Part shown: positions 1 through 64,000 of the stretch, piece by piece
Position numbering within the stretch: position 1 is the first letter of the stretch
Layout: each line of letters opens with the position of its first letter
Assembly (NCBI RefSeq): GCF_043641665.1
Contig: NC_092193.1
Span: 4,182,001 to 4,246,000, forward strand
From: Enoplosus armatus
Lineage: Eukaryota > Chordata > Actinopteri > Centrarchiformes > Enoplosidae
Reading direction: 5' to 3'
DNA length: 64,000 nt
Made by a program: the position numbers and the translations under genes
The notes under the pieces: generated by a model
Told to the model about the DNA's origin: nothing
Database searches by the model: none
Seen by the model: the letters and a program-made list of their open reading frames with translations, nothing else

Positions 1-221
1 ATATTAATTAGGGATTGACGGAAAACACCTACCAGCCATGCACTTTAACGACTTATATAATTACCTCTGCTGTCTGGATTTAATGAACTTCTCTAAGAAT
101 TAATGACTGAAAGTGAAAAAAAGCGCACAAAAGTCTGCTGCTAACTAGATCCAGACCTGTGTTTCTTCTGGCGAGTTTTGTGTGAAAGAAGATTGTTAGA
201 TAGAGTTAGAGAGCCTCGGGT

Positions 222-355
222 ATGGAGAGTTCTGCGTGGTTTAATCCTTACCTGACAGATGGTGAGAAATGCCTGCAGGCTGCCAGTCAGATGATTAAGA
301 CCGTAGCAGGTTTCCTCAGAGAGGCGCTTCCTGGCTCTGCTCGGTGGACTTACAG
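222..355 (+). CDS. Possible first exon of a small two-exon transcript (56-codon ORF)
   Basis: An ATG at 222 with an in-frame TAG at 207-209 upstream opens 44 codons (WFNPYLTDGEKCLQAASQMI is the central part) and runs into a strong donor AG|gtgagc at 355/356. A good acceptor (ttggtttctctttcag) lies at 1999, and joining there adds R plus 11 codons before TGA. I recognise no protein family. It may be a non-coding RNA exon or chance. Confidence 0.3.
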
Positions 356-1999
356 GTGAGCTGCTGTTCATCTGATCTTACGGAGGAGAGAAATTAGATT
401 TTAAGCTGACAGGTTCTTGTCTATCTGCATCTGCATTTCTTCATCACTGCTGGAAAAAAACATTGCTTTTTTTGGAGGTCAGTATTGTAAGAATAATGTC
501 TGTGTATCTATAACCACAGTTCACTTGTCTACTGTCTCATCTTGACACAAGGACAATATAAATGTGTATAAAAGATATCCATCCATTCGTTACCTTTACC
601 CACTTATCCAATTTAAAAACATATCCGACTACAAAACAAGATTAATGTACATATAAGAACTTCAGCCAGGACTCCCTCTAGTTTCCAACTTTGGCTTGAA
701 GGAAGTTTAATTAATAAATACACTCTCAGACAGTCACATCCCTGGTGTCCACTCTACAACAGCTGAGCCAATCACAGGGAAGCAGGACAGCAATAACTCA
801 ACAAATGGAAACACGCTTCTTCTTCAGGACGTCACAGTGTTGTCTGGATGAAGCAGAGCGGCACAACGTGAACACACAACATCACACATCTGCAGCCAGA
901 GGCAGATGGTGTGAGTTTCTATTTAATTTGTATGATGATTATAGAAATAAATAAAAATAGTTTATGAAGCCGTTTATATGACCACATCAATCCAACGCTA
1001 TTTCAGTTTTAATTCTACCGTATCTCACGTCATAAATGGTTGAAACATATCGTAAAACGTGACACAACAGCGTTTCCACCGCTGTGCCTTTCAAGAACGA
1101 AACAGGAAACAGCACAGGATTGACGAGCGGCTGTAACACGACCTCTGCCACGTAAACAACAAAATACCAAGTTATTGCCGACCCGTCTGATGTGTGTGTG
1201 GGTGTGTGTGGTTACTTTCGAGCAGCCTGCTGTAATTTGCATGTGATTTAATGAGCGTAAACACGGTGGACAGTCGTGTGTAATGGCACCGCACTCTGAC
1301 GCGGCACATCTTAAATCAGAGGCTGCAGATTTGTCAACATGTGATTTAATGAACCGAAGGAGAAGCTTTTCACACAGTATAAAGCAGCTGTGGACAACAG
1401 ATACTATCGATACTATATTGATTATAAATCAACGCAGACTACAGACATTCCTTCTTCAATCACGCTAAAAGTTATTTTTGATGCGGATCTAAAAGTGAAC
1501 AGGGATGTTTGAAAAGTCACTAAATTAAAAACATCAGCTTCTGTCGGTCATTTAAGTAGGAATATATCATATACTGAGGTCATTTCTGCCTTCTGAAAAT
1601 TGTGGCTAAAACCTCAGTCTCCTTGAAGGATGTTATCCCTTCTGCACCACCTTAAAGCCTTTGAGAAATGCACTGAGCCTCCATCCTGCTCATCTTGTTG
1701 GATGGAGGTGAACCTGGCCGGATCTTTGAGCGTGAATAGGTTATCTTATCTGACCTTCCCTCACCTTGTAGCAGCTCCTCCTGGCTGATGCTATAAATAT
1801 GAATGACTGGTTCAATAACAGTTAAAAACAGACTCAAGGTGTTTTATAATCCTGGATTTATGAAACCAGGACAGAGAAGAAGGGAGATCCAAATGGCATT
1901 AAAAGCTCAGTATAACTTTTCTTCTGTTTTATCCTTGCAACACTGATGTTGGACAACTACAGACAGCAGCTTCACTAATCCTATTGGTTTCTCTTTCAG
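356..1999 (+). other. Putative intron or intergenic stretch
   Basis: Lies between the possible small-transcript exons. It contains an interrupted TG run near 1190-1210. No recognisable gene or repeat otherwise. Confidence 0.3.
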
Positions 2000-2326
2000 G
2001 GCAACTCAGGTTTTTGTTGTTTTGGAACAAAGCTGATCAGACTGGCAGAAGCCTCCTGGACGCTTCAGACAGTCGAGTCGTCGGTCGGTTCACCGCAGCT
2101 CGTCTCTGCCAGGAATTAACATGCTTACTGCTGGATTACGCAGCAACAGACAGCAGCTCTGCTCTACTTCCTCTACTCTCTCTAAAGTCAACAACAGACA
2201 TCAAAATAACACGGCTGAAAGGGAAGAAAGTCTCAGAGATCATTACATTAAACCGTAAATGGCATATTACGTTTCCCTCTGTATTATTGAAACTGTTCAA
2301 CAAGTTAATTTTCTGCAGAAAATAAA
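2000..2326 (+). other. Possible terminal exon of the small two-exon transcript
   Basis: This begins after the strong acceptor ending at 1999. The joined frame stops at TGA 2034-2036. An AATAAA signal sits at 2321-2326. A different frame here is also open (start 1984, 113 codons) but shows no recognisable domain. Confidence 0.28.
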
Positions 2327-3718
2327 TTGATTTTGATGTTGCCAAGTCAAAAGAAGGCTGCATTTACTGTTACTAATGCATTTACTGTATTGAACAGTCA
2401 CATCCATTTACTACAGTAAGACAATATACTCCCTGCTAATGCATTGATCATGTCTGAGCAGTTTACTGGAACACATATGGATTTCTTGGCTGAAAATAAA
2501 CACATATTTACTACTTTATATGTTGTTGTAGGCTTAATGTAGATGATAACAAACTAAACATGGAAGTCCAGGAAGCTTCATATTCTGTAAGGAGTATCAT
2601 ATTTTAGTGCTGAGAAGACGTTAATCAACTCGTCAATCAGAGCTCTGAAGATACCTGCAGTGTAAATGGATTTCACCAGAGCTTCACTATTTTTGTGCAT
2701 TAATGGCCTCATTAAAGGAACAGAGGGGAAGGGGTTTCATTAAACCTGAAAATAGCATTTCAATCCACCCTCCTTCATTAAAAATGTTTTCGAGGAGGAA
2801 ATTTGTCTGAGCCCAAATCAGCAGCTCAATTTTGGTGAGGAAATGAATCATGTAGTTCATGAATTACTTATGCACAAGAGTTTAATGTGGATTTACTTGG
2901 GCTGATTTTTTTTTGTTGTTGTAATGTGTTATTGAATGTACATCTGTTGGCTCATTTAAGACACTGTTTGTCCTCAGTATCAGTACAAATATGTTGTAGC
3001 GCAGAGAAGAAGAAGACGAAGAAGAAGAAGAAGAATGAAGAATGAAGAATACTGGTTGGCCAACATGGTGTGCAGACAGGCAGGAAGCCAGACAGACGGA
3101 TGGCTGGTCAGCCAGCAGTCAAGGGAATTTCTGAATTGTATTGTTGCCCATTTCTTGCCAAAATTGTATTAGTTGACACCAACTACAAAAAAACTATCAA
3201 CTAAGTAAAATACTTGAAATAAAGAGACAAAAAGAGAAAAGCGAGAGCAGAGCAGCTGGATAATGAGGAAGCAGGGTGACAAACCACTTTTGTCAAACCA
3301 GCTGGATGACTGCAGGGGCAGCCTGCAGCAGGGACTGTGGAGAATGAGCCTGATGAGGACGCCGGGAACCACCAGCAACACCCGCAGATCCAGGGCTTTA
3401 AATTAACCTGAAACTGGTCAGATGAAAATCCAGGAGCCCACAAATGAAACCTGATGGTACTCTTCAGGGAGGGTCTTCAACTGATTCTCTGAAGACCAGG
3501 CAGGAGTAAAGTTTTAATGTGCCAGAGGGGCAATTTGGCCTACAGAGAGCTGTCAATGGATAATAAGTACACACCCAAGTCCAACGTCACTGTTGTCATT
3601 GTCACTTGTCACCAAAACCGGCAGCGAGAAAAAGAAGCCAGAAACAAGAGGATCACGCTGTCAAATCCATAGCAGGCCAAATTATATTTTGTATCTGCTG
3701 GAGCCACCTGTAGGGAGA
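2327..3718. other. Intergenic stretch before the Tc1 element
   Basis: AT-rich unique-looking sequence with a GAA/GAATGAA-type simple repeat at 3006-3050. No gene recognised. Confidence 0.5.
3006..3050 (+). repeat. (GAA)n-type microsatellite
   Basis: Interrupted GAA/GAC units followed by three GAATGAA-like units. Purine-only on this strand. Confidence 0.85.
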
Positions 3719-3720
3719 TA

Positions 3721-3938
3721 CAGTGCATCTGGAAAGTATTCACAGCGCTTCACTTTTTCCACATTTTGTTATGTTGCAGCCTTATACCAAAATGGATTAA
3801 ATTCATTTTTTTCCTCAAAATTCTACACACAACACCCCATAATGACAACGTGAAAAAAGTTTTTTTGAGATTTTTGCAAATTTATTAAAAATAAAAAACC
3901 TGAGAAATCACATGTACATAAGTATTCACAGCCTTTGC
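3721..3938 (+). repeat. Tc1 left terminal inverted repeat
   Basis: About 218 bp. It starts at CAGTGCATC and ends at GCCTTTGC. Outer and inner AAGTATTCACAGC direct repeats are the expected transposase binding sites. Confidence 0.93.
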
Positions 3939-4979
3939 TCAATACTTTGTTGATGCACCTTTGGCAGCAATTACAGCCTCAAGTCTTTTTGAATATGATG
4001 CCACAAGCTTGGCACACCTATCTTTGGGCAGTTTCACCCATTCCTCTTTGCAGCACCTCTCAAGCTCCATCAGGTTGGATGGGAAGCGTCGGCGCACAGC
4101 CATTTTCAGATCTCTCCAGAGATGTTCAATCGGATTCAAGTCTGGGCTCTGGCTGGGCCACTCAAGGACATTCACAGAGTTGTCCTGAAGCCACTCCTTT
4201 GATATCTTGGCTGTGTGCTTAGGGTCGTTGTCCTGCTGAAAGATAAACCGTCGCCCCAGTCTGAGGTCAAGAGCGCTCTGGAGCAGGTTTTCATCCAGGA
4301 TGTCTCTGTACTTTGCTGCATTCATCTTACCCTCTATCCTGACTAGTCTCCCAGTTCCTGCCGCTGAAAAACATCCCCACAGCATGATGCTGCCACCACC
4401 ATGCTTCACTGTAGGGATGGTATTGGCCTGGTGATGAGCGGTGCCTGGTTTCCTCCAAACGTGACGCCTGGCATTCACACCAAAGAGTTCAATCTTTGTC
4501 TCATCAGACCAGAGAATTTTGTTTCTCATGGTCTGAGAGTCCTTCAGGTGCCTTTTGGCAAACTCCAGGCGGGCTGCTATGTGCCTTTTACTAAGGAGTG
4601 GCTTCCGTCTGGCCACTCTACCATACAGGCCTGATTGGTGGATTGCTGCAGAGATGGTTGTCCTTCTGGAAGGTTCTCCTCTCTCCACAGAGGAACTCTG
4701 GAGCTCTGACAGAGTGACCATCGGGTTCTTGGTCACCTCCCTGACTAAGGCCCTTCTCCCCCGATTACTCAGTTTAGATGGCCGGCCAGCTCTAGGAAGA
4801 GTCCTGGTGGTTCCGAACTTCTTCCACTTACGGATGATGGAGGCCACTGTGCTCATTGGGACCTTCAAAGCAGCAGAAATTTTTCTGTAACCTTCCCCAG
4901 ATTTGTGCCTCGAGACAATCCTGTCTCGGAGGTCTACAGACAATTCCTTTGACTTCATGCTTGGTTTGTGCTCTGACAT
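3939..4979 (-). CDS. Tc1/mariner transposase, intact
   Basis: 346 residues, close to the usual 340 of Tc1 transposases, with no stop or frameshift. Residues 10-60 form the first helix-turn-helix of the paired-like DNA-binding region (SVDLRDRIVSRHKSGEGYRK), followed by an AT-hook-like RAGRPSK (63-69) and a second HTH to about 120. The catalytic triad is DD34E: D159 in WSDETKIELFG, D250 in QQDNDPKHT and E285 in SPDLNPIEHLW. The glycine-rich box KHGGGSIMLWGCF is at 192-204. It would cut and paste the element at TA sites. The stop codon (3939-3941) abuts the left inverted repeat, so the transcript would end inside the repeat, which holds AATAAA on the minus strand. Confidence 0.96.
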   Translation of the reverse strand: MSEHKPSMKSKELSVDLRDRIVSRHKSGEGYRKISAALKVPMSTVASIIRKWKKFGTTRTLPRAGRPSKLSNRGRRALVREVTKNPMVTLSELQSSSVERGEPSRRTTISAAIHQSGLYGRVARRKPLLSKRHIAARLEFAKRHLKDSQTMRNKILWSDETKIELFGVNARRHVWRKPGTAHHQANTIPTVKHGGGSIMLWGCFSAAGTGRLVRIEGKMNAAKYRDILDENLLQSALDLRLGRRFIFQQDNDPKHTAKISKEWLQDNSVNVLEWPSQSPDLNPIEHLWRDLKMAVRRRFPSNLMELERCCKEEWVKLPKDRCAKLVASYSKRLEAVIAAKGASTKY

Positions 4980-5140
4980 GCACTGTCAACTGTGGGACCT
5001 TATATAGACAGGTGTGTGCCTTTCCAAATCATGTCCAATCAACTGAATTTACCACAGGTGGACTCCAATTAAGCTGCAGAAACATCTCAAGGATGATCAG
5101 TGGAAACAGGATGCACCTGAGCTCAATTTTGAGCTTCATG

Positions 5141-5357
5141 GCAAAGGCTGTGAATACTTATGTACATGTGATTTCTTAGTTTTTTATTTTTAATAAATTT
5201 GCAAAAATTTCAAAAAAACTTTTTTCACATTGTCATTATGGGGTGTTGTGTGTAGAATTTTGAGGAAAAAAATTAATTTAATCCATTTTGGAATAAGGGT
5301 GTAACATAACAAAATGTGGAAAAAGTGAAGCGCTGTGAATACTTTCCGGATGCACTG
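5141..5357 (-). repeat. Tc1 right terminal inverted repeat
   Basis: About 217 bp, the reverse complement of 3721-3938 with only scattered single-base differences and small indels in A/T runs. Confidence 0.93.
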
Positions 5358-5359
5358 TA

Positions 5360-6341
5360 CATCCTCCATCATGATGGAAGCCAATTAAAGTCACTGTGTA
5401 AAGGACTGCAGCTTTCTGTGCGTCTCTGACTTGATACGACTTTACACAGGTTTACAAAAGTGACTTTCTGGCACTGGCAGAAAGCTTGCCAACAGCAAAA
5501 TGCAAATGAATGGCTAGCTAACAAAGATGCAGGCAGAGGGGCTATCGAGTGTGGACACAGCTAGGGGGCTAACTGAAGGGGATGAGGGCAGTAGAGCTAT
5601 TTGATGATGCTCCAGGAATGAGGCTGCTGGAGGCTTCAGAGATGCACAGGAAGGCACCGGGCAGAAACTGGGAAATGCAGAGCAGGCAGAAAAGACAGGC
5701 TCAGAAGACTGCATGTGGAGCGGTGTGTGACCCGACCAAATCTCTACAAGCCCTGGGAGCAACTTAACAAGTCATAGTTGTGGCCACATCATGCCATGCT
5801 GTGACGCTTTCTGTTTTCCTTACAGATTCACAGCAGGGGGATTGACCCACAATGTCACGATAGTCCACAGCTTTAAAGGATGAGACCGGCATTACTCCAT
5901 ATTTTTCTTATTGTCCGAAAATACCAGGAAAAGACCAAAAGCAACAATGCGTTAGTTTGTCTCAATGGTTTATAAATTCCCTGCCTGTGTCACTCAGCCC
6001 CAAATATGTTCATGACACAAATTTTTAAAAACATTTCAGAATTGTATCGTTTCATTTTTCAATAAAGGCTCAGTTATTTCCCAAAAAGCTGCATTCTTTA
6101 GTTTTTAGTTACTCAAACGTGTAAGTAGTGCATTTGCTGGGGACTATTTTCAGCGGGTTATTACACATTTGGTGCTCTAGTGAGTATTTGTGGCAGCAGG
6201 ACGGTGTGTGTGGGACTAAATAAGTCTAAATAAACCACAGTGTGTGTGTGTGTGTTCATGATAATGAAGGAACATGTCACCCAGTGTAACAGTGTGGCTC
6301 ATTGATGTGTTTTTAAGGGTTTTTGGACAACAATATAGAGA

Positions 6342-6382
<41 letters not shown>

Positions 6383-8680
6383 CACACACACATATATCAG
6401 GCGTTGGATACACAGGTAATATTTGTTAGTAGGAGTGATTCATTGATGGTTTTTGGTCTTTTCATGAGATTTGATGACAATAAGAAAATATACGACATTG
6501 CCACCTCCCTTAAATGAGCTGTGTTGATGCCATGGAAACTTGAACCTCTCTCACTTTCACACTTTTATGCATCGTGGACACCCAAAACCAAAATCTTATC
6601 CAGGATTATCCAGGAAGCCCAGACAATTAGTGAGGTCCATCAATGCTTTGCTCAAAAGGTCCCCTCTTTATTCTACTTGGTGTACCTGAAACTCACTCAG
6701 GTAGGCAGAGTCAGTGTGTTAAAAACAACAATTAGGCATTTTATCTCATGTATTGTGTCATAGAGGAGGACAACCAATTCTGCGTCTTCACACAGCCCTG
6801 ACAAAAATATGAGCATTTTCAATTAACCTTTTCCTGCAATGAGAAAACATGGTTTGTGCAGGTACACGGACACAAAAATGTGCCCCTGATGTGATAATCC
6901 CTTTGATTTGAGAAGGTGAAGGTTAGGATTTGATTCATGAGACTGAAACTTTGGTTGAGTGTCCAGTTGGGTGGTGGGCTACTGAGAAAACTTGACTACA
7001 AGAAGTGTACTCTAACTGATATCACTGCAGGCGAAGGTACTCCGGCTTTCTACCTGCCTCTTTAATGAAAACTGCACCTTCTTTTCTTCGTATAGAATAT
7101 CACTCATGCGTCACATTTGAGATATTTAAGCATGAATATGACACTTGATAATTCATATTTGAATTTCTGAAGTTAAAATGATGAGTGAAGAGGACAAAGA
7201 CACCCATGGTCATAATGGAAATAACAGAAGCAGAAATTAGACATTACAGGGGAATTCAGACAAGTCAGAGTCTTAGACAGAAAAATATCTGAAAAATAAT
7301 GAAATTCACTTTTTGAAGCATATCTGATTTAAGTAGAACAGCCTCAGAAATGGAAATGTTCTTTCTTTCTTCTCACTTTAATCAGATGGGATTTATTCTC
7401 ATAATGTCAGATAGGAGCAACAATATACATGGAAATAGTGAGAATTATCTGAACCTATGAAGCTTGGTGTTTGGTTTATCTCGTCTGACACACCAACAGC
7501 CTCAGAAGTGGAAATGTCTCTTTCGAGATAACAGACATCAGAGCTCCTTAAGCTTTCTCAAATATGTGAAGGATATACAATTACTGTTTATCTCAGATCG
7601 GGCAGTGAGACGTTGTGACTGAGTGTCTGGTAAATGGTTGAAATGTCATGTTGATCTGAAATCTTATCTCTCAAGGTGCATATTCCTTTCATTTCACCTG
7701 GTGTGACAGGAAATCGGATCCTGAATTGAGTTTTAACTGAGACAAACTCAACAGAAAGTCGTACTCACTAACACTTAGTTAGTTTTACTATGAAGTTTTT
7801 TTAGACTGAGATAATTGACCTCTATGGATCTGAGAACAAGCGATGAAACTATACTGTTGTTTCTGCTGATTATCTCTGTCTTTTCAAGTGAATAAAGGAT
7901 CGAACAACCATCTTGTTTACTGTGACACACTCGGAAAGAGATAAATAGAGAAATAGAGTCAGTCAAGCAGCATTTGCCTGCGGATATTTTCAACAGAGAA
8001 CAAGATGCTGCAGTAATTTCACTGAGGAGTCAACAGAGAGGAGTTACCTGCTGTTACATCTGTGAGCACCTCTGGCTGTTCAAGCAGAGGAGAGAAATGG
8101 ACTGACGTTAATAGAAACAGGCGGAAATATACTGTTGTAATTATATCTGTGCTCAGTTACTCAGTGTGATCGGTGAAGACGCGGGGTACGATGTAATTCG
8201 AGAAGGCATACGTGAAGATTGAATCTCAGGATAAAACCTGAAGCTCGTACAGGACTGAAATATATTTCAGTGGAATTTCTACCGCAAGCTTGACTACAGT
8301 AAGTCTGTTAGTGGGAAAGCTGAACCTGCTGGAGCAACTGACAGAAGATTTTCCACTAACTGACTCTCTAAAGCCCTGAGCGACAGACTGAACTGACTGT
8401 TCCCATATACTTTCATTATTTCCCTTATCTGACACTAACTTTAGTCAAACAGAAGACAAAGACAAGCCCCCTGTTTTTTTAGTTGCAGTTGTGACGAAAG
8501 ATTGGAAACTACAGAGAAAAACATCAACCTCGAGGTTTTTTGAAATGCAGTTTATCACGTCAACATGGTGACGTACATGCACTGCACCGGTCACTTAGCG
8601 GTAGCAGCACGTCAGTCCTCCATCACTGGATCTGTTCAGTAGTGTTGTGAACTTGCCCCTTTTAACAGCGCTCACAGCCC
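5360..8680. other. Intergenic stretch after the Tc1 element
   Basis: Holds a TG run (6241-6255) and a TA/CA run (6344-6397). Short open frames show no protein-family resemblance. I see no exon with convincing borders. Confidence 0.5.
6344..6397 (+). repeat. (TA)n(CA)n compound microsatellite
   Basis: About 17 TA units, then AATACACACACACATATAT. A hydrophobic short ORF over it is an artefact of the repeat. Confidence 0.9.
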
Positions 8681-8684
8681 AGTA

Positions 8685-8890
8685 AGGTTGCAACTAATAC
8701 TATTCTCATGATTTTCTTCCCTAATAATCGCTTGGTTTAAAAAACATCAGAAAAGAGTGAAAATTAGCATCACACTTTGCTACAGCCCGAAGAGATGTCA
8801 TCATATTTTAGCTTGTTTGTTCGACCAACAGTCAAAAAATGAAAAATATTCAGTTAATAAATCAGACAAAGAAAATCAGCAAGTACAACT
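8685..8890 (+). repeat. Dispersed repeat family A, copy 1
   Basis: Begins GTTGCAACTAAT and later carries TCGACCAACAGTCAAAAAAT, ATATTCAGTTAATA and GAAAATCAGCAA. These blocks recur at about ten places in the window in both orientations. Confidence 0.6.
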
Positions 8891-11800
8891 AAGAACTGTT
8901 CATTCATTTTGAAGACACTTGTATAAAACAAAAGGCTGTGAAGCATGTTCTATCTTTCAGACGCATGTGAGAGAGACTCAAACACAGCTGAAAGGCTACA
9001 CATACTTAAATTTACTTGTAAAAATTCAACTAAAGTGAAATAAAAAGGGATAAAGATGCCATACAACTTGTAAATTCTCTCTGTTGAACAGCAGCATTCA
9101 TTTTTGCTTGAAGACAAAGAAAATGTAAATGTGCCTCCAATTTTTCAGGGGAATTTGGAGTAAAAGCTTCTCTACAAAAAGCTTCTGTGGTGCATTTGCT
9201 GGTCAGGGAGGTCTTCTGCAAATTTACAAGCGAGCGAACTGAATCCATCCTGCTGAGCACCAAGGAAGTCTTCAGCAGGGAGTCCAGAGGAGAAACCTGC
9301 AGCAAACTGACTGAAGTGTTCAGGGCGGTAGCTCTCTCTCCACCAGAGAGGCAACAGCTAACATTTCAAAAAACCCTTCACCACAGAGAGACCATCTGGC
9401 AGGACACGATAATGTTAAGTCAAAGAGAGCACGTTTTAATTAGACATTTGAGCATTCAGGGGTTATTCCTGTTCTTTATAATGTGGATGCTATTGTTATA
9501 TGTTTAACCATTGTTTCTATCTATTATGACAAAACTGTAATTAAAATTTAAGTGCTCATATCTGGTGGCCACATTGCTAAAATAAAGTCCACGCTATGTG
9601 GCATACAGCCTGACACACAGCTTATATTGTCACTGTATTACAAAAGTAGATGAAGAGCCAAAGTACTTTCTTTCTACTTTTGCAAACACAATAAATTACA
9701 AACCTAAGCTAATGAGGGGTTTTTACCTAACCAGGACTCACGATGTATCTCCAGGTCTCAGGGTCTCATGTAGGTTTTTCTGCGTCACAAACAACTCTAA
9801 AACATCCATACTGTCTATACAGGGGAGGCTGCAACACCTGGAGTTACAGTCGTTCTCCTATGATCCTACACTGTAGAACCAGTGAGCCAGATGTTTTACC
9901 TGCTGGTGGATGTTGCTCTTCACTCTGAAATGTTCTGTGTGTTTGCCGTGGAGTACAGTAGCTGTGAATCTTTCGTTAAGTGTTGCCGCTGAAAGGAGCT
10001 TGTTACAACTGAAGATTCAAACAGAGGACGTTGCCCAATTTCCATGGTCATCATAACCATTCTGTTTATTAAAAAGCACGCAGGAGGAGGCAGTTAAAAG
10101 TTTTGTTAAGTTCTGGATTTGTTCTAAAAGTATAATAGCACGTTATTTATAATATTTAAGTGCTCCCTGGTTTATTGTTTACATTTCAGTTTAAACCAGA
10201 CAGTAATTTCTCTTCCTGGTAAAAAATTCTAATGGGCTTTCTCTCACGAGGAGTGCTGACTGCTTTGAAATATTCACTATATTAAATCCTGTTGTATTCT
10301 GTAGGAATATGTTACATAGAGCAAAGAACGGTGTAAAATAAACCCTGTACCAGAAATGTTAGAATCACCTGGAGCAGAAAAACAGCAGGCCAAAGGAAAG
10401 CAGTGATTGAACTATCACAGCAAGGCAGGAAAAGCACCAAGTCCTCCTGCTGAGACTCTTCTCACAATCTGGAAACACACTGACAAGAAGTCTGATTTGG
10501 CAAAACCCAGGCACTCACTTAAAGTCCCAAAAAGCTTCAAAAAAAGAGGAAGAACTTCATCAAATAAGGACTTTTCTACATGCCCAAAAACTAGGAACAT
10601 TCCAGTTTGTTTATTACCGGCATGCGCAAGGAGTTAAGTGTGTTTCTTCTCTCATTAAAACGGACTGACACACACTAAAGTCCACCCAGCATCTCTAATT
10701 CAGCATATGTGCTGTTTATGAATCTTCACTATGAAAAATGTATGCATTTGAAATGAAATCAACCATTTTATGCCAACAAGCAGGTCTGAGGTGACCACTG
10801 ATGTGTTAATCAGTTGTCATATAGCCTATACTGTCCTCACTAAGCCCACCTTGTGTGCCCAGATATTTATTTTATATAACAAAACCAGGAAAAACTAAGG
10901 AAAACTAACCTGCTGTAACTTGTAACTCGGCTGTCTTCTTCTTTAATGATTTTGGTGTTTTATTTACACGTCATTTACATTTATTTTTTATTCTGTTGCT
11001 TTCTGGCTTTCTGGCTCTAAATTGACTCCTCGGCTTGCTCTAAATACCTGTTTGGACAACCAACCGACTGTTTGAATGACTGATTCTCGAGGTTTGTATC
11101 CAGCTGAGGAGCCCCGAGGAGTGTTGTGAAGCGTGATATTAGACCCTGAGCTTCACAGAGGGAGGCTTCAGAGTCCTAACAACCTCTGAGCATCTCCGAG
11201 CCGTCAGCTGTGACTGACAGCTGCTCTCATCTGGAACAAAACGCCTCAATAGTGTGAAATGACGAGGTGAGGATCAGCGGACTAAACCTGCTCTTAGGAC
11301 AGAGTCTGTCTACAGATTACTGGACATTTGAGAACACTGATGGATTTGGACGAGACCAAGAAGTGAACCTGCTAATAGGACAGTAAACTGACCACAGATC
11401 ACTGGACAACATGATGACACAGCTGAAGGTCCAGGTTCAGACAGAGAATCTCGGTTAAGAGAATAAGTGAAAGGTCACGAGCCCGAACCCCGTTATAACT
11501 GAAGTGTTCATGATGTGACTCGAGCAAGACACCAAGATCCTGTCTGCTCGTTCAGCGTACTGAAATTTACTCTGGATGAATGCTAAAAGACTGAAGACGC
11601 AGTCACAGCAGTTCGTTCACATCCTGTTTGTTTGCTCCCATGAAGATGTTTCCATTTGCCTGAATTTTGACCACTAAAACAGTAACTCTCACAAATGAGA
11701 CAGTACGGGAATCTTCTCGCTGTAAACATATTGCTTTTTGTTTTTCGGTGTGTTTGCATAACTGAATATTCAAATGATACAAGAAGCAGTGTACAGCAGC

Positions 11801-12350
11801 AGGGATGCTGCAAGGCTGAAATCTGACTGGTCTGAGGGTTTTGGTCGGTTGGAGCCGTTTTATAAAATACTGCAGTACTGCTGTTCTGGTTTCAGGGCCC
11901 AAACCTATAAAAAGGAAATTGCCCACATATACATCTGGACAATTATTCATTTCTAATAACCTGCTTCACACTCTTTGGTAATAACATAATTTCCTGCTCT
12001 TCACTAACTCTTAATGCATTTAGCGCTGCCTCGGGCTACATTCTCCATTTAGATTAAGTTTCTCCTTCATTTATGTCATTTCCTCATCTGCCTCTTTTTC
12101 TCTCTCACTGTGTCAATACAGTCCTCTTCCTGTCTGTCTGTCTCCGTCTGTCTGTTTGCCTGTCTCTCATCAGCTGGCTCTCTCTCGTCTTTCGCTCACT
12201 CCTCCACTGTCTTTCTTCCCGTCAGTGTCGGCCATTTTTCTCTGCAGGGATTCCTCCTGTCGCAGCTGACACTTGTTTCCCCTCCACCAATCTCCTGCTG
12301 ACAGCAGTGAGGCTGATCTGAGCAAACTATTTCTCCTCCCATGTAAACAT
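8891..12350. other. Intergenic stretch
   Basis: Unique-looking sequence. Around 9030-9510 several short frames are open on both strands, but none resembles a known family and no convincing splice sites frame them. Nothing else recognised. Confidence 0.4.
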
Positions 12351-12365
12351 CTATTACTGACCACC

Positions 12366-12412
12366 GAGAGAGAGAGAGAGAGAGAGACAGAGAGAGAGAG
12401 AGACACAGAGAG
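12366..12412 (+). repeat. (GA)n microsatellite
   Basis: Near-pure GA with two C interruptions. Confidence 0.9.
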
Positions 12413-12591
12413 GTAAGATGCCACTGCGCGTTGCTGCATTCACCAACAAAACAAAACTTGCGAATGCCTTGACCTCATTTCCACAACAGGGGGGACATTT
12501 CCATGCAGCAGTCTGCCTCCATTACAAAAACTCCACCAGCAGCAGTTGTATCTAACAGCAGCAGCTCGCTACGGGAGAACAGATAATACGT

Positions 12592-13008
12592 ATGTGCGAT
12601 GAATGTACAATCAGCATTATTGATTGGATAGTGACATTATATTTATCACTGGCATATGCTGTCGTCATCATGATCCAAGTCAAGACAGAAAATCACACAA
12701 ACTTTTCCCACCAGGGTGCAGGATGCACATCTTTGACCTGTAATCGCTATAATCCCAAAGCAAGCAGTTGCCTTTTTACACGTCCAGCAGCAACAGAGCA
12801 ACATTATCATGCCATTGGAGTTGTTTCTGGTCACCCGATGAATGTCAGTCCATTATTCATTTTCCTTTCAGCTCTGGACCCTGAGAAAAAAATGTCTGGA
12901 TGCTCCACTTTCTTCACCAAGAAAGGTTTGCTACATGCCTGCTGGGCAAGTGGCATACAGTTGACTAGTTTAAACTTATTTGCTAAAAACAGAGTTACAA
13001 CAAGCTAA
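12592..13008 (+). other. Unexplained 138-codon open frame
   Basis: One of the longer frames outside known genes. It starts with a hydrophobic run (IIDWIVTLYLSLAYAVVIMI) that could span a membrane, then has no recognisable domain. No promoter or splice context supports it. It is most likely a chance ORF. Confidence 0.12.
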
Positions 13009-14099
13009 ATTTGCAGGCTGAACAACCAAGACAATGAGCTAAAAGAGGCTGAAAAGCTTCATAGAGCTGCAGAGTTGGTGTTAGGGCTATTACTGTAACT
13101 GACCCTGGACAGGCCCTGGATACGATAGAAATCTTCATATTAGATTTTTGAGATTCATGACAGCCATGACCACAAGTAACAGAAATAAAGATTATAGTAC
13201 ACTTGATGTTTTGAAGCAGTAGATAAAAACTGTCTATCTGTAGCTCTGCTGCCATTTCAGGAACAACTTTTATTTTCCCTGTCCGAAAAAAAACATGTTT
13301 CACATCAATGGTTATATCAAACTGAACAAGATTTAATGAAACCTTGTACAGCTGCTTCCTTACAGAAGAACATGGTGCTTTTGAAACATCATAACCTCCT
13401 TTTTATTCCTTTAAGATGCTCAGTGCCACTCAAAGGTCGGACTCAATCTACACTGACACACGCTCAGACTGACACAGAATAAGTTAAACACCTCGTTTCC
13501 CATCAGCACTTTGCTACGAAAGGTCAAGCAATCATACGACAATTCAGCGTTTTTGTGCGTGAGCCGGAACGTTCCTCAGAGCTCAGGACCGTCTCAGCGC
13601 TCGCCATCAAAATGTCACCAATCATCTGTTGATTCAGCATCCTAATGTTTGAACTGCTCGGCCATATTTGAATTGTGACTTTCTCTTCAGGCTTAATATT
13701 CTGAAGAACTGATTCACTCTGCTGTAATGAGCTCCTTCTCAGTAACTGAAGACGTGCTTGTTTAGTCCACAGGCTGTTTGAATTGTTGTCTACAGGAGCC
13801 GAACTGCTGAGTGTGGAACTAATGGAGACGCTAATGACTCTACTGAATCAGAGAGGAGCTGTTTGTGCTTCAGTGGCTGCAGGTTCAAAGGGTTAATGGA
13901 TTATTTCTCCTCTAGGGCCAGGAAGGCAAATAATGTGGTGATATGGTAATCTGAGGAGAGGCGAAGATTTCTGATTGGATGTACAGATTTAACAAGACCA
14001 TAAAGGTGAGTAACTGGTCTTCTTCTTTTATATCTTCCCTCTATGTTACCCTTCTCTCTCTCTCACTCTAAAGGTGAAACCAAACACATTTTAATTCTC

Positions 14100-14480
14100 C
14101 TCAAAGGTGTTAAATAGCAGCCGCGAGTCAGCGGGTCATTTATTCACAGTTACACTCATTTAGCTTCTGCCAAGACTAATGAGCTGCTTAATATTCCCTT
14201 CTTGTCACGGTAGAATTAATTAATGCCCTGACCCGACCAAAGAGAAAAAAAAAAATAACACTACATCACCTCTTTAGTTATGTAATGAGTAAATATTGAA
14301 ATTAAAACTGACACTGTTATGTTGACAATCAGCACTTCAAAGTCTTAATTGATTAAATGAATGCTGTGTACAATAATTAGAAACTAATTTGGCTGATTTT
14401 GAAATAAACTCTGGCCTCATGAAAATAAGCACCGGGTCCAGTTGAATTAAACAGAGAGTTAATGAACTCAAGTTCAAGGA
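14100..14480. other. Candidate conserved non-coding element
   Basis: Contains closely spaced TAAT cores (TAATGAGCTGCTTAAT, GAATTAATTAATG, AATAATTAGAAACTAATT) of the kind bound by homeodomain proteins and common in vertebrate enhancers. Coding is excluded by stops. This is inference from motif density only. Confidence 0.25.
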
Positions 14481-15329
14481 TCTGAATTCATAATTCTTAC
14501 ATTCAACTCTAAGTTTCCTGTTTTTAATAAGTCGTCACTGCATATTGTCGTTTATAACTATACAGCAATATTTACCTCAAGTTTGCTAACATTAACTAAC
14601 ATTAGCCTCACTACTAAACGTGCAAGACCAAGTAAGGCTACAGCTGCAACCCTTGTTAGGCTAGCTAGGCTGTGATTGGGCACTCACTGTTCGGGGGAGG
14701 GGTTCTGCCAACAGTCAACTGAGCTTCATCAACTTCATCAACAGAAAATAAAAAGTGATGCTCCACATTATATCTGATGAACTATACGGAATCACAAACA
14801 TGATTAGCTCTCAGCTTCATCTGAAACCATCCAATGGCAGACTGCCGCTATATTGAAACAGAGCAGTGGATTGTGGGCCGTTGGTGTCCAACCATTCTTC
14901 CCATCAGCAGAGCTGGACTGGGCTCAGTCACATCACATTGGCTGTATTTGAGACTCTCTCAACTCTCTGCAATTATCACCCATTTGACACAGTGTGAGCG
15001 TCTCGTCTGGAATACGAATGAGGAAGATAAAAATACTGAGATCACAGCAAACTGAAGCCTTGTACCTGAAAGAATTATCAACGCCTCGACTCCCATCAAT
15101 GTCCTCACCGAGCCCTCGCTAACAGACAACAATTATATCATTTGTGGCCGCTTCGCCTCCTCACATCTTCAGGCTGGTAATTTACTTCCTCTGAGAGGTG
15201 GATTCCAGCAGTAAATCCTAAATATCAGCCAGTATGTCTCAGGTTTGTAGAGGCTGTATGGCACGAAGCCCAGACCTGCTATTGATGTGTACAGCTTTTA
15301 GTGATGCAGCTAATAAGAGCTTAATGACT

Positions 15330-15354
15330 TGTGTGTGTGCGTGTGTGTGTGTAT
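15330..15354 (+). repeat. (TG)n microsatellite
   Basis: GT units with one C interruption and a TATG end. Confidence 0.85.
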
Positions 15355-18300
15355 GTTTGGGTTTTTAATGCCTAACCTCATGGGAATCCTCTTCCCTGAT
15401 ATCAGAGGTCGGGTCCAGGCAGTTTGTCATCACATCCTGTTTACTGACCTTTGTTAAAACGAAATAGAAATCAGGCCTTTCAAACGTCCTCTTTAGCCTT
15501 GACCTTCCTAAAATATGCTAATCCGAAACACACAACGACATCCTTGTAAATAGAATCCAATCCCTTTGTTTCAGCTCCATCCAAAGGCTGATATGTGACA
15601 AAAGGAACTAAATTGCTTTTGAAGTAAGTGAAGGAAAGCGTGTTAACTGACGAGGCTGTTTTGGCATTGAAGGTTGAAAGACATGTCGACAGAACCGTAC
15701 CTGGTACTACTGCTATATTCAGACATTTCCCCTCATCAAGAGAATTGTAGGGTATGTATGAAAGCTTTTTACCCTTCTGGGTTATTAGATCAAATGCATG
15801 AAAAGGATGGTCCTTGAGGTATCTTAAAGTTTTAAAACTAAGGTCTCATAAATGCCTAAGGTCACAAAGGCTGGTGTACCAAACAAGCTGTAGGGACAAC
15901 TGTCCTGGGGCCCCAGACCTCCCAATATTCACTATGTGTGACTTGCTTTTAAAAAAAGACACCACTAAAACAGCATTAGCTGACAATTGACCTTAATTCA
16001 GTTTCAGTTTTAAATAATTTTCTTGTCGTTTTGGCCATCATTTCCATCAGTCATGATGACGATCTATTCACCAAGTTAAATACTGAGATCTGGAAACGCT
16101 GCGTCGTTGCTGAAAAGAACTTGATGGAGAAAGAAACATGAGCTGTCAGACGATCAGACGGGTTTTAAACAAACCCCGAGGTTATTCAAACTTATCTGGA
16201 AGAGGACACAAAGGTGAACATTTCAATTATTCCCCAAACTGTCTGTTGTAAACATCCATCACATCAATTTCAGTGGTTTGGATAATCTGTACAAACTGCT
16301 GGCTTTGTGATCCCAAAACTCAGCAATTACTTTGGTGAGTACAATGTTATCATAACCGATAGAGATGAAGGTCAACAGGGGAAAAAAAGGGCCCAAGTTG
16401 TAATAAAGAACATGTTTCCTTCCAGCATTATTACCCAATCTTGTGGCTCAGTCCTGCAGTCAAAATTGTAGTTTGACATCAGCAATCTGGATGTGTCCCC
16501 ACCTACATGGAGCACAGATAAAAACATTACAAAGCCTCAATAAGTGTGCAGAGATTTGTGCTATAGAATGATTAGTTAACATATCCACTCCCCTGTGCTG
16601 TAACACATTTTATTAGGTACAGAGACAGATGATGTCCTTTTAAGTTACTTAATTAGTGTAGCGCCCTTCAGGAAATTCATTGTGTGCCAGCGGCGATCGT
16701 CAAACATTTACAACAAACGTTACAAATAGAAACGGTCAAAAACAAGTTCTATGCGTGCAGCAATAACACCAACAATTAAGAAGCAAAACAACACACATCA
16801 AGACACAACCATCATATCAAATAGACGTTTTAACACAGCTACAGTACACTGGTGGATATGAAACATCCACAATAATATAATCTGTTTATTCCGGTGATGG
16901 ATGGAAATGAAACTCTTCCTAGTGAAGTTACTAAGGCTCCAATCATGATACGAACGACCTAAAAAGAGATAAAAAAAAGATGTTCAGCACTTTCAGGCTG
17001 CTGCCAGCTACTGTAATGGATTTCAACTGAGAGCAAGAAAGAAAAAGTGATAGAGGACAGGGAGCAAAGTAATAAGAGGAGACAGACGGTGAGAGGGAAC
17101 AAAGAGAAGAGACTTTGAGAGAGATATTTAGAATATTCTCCAACTTTCACGTAACATATTCCAACATGGACAGAATGAAACAGCGACAGAGAAAGAGTGG
17201 AGATCCAAGGAGAGGAATAAAGGTCGGTTTTGTCCGACACGTCAGCCTTCCAGGTGTCTGTGTGGAAATAAAAGAGTGAGCAGACGGGACAATGGAGCTG
17301 TGTGTGTTCAAGCTGGTGAATGGAGCTCCTCGGGGAGCTCAACCAACACACACATCTCTCTTTTTAGGTTTATCAAGGTCAAATCTAAGTCATGTAATCC
17401 TCTGATGAGCTGCTGATGAGCCCACGAGCAAGGCCTTCATTGCGTCGTTGTGAAAGAACTCGAGAGCTGACCCGGTCTGGACACCAGACTGCACTCAGTG
17501 GGCCGGACAATAACCTGAAAACTACAGTTATTTAATATTTGATTGTTGTGTAACAAAACGTCTTAGCTCAAAGGTTCAGTGACTAGCTTTTTGGGGCTTT
17601 CCACTGCATCTCATAGTCTTCGTGCTTACGCCTTAACAGATGACACTCTGTCACAGCTGCTGGTTAATGTATTCCTTCCTCTTTGTGAATGTTGTCTTTT
17701 TGCATTTCAGATGATCACTTGCAAAGATGATGATGGAACTAAGAAAGGGAGACTTGAATGTTATTTTCTCCTCCCTGTTGAATGGTCGCTGGTGTGTTTT
17801 TGAGGCAGATTAACATTCAGTCTCTGTCTTGAGAGACAGAGGAGGCTCTGTGTCGGCGTAGCTGCTCGGCCAATCAAAGCTTCTTCAAACATACCTCTGA
17901 TTACATGTTAGAAACAAAAATCTGCATCTGTACTCACTGAATAACTGCTTCAGATTCTTTTCCCAAAAGACTCTCTGATTGGAAAGATTTCCTCCCATCA
18001 TCATCATCATCATCTCCTGGTAGATTCACACACATACATGCACACGTCAATCTCTGCAGCCCTCCATTATGTGGCTTTGAAATGGAAGTTAACAGGCTCA
18101 GTCTGTGAAATGGCCAGTAATGTCAGTTATGACACAGAGCTGCGCTGAATTGTAATGATGCTTTATGCTAACACTGTCACACCTTCGCCTGACTCTCTCT
18201 CTGCCGCATCAAACAATAATCACTTTACCGAACTCCCTCTCCTACATTCAACCACAGTATACTCGCTTCGTATGACTCTCTCTTTTCTACTCCAAAAAGA

Positions 18301-18585
18301 AAGTAGTTTTTCCGTGGTGTCTATCAAAGAGTGCGGCGGCTTTACTTGATTCTCGCTCTCACGTTTCGAACTGCAGTTGATGTTATTTTGATACAGTAAT
18401 GTGTGGTGATTATAGGCTCGATGACCCATAGCTTAGTGTACATGCCAGAGTAGGAACTGAGAAAACATCAGTCTGCATCAGTGCAAACAATGTTATGAAT
18501 TAAATTTACTGACTGTTGTCAATTGTTCTGAAACAACAACACATACCCTATAAGTTTAAAGTATTCTATATTTTATTATCAGGTG
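15355..18585. other. Intergenic stretch
   Basis: No gene recognised. A CAT run lies at 17996-18015. Short open frames rich in Ser/Leu around 16943-17351 reflect a GA-rich plus strand. Confidence 0.4.
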
Positions 18586-18930
18586 CCCTGTGGAGTTTTC
18601 TTCTAAACAAAGTGTTTACATTCAGCGTTTATCACCAAAAGGCATTTTGTTGGCGCATTGCTTCTCTTCTTGGTGCATTACCGCCACCGGTCGAGCAGTA
18701 GAATCGTTTAGAAATCTGCAAAATTGGCAGGAATGTGTATCGCGTCCCCCGCATGCTGAGTTGCTGACTTGAGCGCGCACTATATATAACCAAACCAAAA
18801 GCCACTCATCAAAACAATGCTTCTTTTGGATATCAACAAAGTCTATTTCCCGTCTTAACAAAGACAGAAGTTTTGAGTTTGTTCTGAGACAATTATTTTT
18901 GTTCCTCCACACAGAAAAAATGATTCCCTG
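18586..18930 (+). repeat. Probable dispersed fish repeat
   Basis: Starts CCCTGTGGAGTTTTCTTC and includes CCGCCACCGGTCGAGCAGTA, GCATGCTGAGTTGCTGACTT and GCGCGCACTATATATAACC. I recall this combination as a frequent teleost repeat but cannot name it. The opening 14 bases recur exactly at 47754-47767. Confidence 0.45.
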
Positions 18931-18942
18931 TTGCTAAGCGAC

Positions 18943-18973
18943 TTATTTATTTATTTATTTATCTATCTATTTT
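18943..18973 (+). repeat. (TTTA)n tetranucleotide repeat
   Basis: About five TTTA units followed by ATCT units. Confidence 0.85.
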
Positions 18974-19792
18974 GTACATCCTTTCATTCATCCAGTGCTG
19001 AATCTGACAGTTCGGTGTAGAAAATCTTTCTAAACAAAGTTGCTGAGAAAAGAATCCACTGCATCTTAAGCTGTCATGGTGTTTTTGTGGCAACAGAGAA
19101 CACAGACGGTAGAAAGTGTCAAGTTGCAGGATTTGTGTTACTTAAATGTAAACAAGGCGCACTGATAATTCACGGAATATCTCTTTTCCAGCTTCTTGCT
19201 TACAAAAAGTGAACATAAAAAGAAGCGCATGAAGAGTAAATGAACATGAGAGAAGCTGTAACATGCAGAGGCAACACATGCAGCCTGCTGTGTGCGGTGA
19301 GATTACAGCTGTTCTTAATACTCTTCACTCTGCTTATTTATAGGCCTCTAAAGACTCAATATATTTTTACACTTTACATGTAAGGAGCTTACAGTCTTTT
19401 GGACTATACTGTGGGCCACTTTTCCGCCTCTATTTTTTAGCATGGATATCTCCAACATCATAATGCATCGTCAAATGTAACTCATGGTTCGTACAGCTTT
19501 TTAAGAGTAAAATTCAAGCACTTTCAAGGTACCTAAATCAAAGATTTCAATTCTGAGAGCATAAGGCCGTAACAGTAACGCAATAATACAAGAGAATAAT
19601 GTTCATTCTCTGCAGCCAGCAGGTAACATTAATCAATCATTTGTTTGTTGTTATGCAGATGTGGGATCCCCGTGCTGTTTAATTTAGTAGCGAAAATTTC
19701 CAACATTTTCCCTGTGGAGAAGTTAACGCCACAGAACAACATGATGACATCTCTTCTTCATATTTGCATTTGAAAACCAAGAGGGTAGCTGG

Positions 19793-19798
<6 letters not shown>

Positions 19799-19886
<88 letters not shown>
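19799..19886 (+). repeat. (CA)44 microsatellite
   Basis: 88 bp of uninterrupted CA, the longest perfect simple repeat in the window. Open frames reading Cys-Val across it on the minus strand are artefacts. Confidence 0.98.
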
Positions 19887-19888
<2 letters not shown>

Positions 19889-21269
19889 CTCTGTGGGAGT
19901 TGATTTGATGCAGGCTTAATTAATGATTTGATAACTGTTGAGGCGTTAAACGGAGCACAGGGAAAAAGCGAGAATCCCAGATGAGGAGAGAAAGCAGAGC
20001 TAAACCGTTTGTTAATACAATGTGAAGGATTTCTCTCTCTCACCTCCTGTAACACACTGTCTTTCTATCTCCTCTCTGTTTAAATCGGCCTGTCTCTGTC
20101 TCAGTCTCTCCACCTTTCTCTGCCAGCCTTGATCTCCGTCTCAGATCAGCGCAGCAGGACGCCTGCAGCGCGCTGCCAGTGATACTGTAAATGTGCAGGA
20201 GGAGAGCTCTCGCCTCTGCAGACTCTCTGTAGTTGCCGTTTCATTAGAAAGCAGCAGTCGTTCTTTTACCTGGACAGTCAGATGGTTAATGAAATGATGT
20301 GTGTGTCAAACTTCAAAGAAAAAGTAACCTCGTTATTTCAGAGGAACAGATTCAATGTAAAGTTTGTATCAGCTTAAACTTTAGTCAGAGAATCACTTCT
20401 GAAGGTAGTCCAGTTGCAAGAGGTTATTCAGATTTCAGATAGTTTTCCAATGAAGGCCCTCGCCTAACATGCTGAAGATAAGACGGCAGCATCTTATCTT
20501 TCCTTGACCTTTTGTCACTTTCTCAGTACGGGTGATGGCTGAACTGTACTGTAAACCAGTAAGCGTAAAAGCTAATGAACTGATTATAAGTTAAAATTAC
20601 TAAAGGTACTGTTTTGAGCATCAAGTGGCATCAATTGCACTGTGTGTTTGTTAAAGGTGTCGCTCGTGGTGACGAACCCACAGAGAAATATCACCCAACT
20701 GCAGTCCTCCTCAGCTCTACGGAGCGTTTTAGTGTCTGTCAGCTCATTGTTTTGGTTTCACTGCTCTCATTAGTGTGGTTTCCAGATGCAAGCTGTTTTC
20801 ATCTACAAACGCTCTGATAAATGTACTGTCCTCTACCTGAGCATCAAACAACAGACAGACAGAGTTAGCGACTAATTGGTGAAAAAGTGGAGCAGCTTCT
20901 TCCTTGTTATGGGACTAGTGGCTAATGTAGCCTCGAGCCACTAGCCTTTGTGGAGCCACAGAAGGCTTTATATAACTTTTTTCACATATGCAGCGTTACT
21001 TCCCAAGACCTGTAAACAGACTTTCATGTGTGAAAACCGTTAGTTCCCCTTTCAATGACATCTTATCACCTTATCGTAGAAGTTGATTCCTGGGCTGCTC
21101 CCAAAAATATCAATCAATTAATGCTGATTTGATTGATGAAAACAAGAAGCATTAAGACAGTAAGAAACATAACTAGAAAACCCTCAGAACCATCCACCAA
21201 GGCTGCATAATCATCTAAATATGTAAAATAAATTTGTCAGGTTTATGTGTTTATTAGTAGAAAATAATA

Positions 21270-21480
21270 GCAGACCTGCAATGATTAGTCAATTAATGGA
21301 GTTCAAGTCATTTTTCAAACTAAAATGCTAATTACTTTTATAGTTCCAGGATCTCAAATGTGAGAATTTGTCACTTTCCTTGTTCTTACGTTATAGTAAG
21401 TTGAATATTGTTGGACTGTTGGTTGGACATTTGATGAAGTCACCTTGGACTCTAGGATATTGTGATGGACATTTTTGACT
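21270..21480 (-). repeat. Dispersed repeat family A, copy 2
   Basis: Opposite orientation to copy 1. Contains CTCAAATGTGAGAATTTGTC, GTTGAATATTGTTGGACTGT and GAAGTCACCTTGGACTCTAG, then ATTGTGATGGACATTTTTGAC. Confidence 0.65.
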
Positions 21481-22379
21481 GTATTCTAATGTTTCATCGG
21501 CCAAACGAACAGAAATTACAATTTGTCACAATCCTAAATATTTATTTTACTGCATCAAAAGAGATACATGTGCCAGATTTCCTTCATTCAAATATGTGCT
21601 GTACCACAAAAACTGTGTCAAATGTTTATATTGTGGTAGAAACACAAAACTATTGTAGTGCGACCTCTTAAAATGTTTCAGCAAGCTAAAATGTCAAGTA
21701 TGCACATCTGGTTTTGCTGCCAGTCCCTCAGAATCCTTATATCAATGATCAACAACCAAAGAAATACATTATTGAAGAGACAGAGACACAGATCTCTACA
21801 CCAGCAGTAGTCTCAAAAGACCAGAGCGAAATGCAGCTACAAGACATGTTTCTGTTTGAGTACATTATCACTGTCAATCTCTCCACCTGCACTTAAAACA
21901 CACAGCTGAAATCTTCCGGCACGTTCTCTGGGGATTGTTGAATGTCATTCTGGGACATGTAGTCAGTGATTGATGCATAAGTAGGTAAAGCAAGAAGGAC
22001 AGGTACAACAGTAAATTACAACACTGCATCACAAAATCACATCACACCTCCTGCTGTGCTAAACACATCGATAGTCACATATTTCCACATATGAAAACAT
22101 TGCTATGCTGTGAAGATATGTCTCTTCTCTGCTGTCATTAACAACCCGGCTGCAGCTCTCTGTTCTGCCCTCTGAGCTGCAGGCAAAGTCAGCCACTAAA
22201 GAAACAGGACAATTACACACATAATGAACTCTGCCGAGAGGAGAAATTAAAATTTAAACTGAGCCAGGTGTACTGCTGAACGAGAGGAAGAGAGAGAGTC
22301 GAATGTGCCGCCAGGTTTATGAAATTAGACAGAAGGATGGGAGGAAAAGGTGGGACTGAATAAATAATCAAACTGTAGC

Positions 22380-22860
22380 GAGGTGAGAGTTAGTCCGACT
22401 CGTTTTAATTGAATTTAGGTTTCTCTTCATCAGCGGCTGATTCCAGATCAGACAGCAGCGGTGATGATATAAAGAGATTAAAACTGTTATTTCTCTTCGT
22501 ATTCAGTGTAGTTAAGAGCAGTCGGCTGCTTTCTAATCAAACTTTTGTTCAGTTGTGACTGTTACAAGGGCTTCGACTGATTAAACATTCCCCTGTTTTC
22601 AAATCATGTAGACTTTTGCAAATCTGACTGAAGATAAAAGTGTTTTTGTTCAAGAGCAGAAAGTTGTGTTCGCTGCAGTGAGAGAGCTGCCTCATAACTC
22701 TGCCTCTCTCTCTGATGACCTTATTTTCTCTAAACTATAATTCAGAGGTCTTGAATTAAGCGGCCTTTTGATCTAAATGATGTTATTAATCAGCCGCCAG
22801 AGGAGAGGAACCACTAATGACCTTTATAATGAGAGGGCTGCAGTCAACATGCTTCTTCTT
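22380..22860. other. Candidate conserved non-coding elements
   Basis: Two stretches (22380-22545 and 22720-22860) with TTTTAATTGAATTT, TTAATCAGCCGCC and ACTAATGACCTTTATAATGA motifs. Stops in most frames. Inference from motif content only. Confidence 0.2.
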
Positions 22861-23354
22861 CTCTGCTCTTCACCTCCTGCCGTGCACTCTTCCCCTTCAG
22901 CGTCTGCCCTTTTGTCTTCTGCTCTCACTTCCTTTCTTTCCCTTTCTTTCCTTTTCTCTCCATACCCTCCCTCTCACTTTTCTTTCACATGCTTTAATTA
23001 TTTTTTCATGCTTTAAATATCTTTGAGGGGAAATTGAGGGATTGAGTATGAAAATGTCCAAAAGGAGAATAAAGAACAAAAAGAACAAAAAAAGCTGTTC
23101 AGTGGATGTTTTCATCAAAGTTTCGCAGCATACTGGGAGTGTGTGCATTTTGTAGAACATGTATTCCCAGTAGGAAAGCTGCCTCATTCAACCCACTGAA
23201 CATCTTTGAGTCTGAGCGGCTGTTCAGACCGCTGCAGCGAGCATCCTGACTTAAGTAAAGTTAAGTAAAGTCAAAATACATGAAGGAACTTTATGAAGGA
23301 AATTAAAATTATTTACCACATTAAGTTTCTCACTACTACAAACAATAATCAGTC

Positions 23355-23745
23355 ATTTAGCACTGGTCCTAGTAATGTTATTTCAACAACACCACCAAGC
23401 TGGAGTGCCATGTAGAGAGAGTTGCCTCAACTTCCTCGATGCGACTCTCTCTCCACATGGCTCTGCTGTAGCCACGGCTGTGGCCCACTACGTTGCTACG
23501 GTTGCTCCCCCATTCAGCTCTCGCTAACCAGTCATTACTGGTTGACGTAAACACATCACTACTGGTGCACCAGCGCGGGAATGTCGCCACAGACACCAGA
23601 TTTAAAAACTCTGTATACTGAGAAATACAGAGAGATTTACCTGGCGGTGATAGGGTTAATCAATATTGTGTGAAGTCGTTTGGCAACGGCTTGAATGTAA
23701 CGGACGTTCATTCATATGTAAAAGTCCCGCACTTCAGCTTTAAAA
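23355..23745. repeat. Possible dispersed repeat
   Basis: A more GC-rich block with CACTACTGGTGCACCAGCGC, GTGATAGGGTTAATCAATAT and AAGTCCCGCACTTCAGCTTT that resembles a repeat I associate with teleost genomes. I cannot name it and see only this copy. Confidence 0.3.
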
Positions 23746-24027
23746 CATAAAGCAGCTCAAGTGTGCTCAAACTTTGTAATATATATATGTATAAAAAGTA
23801 CAAAAAACAAATCACTATGGACGACACAGTTTAAGATGAACGTAAAGAGAAACACATAACGCAACATTATGATGGTGATGGTGAAGCCAGTGATGTCAGT
23901 CAAGACGGGCATGTTAATTTGTCCACAACCTCCATCACAACAGCAAAATGATAACCAGCCAAGCCGCACCACAGAAGGAAGAAGAAAGAGATCCTGTCTC
24001 CTTTGGACCGGCTCATGGCCTTACATG

Positions 24028-24041
24028 GTTACCATGGAAAC
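24028..24041 (+). promoter_or_regulatory. X-box-like RFX motif
   Basis: GTTACCATGGAAAC is a near-palindrome matching the RFX consensus GTNRCC-RGYAAC closely. No gene start is recognised next to it, so it may be an enhancer site or chance. Confidence 0.3.
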
Positions 24042-25358
24042 AGAGCGGAACCGGTGACTAAGCAACGTGGGATCGGTGTGGTTCTGTAGTGAAGCTTTAA
24101 ACACTGTGGGACAGACAAGAGTCACATCTTGTACCTTTGACCAACAAATAACAGAAAAGATAAAACGGTGACGATCTCTGAAACCGGAAAAATAAGATTC
24201 ATGATGACAGAAATCTCACTGCCAGGAATGTATTGCCAAACATCCAGCAGACACAGAAACACCAGATACGAATCAAACACTGCCAAAAATGTTGACCACA
24301 CACAGCAGACAGCCCAGTGTTGGCAGCTGAGTGATATTTTCTCTTACAGAATGTAGCTGCACACAAATGGCCTCAATGAAACAAAAATCACTTTTAATGT
24401 GACACAAGAGCCGAGAAGTCTTTTTCTTTCGTTTCTGTCTGTACTTCTTTGTCATTACCATGAAGTTGCACAATGGAACCACTGAAATGTATTGTTCCTT
24501 GTAGTCGAGGGCTTGTAGAGGCAGAAAAGACTCATCAGATCACATATTTTCACACCAACCGAACGAGTCCGCCCTGACGGAGGCAGGAAGAACAAATGTG
24601 CATACTCAAAACCCCAGCAGATGATTTACAGAGGCAAAACTCTGAAACAGAATAAAAAGATGCCAGGATCTCAACGGTTCATCAGCAGCTCCACCATCCA
24701 GAGCTATAATCATGCTAATCCTCCAGCTGGAGACTTTGTCCTGAATGTTTGCTTCCTGTCTGGCAGAGTGTGAGAGCGTCTGTTTGGCGCTGACCTCGTC
24801 CTTTAGCTGATTCAGTCTCTGATGTTTGGCACGAAGAGCCCACGGCTTCGCTTTTTAAAAACACAGTCGACAGTAACTCTCCACCAGCCGAAGGCTCATC
24901 ATTAAAATGTTGTGCACAGAGGTGTAAAACCAGCCAGGAATTCAGACAGCATGCAGGATCAGCTGGGTCTGTTCTCAACACTCTCGAGGTACGAATACAA
25001 TCCAGGACACACACAGTGAATGTTTATGCATAAAGTGATAATACAACTCAGCTGTGTATAAGCTCCTGCTGTGCCATATAAAGTGTCACTATATGCAGTG
25101 TTTTTCCTGTTTTCTATGAATACAGGACATTAGTTTGTTTGAGTGACTGAACTGTTAGTGAGTCATGATGGTGTAATGGCTGGACCGTCCTAATGTTGAC
25201 CACAAACAGCTTTATTTTACACGCCCATATTCCCTAATTTTTCAAGGACACTCCCTGGAAAGAACTATGTGGTTTGGTAGTATCTATAGAAAAATAGGGA
25301 CCACGTTTTGAGGCTGTTTGAGTTGAGTCCGCTGTGTTGAGTTTTTACACTGATTTCC

Positions 25359-25772
25359 TGTCAAGCGGGTGTGTACGAGGCAGCGAGGGAAAGGACCCAA
25401 ATGCAGAAAATCAGGCAGACTGGAACAGTTCACTGATTTAATAGAAAAAGATGACAATAAATACGCTTACAGGCAGCAAGCCCCGACAGAAGCAGATGAG
25501 AATCCACAGGTTAAAAGGAATAAGGTGAGGAAAAAGGGGCATGCGGGTACAGATTAGGGTTCAGGTTCAGAGGCTTGAAAGCAAAAGCACAAAGCAACAT
25601 TGATGATCTGAGAGCAGGTGGAGATGGGCTGGTACAAATACTATGGGGGGTAATCGGGGGAATGAGGAACAGGTGCAGGTGGATGTGGGAGTCAGGTGAC
25701 TTGGACAGGTGGGAAAGTCAGGGACAGAGGGGCAGACTGACTCACATAAAAACAACTGAGACGGACGTGACA
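25359..25772. mobile_element. Possible non-autonomous DNA transposon (MITE-like)
   Basis: A block of about 414 bp with ends TGTCA and TGACA, flanked on both sides by TTTCC. Its interior (AGGCAGCGAGGGAAAGGACC, CAAATGCAG, and GGAACAGGTGCAGGTG) resembles a widespread hAT-type fish repeat. The direct repeat is 5 bp, not the 8 bp expected for hAT, so the class is uncertain. Confidence 0.4.
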
Positions 25773-28700
25773 TTTCCAGAGAAATCTGCTGATGTAAATA
25801 TTTATTTATTTATCATTAGAAACTTTCTTCATATATGTACAATTGTATGCTTTCATACAGACAAATAATTTGTACGTTCAGCTGACCTGCTGCACACTTA
25901 CTAAAAAAATCTGGAATGAATTAACTGTACCAACTGAATGCTGCTGCCATTTTCACTATAACCAGTACCAAATTACATAGTCCTTTCCAGGAATCTTCCT
26001 CTGAATTTATGGCCAAACGTTAGTTCTGTTCTAGAAGATCATTCGAAATGATGGGACCCATAAAATAACGTGTTTGTTTAATTCTATAAATAAATCAAAA
26101 CGTAGAAATGACTCTGTCTTTTCAGCCCTGGTCCCTGAGCATTTGTCAGCTTTACACGATGAATCTGTTAATCAACCAGACAGATAGCCCTGATGCAGTA
26201 ACACAATCCTGGATGGTTACTCAGGCGAAGAACCTATTTCTGGACGGAAGATGCCCAATTCTTACTGTCAGGAGAAGTAAAATCAAGGTCCGGTGTGTGT
26301 AAAATGACATAACACTAATTATTCCAATCAGCGCAGTTTAATTCCTTTAAAATGAATATAACCCTGGTGAAATACCCCCAGAACTTACACACATACTACT
26401 AGATTTTTGGCAACCTTACACTTTTGTGACTTGGTTCAATTTTGTTCCATCACTGATCACAAATCTGCCAAGAGTCCAGTGACTGGGTGTGCCAGATTTG
26501 GGCCACGTTGGATATCTGAGAATTTTCTGGTTATAAGACTTGAAATATGAAATGCAGCAATTAACTCCTGCTTTAAATGTTCACGTGTTCTAAAAAATGC
26601 ATACAAATACATTACGGCTTACAATTTTACCCACATTATGTAATAATTAGTTACTGATTTTGCCTTGCGGTAAACAGTAAGATGCCTCTGGCTTCCTTTA
26701 GGCGAACAGCAGGTCTGGGATGTGTTATCGCCCTCCTTCTGTTCTCCAGAGCTACAGGCGGCTCTGTTTCATATTGTTGTAGCTCATAAAGGATTAACAG
26801 CTTTGGACTACAACTCAAGTTCCAAAAATGCATTGAATATTGATTAAAGGGATCCTCTGCTACTTCCCTTATTGTCACGGCGACACAGAGCACTATGAAT
26901 GCTAAGTCTGCCATTGAATCTCGTCAGAGTTGTAAAAGCTGCTCTTTTATCAGAGCTCACTGTTCATCCTGTCTGTTCAGACATGGAAATTGGAGTTTAG
27001 CCAAGGACGCCGTCTACCCCAACAAGCTCCAGTCACTGAGCAAGTCCAACTCCCATTGGACAGAAACACCTCCTGTTGTTGTTGCTGTGATGAAATGACC
27101 TTGGACTTGTTGTTCTGGGAGAAATTGAAACAAAGCTTACGAGGAGTTTTGTTTTCCATCAGCATTCAGCTGCAGCAGATAAAGGAGTCCTCAGAGAGCC
27201 AGACATGCACAGCCACAACAAGTTTGTTTGGAGCTTTTCTCTTCATGTGTAAAGCTGCTGTTTATTATTTAATAGTTTAGTGCACAGATGCCTCATTAGT
27301 TGCAGATGATTTTCCCTAATGACAGTTATCAGGTTAATAAGTGATGAGAGGCAGGTGTCTGCAGCAGCTGTGGGTTATAACGCTGGTTTATCACCTCACC
27401 TTGTTCATGTCATAGTGAAGGAAATCCACAGCTTTAACTTCAGTGTTCATCTTGTGGGACACTCAAAAAGCTCCACAGATCATTTATTATGTATAAGTTA
27501 CAACTACAGGAAAGTTAGTGTTATTGCCAGCCATCAGCTGTACCTCCATCTACTTCTTTACTACTGCAAGTAAATTAATTCAAAAAAGTAAACGTAAACA
27601 TTAAAGTGAAGGCTGAGATCGTACATGTGTAAAGGCCTTGTTTCTGCCTCTCTGAAAGCCAGGACCAACAGTCCTTAGGAGTAATTATAATCTTCACTCT
27701 GAGCAGCTTAAAGTCATCAAACAGCTCTGTCCTCCACACTACGCCTGAGCAAACAGAAAGGAAGCCATTTAGTGAGCAGGATTTTCTTTTAAAACCAATG
27801 AATAAAGCCCGATGGATTAAAAATGCATAAAGAGCTGAGGAGGAGGCTGAGTATGTTTTGGCTCAGTGTAGTAAATTCATGGACTTTCAGTCATTTATAA
27901 CTGACTATTATCAAACAAACGTTTTCAAAATACACATCTTATAGTAAATACATAAACCATGAGAAGATAAAGTTGTCTGATAACTCTCATTGCTTTACTG
28001 TTTCACTGACTGGCCTAAAGGTATGGTTATATTCCTTTTGTTTCAAGAATATTGGCTCCATCTCCCATTAAATTCAATCCAAGCCAGTGTAACTGACGCA
28101 TTCGGGCATGTGTTTCCTGGTTTGGTGTGATCATCTTCCTGTTTGTGTTCAAGCAAAGGTGGACTTGAAAGAACATCGAAAGAAACACAGACGCACAGTG
28201 TTTGGAAATGGAGAGTTCATTATCCTAGCAGCGCAGCATCTCTCTGATACACCACTTACAGTTTATGATCGCTCTGCTCAACATCATTTTAGTTATCACC
28301 ATCGCATCACCTTGCATAACAACTGTCTTCGGTAAAGTCAATCTGTTGCTAAAAGAGTCATTCAGCTCAGAACCAACTGGGCACAAGTAAGCACTGTTTA
28401 TAGGATTAATGCCTCAGCAACAGATTTATTGATGAGCTGGTGTTTCTATTAGTGACACTGATCATTCAGTACACTCAGTTCAGATGGAGAACCAAAAGGA
28501 TATTTAACTGATTTAAGTTCCTCAACTCTTTCCAGCACTGCCTCCATCATGACCCTCAGTGTTGAAACTTGAAATGACTGGAGAGCAAACTGTCAGCAAA
28601 GTGTTTGACGGAGCCACAGACAGCAGAGAAACAGACACAGAAGTCCTGTGAAGCTCAGCGAGTCGAGCGTCTCCTCCACAGTCAGTGGTTTTATTTCCAC

Positions 28701-30107
28701 TGGGACCGTCTAAACTCAGAGTCCATGCCCTCTCAGTACTGTGAGCTGCTGCAGATAAGAGCGTCCAGCGAGCAGCATGCACATATGATGACACTGAGGT
28801 GTTGATATCCGTCTCTGTCTGCTGCGTCTGTCTTCTCTTCACATGCTGCGTCATCGTGTCCATGCAGAGACAAAGAGGAAAAACTACTGCTACCAAAAAC
28901 CCCTCCTGGCTGCCTGGTTGAGCCAACGCTTCCTGTCTGACGGCCTCCTGATAGAATCCAGTGGAGACCGGACTCTTCCAGAGGTTTATCAGCAGCAAAC
29001 AGCAGCACAATTACACCACAATCTACAATGGAAACGATTACTGGAAACAGCTTCTGGAAATTTACATAACTCAGAATGACTGCCTGTCTCTCTCTCAGCA
29101 TCTCTGCTTCTCTTTTCATTATTCTCCCTCCAATCCTGCAGCATCCCAGCATTATTCTCAGCTCCACAGTTAAACCTGTTAACTTTCATTACACGGAGCA
29201 AAAGGATTCCCCCACTTTAATTCACACCGCTGTGATTTCCAGGACTGTTGTGTTGCTCTGGCAGGTTTCAGTTAGACAGCGATTAGTGATGGAAACATGG
29301 AGAAAACATCGGCTTTTCCATCCAAAGCAGTTTAACACACACAAACATCTCCACTTTCTGCCAACACGCCTCCTCCATCGTCACAAGCAACAGACGGACA
29401 ACTTTTTTTAATCTCCGTCTTCTGCTATCTAATTTAAAATTAAAAACTGTACTGCACCATTATGTAGAGAGACAAATGATAATCGGTCTCCTACACCACA
29501 AGGTCTGAGATCCTGGTAGACATCACAGGATGGAGGATAAATAGAAAAAGAAACAGCTATTATGAAGTCAAAGCGTGAGATGTTTTCCACTGGAACTTGT
29601 TGACAGCAAATGACTGGAGAAGTGGAACTTGTTGGGAGTAATCAGGCAAGACAGCGGAGCTCGAAGAACGACACGGTGGACAAACTTAACTGAGCATGTA
29701 AAATCACAACGTGCCGTTCTTCCTGCTTTTGTTCGACTGTCTCCCCGCGGAGCAGGAGGCTCACTCATCTAACCAAGCATGCTGTGTTAGCAGATGCTGC
29801 GACGATCTGCGGGATTCATTTAATGATTTCAGACGGAGGTTTAGCTGCTTCCAGTGTCTTAAAAAACAACACGAAAGCAAAGCAAAACAACCATTCAGCC
29901 TTGAAGACCCAAGTTTAGGAGGACGTGTTCCTCCTGGTGTTATTTTATGCAGTGAATAGTAGTGTAGTGTAGTGGAGACACAGAGTGGCGACAAATCCCT
30001 GAGCTGCTTCTTGACACTTTATGCTAATCTGCTCTATTATTTGCCCTTGATGGAGACAGCTGCACCCTCAGGCAAGTTGGAGAAAACTGTTTTTGGATTA
30101 ATGCCTG

Positions 30108-30147
<40 letters not shown>

Positions 30148-30470
30148 CTGCCGTTGATCTGACTTGATCTGTGTCACCACTACAGCCAGCAGACATTTAT
30201 AAAATTTGTCATCCAAACAACAGAACGGTTTGTGTGGATAAGAGCATCTGTCTGGCTTTAAAGTGCAACTGGAAATGTATAAAATGTTTTCGTATTTCCA
30301 GCAAGTTATTAAATCTATGATATCCAGTTAGAAAGGGTACAGTACAGTCTCTTATTGAAGTCATCTACATGTTAACTACGCAGCTTCACTAAATGATGAG
30401 CTGAGGAGATCAGATCAGAAGGAGGACAGTTAGACACATCCATATCTGGAAGCTGTCCATTACACCCACA
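25773..30470. other. Intergenic stretch
   Basis: No gene recognised. The region 28522-29173 is open in several frames on both strands but shows no family resemblance. A CA run lies at 30113-30142. Confidence 0.4.
30113..30142 (+). repeat. (CA)15 microsatellite
   Basis: 30 bp of perfect CA. Confidence 0.95.
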
Positions 30471-30477
30471 GTCAGCT

Positions 30478-30614
30478 GGAGCAGCTGGGGGTTAAGGGCC
30501 TTGATGAAAGGTACCTCAGGGGTGGTAATGAAAGAGGGGCAAGCACTAATGTTTCACCTCCAGTCCAGAACCAACATAAGCTCACTTCTTTAAACTTTAG
30601 GCCATCGCTGCTCT
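30478..30614 (-). repeat. tRNA-derived SINE fragment
   Basis: On the minus strand the order is GATGGCCTAAAGTTTAAAGA (box A-like), then GTTGGTTCTGGACTGGAG (box B region, decayed), then ACCTTTCATCAAGGCCCTTA and CCCCCAGCTGC. The same tail is present at 62118-62275. The tail matches a repeat I recall as common in fish. Confidence 0.6.
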
Positions 30615-33259
30615 ATCTTAAAATAAAACTTGTATAGAGGCATATAATGTCCTCCGTTGGGGGGTTAGAAAGCACTTTAAGTCATCAGGATACTGTGCGT
30701 GGAACAAGCAAGAACAGCAGCTAAGTTTCAAATTTAAAAACAGAAAGAATTGGAGGTAATACGACAGCCCAGTGAGGCAAAGATAAACTACATATATAAT
30801 GTGTAAACCAGAGAGTCATTTTCAATTTACCTGTACTGTAAAGTTGACATAAGCTGCATGTCATAACACAAACCTGTTCATGTGCAAAATAAGTCCCTAT
30901 TTAGGAGAAATAAATGCTCAGTGTTAAGAGATACTTTCATTAAATGTTTTAATATGTTTTAAGATGTTTTCAGTGTTTCTCCATCCATACAGGATGTCCA
31001 GTCCATGTTGTTTTTGTATAGCTACACAATAAGGGACCTCTGATTGTAATACGGTACTTCACATTCTGATTATAAACAAAAACCCTCCGAAGGTTTTGAT
31101 AGTATAATGTCTTCCTCTTACCAGTGTAATGGCAGTGCCGTTTGTTAATGGATCCTCCATGTTCTCGAAGATTGCAAATGTTCAACCCAATCTGTTCTGA
31201 ATGAGAAAAAGTTTGTTTTGTTTGGTTCCAGTCGGCAATTTAATTTAAAGTCAATGCTTTTTTTGTTTCAGTGTTTAGCCTGTGGGGAAGGTCTGGCCAC
31301 TTATCGATCAACCTACAGCGAGAGAAATGTCACAGTATCTCTGTGGATCAGCAGATTGGCCTTTCTGGATAAATCTCATTAACTTGGTAACACTGCCATT
31401 CTGCTGTCAGTCATCAAACCAAAATGTCAAGAGAAAACCGGCACCTTTGCTCCAAGTGGTGAGGGAATTACAACGAGGCAGAAACTTCTTGTTTCTCGTT
31501 TTGGTGAAGCCTTAAACCTCGTCAACAGTGGGCGTCTGCCTCTGAAGATTTAAAGAAATACAAGTGTCGTACGGAAGGGACTTTAAATATGGAGGACCAA
31601 CGAGCAAGCCGAAAAACAGTATCTCTGCAGGTCTTTTATTAATACTGGGGTAAAGGAGGATAATCACACACATATCTGTTCAGCATGTGGGATATTAAAA
31701 ATCACTCAACCTGCCCCACAGAACTAAATCCCATCCAAGCTGGGAGCTTCAGACTATCAATCAACTTGTGAAGTAGGTGTCACTTTACCCCAAAGAGCAG
31801 ATCTCTCATTTTGGAGTTAGTTAGTGCTGAATGAGTCAGGCCATCTGCTCACTGATGCTTAACTTCAAATTCATTAGAAAAATGACTGATGATTGGGTAG
31901 AGTCGAACATCCACAGAGGGGTGCGAGTTTAGTTTGGGCTCGGCCAACATGATCAAAGAGGAGAGTAATTGAAACACGTTCTGGTTGCCTGTTTGAATCC
32001 CAAAACTAGATGTTAAATGAGCAATGACATTGGAGTATTTTAGCTCCCCCCCACCAAAACAGCCCTTGTGTTAGTGCTCTTCAGCATGTACGACCCTCCA
32101 AAAGACAACAGTAATGGCAGTGACGTTAACTTTCTTAAAGCTCTAACTTAACTTTTGTTTTCTACCCTTTTCATTTCCCATGTTTCGTGCAACAGCGTTC
32201 TCACAACTTAAACCACTTGAATGCCATTTCCCACGTGGAAAATACAACCTCATGATTTCCATTTGAAAGAAGCAACAGACGTCACCTGAGAGCACATCTC
32301 TTCCTACATCAACACTTGGGATCTTTCTACTAGATGAGAGCAGTAAAGGGAGAAAATCTGGTTAGGAAGGAGTGGGGTGTGAAATATATTTTGACAGGAT
32401 GAGTTTTCAGCTCATTCTGACAGATAAGGAGAGACTCTTCAGTCCAGTCTGCGATTAGAAAAAAAGCTGCGTTCTGAGAGAGTGAGCAGCATCCCAGCTG
32501 ATTTGATTTCTGCTGGTTAGCTGGTTTTTCTCCATGTAGCTACCTTGTCACTCAGGTCAATCTTAATAGAGATCTCTCTCACAGCCTGCAGTAACCACTG
32601 AAGCTCAAAGCCACGTGGAGACAAAAGCCAGACAAGAGCTGTCATACCAGACGCAGCAGTGGTTGTTGTCAGAAGGTCACTGGATACACAACACGCCCTT
32701 CCAAAATAACAAACAATCCATATGAGTGTTTTTGGATCTGACACATCTGTGGTTAAGGTCTGGTTAAGTTTAGGCAACTACGAGCAATCTACGGCATCAA
32801 AATCACTTGTTTTGTATGTTGAATCATTCACTCCAGGGAAGCTTGGTGACAAAGTAAATACAAGGTGATCATGTAGTGATACAAAGTGGATTGGCACTGC
32901 TTCTCAATCGGCAAAGCAGGGTCATATAAAATTGGATGGTGCGACAAAGCTAATCTGATAGCTTCCTCCAGTTTGCAATTGGTCAACAGCGCAAATCCAC
33001 CTGTCAAAAGTTCCCAAAGTTAAATTCTACGCAGGAGCACAGAATAATTTAACTTAGTCTCAGTGAAGGAATCCACTGATCACAGCTATTCCACTAAAAT
33101 GAATTGAAACATGATTTTGAAATATTTTCCAGACATTACATGAATAAAAGTGAATACAAAAAGGTGACAAAAAAATGACCCCAGAACACCAAAGGATGGA
33201 TGTACTGAGAGCAATGTGTAAAACGGCAACAAAAAAATCCATTGCAGCCTAAAACCATT

Positions 33260-33500
33260 TTCCCCGTAGACTGCCATTATAAAGGAGAAGGTCTATAAAA
33301 CTGTTAACAGGACACCTCGAACTGTAAAGAAGTCTGCAATGTCAACAAGTTTTCATAACACATCTACTCACCAAACGAATTCAACAAATCAGCCATCAAC
33401 ACCACAACCATCCATTTTCAGACAGTTTTTATTTACTATTTGTATCCATGAGTCTTTGATGGACCCAGAGTCAACCGCCGAAACTAAAAACACTCAACAC
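33260..33500. repeat. Dispersed repeat family B, copy 1
   Basis: Shares CATCCATTTT, ACTATTTGTAT, GATGGACC and CGAAACTAAAAA blocks in the same order with 36890-37080. The preceding AACCATTTTCCCCGTAGACT and GCCATTATAAAGGAGAAG also look repeat-derived. Confidence 0.45.
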
Positions 33501-33837
33501 TCAAGTTCAATATACCAAAGCTACACAGCGTAAAGTGGTTGTACTGCCTGTAAAGTCTTCCCTCTCTGGCTGGCTTCACTTGGTAAACTCGGACTAAAGT
33601 GAAGTGCCTGGCTGTTAGCATTGAGTCTGGGTTAAGAGCAGAGAGGTGTGCCCGTGTTGGCAACATAAAGGACTGCGGGGAACGCAATCATCATGCAGAG
33701 CTGCTAGCAGGAGTCAGCCTTTATTTAAATGACTAAGGAGAATGTCATTACCATGCAGGGCTGGTAGCAAGAGACACAGCGGAGGTCTTGTCTGGATTAA
33801 CATGTGTGTAGATGGGAAGGGGGTTCCTCAGAGGTGG

Positions 33838-33838
<1 letters not shown>

Positions 33839-33879
<41 letters not shown>
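33839..33879 (+). repeat. (CA)20 microsatellite
   Basis: About 41 bp of perfect CA. Confidence 0.95.
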
Positions 33880-33881
<2 letters not shown>

Positions 33882-34435
33882 AATGATGATATAAAAGACT
33901 ATGTGTGTGAGTGTGTGTTGACCTGTCACTGTCCACCATTGTTGTCGCTCCTCATGTCTCTCTCTGCATCCTCTGCTGCTGGCGTCTCGCCTTCCTCTGA
34001 GGCCGCTTGTCACTCGGCTGTTTAATGAAACCTAAATGAACGTGGAAATTTTCTATTAATTAATGTAACAGACAGTCAGACATCTTATTAAGAAAACACA
34101 GAGGCATGAAATGAGACAAAATCGGATATGGAGGTGTGACAGACATGAACTTAAATGTGTTTTCTGACACTTCCTGGTGAAGTCACGAGCAGGTGTCCAA
34201 GAAGAAGCATGTTAGTTATGAACAATCATATTGCAATAATAATACATTGATTGTGAACAAATTCAAAGAATCCCAGACACTCACACTTCCATACTACGCA
34301 CTTGTCAATATGAATTTTTGGTGTGTAAGAACTTTGTCTTAATAATAACATATTAAAATATCATTTCCAAGGAAATTATTTGTGTCCTCAAATGTCTAAT
34401 TGAGTCTGTTTCTCACACTCAGTCGTTCACATTAA

Positions 34436-34755
34436 TGATGAAACAATTAGCCTATTTAGCCTAACGATTAGTTGATCAAAAGATAATTAACCAACATCTA
34501 TTTGGATAAAAGAGGATATAAAAGTCATTTATGAAGCAAAAATACGATAAACAAGTTCAAGTTCCTCAAATATGAAGATTTGCTGCTTTCTTCCCTTTTG
34601 TATTGTGTCATTATAAATTGAATATCTTCGCTTGTTTTGTCAGACCAACAGTCCAAAATCCAAAGTGAAGATGTGACCTTGGGCTCTGGGAAATGGTGAC
34701 AGGCATTGTTTCTATTTTCTGACATTTTACAGACTAAACAATTATTATAATTATT
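34436..34755 (-). repeat. Dispersed repeat family A, copy 3
   Basis: Long copy with AAGATTTGCTGCTTTCTTCC, TAAATTGAATATCTTCGCTT, TGACCTTGGGCTCTGGGAAA and TTCTGACATTTTACAGACTA. A separate fragment (GTTTTGGACTGTTGGTCGGA) lies near 35555-35600. Confidence 0.7.
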
Positions 34756-35019
34756 AAAACAAGAAATGTAACCTCATAAATTGGTGCAAACTCAAAATAT
34801 TACAAATAATTTACTGTAAGCCTTGTTAATTACAGTCTCACACAACATCAGAAAAAAAATGAATTTGAGATTTAATCCAATGGCATTTTTGGGCCCAGAT
34901 TCCAGTTTGTATTGTCCTGATGGAGTGGACAGCAGCTCAGTCTGTGTTTATCACTTCCCATGCAGCCAGCAACTGCACAGATATCAGCTTGGCCTTATCA
35001 GCAGGAGCCACAAAGGGCT

Positions 35020-35165
35020 GAGGGTGAAGTGGAGCGGATGCTGAGGGGAGAACGGCTCCTCTGGGAGGAAGCTAATGATCGTCCCCATGACGGAGCCTGA
35101 CACTGGGCCTGAGGCGCCGCCGGACGGCCTCTCCGTGGAGGACCAACAGCGGCAGCTAGCCTGTA
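35020..35165. other. GC-rich island in AT-rich DNA
   Basis: GGGCCTGAGGCGCCGCCGGA and surroundings stand out from neighbours. A frame from 35075 is open but shows no recognisable domain. It could be a conserved element or a decayed exon. Confidence 0.2.
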
Positions 35166-36889
35166 ATTTCACTGTTAAGAGAAGAATCTCCTCATTGTGT
35201 ACACTGAGTTCACAGAGTTTTGATATCAACCTTCAGATATTAGGTGGTTATAATTCTGCAAGGTCAATGTTTGAATCCTCAGACTGGCTGCAAAAATCTG
35301 ACACAAAGCTGAAGCCGAAGTCTGGATCAGTTTGTTCCATTTAAGACTATATTTACTGCAATAATCTGTTAACCTTAATATAAAGCTGTTTTCATTGGTT
35401 ATTTATTGAATGATTTTTCTCATATTCATATTAAAAAGCTGTGGGACTGAGCCTAGTTCCTTCCTGAAGACGCCACTCCCCCAAACATTTGCTGATTTTG
35501 GCTTCTGCATTTCTCTGTTTAAAATAATTCTATCTTAATAATAATAACATCTTCGTGTTTTGGACTGTTGGTCGGACAAAAGAAGCAACGTTTGATTACA
35601 GGTGTAGAAAATGCCCTTCAGTATTGCAACTAAAACTCCACATACCTTAACTGGATTAAGCTCACTTTGACTGTGACTTTTCTCAGGTTAAAGTCATTAG
35701 AAAATACAGTTTGACTGGTTAATTTGTATTCAGTGTCAGTGTCAGTCAGTGGCTACCAGAGGAACAGTGGCTGTCCTGACCTCCTCTCCCAGGTGTAACT
35801 CTGTAACTGGAGCAATTTAAAGTAGGACAGTCCTAAAAAGGAGCATGCAAGCTCAGCAAAACCCCTTTCCTGGATAAATTAAGGTGCAATGTTGTGAGAC
35901 CATGTAGGCCATGAGATAACAGCAGTTTATTTTGGTTTGCCTTTTCTAAATCAGTTTAATCAGTTTGGCAGAATTTTGTGGGAAAGATAATATGTTGATA
36001 CATGTTATCTAAACCTGCATTAACTTTCTTTGCCACTCGGGGGGAAGCAAAAATATCTGACCCTTTAGCTGCTAAATGCTCCACTATGTTCACCAGGTAG
36101 TCGCTACCTGTGCCTGTCTGCTGTTTGGTGCTTCACTGAAAACAGCTGATAGTTCAGATTCAGTCTGAAGAACAAAAACAAACATCTGAAAGATGCTGAA
36201 ATGCTTCATAGAGCTGAGGGAAACTGCAGTCAGGTGATAATTATGTGTAATTACGTGGGTTTGTCACTACGATCAATCCTTCTCACATACAGGCAGTCAC
36301 GTGATTCATTGGTAATATAAACACACTGATTACAGCGGCTTTAAAAGCATGCACACTAGTTTAGGACAGCTACCTACAGCACTCCGCAGGCTTCCCTTCT
36401 ATAAATTCAATACAACTTTATTTATCCCTGTAAGGGCAATCATGTGTATATAATTTGAAACTTTTGAGAGACTGTGAATGTGTTGCCATCTGTGTGCTGA
36501 GTGGTGGATTAAGGGGTTTATAGGATACATTTTGTGTGGCTCAGAACCAGTATGTTTTATATTAAAATGAAATAGGGCATAGTTACTGGTGTCTCTTGGC
36601 AGTCAGGGATCCCAGGATCAGCACCTTGGACAGCGACACACAACACTTGGGTCACAATATCCACAACAGGAAGACACTACAGACCGCAGGCTGATCCATT
36701 AGACTTCAGCCCCCATCACAACTGGACGCGAGTGAGGTTTGATGAATACTTAAATATTTTTAGTTTTTCAATGCTGTGATCACCACAAACAAAGCCCATT
36801 AACGCCCAGTGTGGAGGCAGAAATGTCAAAGGCAGATATCTCAAAATCTGGACCAATACACACATTTAAAGTGTGACCTGATTAACAAT

Positions 36890-37080
36890 TGTGTTCTCCA
36901 AATGACCCCACACACAATTTGGACATCCAAATCCACCATCCACCTTCACACAACAATCCATTTTAGTTTTGAGCCACTTTTTGTTCAGTATTTGTATAAG
37001 TATTTATTATTAGGCCTCGCTGATGGACCTGAACGTGGTGGGAGCTTATTGACGAAACTAAAAAAGCTCCACTGAGGTTC
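36890..37080. repeat. Dispersed repeat family B, copy 2
   Basis: Counterpart of 33330-33500: CAACAATCCATTTTAG, TTCAGTATTTGTAT, TGATGGACCTGA and ACGAAACTAAAAA. Confidence 0.45.
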
Positions 37081-38499
37081 CTCTGATACCTAATTTCAAA
37101 CACCAACAAACAAGAGTGCAAGGCAGCTGCGTCTGGCGTTTTTACTCACATTGATTACAGTGTGATCATCCCACCTGTACCTGAGAGCAGAGGGGGGTGA
37201 CGACATTAATCACTGTTATGATCATTATAACTCCTTAATTGTTCCGCTAGTGGTTAGCATGCTGACAGACTGTGCTAAACCTACTTTGGTGATAATTCCT
37301 GCTGCCTATAAAGTTGCATCTAAAGATAGAAATCTTCTGAGGAAAACATGTTATCAAATGTTGATCTGTGGTCTGAAGCAGGATTCCTGACATGAGAAGC
37401 TTTCTGAGGTTCTGAACTAGACATCTGTGGGAGCATGCACATCATGTCGTATCAGTAACATCAGAGTTTCTGAGCTGCATGGATCCATCTGATCTCTACA
37501 GGTTATTTCACACATGTCTGCTTCCCTGAGTGCTGAGATGGGAGGTGTGACTGCTGTTGTAAAGTTGAGGAAGTCGGCAGCTTTGGCTTCTGGCAGATAA
37601 CTTCCCCTCGGGGCTACTGTTGCTTAGTTCTAAATTATAAAACTAATCATCATGTTCTGTTAATGCCTGTTGGAGACGCTTGTATAGCTGATGGATTTGC
37701 ATTTCATGAAGGGCAGATATTTCCTTTTCTATGGATCTGAAGCACCGGAGCAATCAGATGTGAAATCAGAGGCCAGTAAACAGCAGGTAGGAAAGTCAAA
37801 ATGTTGGCAATTTCTCCAAAATATGAGATATTTCCACAGCAGAATAAAAGAAAACCTTTGCCCCCTGCTGAATGCTTTGCGTTTCCCTTCTTTGCACCAG
37901 GGAATCTCTGATAAAAGAATCCATTATCAAGGTTTAACCCAGACCAGACATCAAAGATCTTGTCTGAATCAATGTGCTTACAATCCTACTGCTTGAGCAT
38001 CTGCATTGCAAAATGTGACTTTGTGCTTTGCCTTAATGTCATTTCTGATAGTAATCGTCCTTTGAAATGTGTTCTATTATGTAGCTACCTGTTTCTATAA
38101 AACTTACCTTAAAAAACATTAAGAGTTTGCTCCCTGTGGTTTGTGTTTTACTGCCAGACAGGTTAAGACTGTCACATTTACAAAATACACAGTGAACGGC
38201 ACAGTTTGCTTTAGAGATATAGGTTAGCTACAACTATGTTTACTTATGCTGTTCACAAATGGCAATAAAAAACAGCTAAATATTTAATTTAGATGTACCA
38301 TAAACTTACTCTTCATTGACACTGAGTTTTTGCATTAACGTTTTGCATTAAGTTAAATATTGGGCTGCCTTTTGTTTGAAATTGGAAATGGTTTAGTGAG
38401 AATGGCTATATCAACTTTGGTTTTCAATTACAAACACACAAATATAATCAAATTCTCACCTTCTGCAGGGTTGAAAGGTGTCTGAGGTCTGTTGTTTGC

Positions 38500-38750
38500 T
38501 TCTTGGAGGAGTAGCAGTTTAAGTTAGCTAGCGGTTAGCGTTAGCTGTTAGCTTGGATTCACAGCAGTTTCCAACATATTACCAACATATTCCAACGGTG
38601 ACCTATCAAAGTGTATAAACATGTCCACAGAAACGATGCCGAAATAGGTCATATGGCTTTGTAGCTAGTTAGCTAACGCAGTTAACCAGTTAGCTTACCA
38701 CGCTGCAGGCTAACGGCTTTAGCTAACCGCGCTAGCCTCAACAGTATTGT
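38500..38750. repeat. Cluster of GTTAGC/GCTAAC motifs
   Basis: About a dozen GTTAGC-like units on both strands, for example AGTTAGCTAGCGGTTAGCGT and TAGTTAGCTAACGCAGTTAA. A smaller cluster is at 14585-14670. No coding frame. Confidence 0.5.
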
Positions 38751-39005
38751 GATATTTCTGGCCCACTGGGAGACATGTCCGATTTATTCTGGTTTTCCTA
38801 CTTCATGATTTTTCACAAATCTACTGGCTTCACCTTTGAAAGCTTTGCATGCAGCTTTGCAGTAGATTATTAATACAAAATATCAACTAATACACGCTGA
38901 TATATTATTATAGGCTAAGCTACAGTAGTATTGGTTAAAATTAGCTCCACCTTTACCAGCTGCAACATTACAGTGAAGTCCACATCACTAATTATAATCC
39001 ACTAA

Positions 39006-39034
39006 TATATGTATATATATATATATATATATAT
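39006..39034 (+). repeat. (TA)n microsatellite
   Basis: About 14 TA units with one G. Confidence 0.9.
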
Positions 39035-39489
39035 GATTCTGAAATGGACCATTCCGCACAATGAGTACTTTTACTTTCGGGAATTTGAGTATATTTTGAT
39101 GCTAATACTTTTATACTTTTCCTTAAGTACAAGTTTGAATGCAGTACTTTTATTTACTTGTAATAGAGTATTTTTACACTGTGGTATACTTTTACTCAAG
39201 TAAAATATTTGAATCCACCACTGCATCTTCATAGGCAAAATTCAGCCACAAGACAACACACAACCACTGCTCTTCACCAAACCATTTAAATTAAAAGACA
39301 AATGTGCTCATCTTCCTCCCATCCAGGATGAAGAGGTGAGACGCAGCAGTTCATCGTTCTCTCTGTGTTTTGTTTTTCTGCCAGTTTAGAGCTCATCCTG
39401 CTCTCCTCTCCTCCAGGCCTCTTTATTCTGTGGCTCAGAGGACGTAAACTGTCATGTCCATAGGTGTAGCTCATTAGCAGGAAAATCAC

Positions 39490-39620
39490 AGTGGTATTTA
39501 ATATTAATTAAGGCTGCATTCCAGTTAGGCACCAGTTCCAGGACCCTGTTGTGCACTCTGGCTCTCACTGTGACACCCAAATGGAGCAGAGCCCTCGTTT
39601 ATGTTAGTCACACCTGTTCC
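39490..39620. other. Candidate conserved non-coding element
   Basis: TATTTAATATTAATTAAGGC followed by moderately GC-rich unique sequence. Offered only on motif content. Confidence 0.15.
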
Positions 39621-39829
39621 TTTCCTGTTATGGCAACTCAAAATGTCTCCTGTTAAAAAAAAAGTCTGTTAATTATTTTGCCAGTCTCAGCCGTGCACAA
39701 AAAAAAGTTACTCTACCTCCAGGCTATCTCAGAGTAAACTGAAGCCACAATAAGTGTTGTAGAGTTGTGAGAGCACAGAAACCCCATTAAAATAATGTAT
39801 TTTTCTGCAGTTGCAAACACATACACACT

Positions 39830-39830
39830 T

Positions 39831-39861
<31 letters not shown>
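39830..39861 (+). repeat. (TG)n(TA)n microsatellite
   Basis: Compound TG then TA run. Confidence 0.9.
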
Positions 39862-40399
39862 TCCTGACAGGGTGGGGGAACTGATGCAATATTAAGACTT
39901 CTGGAAATGAAAGAAATATGGAACATCAAAATTATGAGTAAAAATTGCGATATAAAACGTCCAAAATTAAGTCCTGGAATGGGAAGTCAAATGTATTAAA
40001 TATAAAGTCAATACGATACTAAGAATATGAGAGATAACTTTATAATAGCAAATTAAAATTGACTTTCTAAATCAATAATAGTAGTAAGTCAAAAAGAGAT
40101 AGTTTTAACTTTTATGACCTAAATGTTGTAGCTTTTCTTTGTATCAGTTCTAACCTTCCAGTTTTTGTAAATTATTCAGTCCAGAATTGACTTTTACAAC
40201 TTAAACACTGGAAATAGATGCAGAAATATTAGCATTTGTGCTCAACCCTCTAATTCTGTCAGTGTCACTTCCTTGATCTTCATGCTGAACTACACGGAGC
40301 TACTGCAGCACACGTGGTCACTAAATGTATGAAAATAAGAACATAAAGACAACATAAAAACATAAAGAATATCTGCTTTTTGGAATATCTCTTATTCGA

Positions 40400-40777
40400 A
40401 GTCTTTATTCCAGTTTGATAAAGCCAACAGTTACTCTCCAAAGTTACATTCTCATAACTCTGTAGGTTCACAATGATCACAAAATAGTGATTTCTCCCTC
40501 GTAACACTCCAGGCATACGTACTTATATATTCTATTTGTACAATATATTGTTATTAAATCCATTCATCCATCCACCCCAACCCCCTCCCCCATCCACACA
40601 CATGAACACTGTACAGACTTATGAATGGAGTCATGTTCAAAGGCTGTTTGCCTGGACATTTAATATCCATAAGTCATGGAAAGACACAGCTGAGTACCAT
40701 TGTTTGTTTGTTTTTTCAAGTTGATGTTCTGACCGCTGCAAGTTGATTTGTTCTTAAAGCCAAATGGAGAAGGTGGC

Positions 40778-40814
<37 letters not shown>

Positions 40815-41659
40815 TATATATATTAATTACAGATTAATAACCTCTCATGTGTTCAGAGGACCCCGGTCCAATATTTCAGGATTTGAGGAAGGAAAAGGAG
40901 AAACAGATTCAGAGACAGAAGGGAAACAAAACATTTAAAATAAAGAGAAAGCGAACTAGAGAACAGAGAGGGCAGAAAATGTTCTTTAACAACATATAGT
41001 TCCTAAATAAAAGACCTCCATGTTATCCCTTCTTCTCCTTGGTCTAACTCTGTTTCTTTGTGTCTAAACGTCTAAAGCCAAGCACAGCAGTTTGGTTTCT
41101 TCTGTTGGGTCCCCAGTGTGGTTTATACAGGAGTCTATACAGGTCAAAGGATATACAGTACAGTTTATACAGGGTGCACCTCCACCTCCAACCTCCAATA
41201 CTGATGCCTCCTCTGTAAGAGAGGCTACTGAGGCTCATTCCTCTGCAGCTCCTTTGGTCTCAGTCCGTCTGTGCAGTAGCTAGAGGCTTGTTTGGCCCGT
41301 GTATTAGTTTAGGAATCCAGTGTCGGGACAGGAGGACGTCACCTTTGCAGTAAAGTGGCACAAATGCAGCTGCAGGAGAAAATGAGATACTGAAAAGTGC
41401 AAAGAGTCTAAACTTGTTTGGTCGCTAGTTAGTTACATCTATGTTTTGGTTCATGACATGTTTGCGTGGCTTTGGTCCGGAGGGCTGCAAGCCAGTGACC
41501 GCAGGTTGGTTTGAGATGAAGAGAAGCTGCCCCGGGCCGGGCTGGACCGAGCCAAGCTAGGCCGGTCTGTTTTTTGGCAGGGCCATGCTGGATTAGGAAG
41601 AGCTCTGCGTTGGGAGAAACAGAAAAAAAAAAAAGAGGCTCATCCCCCGGCGTCTCTTT
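40400..41659 (-). other. arhgap12: arhgap12 3' UTR (extent uncertain)
   Basis: Non-coding sequence follows the stop codon on the minus strand. A T12 run lies just after the stop (41623-41634). The first canonical AATAAA I find on the minus strand is near 40405; weaker variants (TATAAA near 41121 and 41163, ATTAAA near 40661) come earlier. The poly(A) site cannot be fixed by eye. Confidence 0.35.
40782..40823 (+). repeat. (TA)n microsatellite
   Basis: About 20 TA units with one GATA interruption, downstream of the arhgap12 stop codon. Confidence 0.92.
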
Positions 41660-41834
41660 CTACCTGCCGAAAATGTTCTCGTACTCCAGCAGTATTAGCT
41701 CCACTATCTGGTTCTGGTAGACCATGTGGATCGCCATGTTCAAGGTCTCCGTTTCAGGGCGCAGCAGCGTGGGGCCGAACACGATGGCCACGCTCTGGGT
41801 GGTCATGCGGTTTTCCTCACCGTAGTCGATCACC
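41660..41834 (-). CDS. arhgap12: arhgap12 last coding exon (RhoGAP end, stop)
   Basis: 175 nt including TAG at 41660-41662. It encodes ENRMTTQSVAIVFGPTLLRP and the C-terminal helix YQNQIVELILLEYENIFGR. The end matches the family's usual C terminus, so the gene is not truncated here. Confidence 0.97.
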
Positions 41835-44800
41835 CTGCAGGAACAAGGAAGAGTTAGACACAGCGTCAAATATAAAACTCCAAAGGGCTGAGAAAGTGGA
41901 AATAAACCCTGACAGGAACGTTTTTTCTCACACAAATACTTCATCAACCTGCCCCATAATGAGGGAACACAGTGCTCCCAGTCACAGAGTAGTAAGTAGA
42001 GACAAACATCATCTAAACTAATCTAAATAAATGGTATCATCTAAACAGACAACTGGACAGACTACTAAGATAATTTTTTGCAAGGCTGTAATTTTGGTCC
42101 CTGGTTAAACATCACTAAAGCTTTATAAAGGGATCATTTTATGGAGGTCTGCATTGGTGGAAAACACATTTCAATCTCTCATATCTCATCTCAAGTTAGT
42201 TCATCGTAATAATTTATCAAGTAAAAGTGCTGAACATTCTCTGGTTCCTGCCTCAGATATGTTAAATTGTTGCTTTTCTCCATTTGTATGAGTGTAAATT
42301 GAATATCTTTGACCTGCAGGTCGAACAAAACAAGACATATGTAGACGTCACTATGGGCTCTGGTACATTTCATGAGCTTATTTCACTACTTCTATAATTA
42401 ACAATTAAAATACTTGTCTGTAGCCCTAAACACACTGTTTTCATGTGTAGAAAATAGAGCCTATTCATTGTGATGTTGTATTAAAATTCTTGTGGCTTAA
42501 CCTCTGTTAAGAATGAGAAAAAGAAATCAATAAATTGCAGTGTTTTTCTTACTTCCTGAGGTGTTTGAAGAGAGCCTGCATGGTGTCGTGGTTGGGTTTG
42601 GGCAGCTGTCTGACCAGCTCTTTGATGGACTGAACTCGATGCTTGTAGTCTGGATTCTCTGCAGAACAGAAAACACGACATTTATCAAAGTCTGAGTGAA
42701 CAATCAGAACCATCGTAGGTTTCTCTTTTCAGTGCAACAACCATTTTACACTGTTTGACTGATGCATTGTTGTGTACCTTTATGCTAGTGCTAGTTTGTG
42801 GGATTGCAAAACATTTGGCGTTCACTTTCCCCTGGCTATGTTACCAGTACTTAATCACTAGGTAAGTGGTTTTCTATGTGGGGTGTGGGGTCCTCAGTGG
42901 TCCATGCAAGTTTCCATGAGCAAAACGAAGAAGAATTCCAACAAAATGATGGTTTGGGGGGTTTGCAGCAGTACATTTCCAGGCACAATCTTCTGCTTCT
43001 GAAGTAAAGAGGCTGACACCATGCTCAGTAATACAGACAGTGCATTCGCTTCGGACTGTGAGTTCATGCATGAATGAATACAGGTATCTGCGGTACAGCT
43101 GTATGAAACACGTACTGATGGAGCTGACAAAGTCGTGGAAGAGAGCGTAGGTGAAGAGAGGTTCCGGCAGCTCTCTGAAGTACATCTTTAAAGCTCCAGT
43201 GGTCACATGAATGTCCTCCCACTTCCCGTCTGCCAGGTTCACCTTCTCATCTGGACACAGGCAAACCCTTCAGTCAGAGTGCTATCCACAGACACTTACA
43301 GCAGCTAACGTGACCAGAAGAAACTGCCAGGACACTTCAAATAACCTTTCATTTTTCTCTGCATTGTTTTCTCTCAAATAATAATGAAGAGAAGCCGTTC
43401 CAGAAAGCAGTAACTTACCGTGATTGACGGCAAAGCGTAGTTTCTGTATGACAGCCAGGTTTCCACTGACTCTGTACAGCCCGTCTACACACAGACCTGC
43501 AGGGGATCATGGGAGGAAATCATTGTTCAGTAATATCTGCAAATAATTCTTATAGTTTGTTTTTATTTGCTTTGAGCACCAAAAGAGTTGAGTCAGCCAA
43601 AAGAAGACAGCACAGTGACTGTCAGCCACACCCTGTCTGACGCTATCTGTGTTATCATGAGGCAGTAAACTCCCACCCTTCTTTTACTGCAGGTAGATTC
43701 ATAGAAACTAGAACCAGTTCCTTATAACTCAGGTTAGGTAAAGTGACACATCTCTGAACCCACCGTTGTTCTCTACGTGGTCGATGCACATCTTGACAAA
43801 GCTCGGCACTGTGCTGTTCTCCCTGTAACACAAACTGGACAGACTGCAGCCGAACACCTGATCTGAAGACACAGAAAGACAAAAACACGGTCACAACAGC
43901 TTGAAGTCCTCGTTTTGTTGCAGTATGTGTTTTGTCAACACCTGCAGAACCTCCCTGTGCCTTATTACTTTCAATTAGAGATAAAAGAAAGGAAGCTTTT
44001 CTTTCTGTAGACCAAAAACTTCATAAGAAATATATAAAATTACTATAATTATACAACTTCAAAAAATGTTGTAGGACACACTGAATAAGAACAGGATATC
44101 ATTAAGTTTAGAGCAAATTGATTTATGTAAAGAAACTAACTAATCCAACGTATTTTTACAGTTTTGGTCTGTATAATGTTTGTGAGTGGATCTCTGGTAC
44201 CTTTGATGTATCCCTTATCTCTGACGGCCTGCAGGGTCGGACGGCGGGTCAGGAACTTCTTCAGCTTGTGTCTGGTCTTCTTGTTGTCGGAGCCGTCCAT
44301 GCTGGTGGAGGTCTTCATGGCTGCAGAGGAGAGATGGGACAGGACAGTGTTGTCCACCACTCGTCTCAACACGCTGATCGCCATGACTGCCGCTCAATGT
44401 TTTGAGGGAATGAAACTGATACGCAGTTGTTTTATAGGGTGAGTAGGACACATGAGGCGGACACGTGGCACTGAGCCAAACAGAAACTTTGTACTTTATG
44501 CTTTCATTTGTAGTCTTACATAATGTATGTACCCTGTTTTTGTCTTGCTATCATATTTGTTTTTTCCAATTTATTCAACTCTTTAATCTTTTGATGATGA
44601 TTTATTAACAGTTTTACTTGTTATGTTTATGTAGTACTTTGCTTTTTAAATACCACAGACATGGTATGTGTTAAACGCCATGAAACACCACACAGACCTC
44701 TGCCTTTCTTTGAGTCTCTGTGTTCTTTCTCCTTGTCCTGTTTCTCTGCACCAGGCGAGTCCGGCATGTCCTCTTCAATGGCCTCATCAGACTCCCAGGC

Positions 44801-47800
44801 CTAAGACACACACACGGAAATGAGATAGTGGTTGTAAAAATCTCTACTTGCTGCACCTTTGGACTGGCAGGAAAACAATAAACTTGATCTGTTGATTAAA
44901 AGTGAAGAAACCAACTTCAAACCATCCTCATTTTAATAGTTTTTCAAATTTTATGTCTGTTTCATTTAAATGTTCACAGTGAGTTGGGTGTCTGTTTAAC
45001 AGATGTTTAGTTTTATAGGGTGGCTAATTCAACGTCCAGCATTCCCTCTTCATTACCCTGCAAACAGCAAATATTTGTATTTATCACACTGTTGTTTATC
45101 TTCTCAGTTTGCCCCCAGTGGTTAAAATGAGAAGCTGGTGTCCAGTAGACATCAGACTTATTATATAAATATAAATATAAATATATAATAGCTAGCTCTA
45201 TGCTCTGACTGGGCCACTTTTTGTCAGTCCAATTTGGCAACACTGGCAGAGGCAGACATTTTGGGACTAGGTGAAGATGTTAGTCCTCACATGGGTGATG
45301 ATGGTGTCCTGCAGCACTCGGTACCAGTCGCTGACAACGGCGTCGTTATCTGACTGGATCAGCAGCTCTGTGCCCTGCCGAGTCTTCAGCTGCAGCCAGG
45401 AGAGACACAAAGTAATCAGTTCCAATCATCAGCTATGTAAACCGTCTTTATTGTTTGTTTGATTATTATTTATTATTTATTTATCAAGGGTGTTAACGGT
45501 TAGAAAGAAAAGGTGTGATTTTTTACATGAATATTTAGTGTTTTGGAACTAATCAAATCTTGTCTCAAATCAATCTCTTAATATGTCTGAACCTTTTAAT
45601 ATGTCTACACCTGAAGGACGTTTTGTTGGTATTTTCAGTACTTTCCTTTTAAAAAACACAAATACAGACATTGAGGAAGGACAAATAACCTCAACCTGAG
45701 CCCTCTCCCACCTCTAAAACGTGCTTCTTGCTGGACTTGTCCTTGGAAGCCCACTCCACCGAGCCGCCCCTCAGATCCACAGTGAACTCTGGTTTGGACT
45801 GACCGCCCCCAAACTGGACAGAGAGAGGAGACGAATCAAAGGAGGGCAGTTTAACACACAGAGGGCCTGTTCATATACTGTACGTCTTCAGCCTCGACCG
45901 TTCAACCATGCAACAGTTTGTGCACGAGACAAAATATGCCACTATAATAACGGAGGACATGTAAAGATAAAGATTCGCCTGTTCGCATTTTGTTGTACTG
46001 GGTTTTTGACTGTTTGGTGATGTTGTTGTGGAGCACAATGCCTCTTATGTCTGTCCTTAACTGTTGTTGTATGTGTCTGACAATTGCCACAGGTTAATAA
46101 TCAAAACGAACTGAAATACATGCATATAAATATCTTCCTCTCTTAATACGAATGCATGCGGGATTTAAATTCTCAAGATTTAGGAAAATGACCCAATGAC
46201 ACAATCAAACTTCATTACCATTTCTTTTACCTTGAGAGCTCATTAACTGCAGACAAAGCTTTGCAGAAACTAGATTTTCACATAAGCACGGGAGTCTGTT
46301 ACTAAACACTGTCACGCTCTGTCCGTGTAATCAGACAGCATGACCCCCCTACAGACCTCCACCTGACGAGCGCCTGACCTTTCTAACTTCTACACTTCCA
46401 AGAAAACAACTCTCTGATTAAACTTAGTGGTTCAACTCCATCCTGCCTTTTGAGGCAAAACAAACACTACCTAATATACCTGCCTATAATGTACAATAAA
46501 TATTAAAGTGAATCTAGATTTTTAGAGTGAATCAATTTAGCAAATAATGACACAGTAACATTGCTCCTAATCTTTGCCCCATGCCAGTGACTAATAACAC
46601 ACAGAGGAGTTGGGGTCAGAGCATGGCGGACAGGAGGGAGGTGGCATGCAGAGGAGGAGAGGAAGAAGCACACAAAAGGAAGGAGGAAGCACATACAGAG
46701 GAGGCTCTGTCAGGCCCAGAGCAGCCATAGGAGACAGCAGGACGTTTCTTAGCAGGCGGCCTCCAGTTACTCAACAGTGACAGGAGAAATTCAGGGAAGG
46801 AGCCACTGTGGTAGTATGGCTGCATGGAAGGATGGAGGGGGATGAAGACAAAGAAGATGATTGGGGGGGGGTGAAGCCAAAAGGTAAAGAGATGGAGGCA
46901 TGGAAAAAGAAGGACAATGAAACATCTAGAAGAGAGAAAAATTCAACCCCAACTCCCATCCAGTGACCTAAAAACCACTCAGAAACTTAAAGAAATACAC
47001 CTTCAGGCCTTGTGTTGGCAAACAAAAGTGGGCATTTCCTTAGTCAGTAATCAGAGAGGCTGTTTTAGGAACAGTGAAAAAGTCACTGCAGGAGGTCCTT
47101 TAACGTAAAAGAGCAGCACAACACAGACATGACAGACTCTCCCTCACCCTCTAATCAATCAATGAACAGTCACTCTTTCTTTGTACGTTTGTCGACACAG
47201 GATCTCGCTGTGCTGATGTGAGACAACGTCTTGTTTCAGGAAAAGGTTTCTGTCACTCACTCACCCAGCTCGTCCCGCCTCCTTGGCCTTTGGCAAATAG
47301 CAATGTGGATCCCTGGAGAACAGTCCAGGAAGAAGTCCAGTTCTTCCTGCAACAGACAATTGATTGCAATGTGTAAGTGTATAAGTATTAATGCTGACAA
47401 GTGTCAAAAGTAGACTTCTTAGTCTTATTTACGTTCCTAATTTAAATAATTCAGAAATGGCAAAGTTATTGTACAACTGCTTTGTGTTAAGACAACATTT
47501 GTATTTGAGAAGTTGGTCTTATTTTATACAATAGAAATGTTTTTATAGCTAACAGCTTAAATGAGATACTGAATAAAGTATCATTTGGGATTGGCACTGA
47601 AACTGAGGCATCATTCAGCAGTGGTGCAGTGCAACAGCAAGAGACTGACTCTCATCCCTACAGAAAAAAATCATGAGACAATGTTGGCCTAACACTTAGT
47701 GATAATGCTTTTATTTTCATTATTGTACTTTATTATACATTTGGCTTGAAGTTACCCTGTGGAGTTTTGTTTACTTTCACTGTGTCTCACAGCGTGGTAT

Positions 47801-50800
47801 CCCTGAGGTCCAACAAATACGCTGAATGCATTTTCCTTCCCCATAAAATATTTGCAAAGCAGCTCTTTAAAACTAACTCTGCACACCACTGTATAATGTC
47901 AACATTGGGCTGGTCTGAATCAGTGCTACTCACCGTACTTTCTTGCCGAACTCAGTGATCTTTGTCACGTTCAGAATGCCGCATTTTTCAGATGGCTGGA
48001 GAGAAAAAAGCATTAGGACTCACTCTGAAGAAGCAGATTACATACACATCAATCATTTAATCCATGATTAATAACCACTGCAGCATGGCAGGAGAGAAAG
48101 CTGCTGTCAAAACTGAATATTGTGTCACTGCATTGTAAAACACCACCACCACCACCACCACAAAACACCCCGCCACCAGAACAATCAAACAAAACAAAAC
48201 CGACTACTATCGTTATTCCCACTCAAGAAAGGCAAACACAAGAAAGTGCACAGAGTCATAAATTAGAAGAAAGGTAAAACCATGGATTCTTGGTTAAACT
48301 ACTCGTTCAGCATTTAGCCAGAGATCTTTGTTTCAGATTTTGAAACACAGGGACATTTCTGGGGGCGACACAGATGATCAATGATCAATAACAAACCCAA
48401 CGATGAATCCAAGCGCTCAAAAAAAGACTCATTTGTGATTCCAAGAAATTCCTCAGGCAATGTTACCCATCAGCACTGCTTATTAACAGGGAATCTACAC
48501 AGGCTCAAGGTCTAATTTACTCTCTTACTGCAACTTTATTTCTGCTGAATACTGTTTAAGATAAACATCTTTATTCCGATGTAATTGTGTACCGGGAAAC
48601 AATCCTTTTCAAAACTTTTCTCTCTTTGTTTCCAGATTTTCCAAACCAGTGTAGAAACCCTGCAATAATCTGCAACATGTGCCAAGTTAAACCCCTGCAG
48701 GACAGAGCCTAGGGGGTGGTGAGGAGGCGAGGGGTGAGTACTAACAGAGGACGGGGACTTGGGAGACGAAGGGCAGGAGTCAGAGTCAGGAGAGGGGGGC
48801 TTGGGGCTCAGAGGAGCGTCCTAGTGAGGAGACATGAATGAAAAAACAACACTGTCACATCGGCTAACAACAGAAGGTTAATGAGAAGATGATGAGAGGT
48901 TAAGGAGACAGCTCAACGAGTGTGATGGCAATTAGCAGTGAGATTATAACGCTGCGTGCTGCGCGTCGAGTACCTCTGTGACATCCAGGAGGCGCAAATG
49001 GATTATTAATTAGATGTGGAGGCAGGTATTTATCACAATGCCCATGCTAGTACTACAAATTACTTCATCTTCAGCATTCCTGAAAATAAATCATTTCTGT
49101 ATCGCTGTGGCCAAACCCTCAAATATAGAAGTTCATCAAGTTCATGATTAAATGTTCAGCTTCTTGGTGGAATGATTCAAATGAAAAAGGCTCAATCAGC
49201 TCAGGGAATCAGGCAAGAACAGCAGGGATGTAATAATTACTCCTGCTGTGTGATCATTATCATGCATGCGATTGTCTGCTTGCATTAAGGCACTGATTGG
49301 TCGGTCTGACAGGCTACTGACTTGGTGTCTGTATGGGTGTAGGCGGGCAGAGCCTGTGCGGAAACGCCTGGTTTTTAACAGCCGCTGCAAAGCAACCAAT
49401 CTACAACTGAGACTCTGGACTCAATAATAATACAGTAATACATCTTACCAGTGAACACATCACATAACAACCGCATCTGGAACAAACTCATTCAGTACAG
49501 TAGGCTTTTAAGTCCATACACAGGTAAAATAGAAAACATTAAGCACTTAAATTGATTATAAAATGTAATTTTACTAGCAGTGATATTAAGTAACTAACAG
49601 TGGAGCGTCAGTCTTTAGTTTGCAGATTTGGTTGTCAGACCTTGTCGTTGGGATCTTGGACGTAGGCGCTGTGTCTCCACTTGGTCAGGACGATGGGCTC
49701 CACGTGTTTCCTGTCCAGGCTGCGACTCTTTGGAGCATCTCCGGACGGCTGAGGAGGGGAGAGGTTGTACTGGACGGAGGGAACAGGAAATCATTCTTTA
49801 TCAGTATACTTTTAATTTCACCAAATGCAAATGTATACACATAAGGCTTTTCACCTGAATATAACAAGTATTCATCCTCAGTTATAACTGAATATGTGTT
49901 ACTGCCAATAGTTAACATGATGTTACAACTGAACATTAACCTTATAAGTCATAATCACAAAGTGAGGCTGCAACAAATGTAAGCACAGCATCCCTATTAG
50001 AAGAACTCATCTACTGGTAACAAATAACAAATCACACTATAATATCTCCTAAAGTGCAGAGACTGAGCTCCTCGTCTTCAGAATATTTCAGTGCTCAAAC
50101 TAAATAGATTTTCTTAACTGTTAACAACTTTATTTATATATTTCATTCATAATTTCAGTAATGTACCAAGAGAAATGCCATGTCAGTGTCTCTTTGTGGT
50201 CTTGGACTGATTGTCAGACCAAAAAAGAAACTTGAAGGGGCTGAGAAAGTAACTTATCCACAATGAAAACAGTCATTAGTTGCAGCCCACGTCACTCACT
50301 GGAGTTACTCTCTCATCTCTTTGTAAAACAGCCAGATTGATAACTGAGCATGAGTACGTTGTAATCAGTTTCACTGATGTCACATCACATATTTTAGTGT
50401 TGCCTGTCATAATGAGGATTGCTACAGAGTCTTACCTTTGGCAGCTCCCATTCTGACCTCGAACCATCTGCACTGTAGTAATACGGTCTGCCCTGGTCAT
50501 CAACGTGTTTTAACCACTGGTGGTACACAGACAGGAGAAACACAAGGCTCATTAGTGTGAGTCCTGACACGTTACTTTACATTAAAGCATTTGTGCAAAA
50601 ACATCAAACCTACTGACAAACAGACAAACTTCAATTTTAGTGTTTTTTTTTCATCATATGAAATGTCACAAATAGGTCATACCTGTGTTTTTTCATCTGT
50701 ATGGACCAACATCAAAATTTCATTTCACATAAATGTAAATTATGTCACATTTCTTTGTATTTATACAATCCTAATCCTTTCTCTAGCAAAGGTAATCATT

Positions 50801-52821
50801 CTCGTGTTGTTGTGTTACAACTCTGCCTAATCAGTGTGGAGGAAACATTTGAGTCGTGTTCTACACGTGGAAATTTGACCATAAATCAACCCAAACTCCG
50901 CTCCCATGCATTCCCAGGAATCCCCACAGTAAAGAGGTAGCAGATCAGCCCCCTGCAGCTGGTACCTTCTCATTAGTATAGTCGCTGACGTACAGCGTGT
51001 GGCCTTGCTCGTCCATCTCCTCCGACCAACCACGCGGTGGCGAGCCATACTGACTGTCTGACTGGCTAGAGTAGGTACTGAAGCAGGTGTCCTCCGACGA
51101 CAGAGGCTGGAGTCGACCAATGGAGAGCGAGAGGAAGGGAAGGAAAGACGGCGAGAGCGAGAGAGGAGTGGTCTACCATAGGTGCCAAGAGAGGGGGAGA
51201 GAGAAGAGAGGAGAGAGAGAAGAGGGCATCTTTCACCATGGAGTCAGAGAGGAGAGAAGACAGTCATGCACCCAGAATCAAAAAATCATCAGAAACTGCC
51301 CAACACCACTTTAATACAGTAAAGAGAACCAGAAGACCCATCACAGAGATACAAGTCACTACTGTTCATGCTTGATTTTGGGACAGTATGACGTAAATCT
51401 GAAGGTAGCTGCTGAATAAACGAAGTGACAGTGACTGCTTTCTGCCTGTAGGTGGCAGTGTGGTACAGCCATTTAATGAAACAGAGGCTGACTCAAAATC
51501 AGAGATGACTCCCAAATGATTCAGGCTAATCTGGTATGTCACCAAGTGTGTGTGTGTGTATTTGTGTGAGAGTTGATCATAAGAAATATATAGAGTAAAC
51601 TGTAATAATGTCCACAAAGCAAAAGGCTGCATGTGTTTTTTAGTCAAGTTATTCTGGTGAGGGTGTGTGATCAAGCCTGATGTCAGGAAGAAAAAAAAAC
51701 AAAACAACTTTCATTTTCTCTGAGATGTTTTCTGTCTGACGATTCAGATCTCCTCTAACAATCTGTCAGTGCAGAAAGAACAGTTTTGCAGATGCCTCGC
51801 TCTGCCTGCATGCGCAGCACTGTTAATCAGCAGGCAGTCACAATATGTGCCGGCATGCCGCATTCGTTATCTATTTAATACCTGGCTCTGACTCATGATG
51901 CTGATGACACAAGTGTTTCAGCTCTTGTTATTCTATTCTTGTGAGAACCAGTTTTAGTTTAGACTGACAACCTTTTTTGCGAAGTCAGGTCATTTTGGCC
52001 GACCTTCACCTGTTCGCTGGTTTGGTTCAAGAGTAATACTTTCAATTTACTTTGTTAAAGTCGTGATTTCTGAATTCATTAAATCAAATAATTAGGTTTG
52101 AAAGGTTAAAAGCCAATATATACTTTGTTATAAACCTTCAGACAGGAGGGGAGATCTGTGTCACACCTGCTTTCTGCAGTGATTGACCAGGTGTTCAAAT
52201 GTGTGAAATGTCAAAGGCCTAACTCTATTTCTTCACATTTCTAAAATTCCTACATGCTCCACAGTTAGTGTTTACACCTGAGCTGCACTGATTACATCTG
52301 TGTTTGCTGTCATGGAGGGGAGGTGTGCTTTCAGTGAACAGGATCGAAATCTGTTCAAAATTGTGAAATTCGCATTGGCTCAGCTGGTTTCAATAATTTC
52401 AGTAGCTTTTCTTTTTATCTCTTGTATCGACGAGTACCTGTAGCATTATACGTTTTAAATTATAAGGAAGTTCCTCATAAAGATAGCTGTAAAATAATGT
52501 GTACGTACGTCTGCGTGTGTTTCATTGAAACCCTTTGCACATGATCTGTACCTCAGAGCTCTCTCCTGCACTGTGGCTCTCTCCTCTGGAGCTCCCGGTG
52601 CTGGTGTCTCTGGCTCGGGGCGGCTTCCAGGTCCTTTCCTGGGTGGAGCGGTTGTAGTAGAAGTGCCTGCCGTTCTGGTCCTTGAAGGTCTCCCAGTCGC
52701 CCAGCACATGGAGGGGGGAGCCGGAGGGGTAAGGGGGCAGGTTGGTTTGGGTGATCTTCAGTTCCTGGAGGTTGGTGTAGACGGGCGACTCGGAACGACC
52801 CTGGCCTGATGAAGATACCGT
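41660..52821 (-). CDS. arhgap12: ARHGAP12, Rho GTPase-activating protein 12 (5'-partial, 16 exons)
   Basis: Sixteen minus-strand exons with GT-AG borders join to 1836 nt, that is 611 codons plus TAG, with every phase matching. Counting from the first visible exon, WW1 is near residues 41-69 (W43, W65), WW2 near 138-164 (W138, W160), the PH domain near 229-340, a basic segment near 386-404, and RhoGAP 415-611. The RhoGAP arginine finger is R456 in GLYRVSGN; the RELPEPL helix (499-505) and N541 of LPKPNHD are also present. The family switches off Rac/Rho GTPases at cell junctions and the actin cytoskeleton; that is family knowledge. Domain order and the WW2 sequence point to ARHGAP12 rather than ARHGAP27, ARHGAP15 or ARHGAP9. 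Human ARHGAP12 is about 846 residues, so roughly the first 235, including SH3, lie outside the window. I cannot say which teleost paralogue (a or b) this is. Confidence 0.95.
42180..42420 (-). repeat. Dispersed repeat family A, copy in arhgap12 intron
   Basis: Contains GAACATTCTCTGGTTCCTGC, GTAAATTGAATATCTTTGAC and GACGTCACTATGGGCTCTGG. Lies in the 718-bp last intron. Confidence 0.7.
42553..42658 (-). CDS. arhgap12: arhgap12 exon 15 in window (RhoGAP)
   Basis: 106 nt, phase 1 to 2, donor gtaaga. It encodes VQSIKELVRQLPKPNHDTMQ followed by ALFKHLR, including the conserved Asn of the RhoGAP fold. Confidence 0.96.
43116..43250 (-). CDS. arhgap12: arhgap12 exon 14 in window (RhoGAP)
   Basis: 135 nt, phase 1 to 1. 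It encodes WEDIHVTTGALKMYFRELPE followed by PLFTYALFHDFV. The K495 and R499 positions typical of RhoGAP are kept. The donor is gtacgt. Confidence 0.96.
43419..43496 (-). CDS. arhgap12: arhgap12 exon 13 in window (RhoGAP arginine finger)
   Basis: 78 nt, phase 1 to 1, donor gtaagt. It encodes GLYRVSGNLAVIQKLRFAV. R456 is the arginine finger that completes the GTPase active site, and it is intact, so the GAP should be catalytically competent. Confidence 0.97.
43764..43862 (-). CDS. arhgap12: arhgap12 exon 12 in window (RhoGAP start)
   Basis: 99 nt, phase 1 to 1. It encodes DQVFGCSLSSLCYRE and VPSFVKMCIDHVE, the first RhoGAP helices. The donor is gtgggt. Confidence 0.96.
44201..44320 (-). CDS. 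arhgap12: arhgap12 exon 11 in window (basic segment before RhoGAP)
   Basis: 120 nt, phase 1 to 1. The acceptor is tctcctctgcag. It encodes the conserved KKFLTRRPTLQAVRDKGYIK, a polybasic stretch just ahead of RhoGAP. The reading frame stays open through the acceptor to an upstream ATG at 44382-44384, which allows use as an alternative first exon. Confidence 0.95.
44201..44384 (-). CDS. Candidate alternative first exon of arhgap12 (RhoGAP-only isoform)
   Basis: An ATG at 44382-44384 (context GTCATGG) opens 21 new codons, MAISVLRRVVDNTVLSHLSS plus A, then runs without interruption through the normal exon-11 acceptor into AMKTSTSMDG and the RhoGAP region. The product would be about 258 residues: a polybasic segment plus a complete RhoGAP domain, without WW or PH. 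An in-frame TGA lies four codons upstream. Both candidate first exons begin MA and carry LRR near the start. The alternative is that the open frame across the pyrimidine tract is accidental. Confidence 0.5.
44385..44467 (-). promoter_or_regulatory. Candidate TATA promoter P2 inside arhgap12 intron
   Basis: Minus-strand order: CACGTG E-box (44462-44467) followed by TCCGCCTCA, then TATAAAA (44430-44436), then CTCAAAACATTGAGCGG (44390-44406), then the ATG at 44384. The TATA box lies 46 bp upstream of the ATG, which leaves room for a short 5' leader of roughly 15-20 nt. The intron that holds all this is only 377 bp. Confidence 0.5.
44698..44800 (-). CDS. arhgap12: arhgap12 exon 10 in window (acidic linker)
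   Basis: 103 nt, phase 0 to 1. It encodes an acidic then basic linker (SDEAIEEDMPDSPG, then a K/E-rich run) between PH and RhoGAP. The donor gtctgt is weak. The next intron, only 377 bp, contains the candidate internal promoter at 44385-44467. Confidence 0.92.
45291..45389 (-). CDS. arhgap12: arhgap12 exon 9 in window (PH domain end)
   Basis: 99 nt, 33 codons, phase 0-0, donor gtgagg. It encodes the last PH strand and the C-terminal helix, with the invariant PH tryptophan at W329 (SDWYRVLQ). Confidence 0.95.
45712..45813 (-). CDS. arhgap12: arhgap12 exon 8 in window (PH domain)
   Basis: 102 nt, 34 codons, phase 0-0. It encodes the mid-PH segment PEFTVDLRGGSVEWASKDKS followed by SKKHVLE. The acceptor is a CT-rich tract ending in CAG and the donor is gtggga. 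Confidence 0.95.
47265..47346 (-). CDS. arhgap12: arhgap12 exon 7 in window (PH domain)
   Basis: 82 nt, phase 2 to 0, donor gtgagt. It encodes KNWTSSWTVLQGSTLLFAKG, the typical second and third PH strands. Confidence 0.95.
47934..47995 (-). CDS. arhgap12: arhgap12 exon 6 in window (PH domain start)
   Basis: 62 nt, phase 0 to 2, donor gtgagt. It encodes the first PH strand, KCGILNVTKITEFGKKV, and the last codon (R) is split with the next exon. Confidence 0.95.
48141..48162 (+). repeat. (CAC)n microsatellite
   Basis: Seven CAC/ACC units within an arhgap12 intron. Confidence 0.9.
48746..48820 (-). CDS. arhgap12: arhgap12 exon 5 in window (Pro/Ser-rich cassette)
   Basis: 75 nt, 25 codons, phase 0-0. 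It codes for a low-complexity Ser/Pro segment (LSPKPPSPDSDSCPSSPKSP) with several SP sites, just before the PH domain. The donor gttagt is non-canonical at +3. Because it is symmetric with a weak donor, it is a likely cassette exon. Confidence 0.85.
49641..49748 (-). CDS. arhgap12: arhgap12 exon 4 in window (linker)
   Basis: 108 nt, 36 codons, phase 0-0. It encodes the conserved linker with KSRSLDRKHVEPIVLTKWRH. The donor gtctga is weak. The acceptor is a good pyrimidine tract ending in CAG. Confidence 0.93.
49963..50292. repeat. Dispersed repeat family A, copy with both ends
   Basis: Begins GAGGCTGCAACAAATG and ends CATTAGTTGCAGCCC, so the ends are inverted copies of each other. The interior holds GTCTTGGACTGATTGTCAGACC. 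It lies in the arhgap12 intron between 49749 and 50435. Confidence 0.6.
50436..50516 (-). CDS. arhgap12: arhgap12 exon 3 in window (WW2 core)
   Basis: 81 nt, 27 codons, phase 0-0, with a strong gtaaga donor. It codes for a complete WW core from W138 through PYYYSADGSRSEW to ELPK. This is the stretch that most clearly identifies ARHGAP12. Confidence 0.95.
50966..51106 (-). CDS. arhgap12: arhgap12 exon 2 in window (pre-WW2 linker)
   Basis: 141 nt, 47 codons, phase 0-0. A Ser-rich linker (SSQSDSQYGSPP) leads into a WW-like segment from W117. The donor gtacca is weak, which makes alternative use possible. Confidence 0.93.
51121..51240 (+). repeat. GA-rich tract in arhgap12 intron
   Basis: Purine-rich stretch with GGAGAG and GAGAGAGAAG units just upstream (gene sense) of exon 2. 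The minus strand is a long pyrimidine tract. Confidence 0.7.
52552..52821 (-). CDS. arhgap12: arhgap12 exon encoding WW1 (first visible exon)
   Basis: 270 nt, 90 codons, phase 0-0. It starts after a polypyrimidine CAG acceptor and ends at GAG|gtacag. It holds the SPVYTNLQELK segment and the first WW domain (W43 and W65, with the YYN core and WKPPR end). The previous exon is either the SH3 exon outside the window or the candidate alternative first exon at 54582-54671. Confidence 0.95.
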
Positions 52822-53439
52822 CTGAAGGGGAGAAAGAAAGAGAGAGAGGTGGAACTGTGAGTCGTGAGTGGATTGAAGTCTGTTATATAATCAGGGAAGA
52901 GTTCCTCGACTGTGATGGGCCATGATGTAAGAAATTCACAGCTTTCAGTGTAAATCAACAGCTGCACCTGCAAGCTGGTGGACGCTTCCATTTAAAACAG
53001 TCTTTGAGCATACATGAAACACCTCAACCACCTAATCTTTGCAGTGTTTGTGCTGAACACCGAGTGGCATTTGAGCATGGAGGAAATGGCCGAAATGTCA
53101 AATAACTATCTGTAGTTGAAGCTGACATAGCCGTTGTTGATCATAGAGGAGCAGAGAATTGAATGAACTCAGAGGAGGAAGACAGGGGAAGGAAGCGTCG
53201 TTATATAACTGCGAGTGGCTAGGAAATAAGGAAGTAAAACTGACGATGCATCCTGGACAGTTTGTCCAGGCTCATCCTTACAGCTGTGAATTAAGACTTT
53301 TTTTCTATAGAAAAAAACAAAAAGATACAAGTACAGGTATTGCATTAAATTCAGATCCACAAAGTAGTACATCGAAATAGCATAATTATTTGTTTTTTTA
53401 TTTATTTTGGGGCCCGACTATACTATTTCATTAGAATGT

Positions 53440-53695
53440 TAGTACTTAAAGGGCAGCTATCGAGGTATATATAGATATATATATCTGCTGGTCATCATGA
53501 ACAATTACTGTCAGAAAATATTGAAAAACCATATTCAGTTTATTATAATGTAAGACAAGCAACATATTGTCATATTTGAGATGCTGGAACCACCAAATGT
53601 TTGCCATTTTTGCTTGAACAAACGATTGAATGATTATCAAAATAGTTGCCAATTAATTTTCTCTCGAATGACGGTCGATTAAATTACTAACAATT
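53440..53695 (+). repeat. Dispersed repeat family A, copy in arhgap12 intron 1
   Basis: Contains GTCAGAAAATATTGAAAAAC, CATATTCAGTTTATTATAAT and GAACAAACGATTGAATGATT. Same orientation as copy 1. Confidence 0.65.
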
Positions 53696-54019
53696 TCACT
53701 CAATAAAATATTTTCTAAAGGAATGCCTTCAGTATGGATTGATAGCAAACCACTAGCTTAGGATGACTTTCTTAAATGATAAACTCTCATTTCAGAACAA
53801 AAATCTTCATGTTGTTCCTTAAAGTAAAAAGAGGAAGTCTCTGCAGAGAGTAAAGACTGATAGAGTGAAATAAGCTGATGAAAGTGGGTATGAATTACAA
53901 CACTATTGACAAGTGAACAAAAGAAAGTTATTTCCTGCCTCCAGTTGACGGACAACATTTCCAGGCTGTGGTGCAGCCAGCATGCTGCCTCTAATGACAG
54001 AGCATCCTTCTTCAAAACC

Positions 54020-54290
54020 CTGACGCTCGACTGATCCAGTCAATGGGCTGCTTGTCATGATTATTTCATGCTGGCATTACAAAGACGCTGCCTGGCTGCA
54101 GAGCGACAGGGTAGAGATAGTCATAAATAATGCCAGTGCCCCAAGGCCTCCTAACACTGGCTCTGTGATGTTTTTATTGCACAGGGATCAATAGGGATGA
54201 AATATGCAGGAGCCGAGCAAACAGCTGGAGGTGCCCACAAGAGTCGAATATTCAGTGGACTAGAAGAAGCCTGAGAAGCGTGCTGCGTTC
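54020..54290. other. Candidate conserved intronic enhancer
   Basis: Dense unique sequence with TCATAAATAATGCC, GGGATCAATAGGGATGAAAT and AGTGCCCCAAGGCC. It lies 0.3 kb downstream (gene sense) of the candidate alternative first exon. Inferred from appearance only. Confidence 0.25.
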
Positions 54291-54581
54291 AATATGTATC
54301 ACAGCACGACACCATAAAAGGTGGAGAGTGCATATATTATACATAATATATATATGTTACATAATTTACTGTAGTTTCTTCTACCTGTTTAAAAAGTCTT
54401 GAGAAGACAGCGGTAGCCAGAAAGTCACAGGTTGGACAGCTCAGACAAAACAGGGTACTTTCTTTGCAAGTCGAGCCATTAAGAAAAACACTAGACTTAA
54501 AGTAAAACTGCCTTTTACCAGAAAAGCTCTGCAATGCTATTGTGCAAAACTGTGAAGCTGTGAAAATGTGTAAATTATTAC

Positions 54582-54671
54582 CTCTGGCGGTGAGCAACTA
54601 GTGAACACATCGTCCTCTTCATGTATTGAAATTGCTCTAAAAAAGCTTCTCCTCAGACGGATCATTGCCAT
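54582..54671 (-). CDS. Candidate alternative first coding exon of arhgap12 (SH3-less isoform)
   Basis: An ATG in strong context (ACAATGG) opens 30 codons, MAMIRLRRSFFRAISIHEED followed by DVFTSCSPPE, and ends exactly at a GAG|gtaata donor in phase 0. The next exon downstream (52552-52821) starts in phase 0, so the splice keeps the frame and would give a 641-residue WW-WW-PH-RhoGAP protein lacking SH3. An in-frame TAA lies four codons upstream of the ATG and no acceptor precedes it, which fits a true first exon. The N terminus (LRRSFFRAIS) is basic. I do not recognise it from a described isoform. Transcript evidence is needed; the open frame plus phase match could be chance. Confidence 0.55.
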
Positions 54672-54778
54672 TGTCCCCGCTTAATATTTTGAGTTAAGGT
54701 GTCACTCTCTTACTGCATGCAGTGTTCACGGCTGACTCTGCTCTGTGCTCTTCCTGTATAATGCTGAGCGGACATGTG
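54672..54778 (-). promoter_or_regulatory. Candidate intragenic promoter P1 (upstream of 54671 ATG)
   Basis: On the minus strand the order is CACATGTCCGCTCA (E-box at 54773-54778), a TATA-like ATTATA (54757-54762), then CTCAAAATATTAAGCGG (54677-54693), then the ATG. The E-box with TCCGC and the last block recur at the internal promoter P2. The TATA match is weak. Confidence 0.4.
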
Positions 54779-56315
54779 ATCCAGTGAATGGATCTGTCAA
54801 AGGGGAAGTCCTGGTAGTCAATCGACCGTTAAAAAGCCAGTAAGTTAGTATCCCACTTCAGTGTTGGCCACAAAACCACATTTCCCTCCCCAAGCTGTTC
54901 TGAAATGAAACTTCACTTAATTTTCCAAGAGGTGTTTTTTCCCAGCAGCAGAGCTACACAGGTTTACCTATTTACCTGTCACAGCATCGTGTGGATTTAA
55001 TATAATTAGGTTTTTAAGCACCTGATAGCCAAACCTTCCAGTCCCTACAAAACCTGTGCAGGACTCAGAAATATCTGTTATCAGATATTTAGTCTTGGCT
55101 GCTCAGATGTAACATTAGGCAATCTGCTCCATTTCACCAATTTCATTCAAGGGAGGAGAAGATGACACAGGAAGAAGGTTTAAGAAGGATTCGAAGTAGC
55201 TGGGTGCAACAGTCCTGAAATTCTAAGTTTCTTTTACAGTCAATTAAATGTCTTATATCCTCAAATGACATCTTAACAGCAATTTCAAGAAGTAGCCTTA
55301 TTGTCTGGGTTTGAACTGGTTTTACAGGCCACAAGGTTGTGAAACCCTCTCAGTATAAGGTTCGTGTAAAAACCTGAGCAAAACAAAACAAAAAAAACAT
55401 TAAAACTGCAGCTTGGTCTTCCAATGACAGCAACAATACGGGCTATGTCAAATAACAGCACTCACTATGTAACTAAAGGCTGCTCCGCCAGGTTGGCTCA
55501 TTAAAAATGCATGGGGTGTCTCTTAACTCCATTACAGCAGCGGTATATTCCTGAGCAGCTGGTGTTGGACATCTGGTGTGAACAGACTGACCAGCTAATC
55601 AATACTGAGCTCTAAAACCACCAAACCACCGTGGGACATTAAGAGTTGACCTCTTACATTGGGGGGGGAGCTGCTCTCTTTGAAAGTACACTGTTTTAGT
55701 GGAGGTCAGGTGTACAAGTGTTATCTTGTACTATAGAGTTGTGAAGCAGCAGGAGTTACGTCGGGCGCCCAGGGTTTCGAAAGTGAAAGTCTTGATCTTT
55801 TTAGGTAATGTTAGGCAGTTGGACAGACGTGAAACTCTCCTGGTTGAATCATCATTTTTAAAAGATGAATTAGAAAATACAGGGTACTTCAATAAATAGG
55901 CAGAAGGACAAGCCCGTGTATGAATGTAAAAATGTGGAGAGAGAAGTCTACTACGACCTTCAAGGAGCATTTCGGTAAAATGATGTTGCGTGGGCTGCTA
56001 ATGTTGAGTGAAAGCTTTTACGCTTCATAGAGACCTGTTACATTCAGCGGTATAAATTACTTTACTTCCAGATTCTGGATGAATGTTGAATGAATTCAGC
56101 AACCATGGCTTGGCACTTTGAATTTGCAGCAGCTCTGATTCTTCCTCACCGTAATGTTTGATTCATGGCTATTTATAGCCATCCGCTGTACCAAACTGAC
56201 AGGAAAAAGACTGGACTTCTCAGAAACAAAGTTGAAATATATAAAACTTATGGCCATCACATAAACCAATAATATTGTTAAATGATCTGGTGTTTCTGTG
56301 AGGCCAAAACACTGA

Positions 56316-56590
56316 GGATGGAGCGGACAAACAATTGATTATCAAAATGGGTGATGCTTAATTTTCATTTATCAAGTAAAGAGGTTGAACATACTCTGGT
56401 TCCAGCTTCTTTTCATTACAAATTAAATATCTTTCGGTTTTCTTTTCTTTTTGGACTGCTGTTTGAACAAATTCAAGCAATCTAAAGACATTTAGAGCTT
56501 TGTGAGAGGCATTTCTCACTATTTCCTGGCATTTTTTAGAGTAAACTATTCAATTAATCCAGAAAATCATTACAAACAACCTTTCAGATG
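56316..56590 (-). repeat. Dispersed repeat family A, copy in intron 1
   Basis: Contains ACATACTCTGGTTCCAGCTT, CAAATTAAATATCTTTCGGT and GAGAGGCATTTCTCACTATT. Further fragments lie near 57430-57520 and 59170-59300. Confidence 0.7.
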
Positions 56591-59500
56591 GGAATTTACA
56601 ATGGTTAAAAACACTTCAGGAACCAGAGGCTCCTTTCAAACACTATGGGCATAAACATCCATCAGCAGTGAGCCCATTTCACAGACAACATGAATGAAGA
56701 ACATCCAACAAAACCCGGTTGTGGGGAGCAAAGGTGTAACTGATCTGACCGTTTTCAAGACTGATCATAAAGCCTCAATCTCACCAGAAGTCAGCTGCGA
56801 CCACTGCACCTCCTGTACAGTCTGCAGTAAGAAGCACTGAGCCTGATGGCAAACTACACTGCAGCAGCCAATCAACAGTTCTGATTGCAGCTCAGCATAG
56901 TCTTAATTTCCTATTTCAGGCCAGAGCAGGAGTTAATGGGTAGAGAAAAGGACGGGACGGAGAGTGACGCTGCCGGTTCCAGATAGGAGACCTGCAGAGT
57001 CCTATCTGCATTGCCTGCAGCTCTGCAGAGGAATAATAATTAACCGGTCCAGTGTTCTTCAGCCGGAGATAAACCACATCAGAGCCAGAAAGAAGAAGAG
57101 ATAGAGAAAAATGGGAGAAGACTGGGGACTCTGCTTCAGGCACTGAATGCATCAGAGCTAATATTAGACGGAAATGGCTGCAGATGCTTTGGCAACACAT
57201 AGTTTATATTTAGAGTAGTCTGGTGTGAGATGCAGAACACTGTGTTCATTTTCAGCCAAGTTGTTGTCCTGATTCACATAAAGTTGGGGTCACTCTAAAA
57301 CTGCTGGGTTGGTGTTTAAAAGCAAATGCCAGGTGAAGCCTGCTGGGTTCTCTCAGTGTTTGTTTCAATTGTGGTTTCAGTGATTCTTTCGGTGGTGTTG
57401 GGTCGTTTGGTTCAGCTTCTCGTCTTCAGATTGCTTATTTTGTCTGACCGCTAGTTAAAACACAAAAATATACTCAAATTTCAACAGTTTGAGACAGAGA
57501 AAAGCAGCAAATCTCTTTTGTTTGGGGCAAATGTTACGTAGTTTTGCCATGAAATGACTTCAGCACTACCCTGAAAAGAGTTAATGAATGTATTACGACT
57601 ACAAACACACAAACAAACATGTTGTGTATTTATTTCAAAGTCAACACATTTAACACGTCTAGTCTTCTACAGCTGATACCAAATCCAAACCGACTGAAAG
57701 AGGACTCCAGCTTAAAGAAACCCTCCTCTGTTTTCCCATTCACAGTTGACCAGAGGTGCAAGCATCAGTGTCCTTTAGGTGGCAGCCTGACAACAAAGTT
57801 TGTGAAGTCTTAAAAGGGGTGGGCCAATGACGGAGGAGGTGGGGCTCCACATGTTCACCTCCTCTCTCCTCCCCTTTTCTGTTTGACACAGATGAACCTG
57901 CTCTGCTGCATACCTCAGAGAGCTGGGCCATGCAAACACAAAACATAGACACACACAGGAGCAGTTTGTTATTATGCAATTTTAGCACGGTGGACAACAA
58001 GAAACACCAATATTTACCACAGCAAGAAAGCCAAACAGCTAACTTTCATTCATATTTGGGGGAAAGGTTTAATTTAGTCCAACCTGTAAGAGTCACACTG
58101 TGACAAATATGCCTTCAAAGTAATTCTGAGTGAACTTTAACTTTGAGTTCCTCTTCTATCTGTGGGAGAAAATGTAGCTACAAAAACAGATTTGATGTTT
58201 TGTTTTTATTCATTTCTGTAGATATTTCTTTAAAAATCAATGTCATTTCATTTCCATATCAGTTATGGTTTTGGATGGAAGTAGTTACTGGTATAATAGT
58301 GCTAGGTGCTACATTAACTGCTGGAGGAGGGACAAATGACGAGTGAAACCAGCCGGGGGTGCCGAGGTGTGACAGAGCCTGATCGAAACAGGAAGAAAGA
58401 AGGTTGTATTAGAGGAGTTGTGAAAATGGAAAACGGTCAGGCTGTCATTCCAGATAAGATTACATCACAGATACTATAAAACATTCAAAAAGCCTACAAG
58501 GTTTTACAACTTCTCTGTATGAGCTGTATGTCGATATGTTATGTACCACACATGCATTCTTCATTTCTAACTTAAGTCTATCTGTCTTCAATTCTTCAAC
58601 ACTGAGTACATGAGAGAGGGGAAAAGGAGAAAAATAAAGCTCAAAAAGACAAAACATAAACACGACTGAATGACTTAAATCCAAAGAAAAAAATAAGGTA
58701 TCCTCAAGATACCCTGAAAAAACCTCAAGCTCGATGAAAATACATGTCCATTACAGCCGGGTGTCTCTTCCAGTCTGGTCTGATCTCACTAAATCTGACC
58801 GAAATGAATAATAGGAAGGAAAAGCAAACCGCGGACAACACACACTGCAAGTCAACACAAAAAGGCCTTGAAACACAGCCACCACCCAAGGCAATTACGC
58901 AACTCCAGAGCAATTACATTCAACAGGAGAAGAGCGCAGACAATGCAATGCAGGGACAACATAGTGAATAGCCTGAGGTGAGTGTGAGCTCTGAGTGACC
59001 TTATGAAGCCAGGAAGCAGTCCAGGCTGCACTGGACACTTCACGGGCAGCTACATCCATTTTTAAATAAGGAAACTGACTAAACATCAACTCAACACACA
59101 CCAGCAGTCAAAAACATCAAGATATTCACTTTAACATGATGTGAAATGCAGAAAAGCAGGAACCAGAAAATATATTAGTTGTTTTCTGATTGATAGATTA
59201 CTAACAATAATCCATTATAAAAATGATTGTCAGTTTATTTTCTGTCAATTCAGAGAATCCATTAATTGACTCATTGTTTCAGACTAATTGATCGGTGATT
59301 ACCAGTGTGTTTGCTGCTCAAATGGACCAAAGCCCATTTTATCAGATGCACAAACTCTCTTGTGGTTGGCAATGAATACATTTGGGTAGTTTAACCTAAA
59401 GGACCGACTGCATGTTTGGTACACAATTATTCATTTTTGCCTCTTTGTGATATTTTGTGACGTACACAATGAGATCTGCCTGGAGTCCATTTTGGAAAAG

Positions 59501-62117
59501 GAAAAAAAGGTTCCTTGAGGGTCTACACAGTTAGAGATCAAAGAGGAGTGAAGTACGGTGCCCTCTTTTACATAATCCCGCCTGAGTGTAGCATCACTGG
59601 AGTCTGTCAGAGAAGCAGGTCCACAGAGGGGTCCTGGTCTTGTTCTCAATCTAACTCTGATCTACTCGTGTCTCTACACGAGTTGCAAATGGGTCAAATG
59701 TAAGAAACAGTAGGAGGGAAAGAAAGTAACAAAAAAAGTGATGCAGGAGGGAGAAAGAGAAGCCGTTTGAAGATGTTCATAGAGGAAAGCACCGTCTATG
59801 CTACACAATGTCTGCTTATTATCAAGAAGTTTGGCTTATGGGTTAAGTTTATGTACATGACAGTTAGTTACCATTATGACGGAAAAATTACAACCTGTAT
59901 GAAGGTAGTCATTTCTATAGGTATATGAATAGAGTTCATACATTAGGATATATACACTGTATATATCAAAGGTTTGGTTATGTGTCATCAAGCATTTATA
60001 GTGCTTTGAGAAAACAGTCTGGTCTGATACCATCCACGAGAAGATAAATACAAAACTAGTCTAAACTGCTGCCAGTCACATATTTGTAACTGTGCAGAAA
60101 CAGAAGTTTTTTAAAGATAAGCCCATCTGACTGACCGGCCCACAGTACTTCATAAATCCACTGATACAACAATGTACCATGCAGCAGCTCCGTGCGTTTT
60201 AGAAAACAGCCCTGTGTGGTGGGAGCGTGTTGTTTCAGGTGCCACTGAGACAATTGAGTACAATCCAGGAAGTCCAGTTGGAACAATAAATCCATTCGTT
60301 TGAAAGTTTATCAAAGGTCGAAACACGGCACAGCAGCTCAAAATATTATGAGGAAGGATTGTACAGATCTGGAAAGTTGTCACAGCGGCAGTTATTTTAT
60401 CTGTCATTGCTAAACAGTAAAAATATGGCGTTCATATTACACAGTACTTTCTACACTTGTACATGTTTGAATGACCAACGCAGCACATTGCCAGGTGACG
60501 TTATATCACACTGTGGCTGACTGAACCAGGTCGTCTCAGCCCTCTGTGTTGGAACCATTTTTTCATGCAGATCTAAAGTTGGTCTGATGCCCATTAATAA
60601 TAGAACAAAAACCACGTGAAACAAAAGAAGATTTTCTTGTCCACCTCCGTGATTTCGAAGCAACACGTGCCATCTTCTACAGTGTATGACTCTCTGTAGG
60701 GACTGTATGCAGCTGGCTGGATTGCGTGACTAAATGTACAAAAGTACACGATCAAGAGTGACACAGAAAGTGAAAAGTGATTAGTGTTGGTACTGCCCAA
60801 ATGTAGGAGGAAATTAACTTTTCCAGATGTCTGCGTGTGTGTGTTTTTTTAGATTGCAGAGTGTATGACCATATGCTTGTGTGTCTGGATGCTGCTCTGC
60901 CCTCTGGGACGAGGGGTTTTCCCTGCAGAATGGGACATGATGCCTGAACCCACAGTCACCCAAGAAAAATCCCTGTTTTATAACCCTCATTTTGCAGCAA
61001 GACTCTTTGTTTTCAGACACCTTACTGACATTTAGAACCATAGAGATTTAAAACAAGTGAGCAGGAAGCGGTTCAGTGTTGCTCAATGACATGTTTTCCC
61101 TCTCTAGGCTTGAAGCTTTTCCCACAGTGATACAAGCTTTTTCAATAAATTCTAAAAATGGCTGTATAACATTCTCAGAGTTGACTCAGCCTTAAATATA
61201 TGATCAGTGCTGGGGTGACGTTGTTTTGTCGAGGCAGCAGAGAAGAACCAGCCCAAGGGAACACAGAGCAGCGAGGCAGCCGACAGCCTCCCTCGACTGA
61301 ACAATTAATCCCCTAATTCCATCTACCTGACTGCTCGCAGCTAATGACGCTAATTCTCCAGTGTGGTGGTTGGATGGAGGATGTAGGGGTCCACTAAGGA
61401 CAGCTGGCATGTATATATATGTACACACATGCTGTGTGTAGCTTTCTCCTTCAATTTGGGCTCTGTGGAGGATTTATAATATTATCTAATGACGAAACAT
61501 TGAGCTATTAACCCTGTTGCTAGGTAGAAAATGTATCCTTAAAATGGCAGTTTTTCAGGGGCTAAGAAAAGAAAAAGTTCTCAAAAGTGAATGAAATCCT
61601 TCAGTACAACAAAAAAAAAACAAAACAACAGAATCATCCATATTAGAAAGATAAGGTTTTCACTTCCACTGCTGCTCTGGAAATAAGTGGCCAACCACAA
61701 CACAACAGGCTTTCAGACAGTATCTAAATCAACACTGATGGATGTTTACATCTTGATGCCTGTTATGGCGATCCAGCTGTTGAACCAACACAGCTGAGGG
61801 GGATTAAGATGTGAAGCAGAGATACGGAGCATCTCCATATCTGTCCTGCTACTCTGTTAATGCCAGGCTCAGTCTCAACATCCTCCTGGAGACCTGTGCG
61901 CCGGTTATCTGAATCTATTTATCCTGCGCCACGCCACGCAATTTCAATAGAGTGCTTCATGGAAGTCCTGAGCAGAAACACCCAATTTAATTTGTGTCTA
62001 TATTTTAAACTACTACTTATCTTGGGATGGTGTGGCTGTTTTACATTCATGAAGTTAGACTCTCTCAGGCCTGAGGGAGGATAGTTTTTTACTGTTTGCT
62101 GCTGAGGAACTTCATTA

Positions 62118-62275
62118 AAGCAGCTGGGTGTTCAATGCCTTGCTCAAGGGCAATGTGAGCAGTTTCAGAAGGGAGACAATTTTATTTACCGTGCACCCAG
62201 ATTTATCCCAGCTGGTCTGGGGATCTGAGCCAGTGACCTTCTGGTCACAAACCCCACTAATGTACAGCTGCTCTC
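62118..62275 (-). repeat. tRNA-derived SINE fragment
   Basis: On the minus strand: TGTACATTAGTGGGG (box A-like), GGTCACTGGCTCAGATCCCC (box B), then GGGATAAATCTGGGTGCACG and CCCTTGAGCAAGGCATTGAA. The pol III box spacing and the tail shared with 30478-30614 support a SINE of the fish tRNA type. Confidence 0.7.
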
Positions 62276-63357
62276 CAGTGTCTGAGTTTGAGCCAGAAAG
62301 CTGACCTAGAAAACCAAAAGAGCTGTAACTATGTAAGCAGAGATACTGTAAAAAAAAAAAGAAAAAAGACATTTATCTCCTGTTCTGACAAATGAGCTGT
62401 TGGTGCAATAGGAAGCAATTATGGGTAGAGCAAGATTAATCTGCTGTGAGATCCTCAACAAGATAGGAAAGGAGAAGAAAAAAACTGTTATACTGACTAA
62501 ATTTGTACAGTTTTTTTCTGATTTTCCTAAAATATTGACATTTTATGTGAAATGCTGGAGTTTTACTTTGTCAGACCTCTAAAAAACATCTAAATTAAAC
62601 AATCTGGCAAGGGAACTTAAAGCTGTTACAACCTGTGATGAGGGGGTTCGAGTGGGTATTGCTAAGTTATAAAGGGTCACTGAAGTTGAAAAAGGTGTGG
62701 AAATGTAGATAACTTTCAGTAGTGGTCTGCCATCCCTCTGCAATTATTGCCCTACTTGTGAAAACGTGCACATGGTCAGAGTAACAAATGTGAAAATGTC
62801 ACAGACAAAGAAAGCTGAGGGGGTGAGAGAGTTCACACAGACAACAACATTTACTCCTTATTGTCAGCAGCAGTGAATGTCAACAGAACAGCCCATACAG
62901 CATGCCAAACATTTCCCACTGAATGAGAAATGGGAAAATGTGGGTTAGAGGGCAGAAGAGACACCTGCAGCCTGATGAACCTGTCCAGCCCAGTCCTGGA
63001 GCTCTCTCAGCCTTTTACTCCTTTTACTTCTGGAACAATGTACATCACCATGCTGCACCAGTATAGCCACTCCAGCACCCCTCAAGCTAAGAGAATAACT
63101 AATTAGTTGCATGTTAAGTTATGTCTGTTTGTTCATCAGACAGAAACAAGTTCAGAGATATTTAAATACCCTAATATGCTCCATCAGTCTCGCCTGGTAA
63201 GGTCTGACCTAAGGTACACATCTGAGGTGACAACATGGTTTTGAAAGCAAAAAGCGTTTAACTTCCTGTCAGATGCCATTTGACCTTTGTGTTCCTAATG
63301 TGATACACCAGACCTCTGATTTGATTTGAAAGTGGTGAGGCAGATGGCTGCATATGT

Positions 63358-63385
63358 GGTGTGTGTGTGTGTTTGTGTGTGTGTT
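63358..63385 (+). repeat. (TG)n microsatellite
   Basis: TG units with a single T interruption. Confidence 0.9.
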
Positions 63386-64000
63386 GTAATCCCTCTGTGG
63401 CAGACAGAGCACATTCAGTTCATTTCCCATTCAGCGGCACATTAGAGAACACAAGCAGGACACAGTCTGGTTTCCACTGCAGTCTAATAACAACAGCATT
63501 ATTCTCCAATCAAACACTGGCTTCTAAAACATGGACCATAAAATGTCCATCACTTCCATACAGCACACAGCCTCTCTCAACACAAGTAACTACAGCAGAA
63601 AGAGTTTCTGCTGAGATTTAGTTCATTTCAGTTCTAAACATACTGTTTGCTTTAATTACACTTTAATTTAAAATTCGAGGTGCAGTCTATGCGCTGTTGT
63701 GTGTTTCCATCCACCTGTTTTTATGCACATTTTCAATCGGAAACCTGAGTGAAAACACCAAGAATTTGGAGGTGATTAAAAAAAAGGCGATATTTTACAA
63801 AAAGGTTGGCTGAGGTGGAACTCAATAAAAAGAAATGGAAACAGATTTGGTGAATAAATCGTGACGTACATGACGCATGTGACTTAAACGTCACTCGACA
63901 ATGAAGAGACAAAAACGCTCGATCTGTGAGGAGCGATGAGGAGACTGTAACCGTCCTCGAATTAATACAAGAGACAAACATAAATACAATATTGTCATCA

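Follow-up and report, generated by a model that had tools for sequence, protein, structure and literature searches.

Does the arhgap12 gene of Enoplosus armatus carry a duplicated internal promoter, or two starts of separate origin that resemble one another over a short distance? The question comes from a window of 64,000 nt (contig NC_092193.1, positions 4,182,001 to 4,246,000), in which a first-pass annotation made from the letters alone had noticed two minus-strand ATGs some 10 kb apart, A (44384) and B (54671), and had read them as first exons of N-terminally trimmed isoforms served by duplicated or convergent promoters. The gene itself is a percomorph copy of arhgap12: it encodes RhoGAP, WW, PH and SH3-WW linker domains (Pfam PF00620, PF00397, PF00169 and PF16618), and the annotated E. 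armatus protein P0141 agrees with the locus exon by exon. This canonical protein begins with an SH3 exon in place of B, located outside the window at window coordinate 83840, 29.2 kb upstream of the B start (54.67 kb). No known RNA family (Rfam, gathering threshold) or tRNA was found within the window. The exons against which both starts are read are as follows.

41663..43863, minus strand: RhoGAP exons of arhgap12 (Pfam, protein comparison)
44201..44320, minus strand: exon with LKKFLTRRPTLQAVRDKGYIK, which we take to be an RPEL-like stretch, directly before the RhoGAP domain (exon reading, protein comparison)
52552..52821, minus strand: WW exon, whose phase 0 acceptor is common to B and the canonical SH3 exon (exon and frame reading)

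The upstream start lies on an exon of its own.

54582..54671, minus strand: coding part of alternative first exon B, peptide MAMIRLRRSFFRAISIHEEDDVFTSCSPPE, with donor GTAATA at 54581, phase 0 (splice reading, relatives)

Splicing and comparison with relatives indicate that B is a real alternative first exon. It joins the WW exon in frame at phase 0 (GAG|GTAATA to CAG|ACG) and is single-copy in its own genome. Among the best 120 of 506 protein matches, 20 covered the whole 70-residue B query, and in all 20, drawn from 16 species, the B peptide is joined to the same WW exon (TVSSSG or like). The same ATG place serves as the start in 16 of these 20; one further model, from Mastacembelus, begins upstream of it yet keeps that ATG, which is absent from the remaining three, all Thalassophryne. 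A search with the N-termini of both starts (E up to 10) returned 12 B proteins and, for A, only Caranx, missing turbot. The ATGs of A and B alike have a purine at -3 and G at +4. Since B lies downstream of the SH3 exon, its product would retain WW, PH and RhoGAP domains and lose SH3. The proposal of an intragenic start and trimmed isoform is thus well supported at B by the 20 listed gene models. Predicted ARHGAP12 or ARHGAP12-like isoforms of relatives (for instance Morone saxatilis X6, Perca fluviatilis X13, Takifugu rubripes X4, X5 and X7) carry the same B peptide and WW-exon junction; these are gene models only, and none of those retrieved contains A. The first-pass annotation knew of no description of such a pair. 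In the open-licence PMC literature we found no published account of either start, but public gene models of relatives already include the B exon.

Start A is built differently, reading unspliced out of an intron into the exon that precedes the RhoGAP domain.

44321..44697, minus strand: 377-nt intron enclosing the whole putative A promoter and start (exon reading)
44322..44384, minus strand: A, whose 21 intronic codons MAISVLRRVVDNTVLSHLSSA run in frame into the following exon (frame reading; turbot P0002, Caranx P0001)
44430..44436, minus strand: TATAAAA at -52 of A (word search)

A trimmed isoform from this second intragenic start draws moderate support from two proteins. Turbot P0002 has its first residue at exactly A's ATG, and the 63 nt of A differ from the window DNA by a minimum of 5 of 63 base changes in turbot (shuffled mean 30.7) and 3 of 63 in Caranx P0001 (shuffled mean 30.9). 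These two, neither of them a RefSeq-style isoform, were the only proteins among the best 120 of 488 matches to span the A query in full at 87% or more; tilapia P0006 begins part-way through the query. Among the few species covered, the in-frame start is kept in turbot and Caranx and only partly in tilapia. Alternatively, A may be no start at all: its leader and codons would then be kept as splicing or enhancer sequence of the intron, the models from turbot and Caranx would be prediction artefacts, and B alone would be real. We take this explanation seriously while thinking it rather unlikely. It gains from the position of A within 64 nt of an acceptor, from in-frame upstream Met codons at 5 of the 15 acceptors of arhgap12, which are therefore not rare, from the lack of any RefSeq-style isoform beginning at A among the matches listed, and from the same genome, in which no A-like start is conserved in the ohnolog (L040) or in family members L041 to L043. 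Likeness beside the acceptor says little, because a polypyrimidine tract lies there, and the corresponding stretch of the ohnolog reads TLLSCPSSPVMK with no start. Outside the tract, however, Caranx matches A's first eight codons with a minimum of 2 of 24 base changes and the leader with 3 of 27, and other introns of the same Caranx model do not behave in this way (33 of 63 changes in another intron read through, shuffled mean 33.8; 10 of 18 against 9.5, and 9 of 24 at a donor against 12.1, in further read-through controls). The independent turbot model, beginning at the same ATG, and the TATAAAA at -52 also argue for A as a start. As a separate observation on the paralogs, an internal Met of the arhgap15-like L043 resembles the start of a 244-residue Astatotilapia arhgap15 record (P0100).

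The likeness that had drawn attention to the pair lies directly upstream of the two ATGs.

44390..44406, minus strand: 17-nt block upstream of A (sequence; kept in Caranx)
54677..54693, minus strand: 17-nt block upstream of B (sequence)

The letters are as first reported: CTCAAAACATTGAGCGG (44406-44390) and CTCAAAATATTAAGCGG (54693-54677) are identical at 15 of 17 positions, each begins 22 nt before ATGGC, an in-frame stop stands at -12 in both (TGA and TAA), and both peptides begin MA with LRR close by (MAISVLRR, MAMIRLRR). As the stops fall within the matched block, they are not independent evidence. Dinucleotide shuffles reached 15 of 17 in 0 of 10,000 cases in register, in 2 of 10,000 within 5 nt of register and in 1 of 2,000 in any register. 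The window holds 671,716 minus-strand ATG pairs, and in 28 of them an in-register 17-mer reaches 15/17 or better, 14 of these 28 being simple repeats by eye; the laxer gapped local score of the A/B pair was reached by 2.25% of 19,745 random ATG pairs. The gene has 17 ATGs with a strong Kozak context and 20 or more open codons; when these were taken as candidate starts, A/B (15 positions) headed the 130 pairs compared, the runner-up matching at 12 positions. The expected number of chance pairs is about 0.005 (130 x 28/671,716), a post hoc figure, the pair having been noticed for its likeness.

Further upstream, each start has an E-box-like 11-mer, and B a TATA-like word of its own.

44457..44467, minus strand: CACGTGTCCGC, E-box-like, upstream of A (sequence)
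54768..54778, minus strand: CACATGTCCGC, E-box-like, upstream of B (sequence)
54755..54760, minus strand: TATACA, weak TATA-like word at -89 of B, within the leader stretch readable in Thalassophryne (word search, back-translated peptides)

The CACrTGTCCGC word is present at both places, as first described, with distances to the respective ATG of 83 and 107 nt in place of the 83-106 given, and these are its only exact copies (CACRTGTCCGC) on either strand in 94 kb of the locus. Taken by itself, a match of 10/11 within a 40-nt offset was reached by 95 of 2,000 shuffles, so the 11-mer is weak as evidence.

These similarities are what a local duplication, in which a promoter and its first exon were copied from one site to the other, would have to explain, and the block, the order of block and E-box and the MA..LRR likeness all fit it. 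Nothing aligns beyond the block, however: the best local alignment of the two leaders is exactly the 17 nt. The E-box distances are unequal (83 vs 107), as are the TATA positions (-52 vs -89), and no linking repeats were found in or around A or B, each searched separately. With the match limited to 17 nt and an 11-mer, and with B a spliced exon and A unspliced into the next, the claim of duplicated promoters is not supported; lacking extended similarity between copies, we reject it as an account of the pair, and a local duplication seems to us very improbable. The idea that the block belongs to a mobile element or other repeat was rejected as well, since an exact search of the 580-Mb genome with the joint pattern returned the A and B sites alone.

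A second possibility is that A and B share the block as a genuine cis-element, whether of the core promoter, the initiator region or the leader, that places both under the same expression programme. The in-register shuffles, the wide margin over the other candidate-start pairs and the genome-wide exclusivity of the joint pattern, which was however derived from these very two sites, all speak for such an element. So does its conservation at A, where the block appears unchanged in Caranx as far as codons tell (QNIER, a minimum of 0 of 15 base changes). Comparing the blocks with gene models of other teleosts gave a divided result: A's block is kept in the one readable species, and B's looks diverged in both of its own. 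In Mastacembelus and Thalassophryne, as far as back-translated peptides tell, the upstream parts of the B leader match, but the block part requires gaps and mismatches. In the Thalassophryne model the start codon aligns with the ATG within B's E-box, which places this ATG in sequence that the model counts as transcribed. Allowing one mismatch, the joint pattern finds 7 genome sites vs 6 for a reversed control, which argues that the block is no general element, and the leader of the canonical start does not contain it (in-register 17-mers there reach at best 8/17 against A and 7/17 against B). At A the block would fall close to the transcription start, some 30 nt downstream of TATAAAA, but no TATA-like word stands at that distance ahead of the block at B. 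We regard a shared element as unlikely, if less so than duplication. Two further ideas were discarded: a conserved leader stem-loop, judged by eye, because the CTCAA/TTGAG pairing of A's block is broken by B's change; and a role for both N-termini in targeting to a membrane or organelle, the helical moments of 11 peptides being ordinary (114 to 465 of 2,000 shuffles as high).

Given the absence of similarity beyond the block and the different exon architecture, A and B most likely arose independently, and coincidence or a local likeness most probably accounts for the 17 nt that they share. Overall we think it probable that percomorph arhgap12 has two internal first exons, independent as starts, that would make trimmed Rho GTPase-activating proteins. 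From within its 377-nt intron, A would yield a protein of roughly 258 residues with little beyond the RPEL-like linker and RhoGAP domain, and so outside the control of SH3, WW or PH; the solved ARHGAP12 fragment 6gvc aligns with residues 29-259 of the predicted A isoform, and ArhGAP12 is listed among RPEL proteins in PMC7599070. The sequence, its frames and splice phases, the presence of B in relatives and the conservation there of A's leader and first codons are direct observations; we infer that transcription begins at A, and likewise the roles of the short proteins. ARHGAP12 has GAP activity towards Rac1 (PMC6471118), and a phosphoinositide recruits it to phagocytic cups (PMC7890364). A start dropping SH3, WW and PH but keeping the GAP activity would disconnect the enzyme from this recruitment. 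A bolder scheme, which we think decidedly improbable, would have two matched internal promoters with a common 17-nt leader or initiator block act as a stepwise switch from full arhgap12 to SH3-less B to A as a bare actin-sensing RPEL-GAP module, one cell type being able to exchange a Rac brake recruited to the membrane for a soluble form. If A is a true start, a minimal GAP module would be expressed in percomorph fish, and the ohnolog of this genome could not make one in the same way. Some fish gene models at the arhgap12 locus miss or extend such starts.

Short forms from intragenic starts have precedents. The alpha1- and beta1-chimaerins are RhoGAP proteins that lack an upstream domain in this manner; they differ from the arhgap12 products in the domains lost, we know of no shared leader block among them, and our literature search on these short forms found no paper. 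The clustered protocadherins have alternative first exons in one locus sharing a short conserved element (PMC8787164), which there recurs across many promoters and is bound by a known factor, whereas arhgap12 has two block copies, one apparently not conserved. Mouse Dlc1 is a RhoGAP gene of another family than arhgap12, whose alternative promoters give isoforms that differ between tissues (PMC2839985).

The window gene, read spliced on the minus strand, carries RhoGAP, WW, PH and ARHGAP12 SH3-WW linker domains (Pfam) and agrees exon by exon with P0141, the annotated ARHGAP12-like protein of Enoplosus armatus. It encodes the catalytic loop GLYRVSG, whose arginine we take to be the finger residue, while its SH3-bearing canonical start exon lies beyond the window at coordinate 83840. 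At 3942-4985, also on the minus strand, the window holds an unbroken Tc1-type transposase frame (339 residues counted from the chosen Met) with Sleeping Beauty HTH, Tc3 HTH and DDE_3 domains. Two internal starts of arhgap12 are considered:

54671-54582, minus strand: B exon, 30 codons, ending in GTAATA, phase 0
44384, minus strand: ATG of putative start A, inside the 377-nt intron 44697-44321

The B exon splices in frame to the WW exon at 52821. A 70-residue B query gave 506 matches, of which 120 were listed; 20 of these spanned the full query, and every one was retrieved. Against a contrast set of three canonical proteins, all 20 full-cover proteins among the matches listed, from 16 species, carry the B peptide where the canonical form has the SH3 exon, and on this protein comparison B is a real, conserved exon. 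Among the same listed matches it ranges from Batrachoidiformes (Thalassophryne) to pufferfish, with the start identical to B in 16/20; the models of Mastacembelus and Thalassophryne begin further upstream, and the MA start is absent from Thalassophryne. The peptide is single-copy in its own genome by protein search, and no B exon was reported in L040, the arhgap12 ohnolog that this genome also carries. At window 51107-51170, minus strand, the second WW exon is extended upstream in frame (TTPLSLSPSFLPFLSLSIGRLQ); this stretch is coding in relatives, an alternative acceptor.

Reading from A continues in frame across the acceptor into the exon preceding the RhoGAP domain, with TATAAAA at -52. An exact 13-mer containing this TATA word, CACCCTATAAAAC, occurs on the minus strand at 44429-44441 and again, 581 bp further upstream within the gene, at 45010-45022. 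An in-frame upstream Met is uninformative by itself, because 5/15 acceptors of the gene have one. A turbot record, however, begins with MAISVLRRAVDNALVSRLSSAAMK, matching A (5/63 base changes needed), and a Caranx model reads across the stretch (VPLLQNIERAVMAISVLVRVLDNTVLSHLSSAAMK) with 3/63 changes relative to window DNA over A and 3/27 in its leader. Other introns read through by the Caranx model required 33/63 (shuffled 33.8) and 10/18 (9.5) changes, and a control adjoining a donor 9/24 (12.1). Tilapia record P0006 starts part-way through the stretch (MVDNTVLSRVSST; 3/36). The acceptor-side part is a weak witness, since beside the acceptor in L040 (contig C36) the polypyrimidine tract reads TLLSCPSSPVMK without a start. 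Because turbot starts there and the Caranx leader and codons match, A is a likely, though unproven, start, despite no RefSeq-style isoform beginning there among the matches listed. The L040 intron at this place (versus window 44321-44697) is short, about 130 nt, with no Met and a stop.

Of the trimmed isoforms proposed by the first-pass annotation, B thus stands as an exon conserved in 16 species (among the matches listed), and A as likely only, from turbot and Caranx. It knew of no description of such a pair; B is not new to public gene models, many labelled predicted isoforms, but literature searches of open-licence PMC papers found no account of either start.

The B form would retain WW, PH and RhoGAP; the A form would be about 258 residues, and the solved ARHGAP12 fragment 6gvc aligns with the typed A isoform from residue 29 to its end. 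If LKKFLTRRPTLQAVRDKGYIK is the RPEL stretch of the gene, as we assume, the A form would be close to a bare RPEL-GAP module. ArhGAP12 is labelled an RPEL protein in PMC7599070. In the arhgap15-like locus L043, an in-frame Met directly before the linker exon (ADMFSSSKLKHS) resembles the start of the 244-residue Astatotilapia arhgap15 record P0100, perhaps marking another short RhoGAP form.

The leader features reported earlier stand as described: 17-mers at 44406-44390 and 54693-54677 (15/17 identical), each five bases before ATGGC, the stop at -12, and CACrTGTCCGC words from 44467 and 54778. The exact joint pattern occurs genome-wide only at A and B. When the two 150-nt leaders were dinucleotide-shuffled, the in-register 17-mer match was reached in 0/10,000 trials, and the 11-mer alone in 95/2,000; 28/671,716 ATG pairs were equally alike in register (14 of them simple repeats, judged by eye), and A/B was best among 130 pairs from 17 plausible starts (15, next 12). 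By these comparisons the likeness is improbable for A and B, but it was this likeness that drew attention to them. The shuffles favour a true element shared by A and B, which we nonetheless consider unlikely, given seven one-mismatch genomic sites against six for a reversed control and a canonical leader in which the block was sought and not found. Kinship by duplication, as in the proposed duplicated promoters, is far less probable still: no A/B similarity longer than the block was found. These likelihoods overlap, the preferred explanation, two internal starts, covering the starts and two of its rivals the block.

For the suggested alignment of the blocks to other teleosts, Caranx could be read at A, where its block codons need 0/15 changes. 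At B the leader lies inside the coding reading of the Mastacembelus and Thalassophryne models, whose back-translated peptides score 80 and 104 against it (shuffled maxima 31 and 50; 60 shuffles each); the strongest matches are upstream of the block, which aligns only with gaps and mismatches. In the Thalassophryne model the start codon aligns with the ATG inside CACATGT, so the E-box there falls within the transcript, which speaks against the E-box and block together as B's core promoter.

Mouse Dlc1, a RhoGAP gene with alternative promoters documented in PMC2839985, offers a likeness to A and B in arhgap12, and the protocadherin promoters, documented alternative first exons sharing a common element (PMC8787164), offer one to their block.
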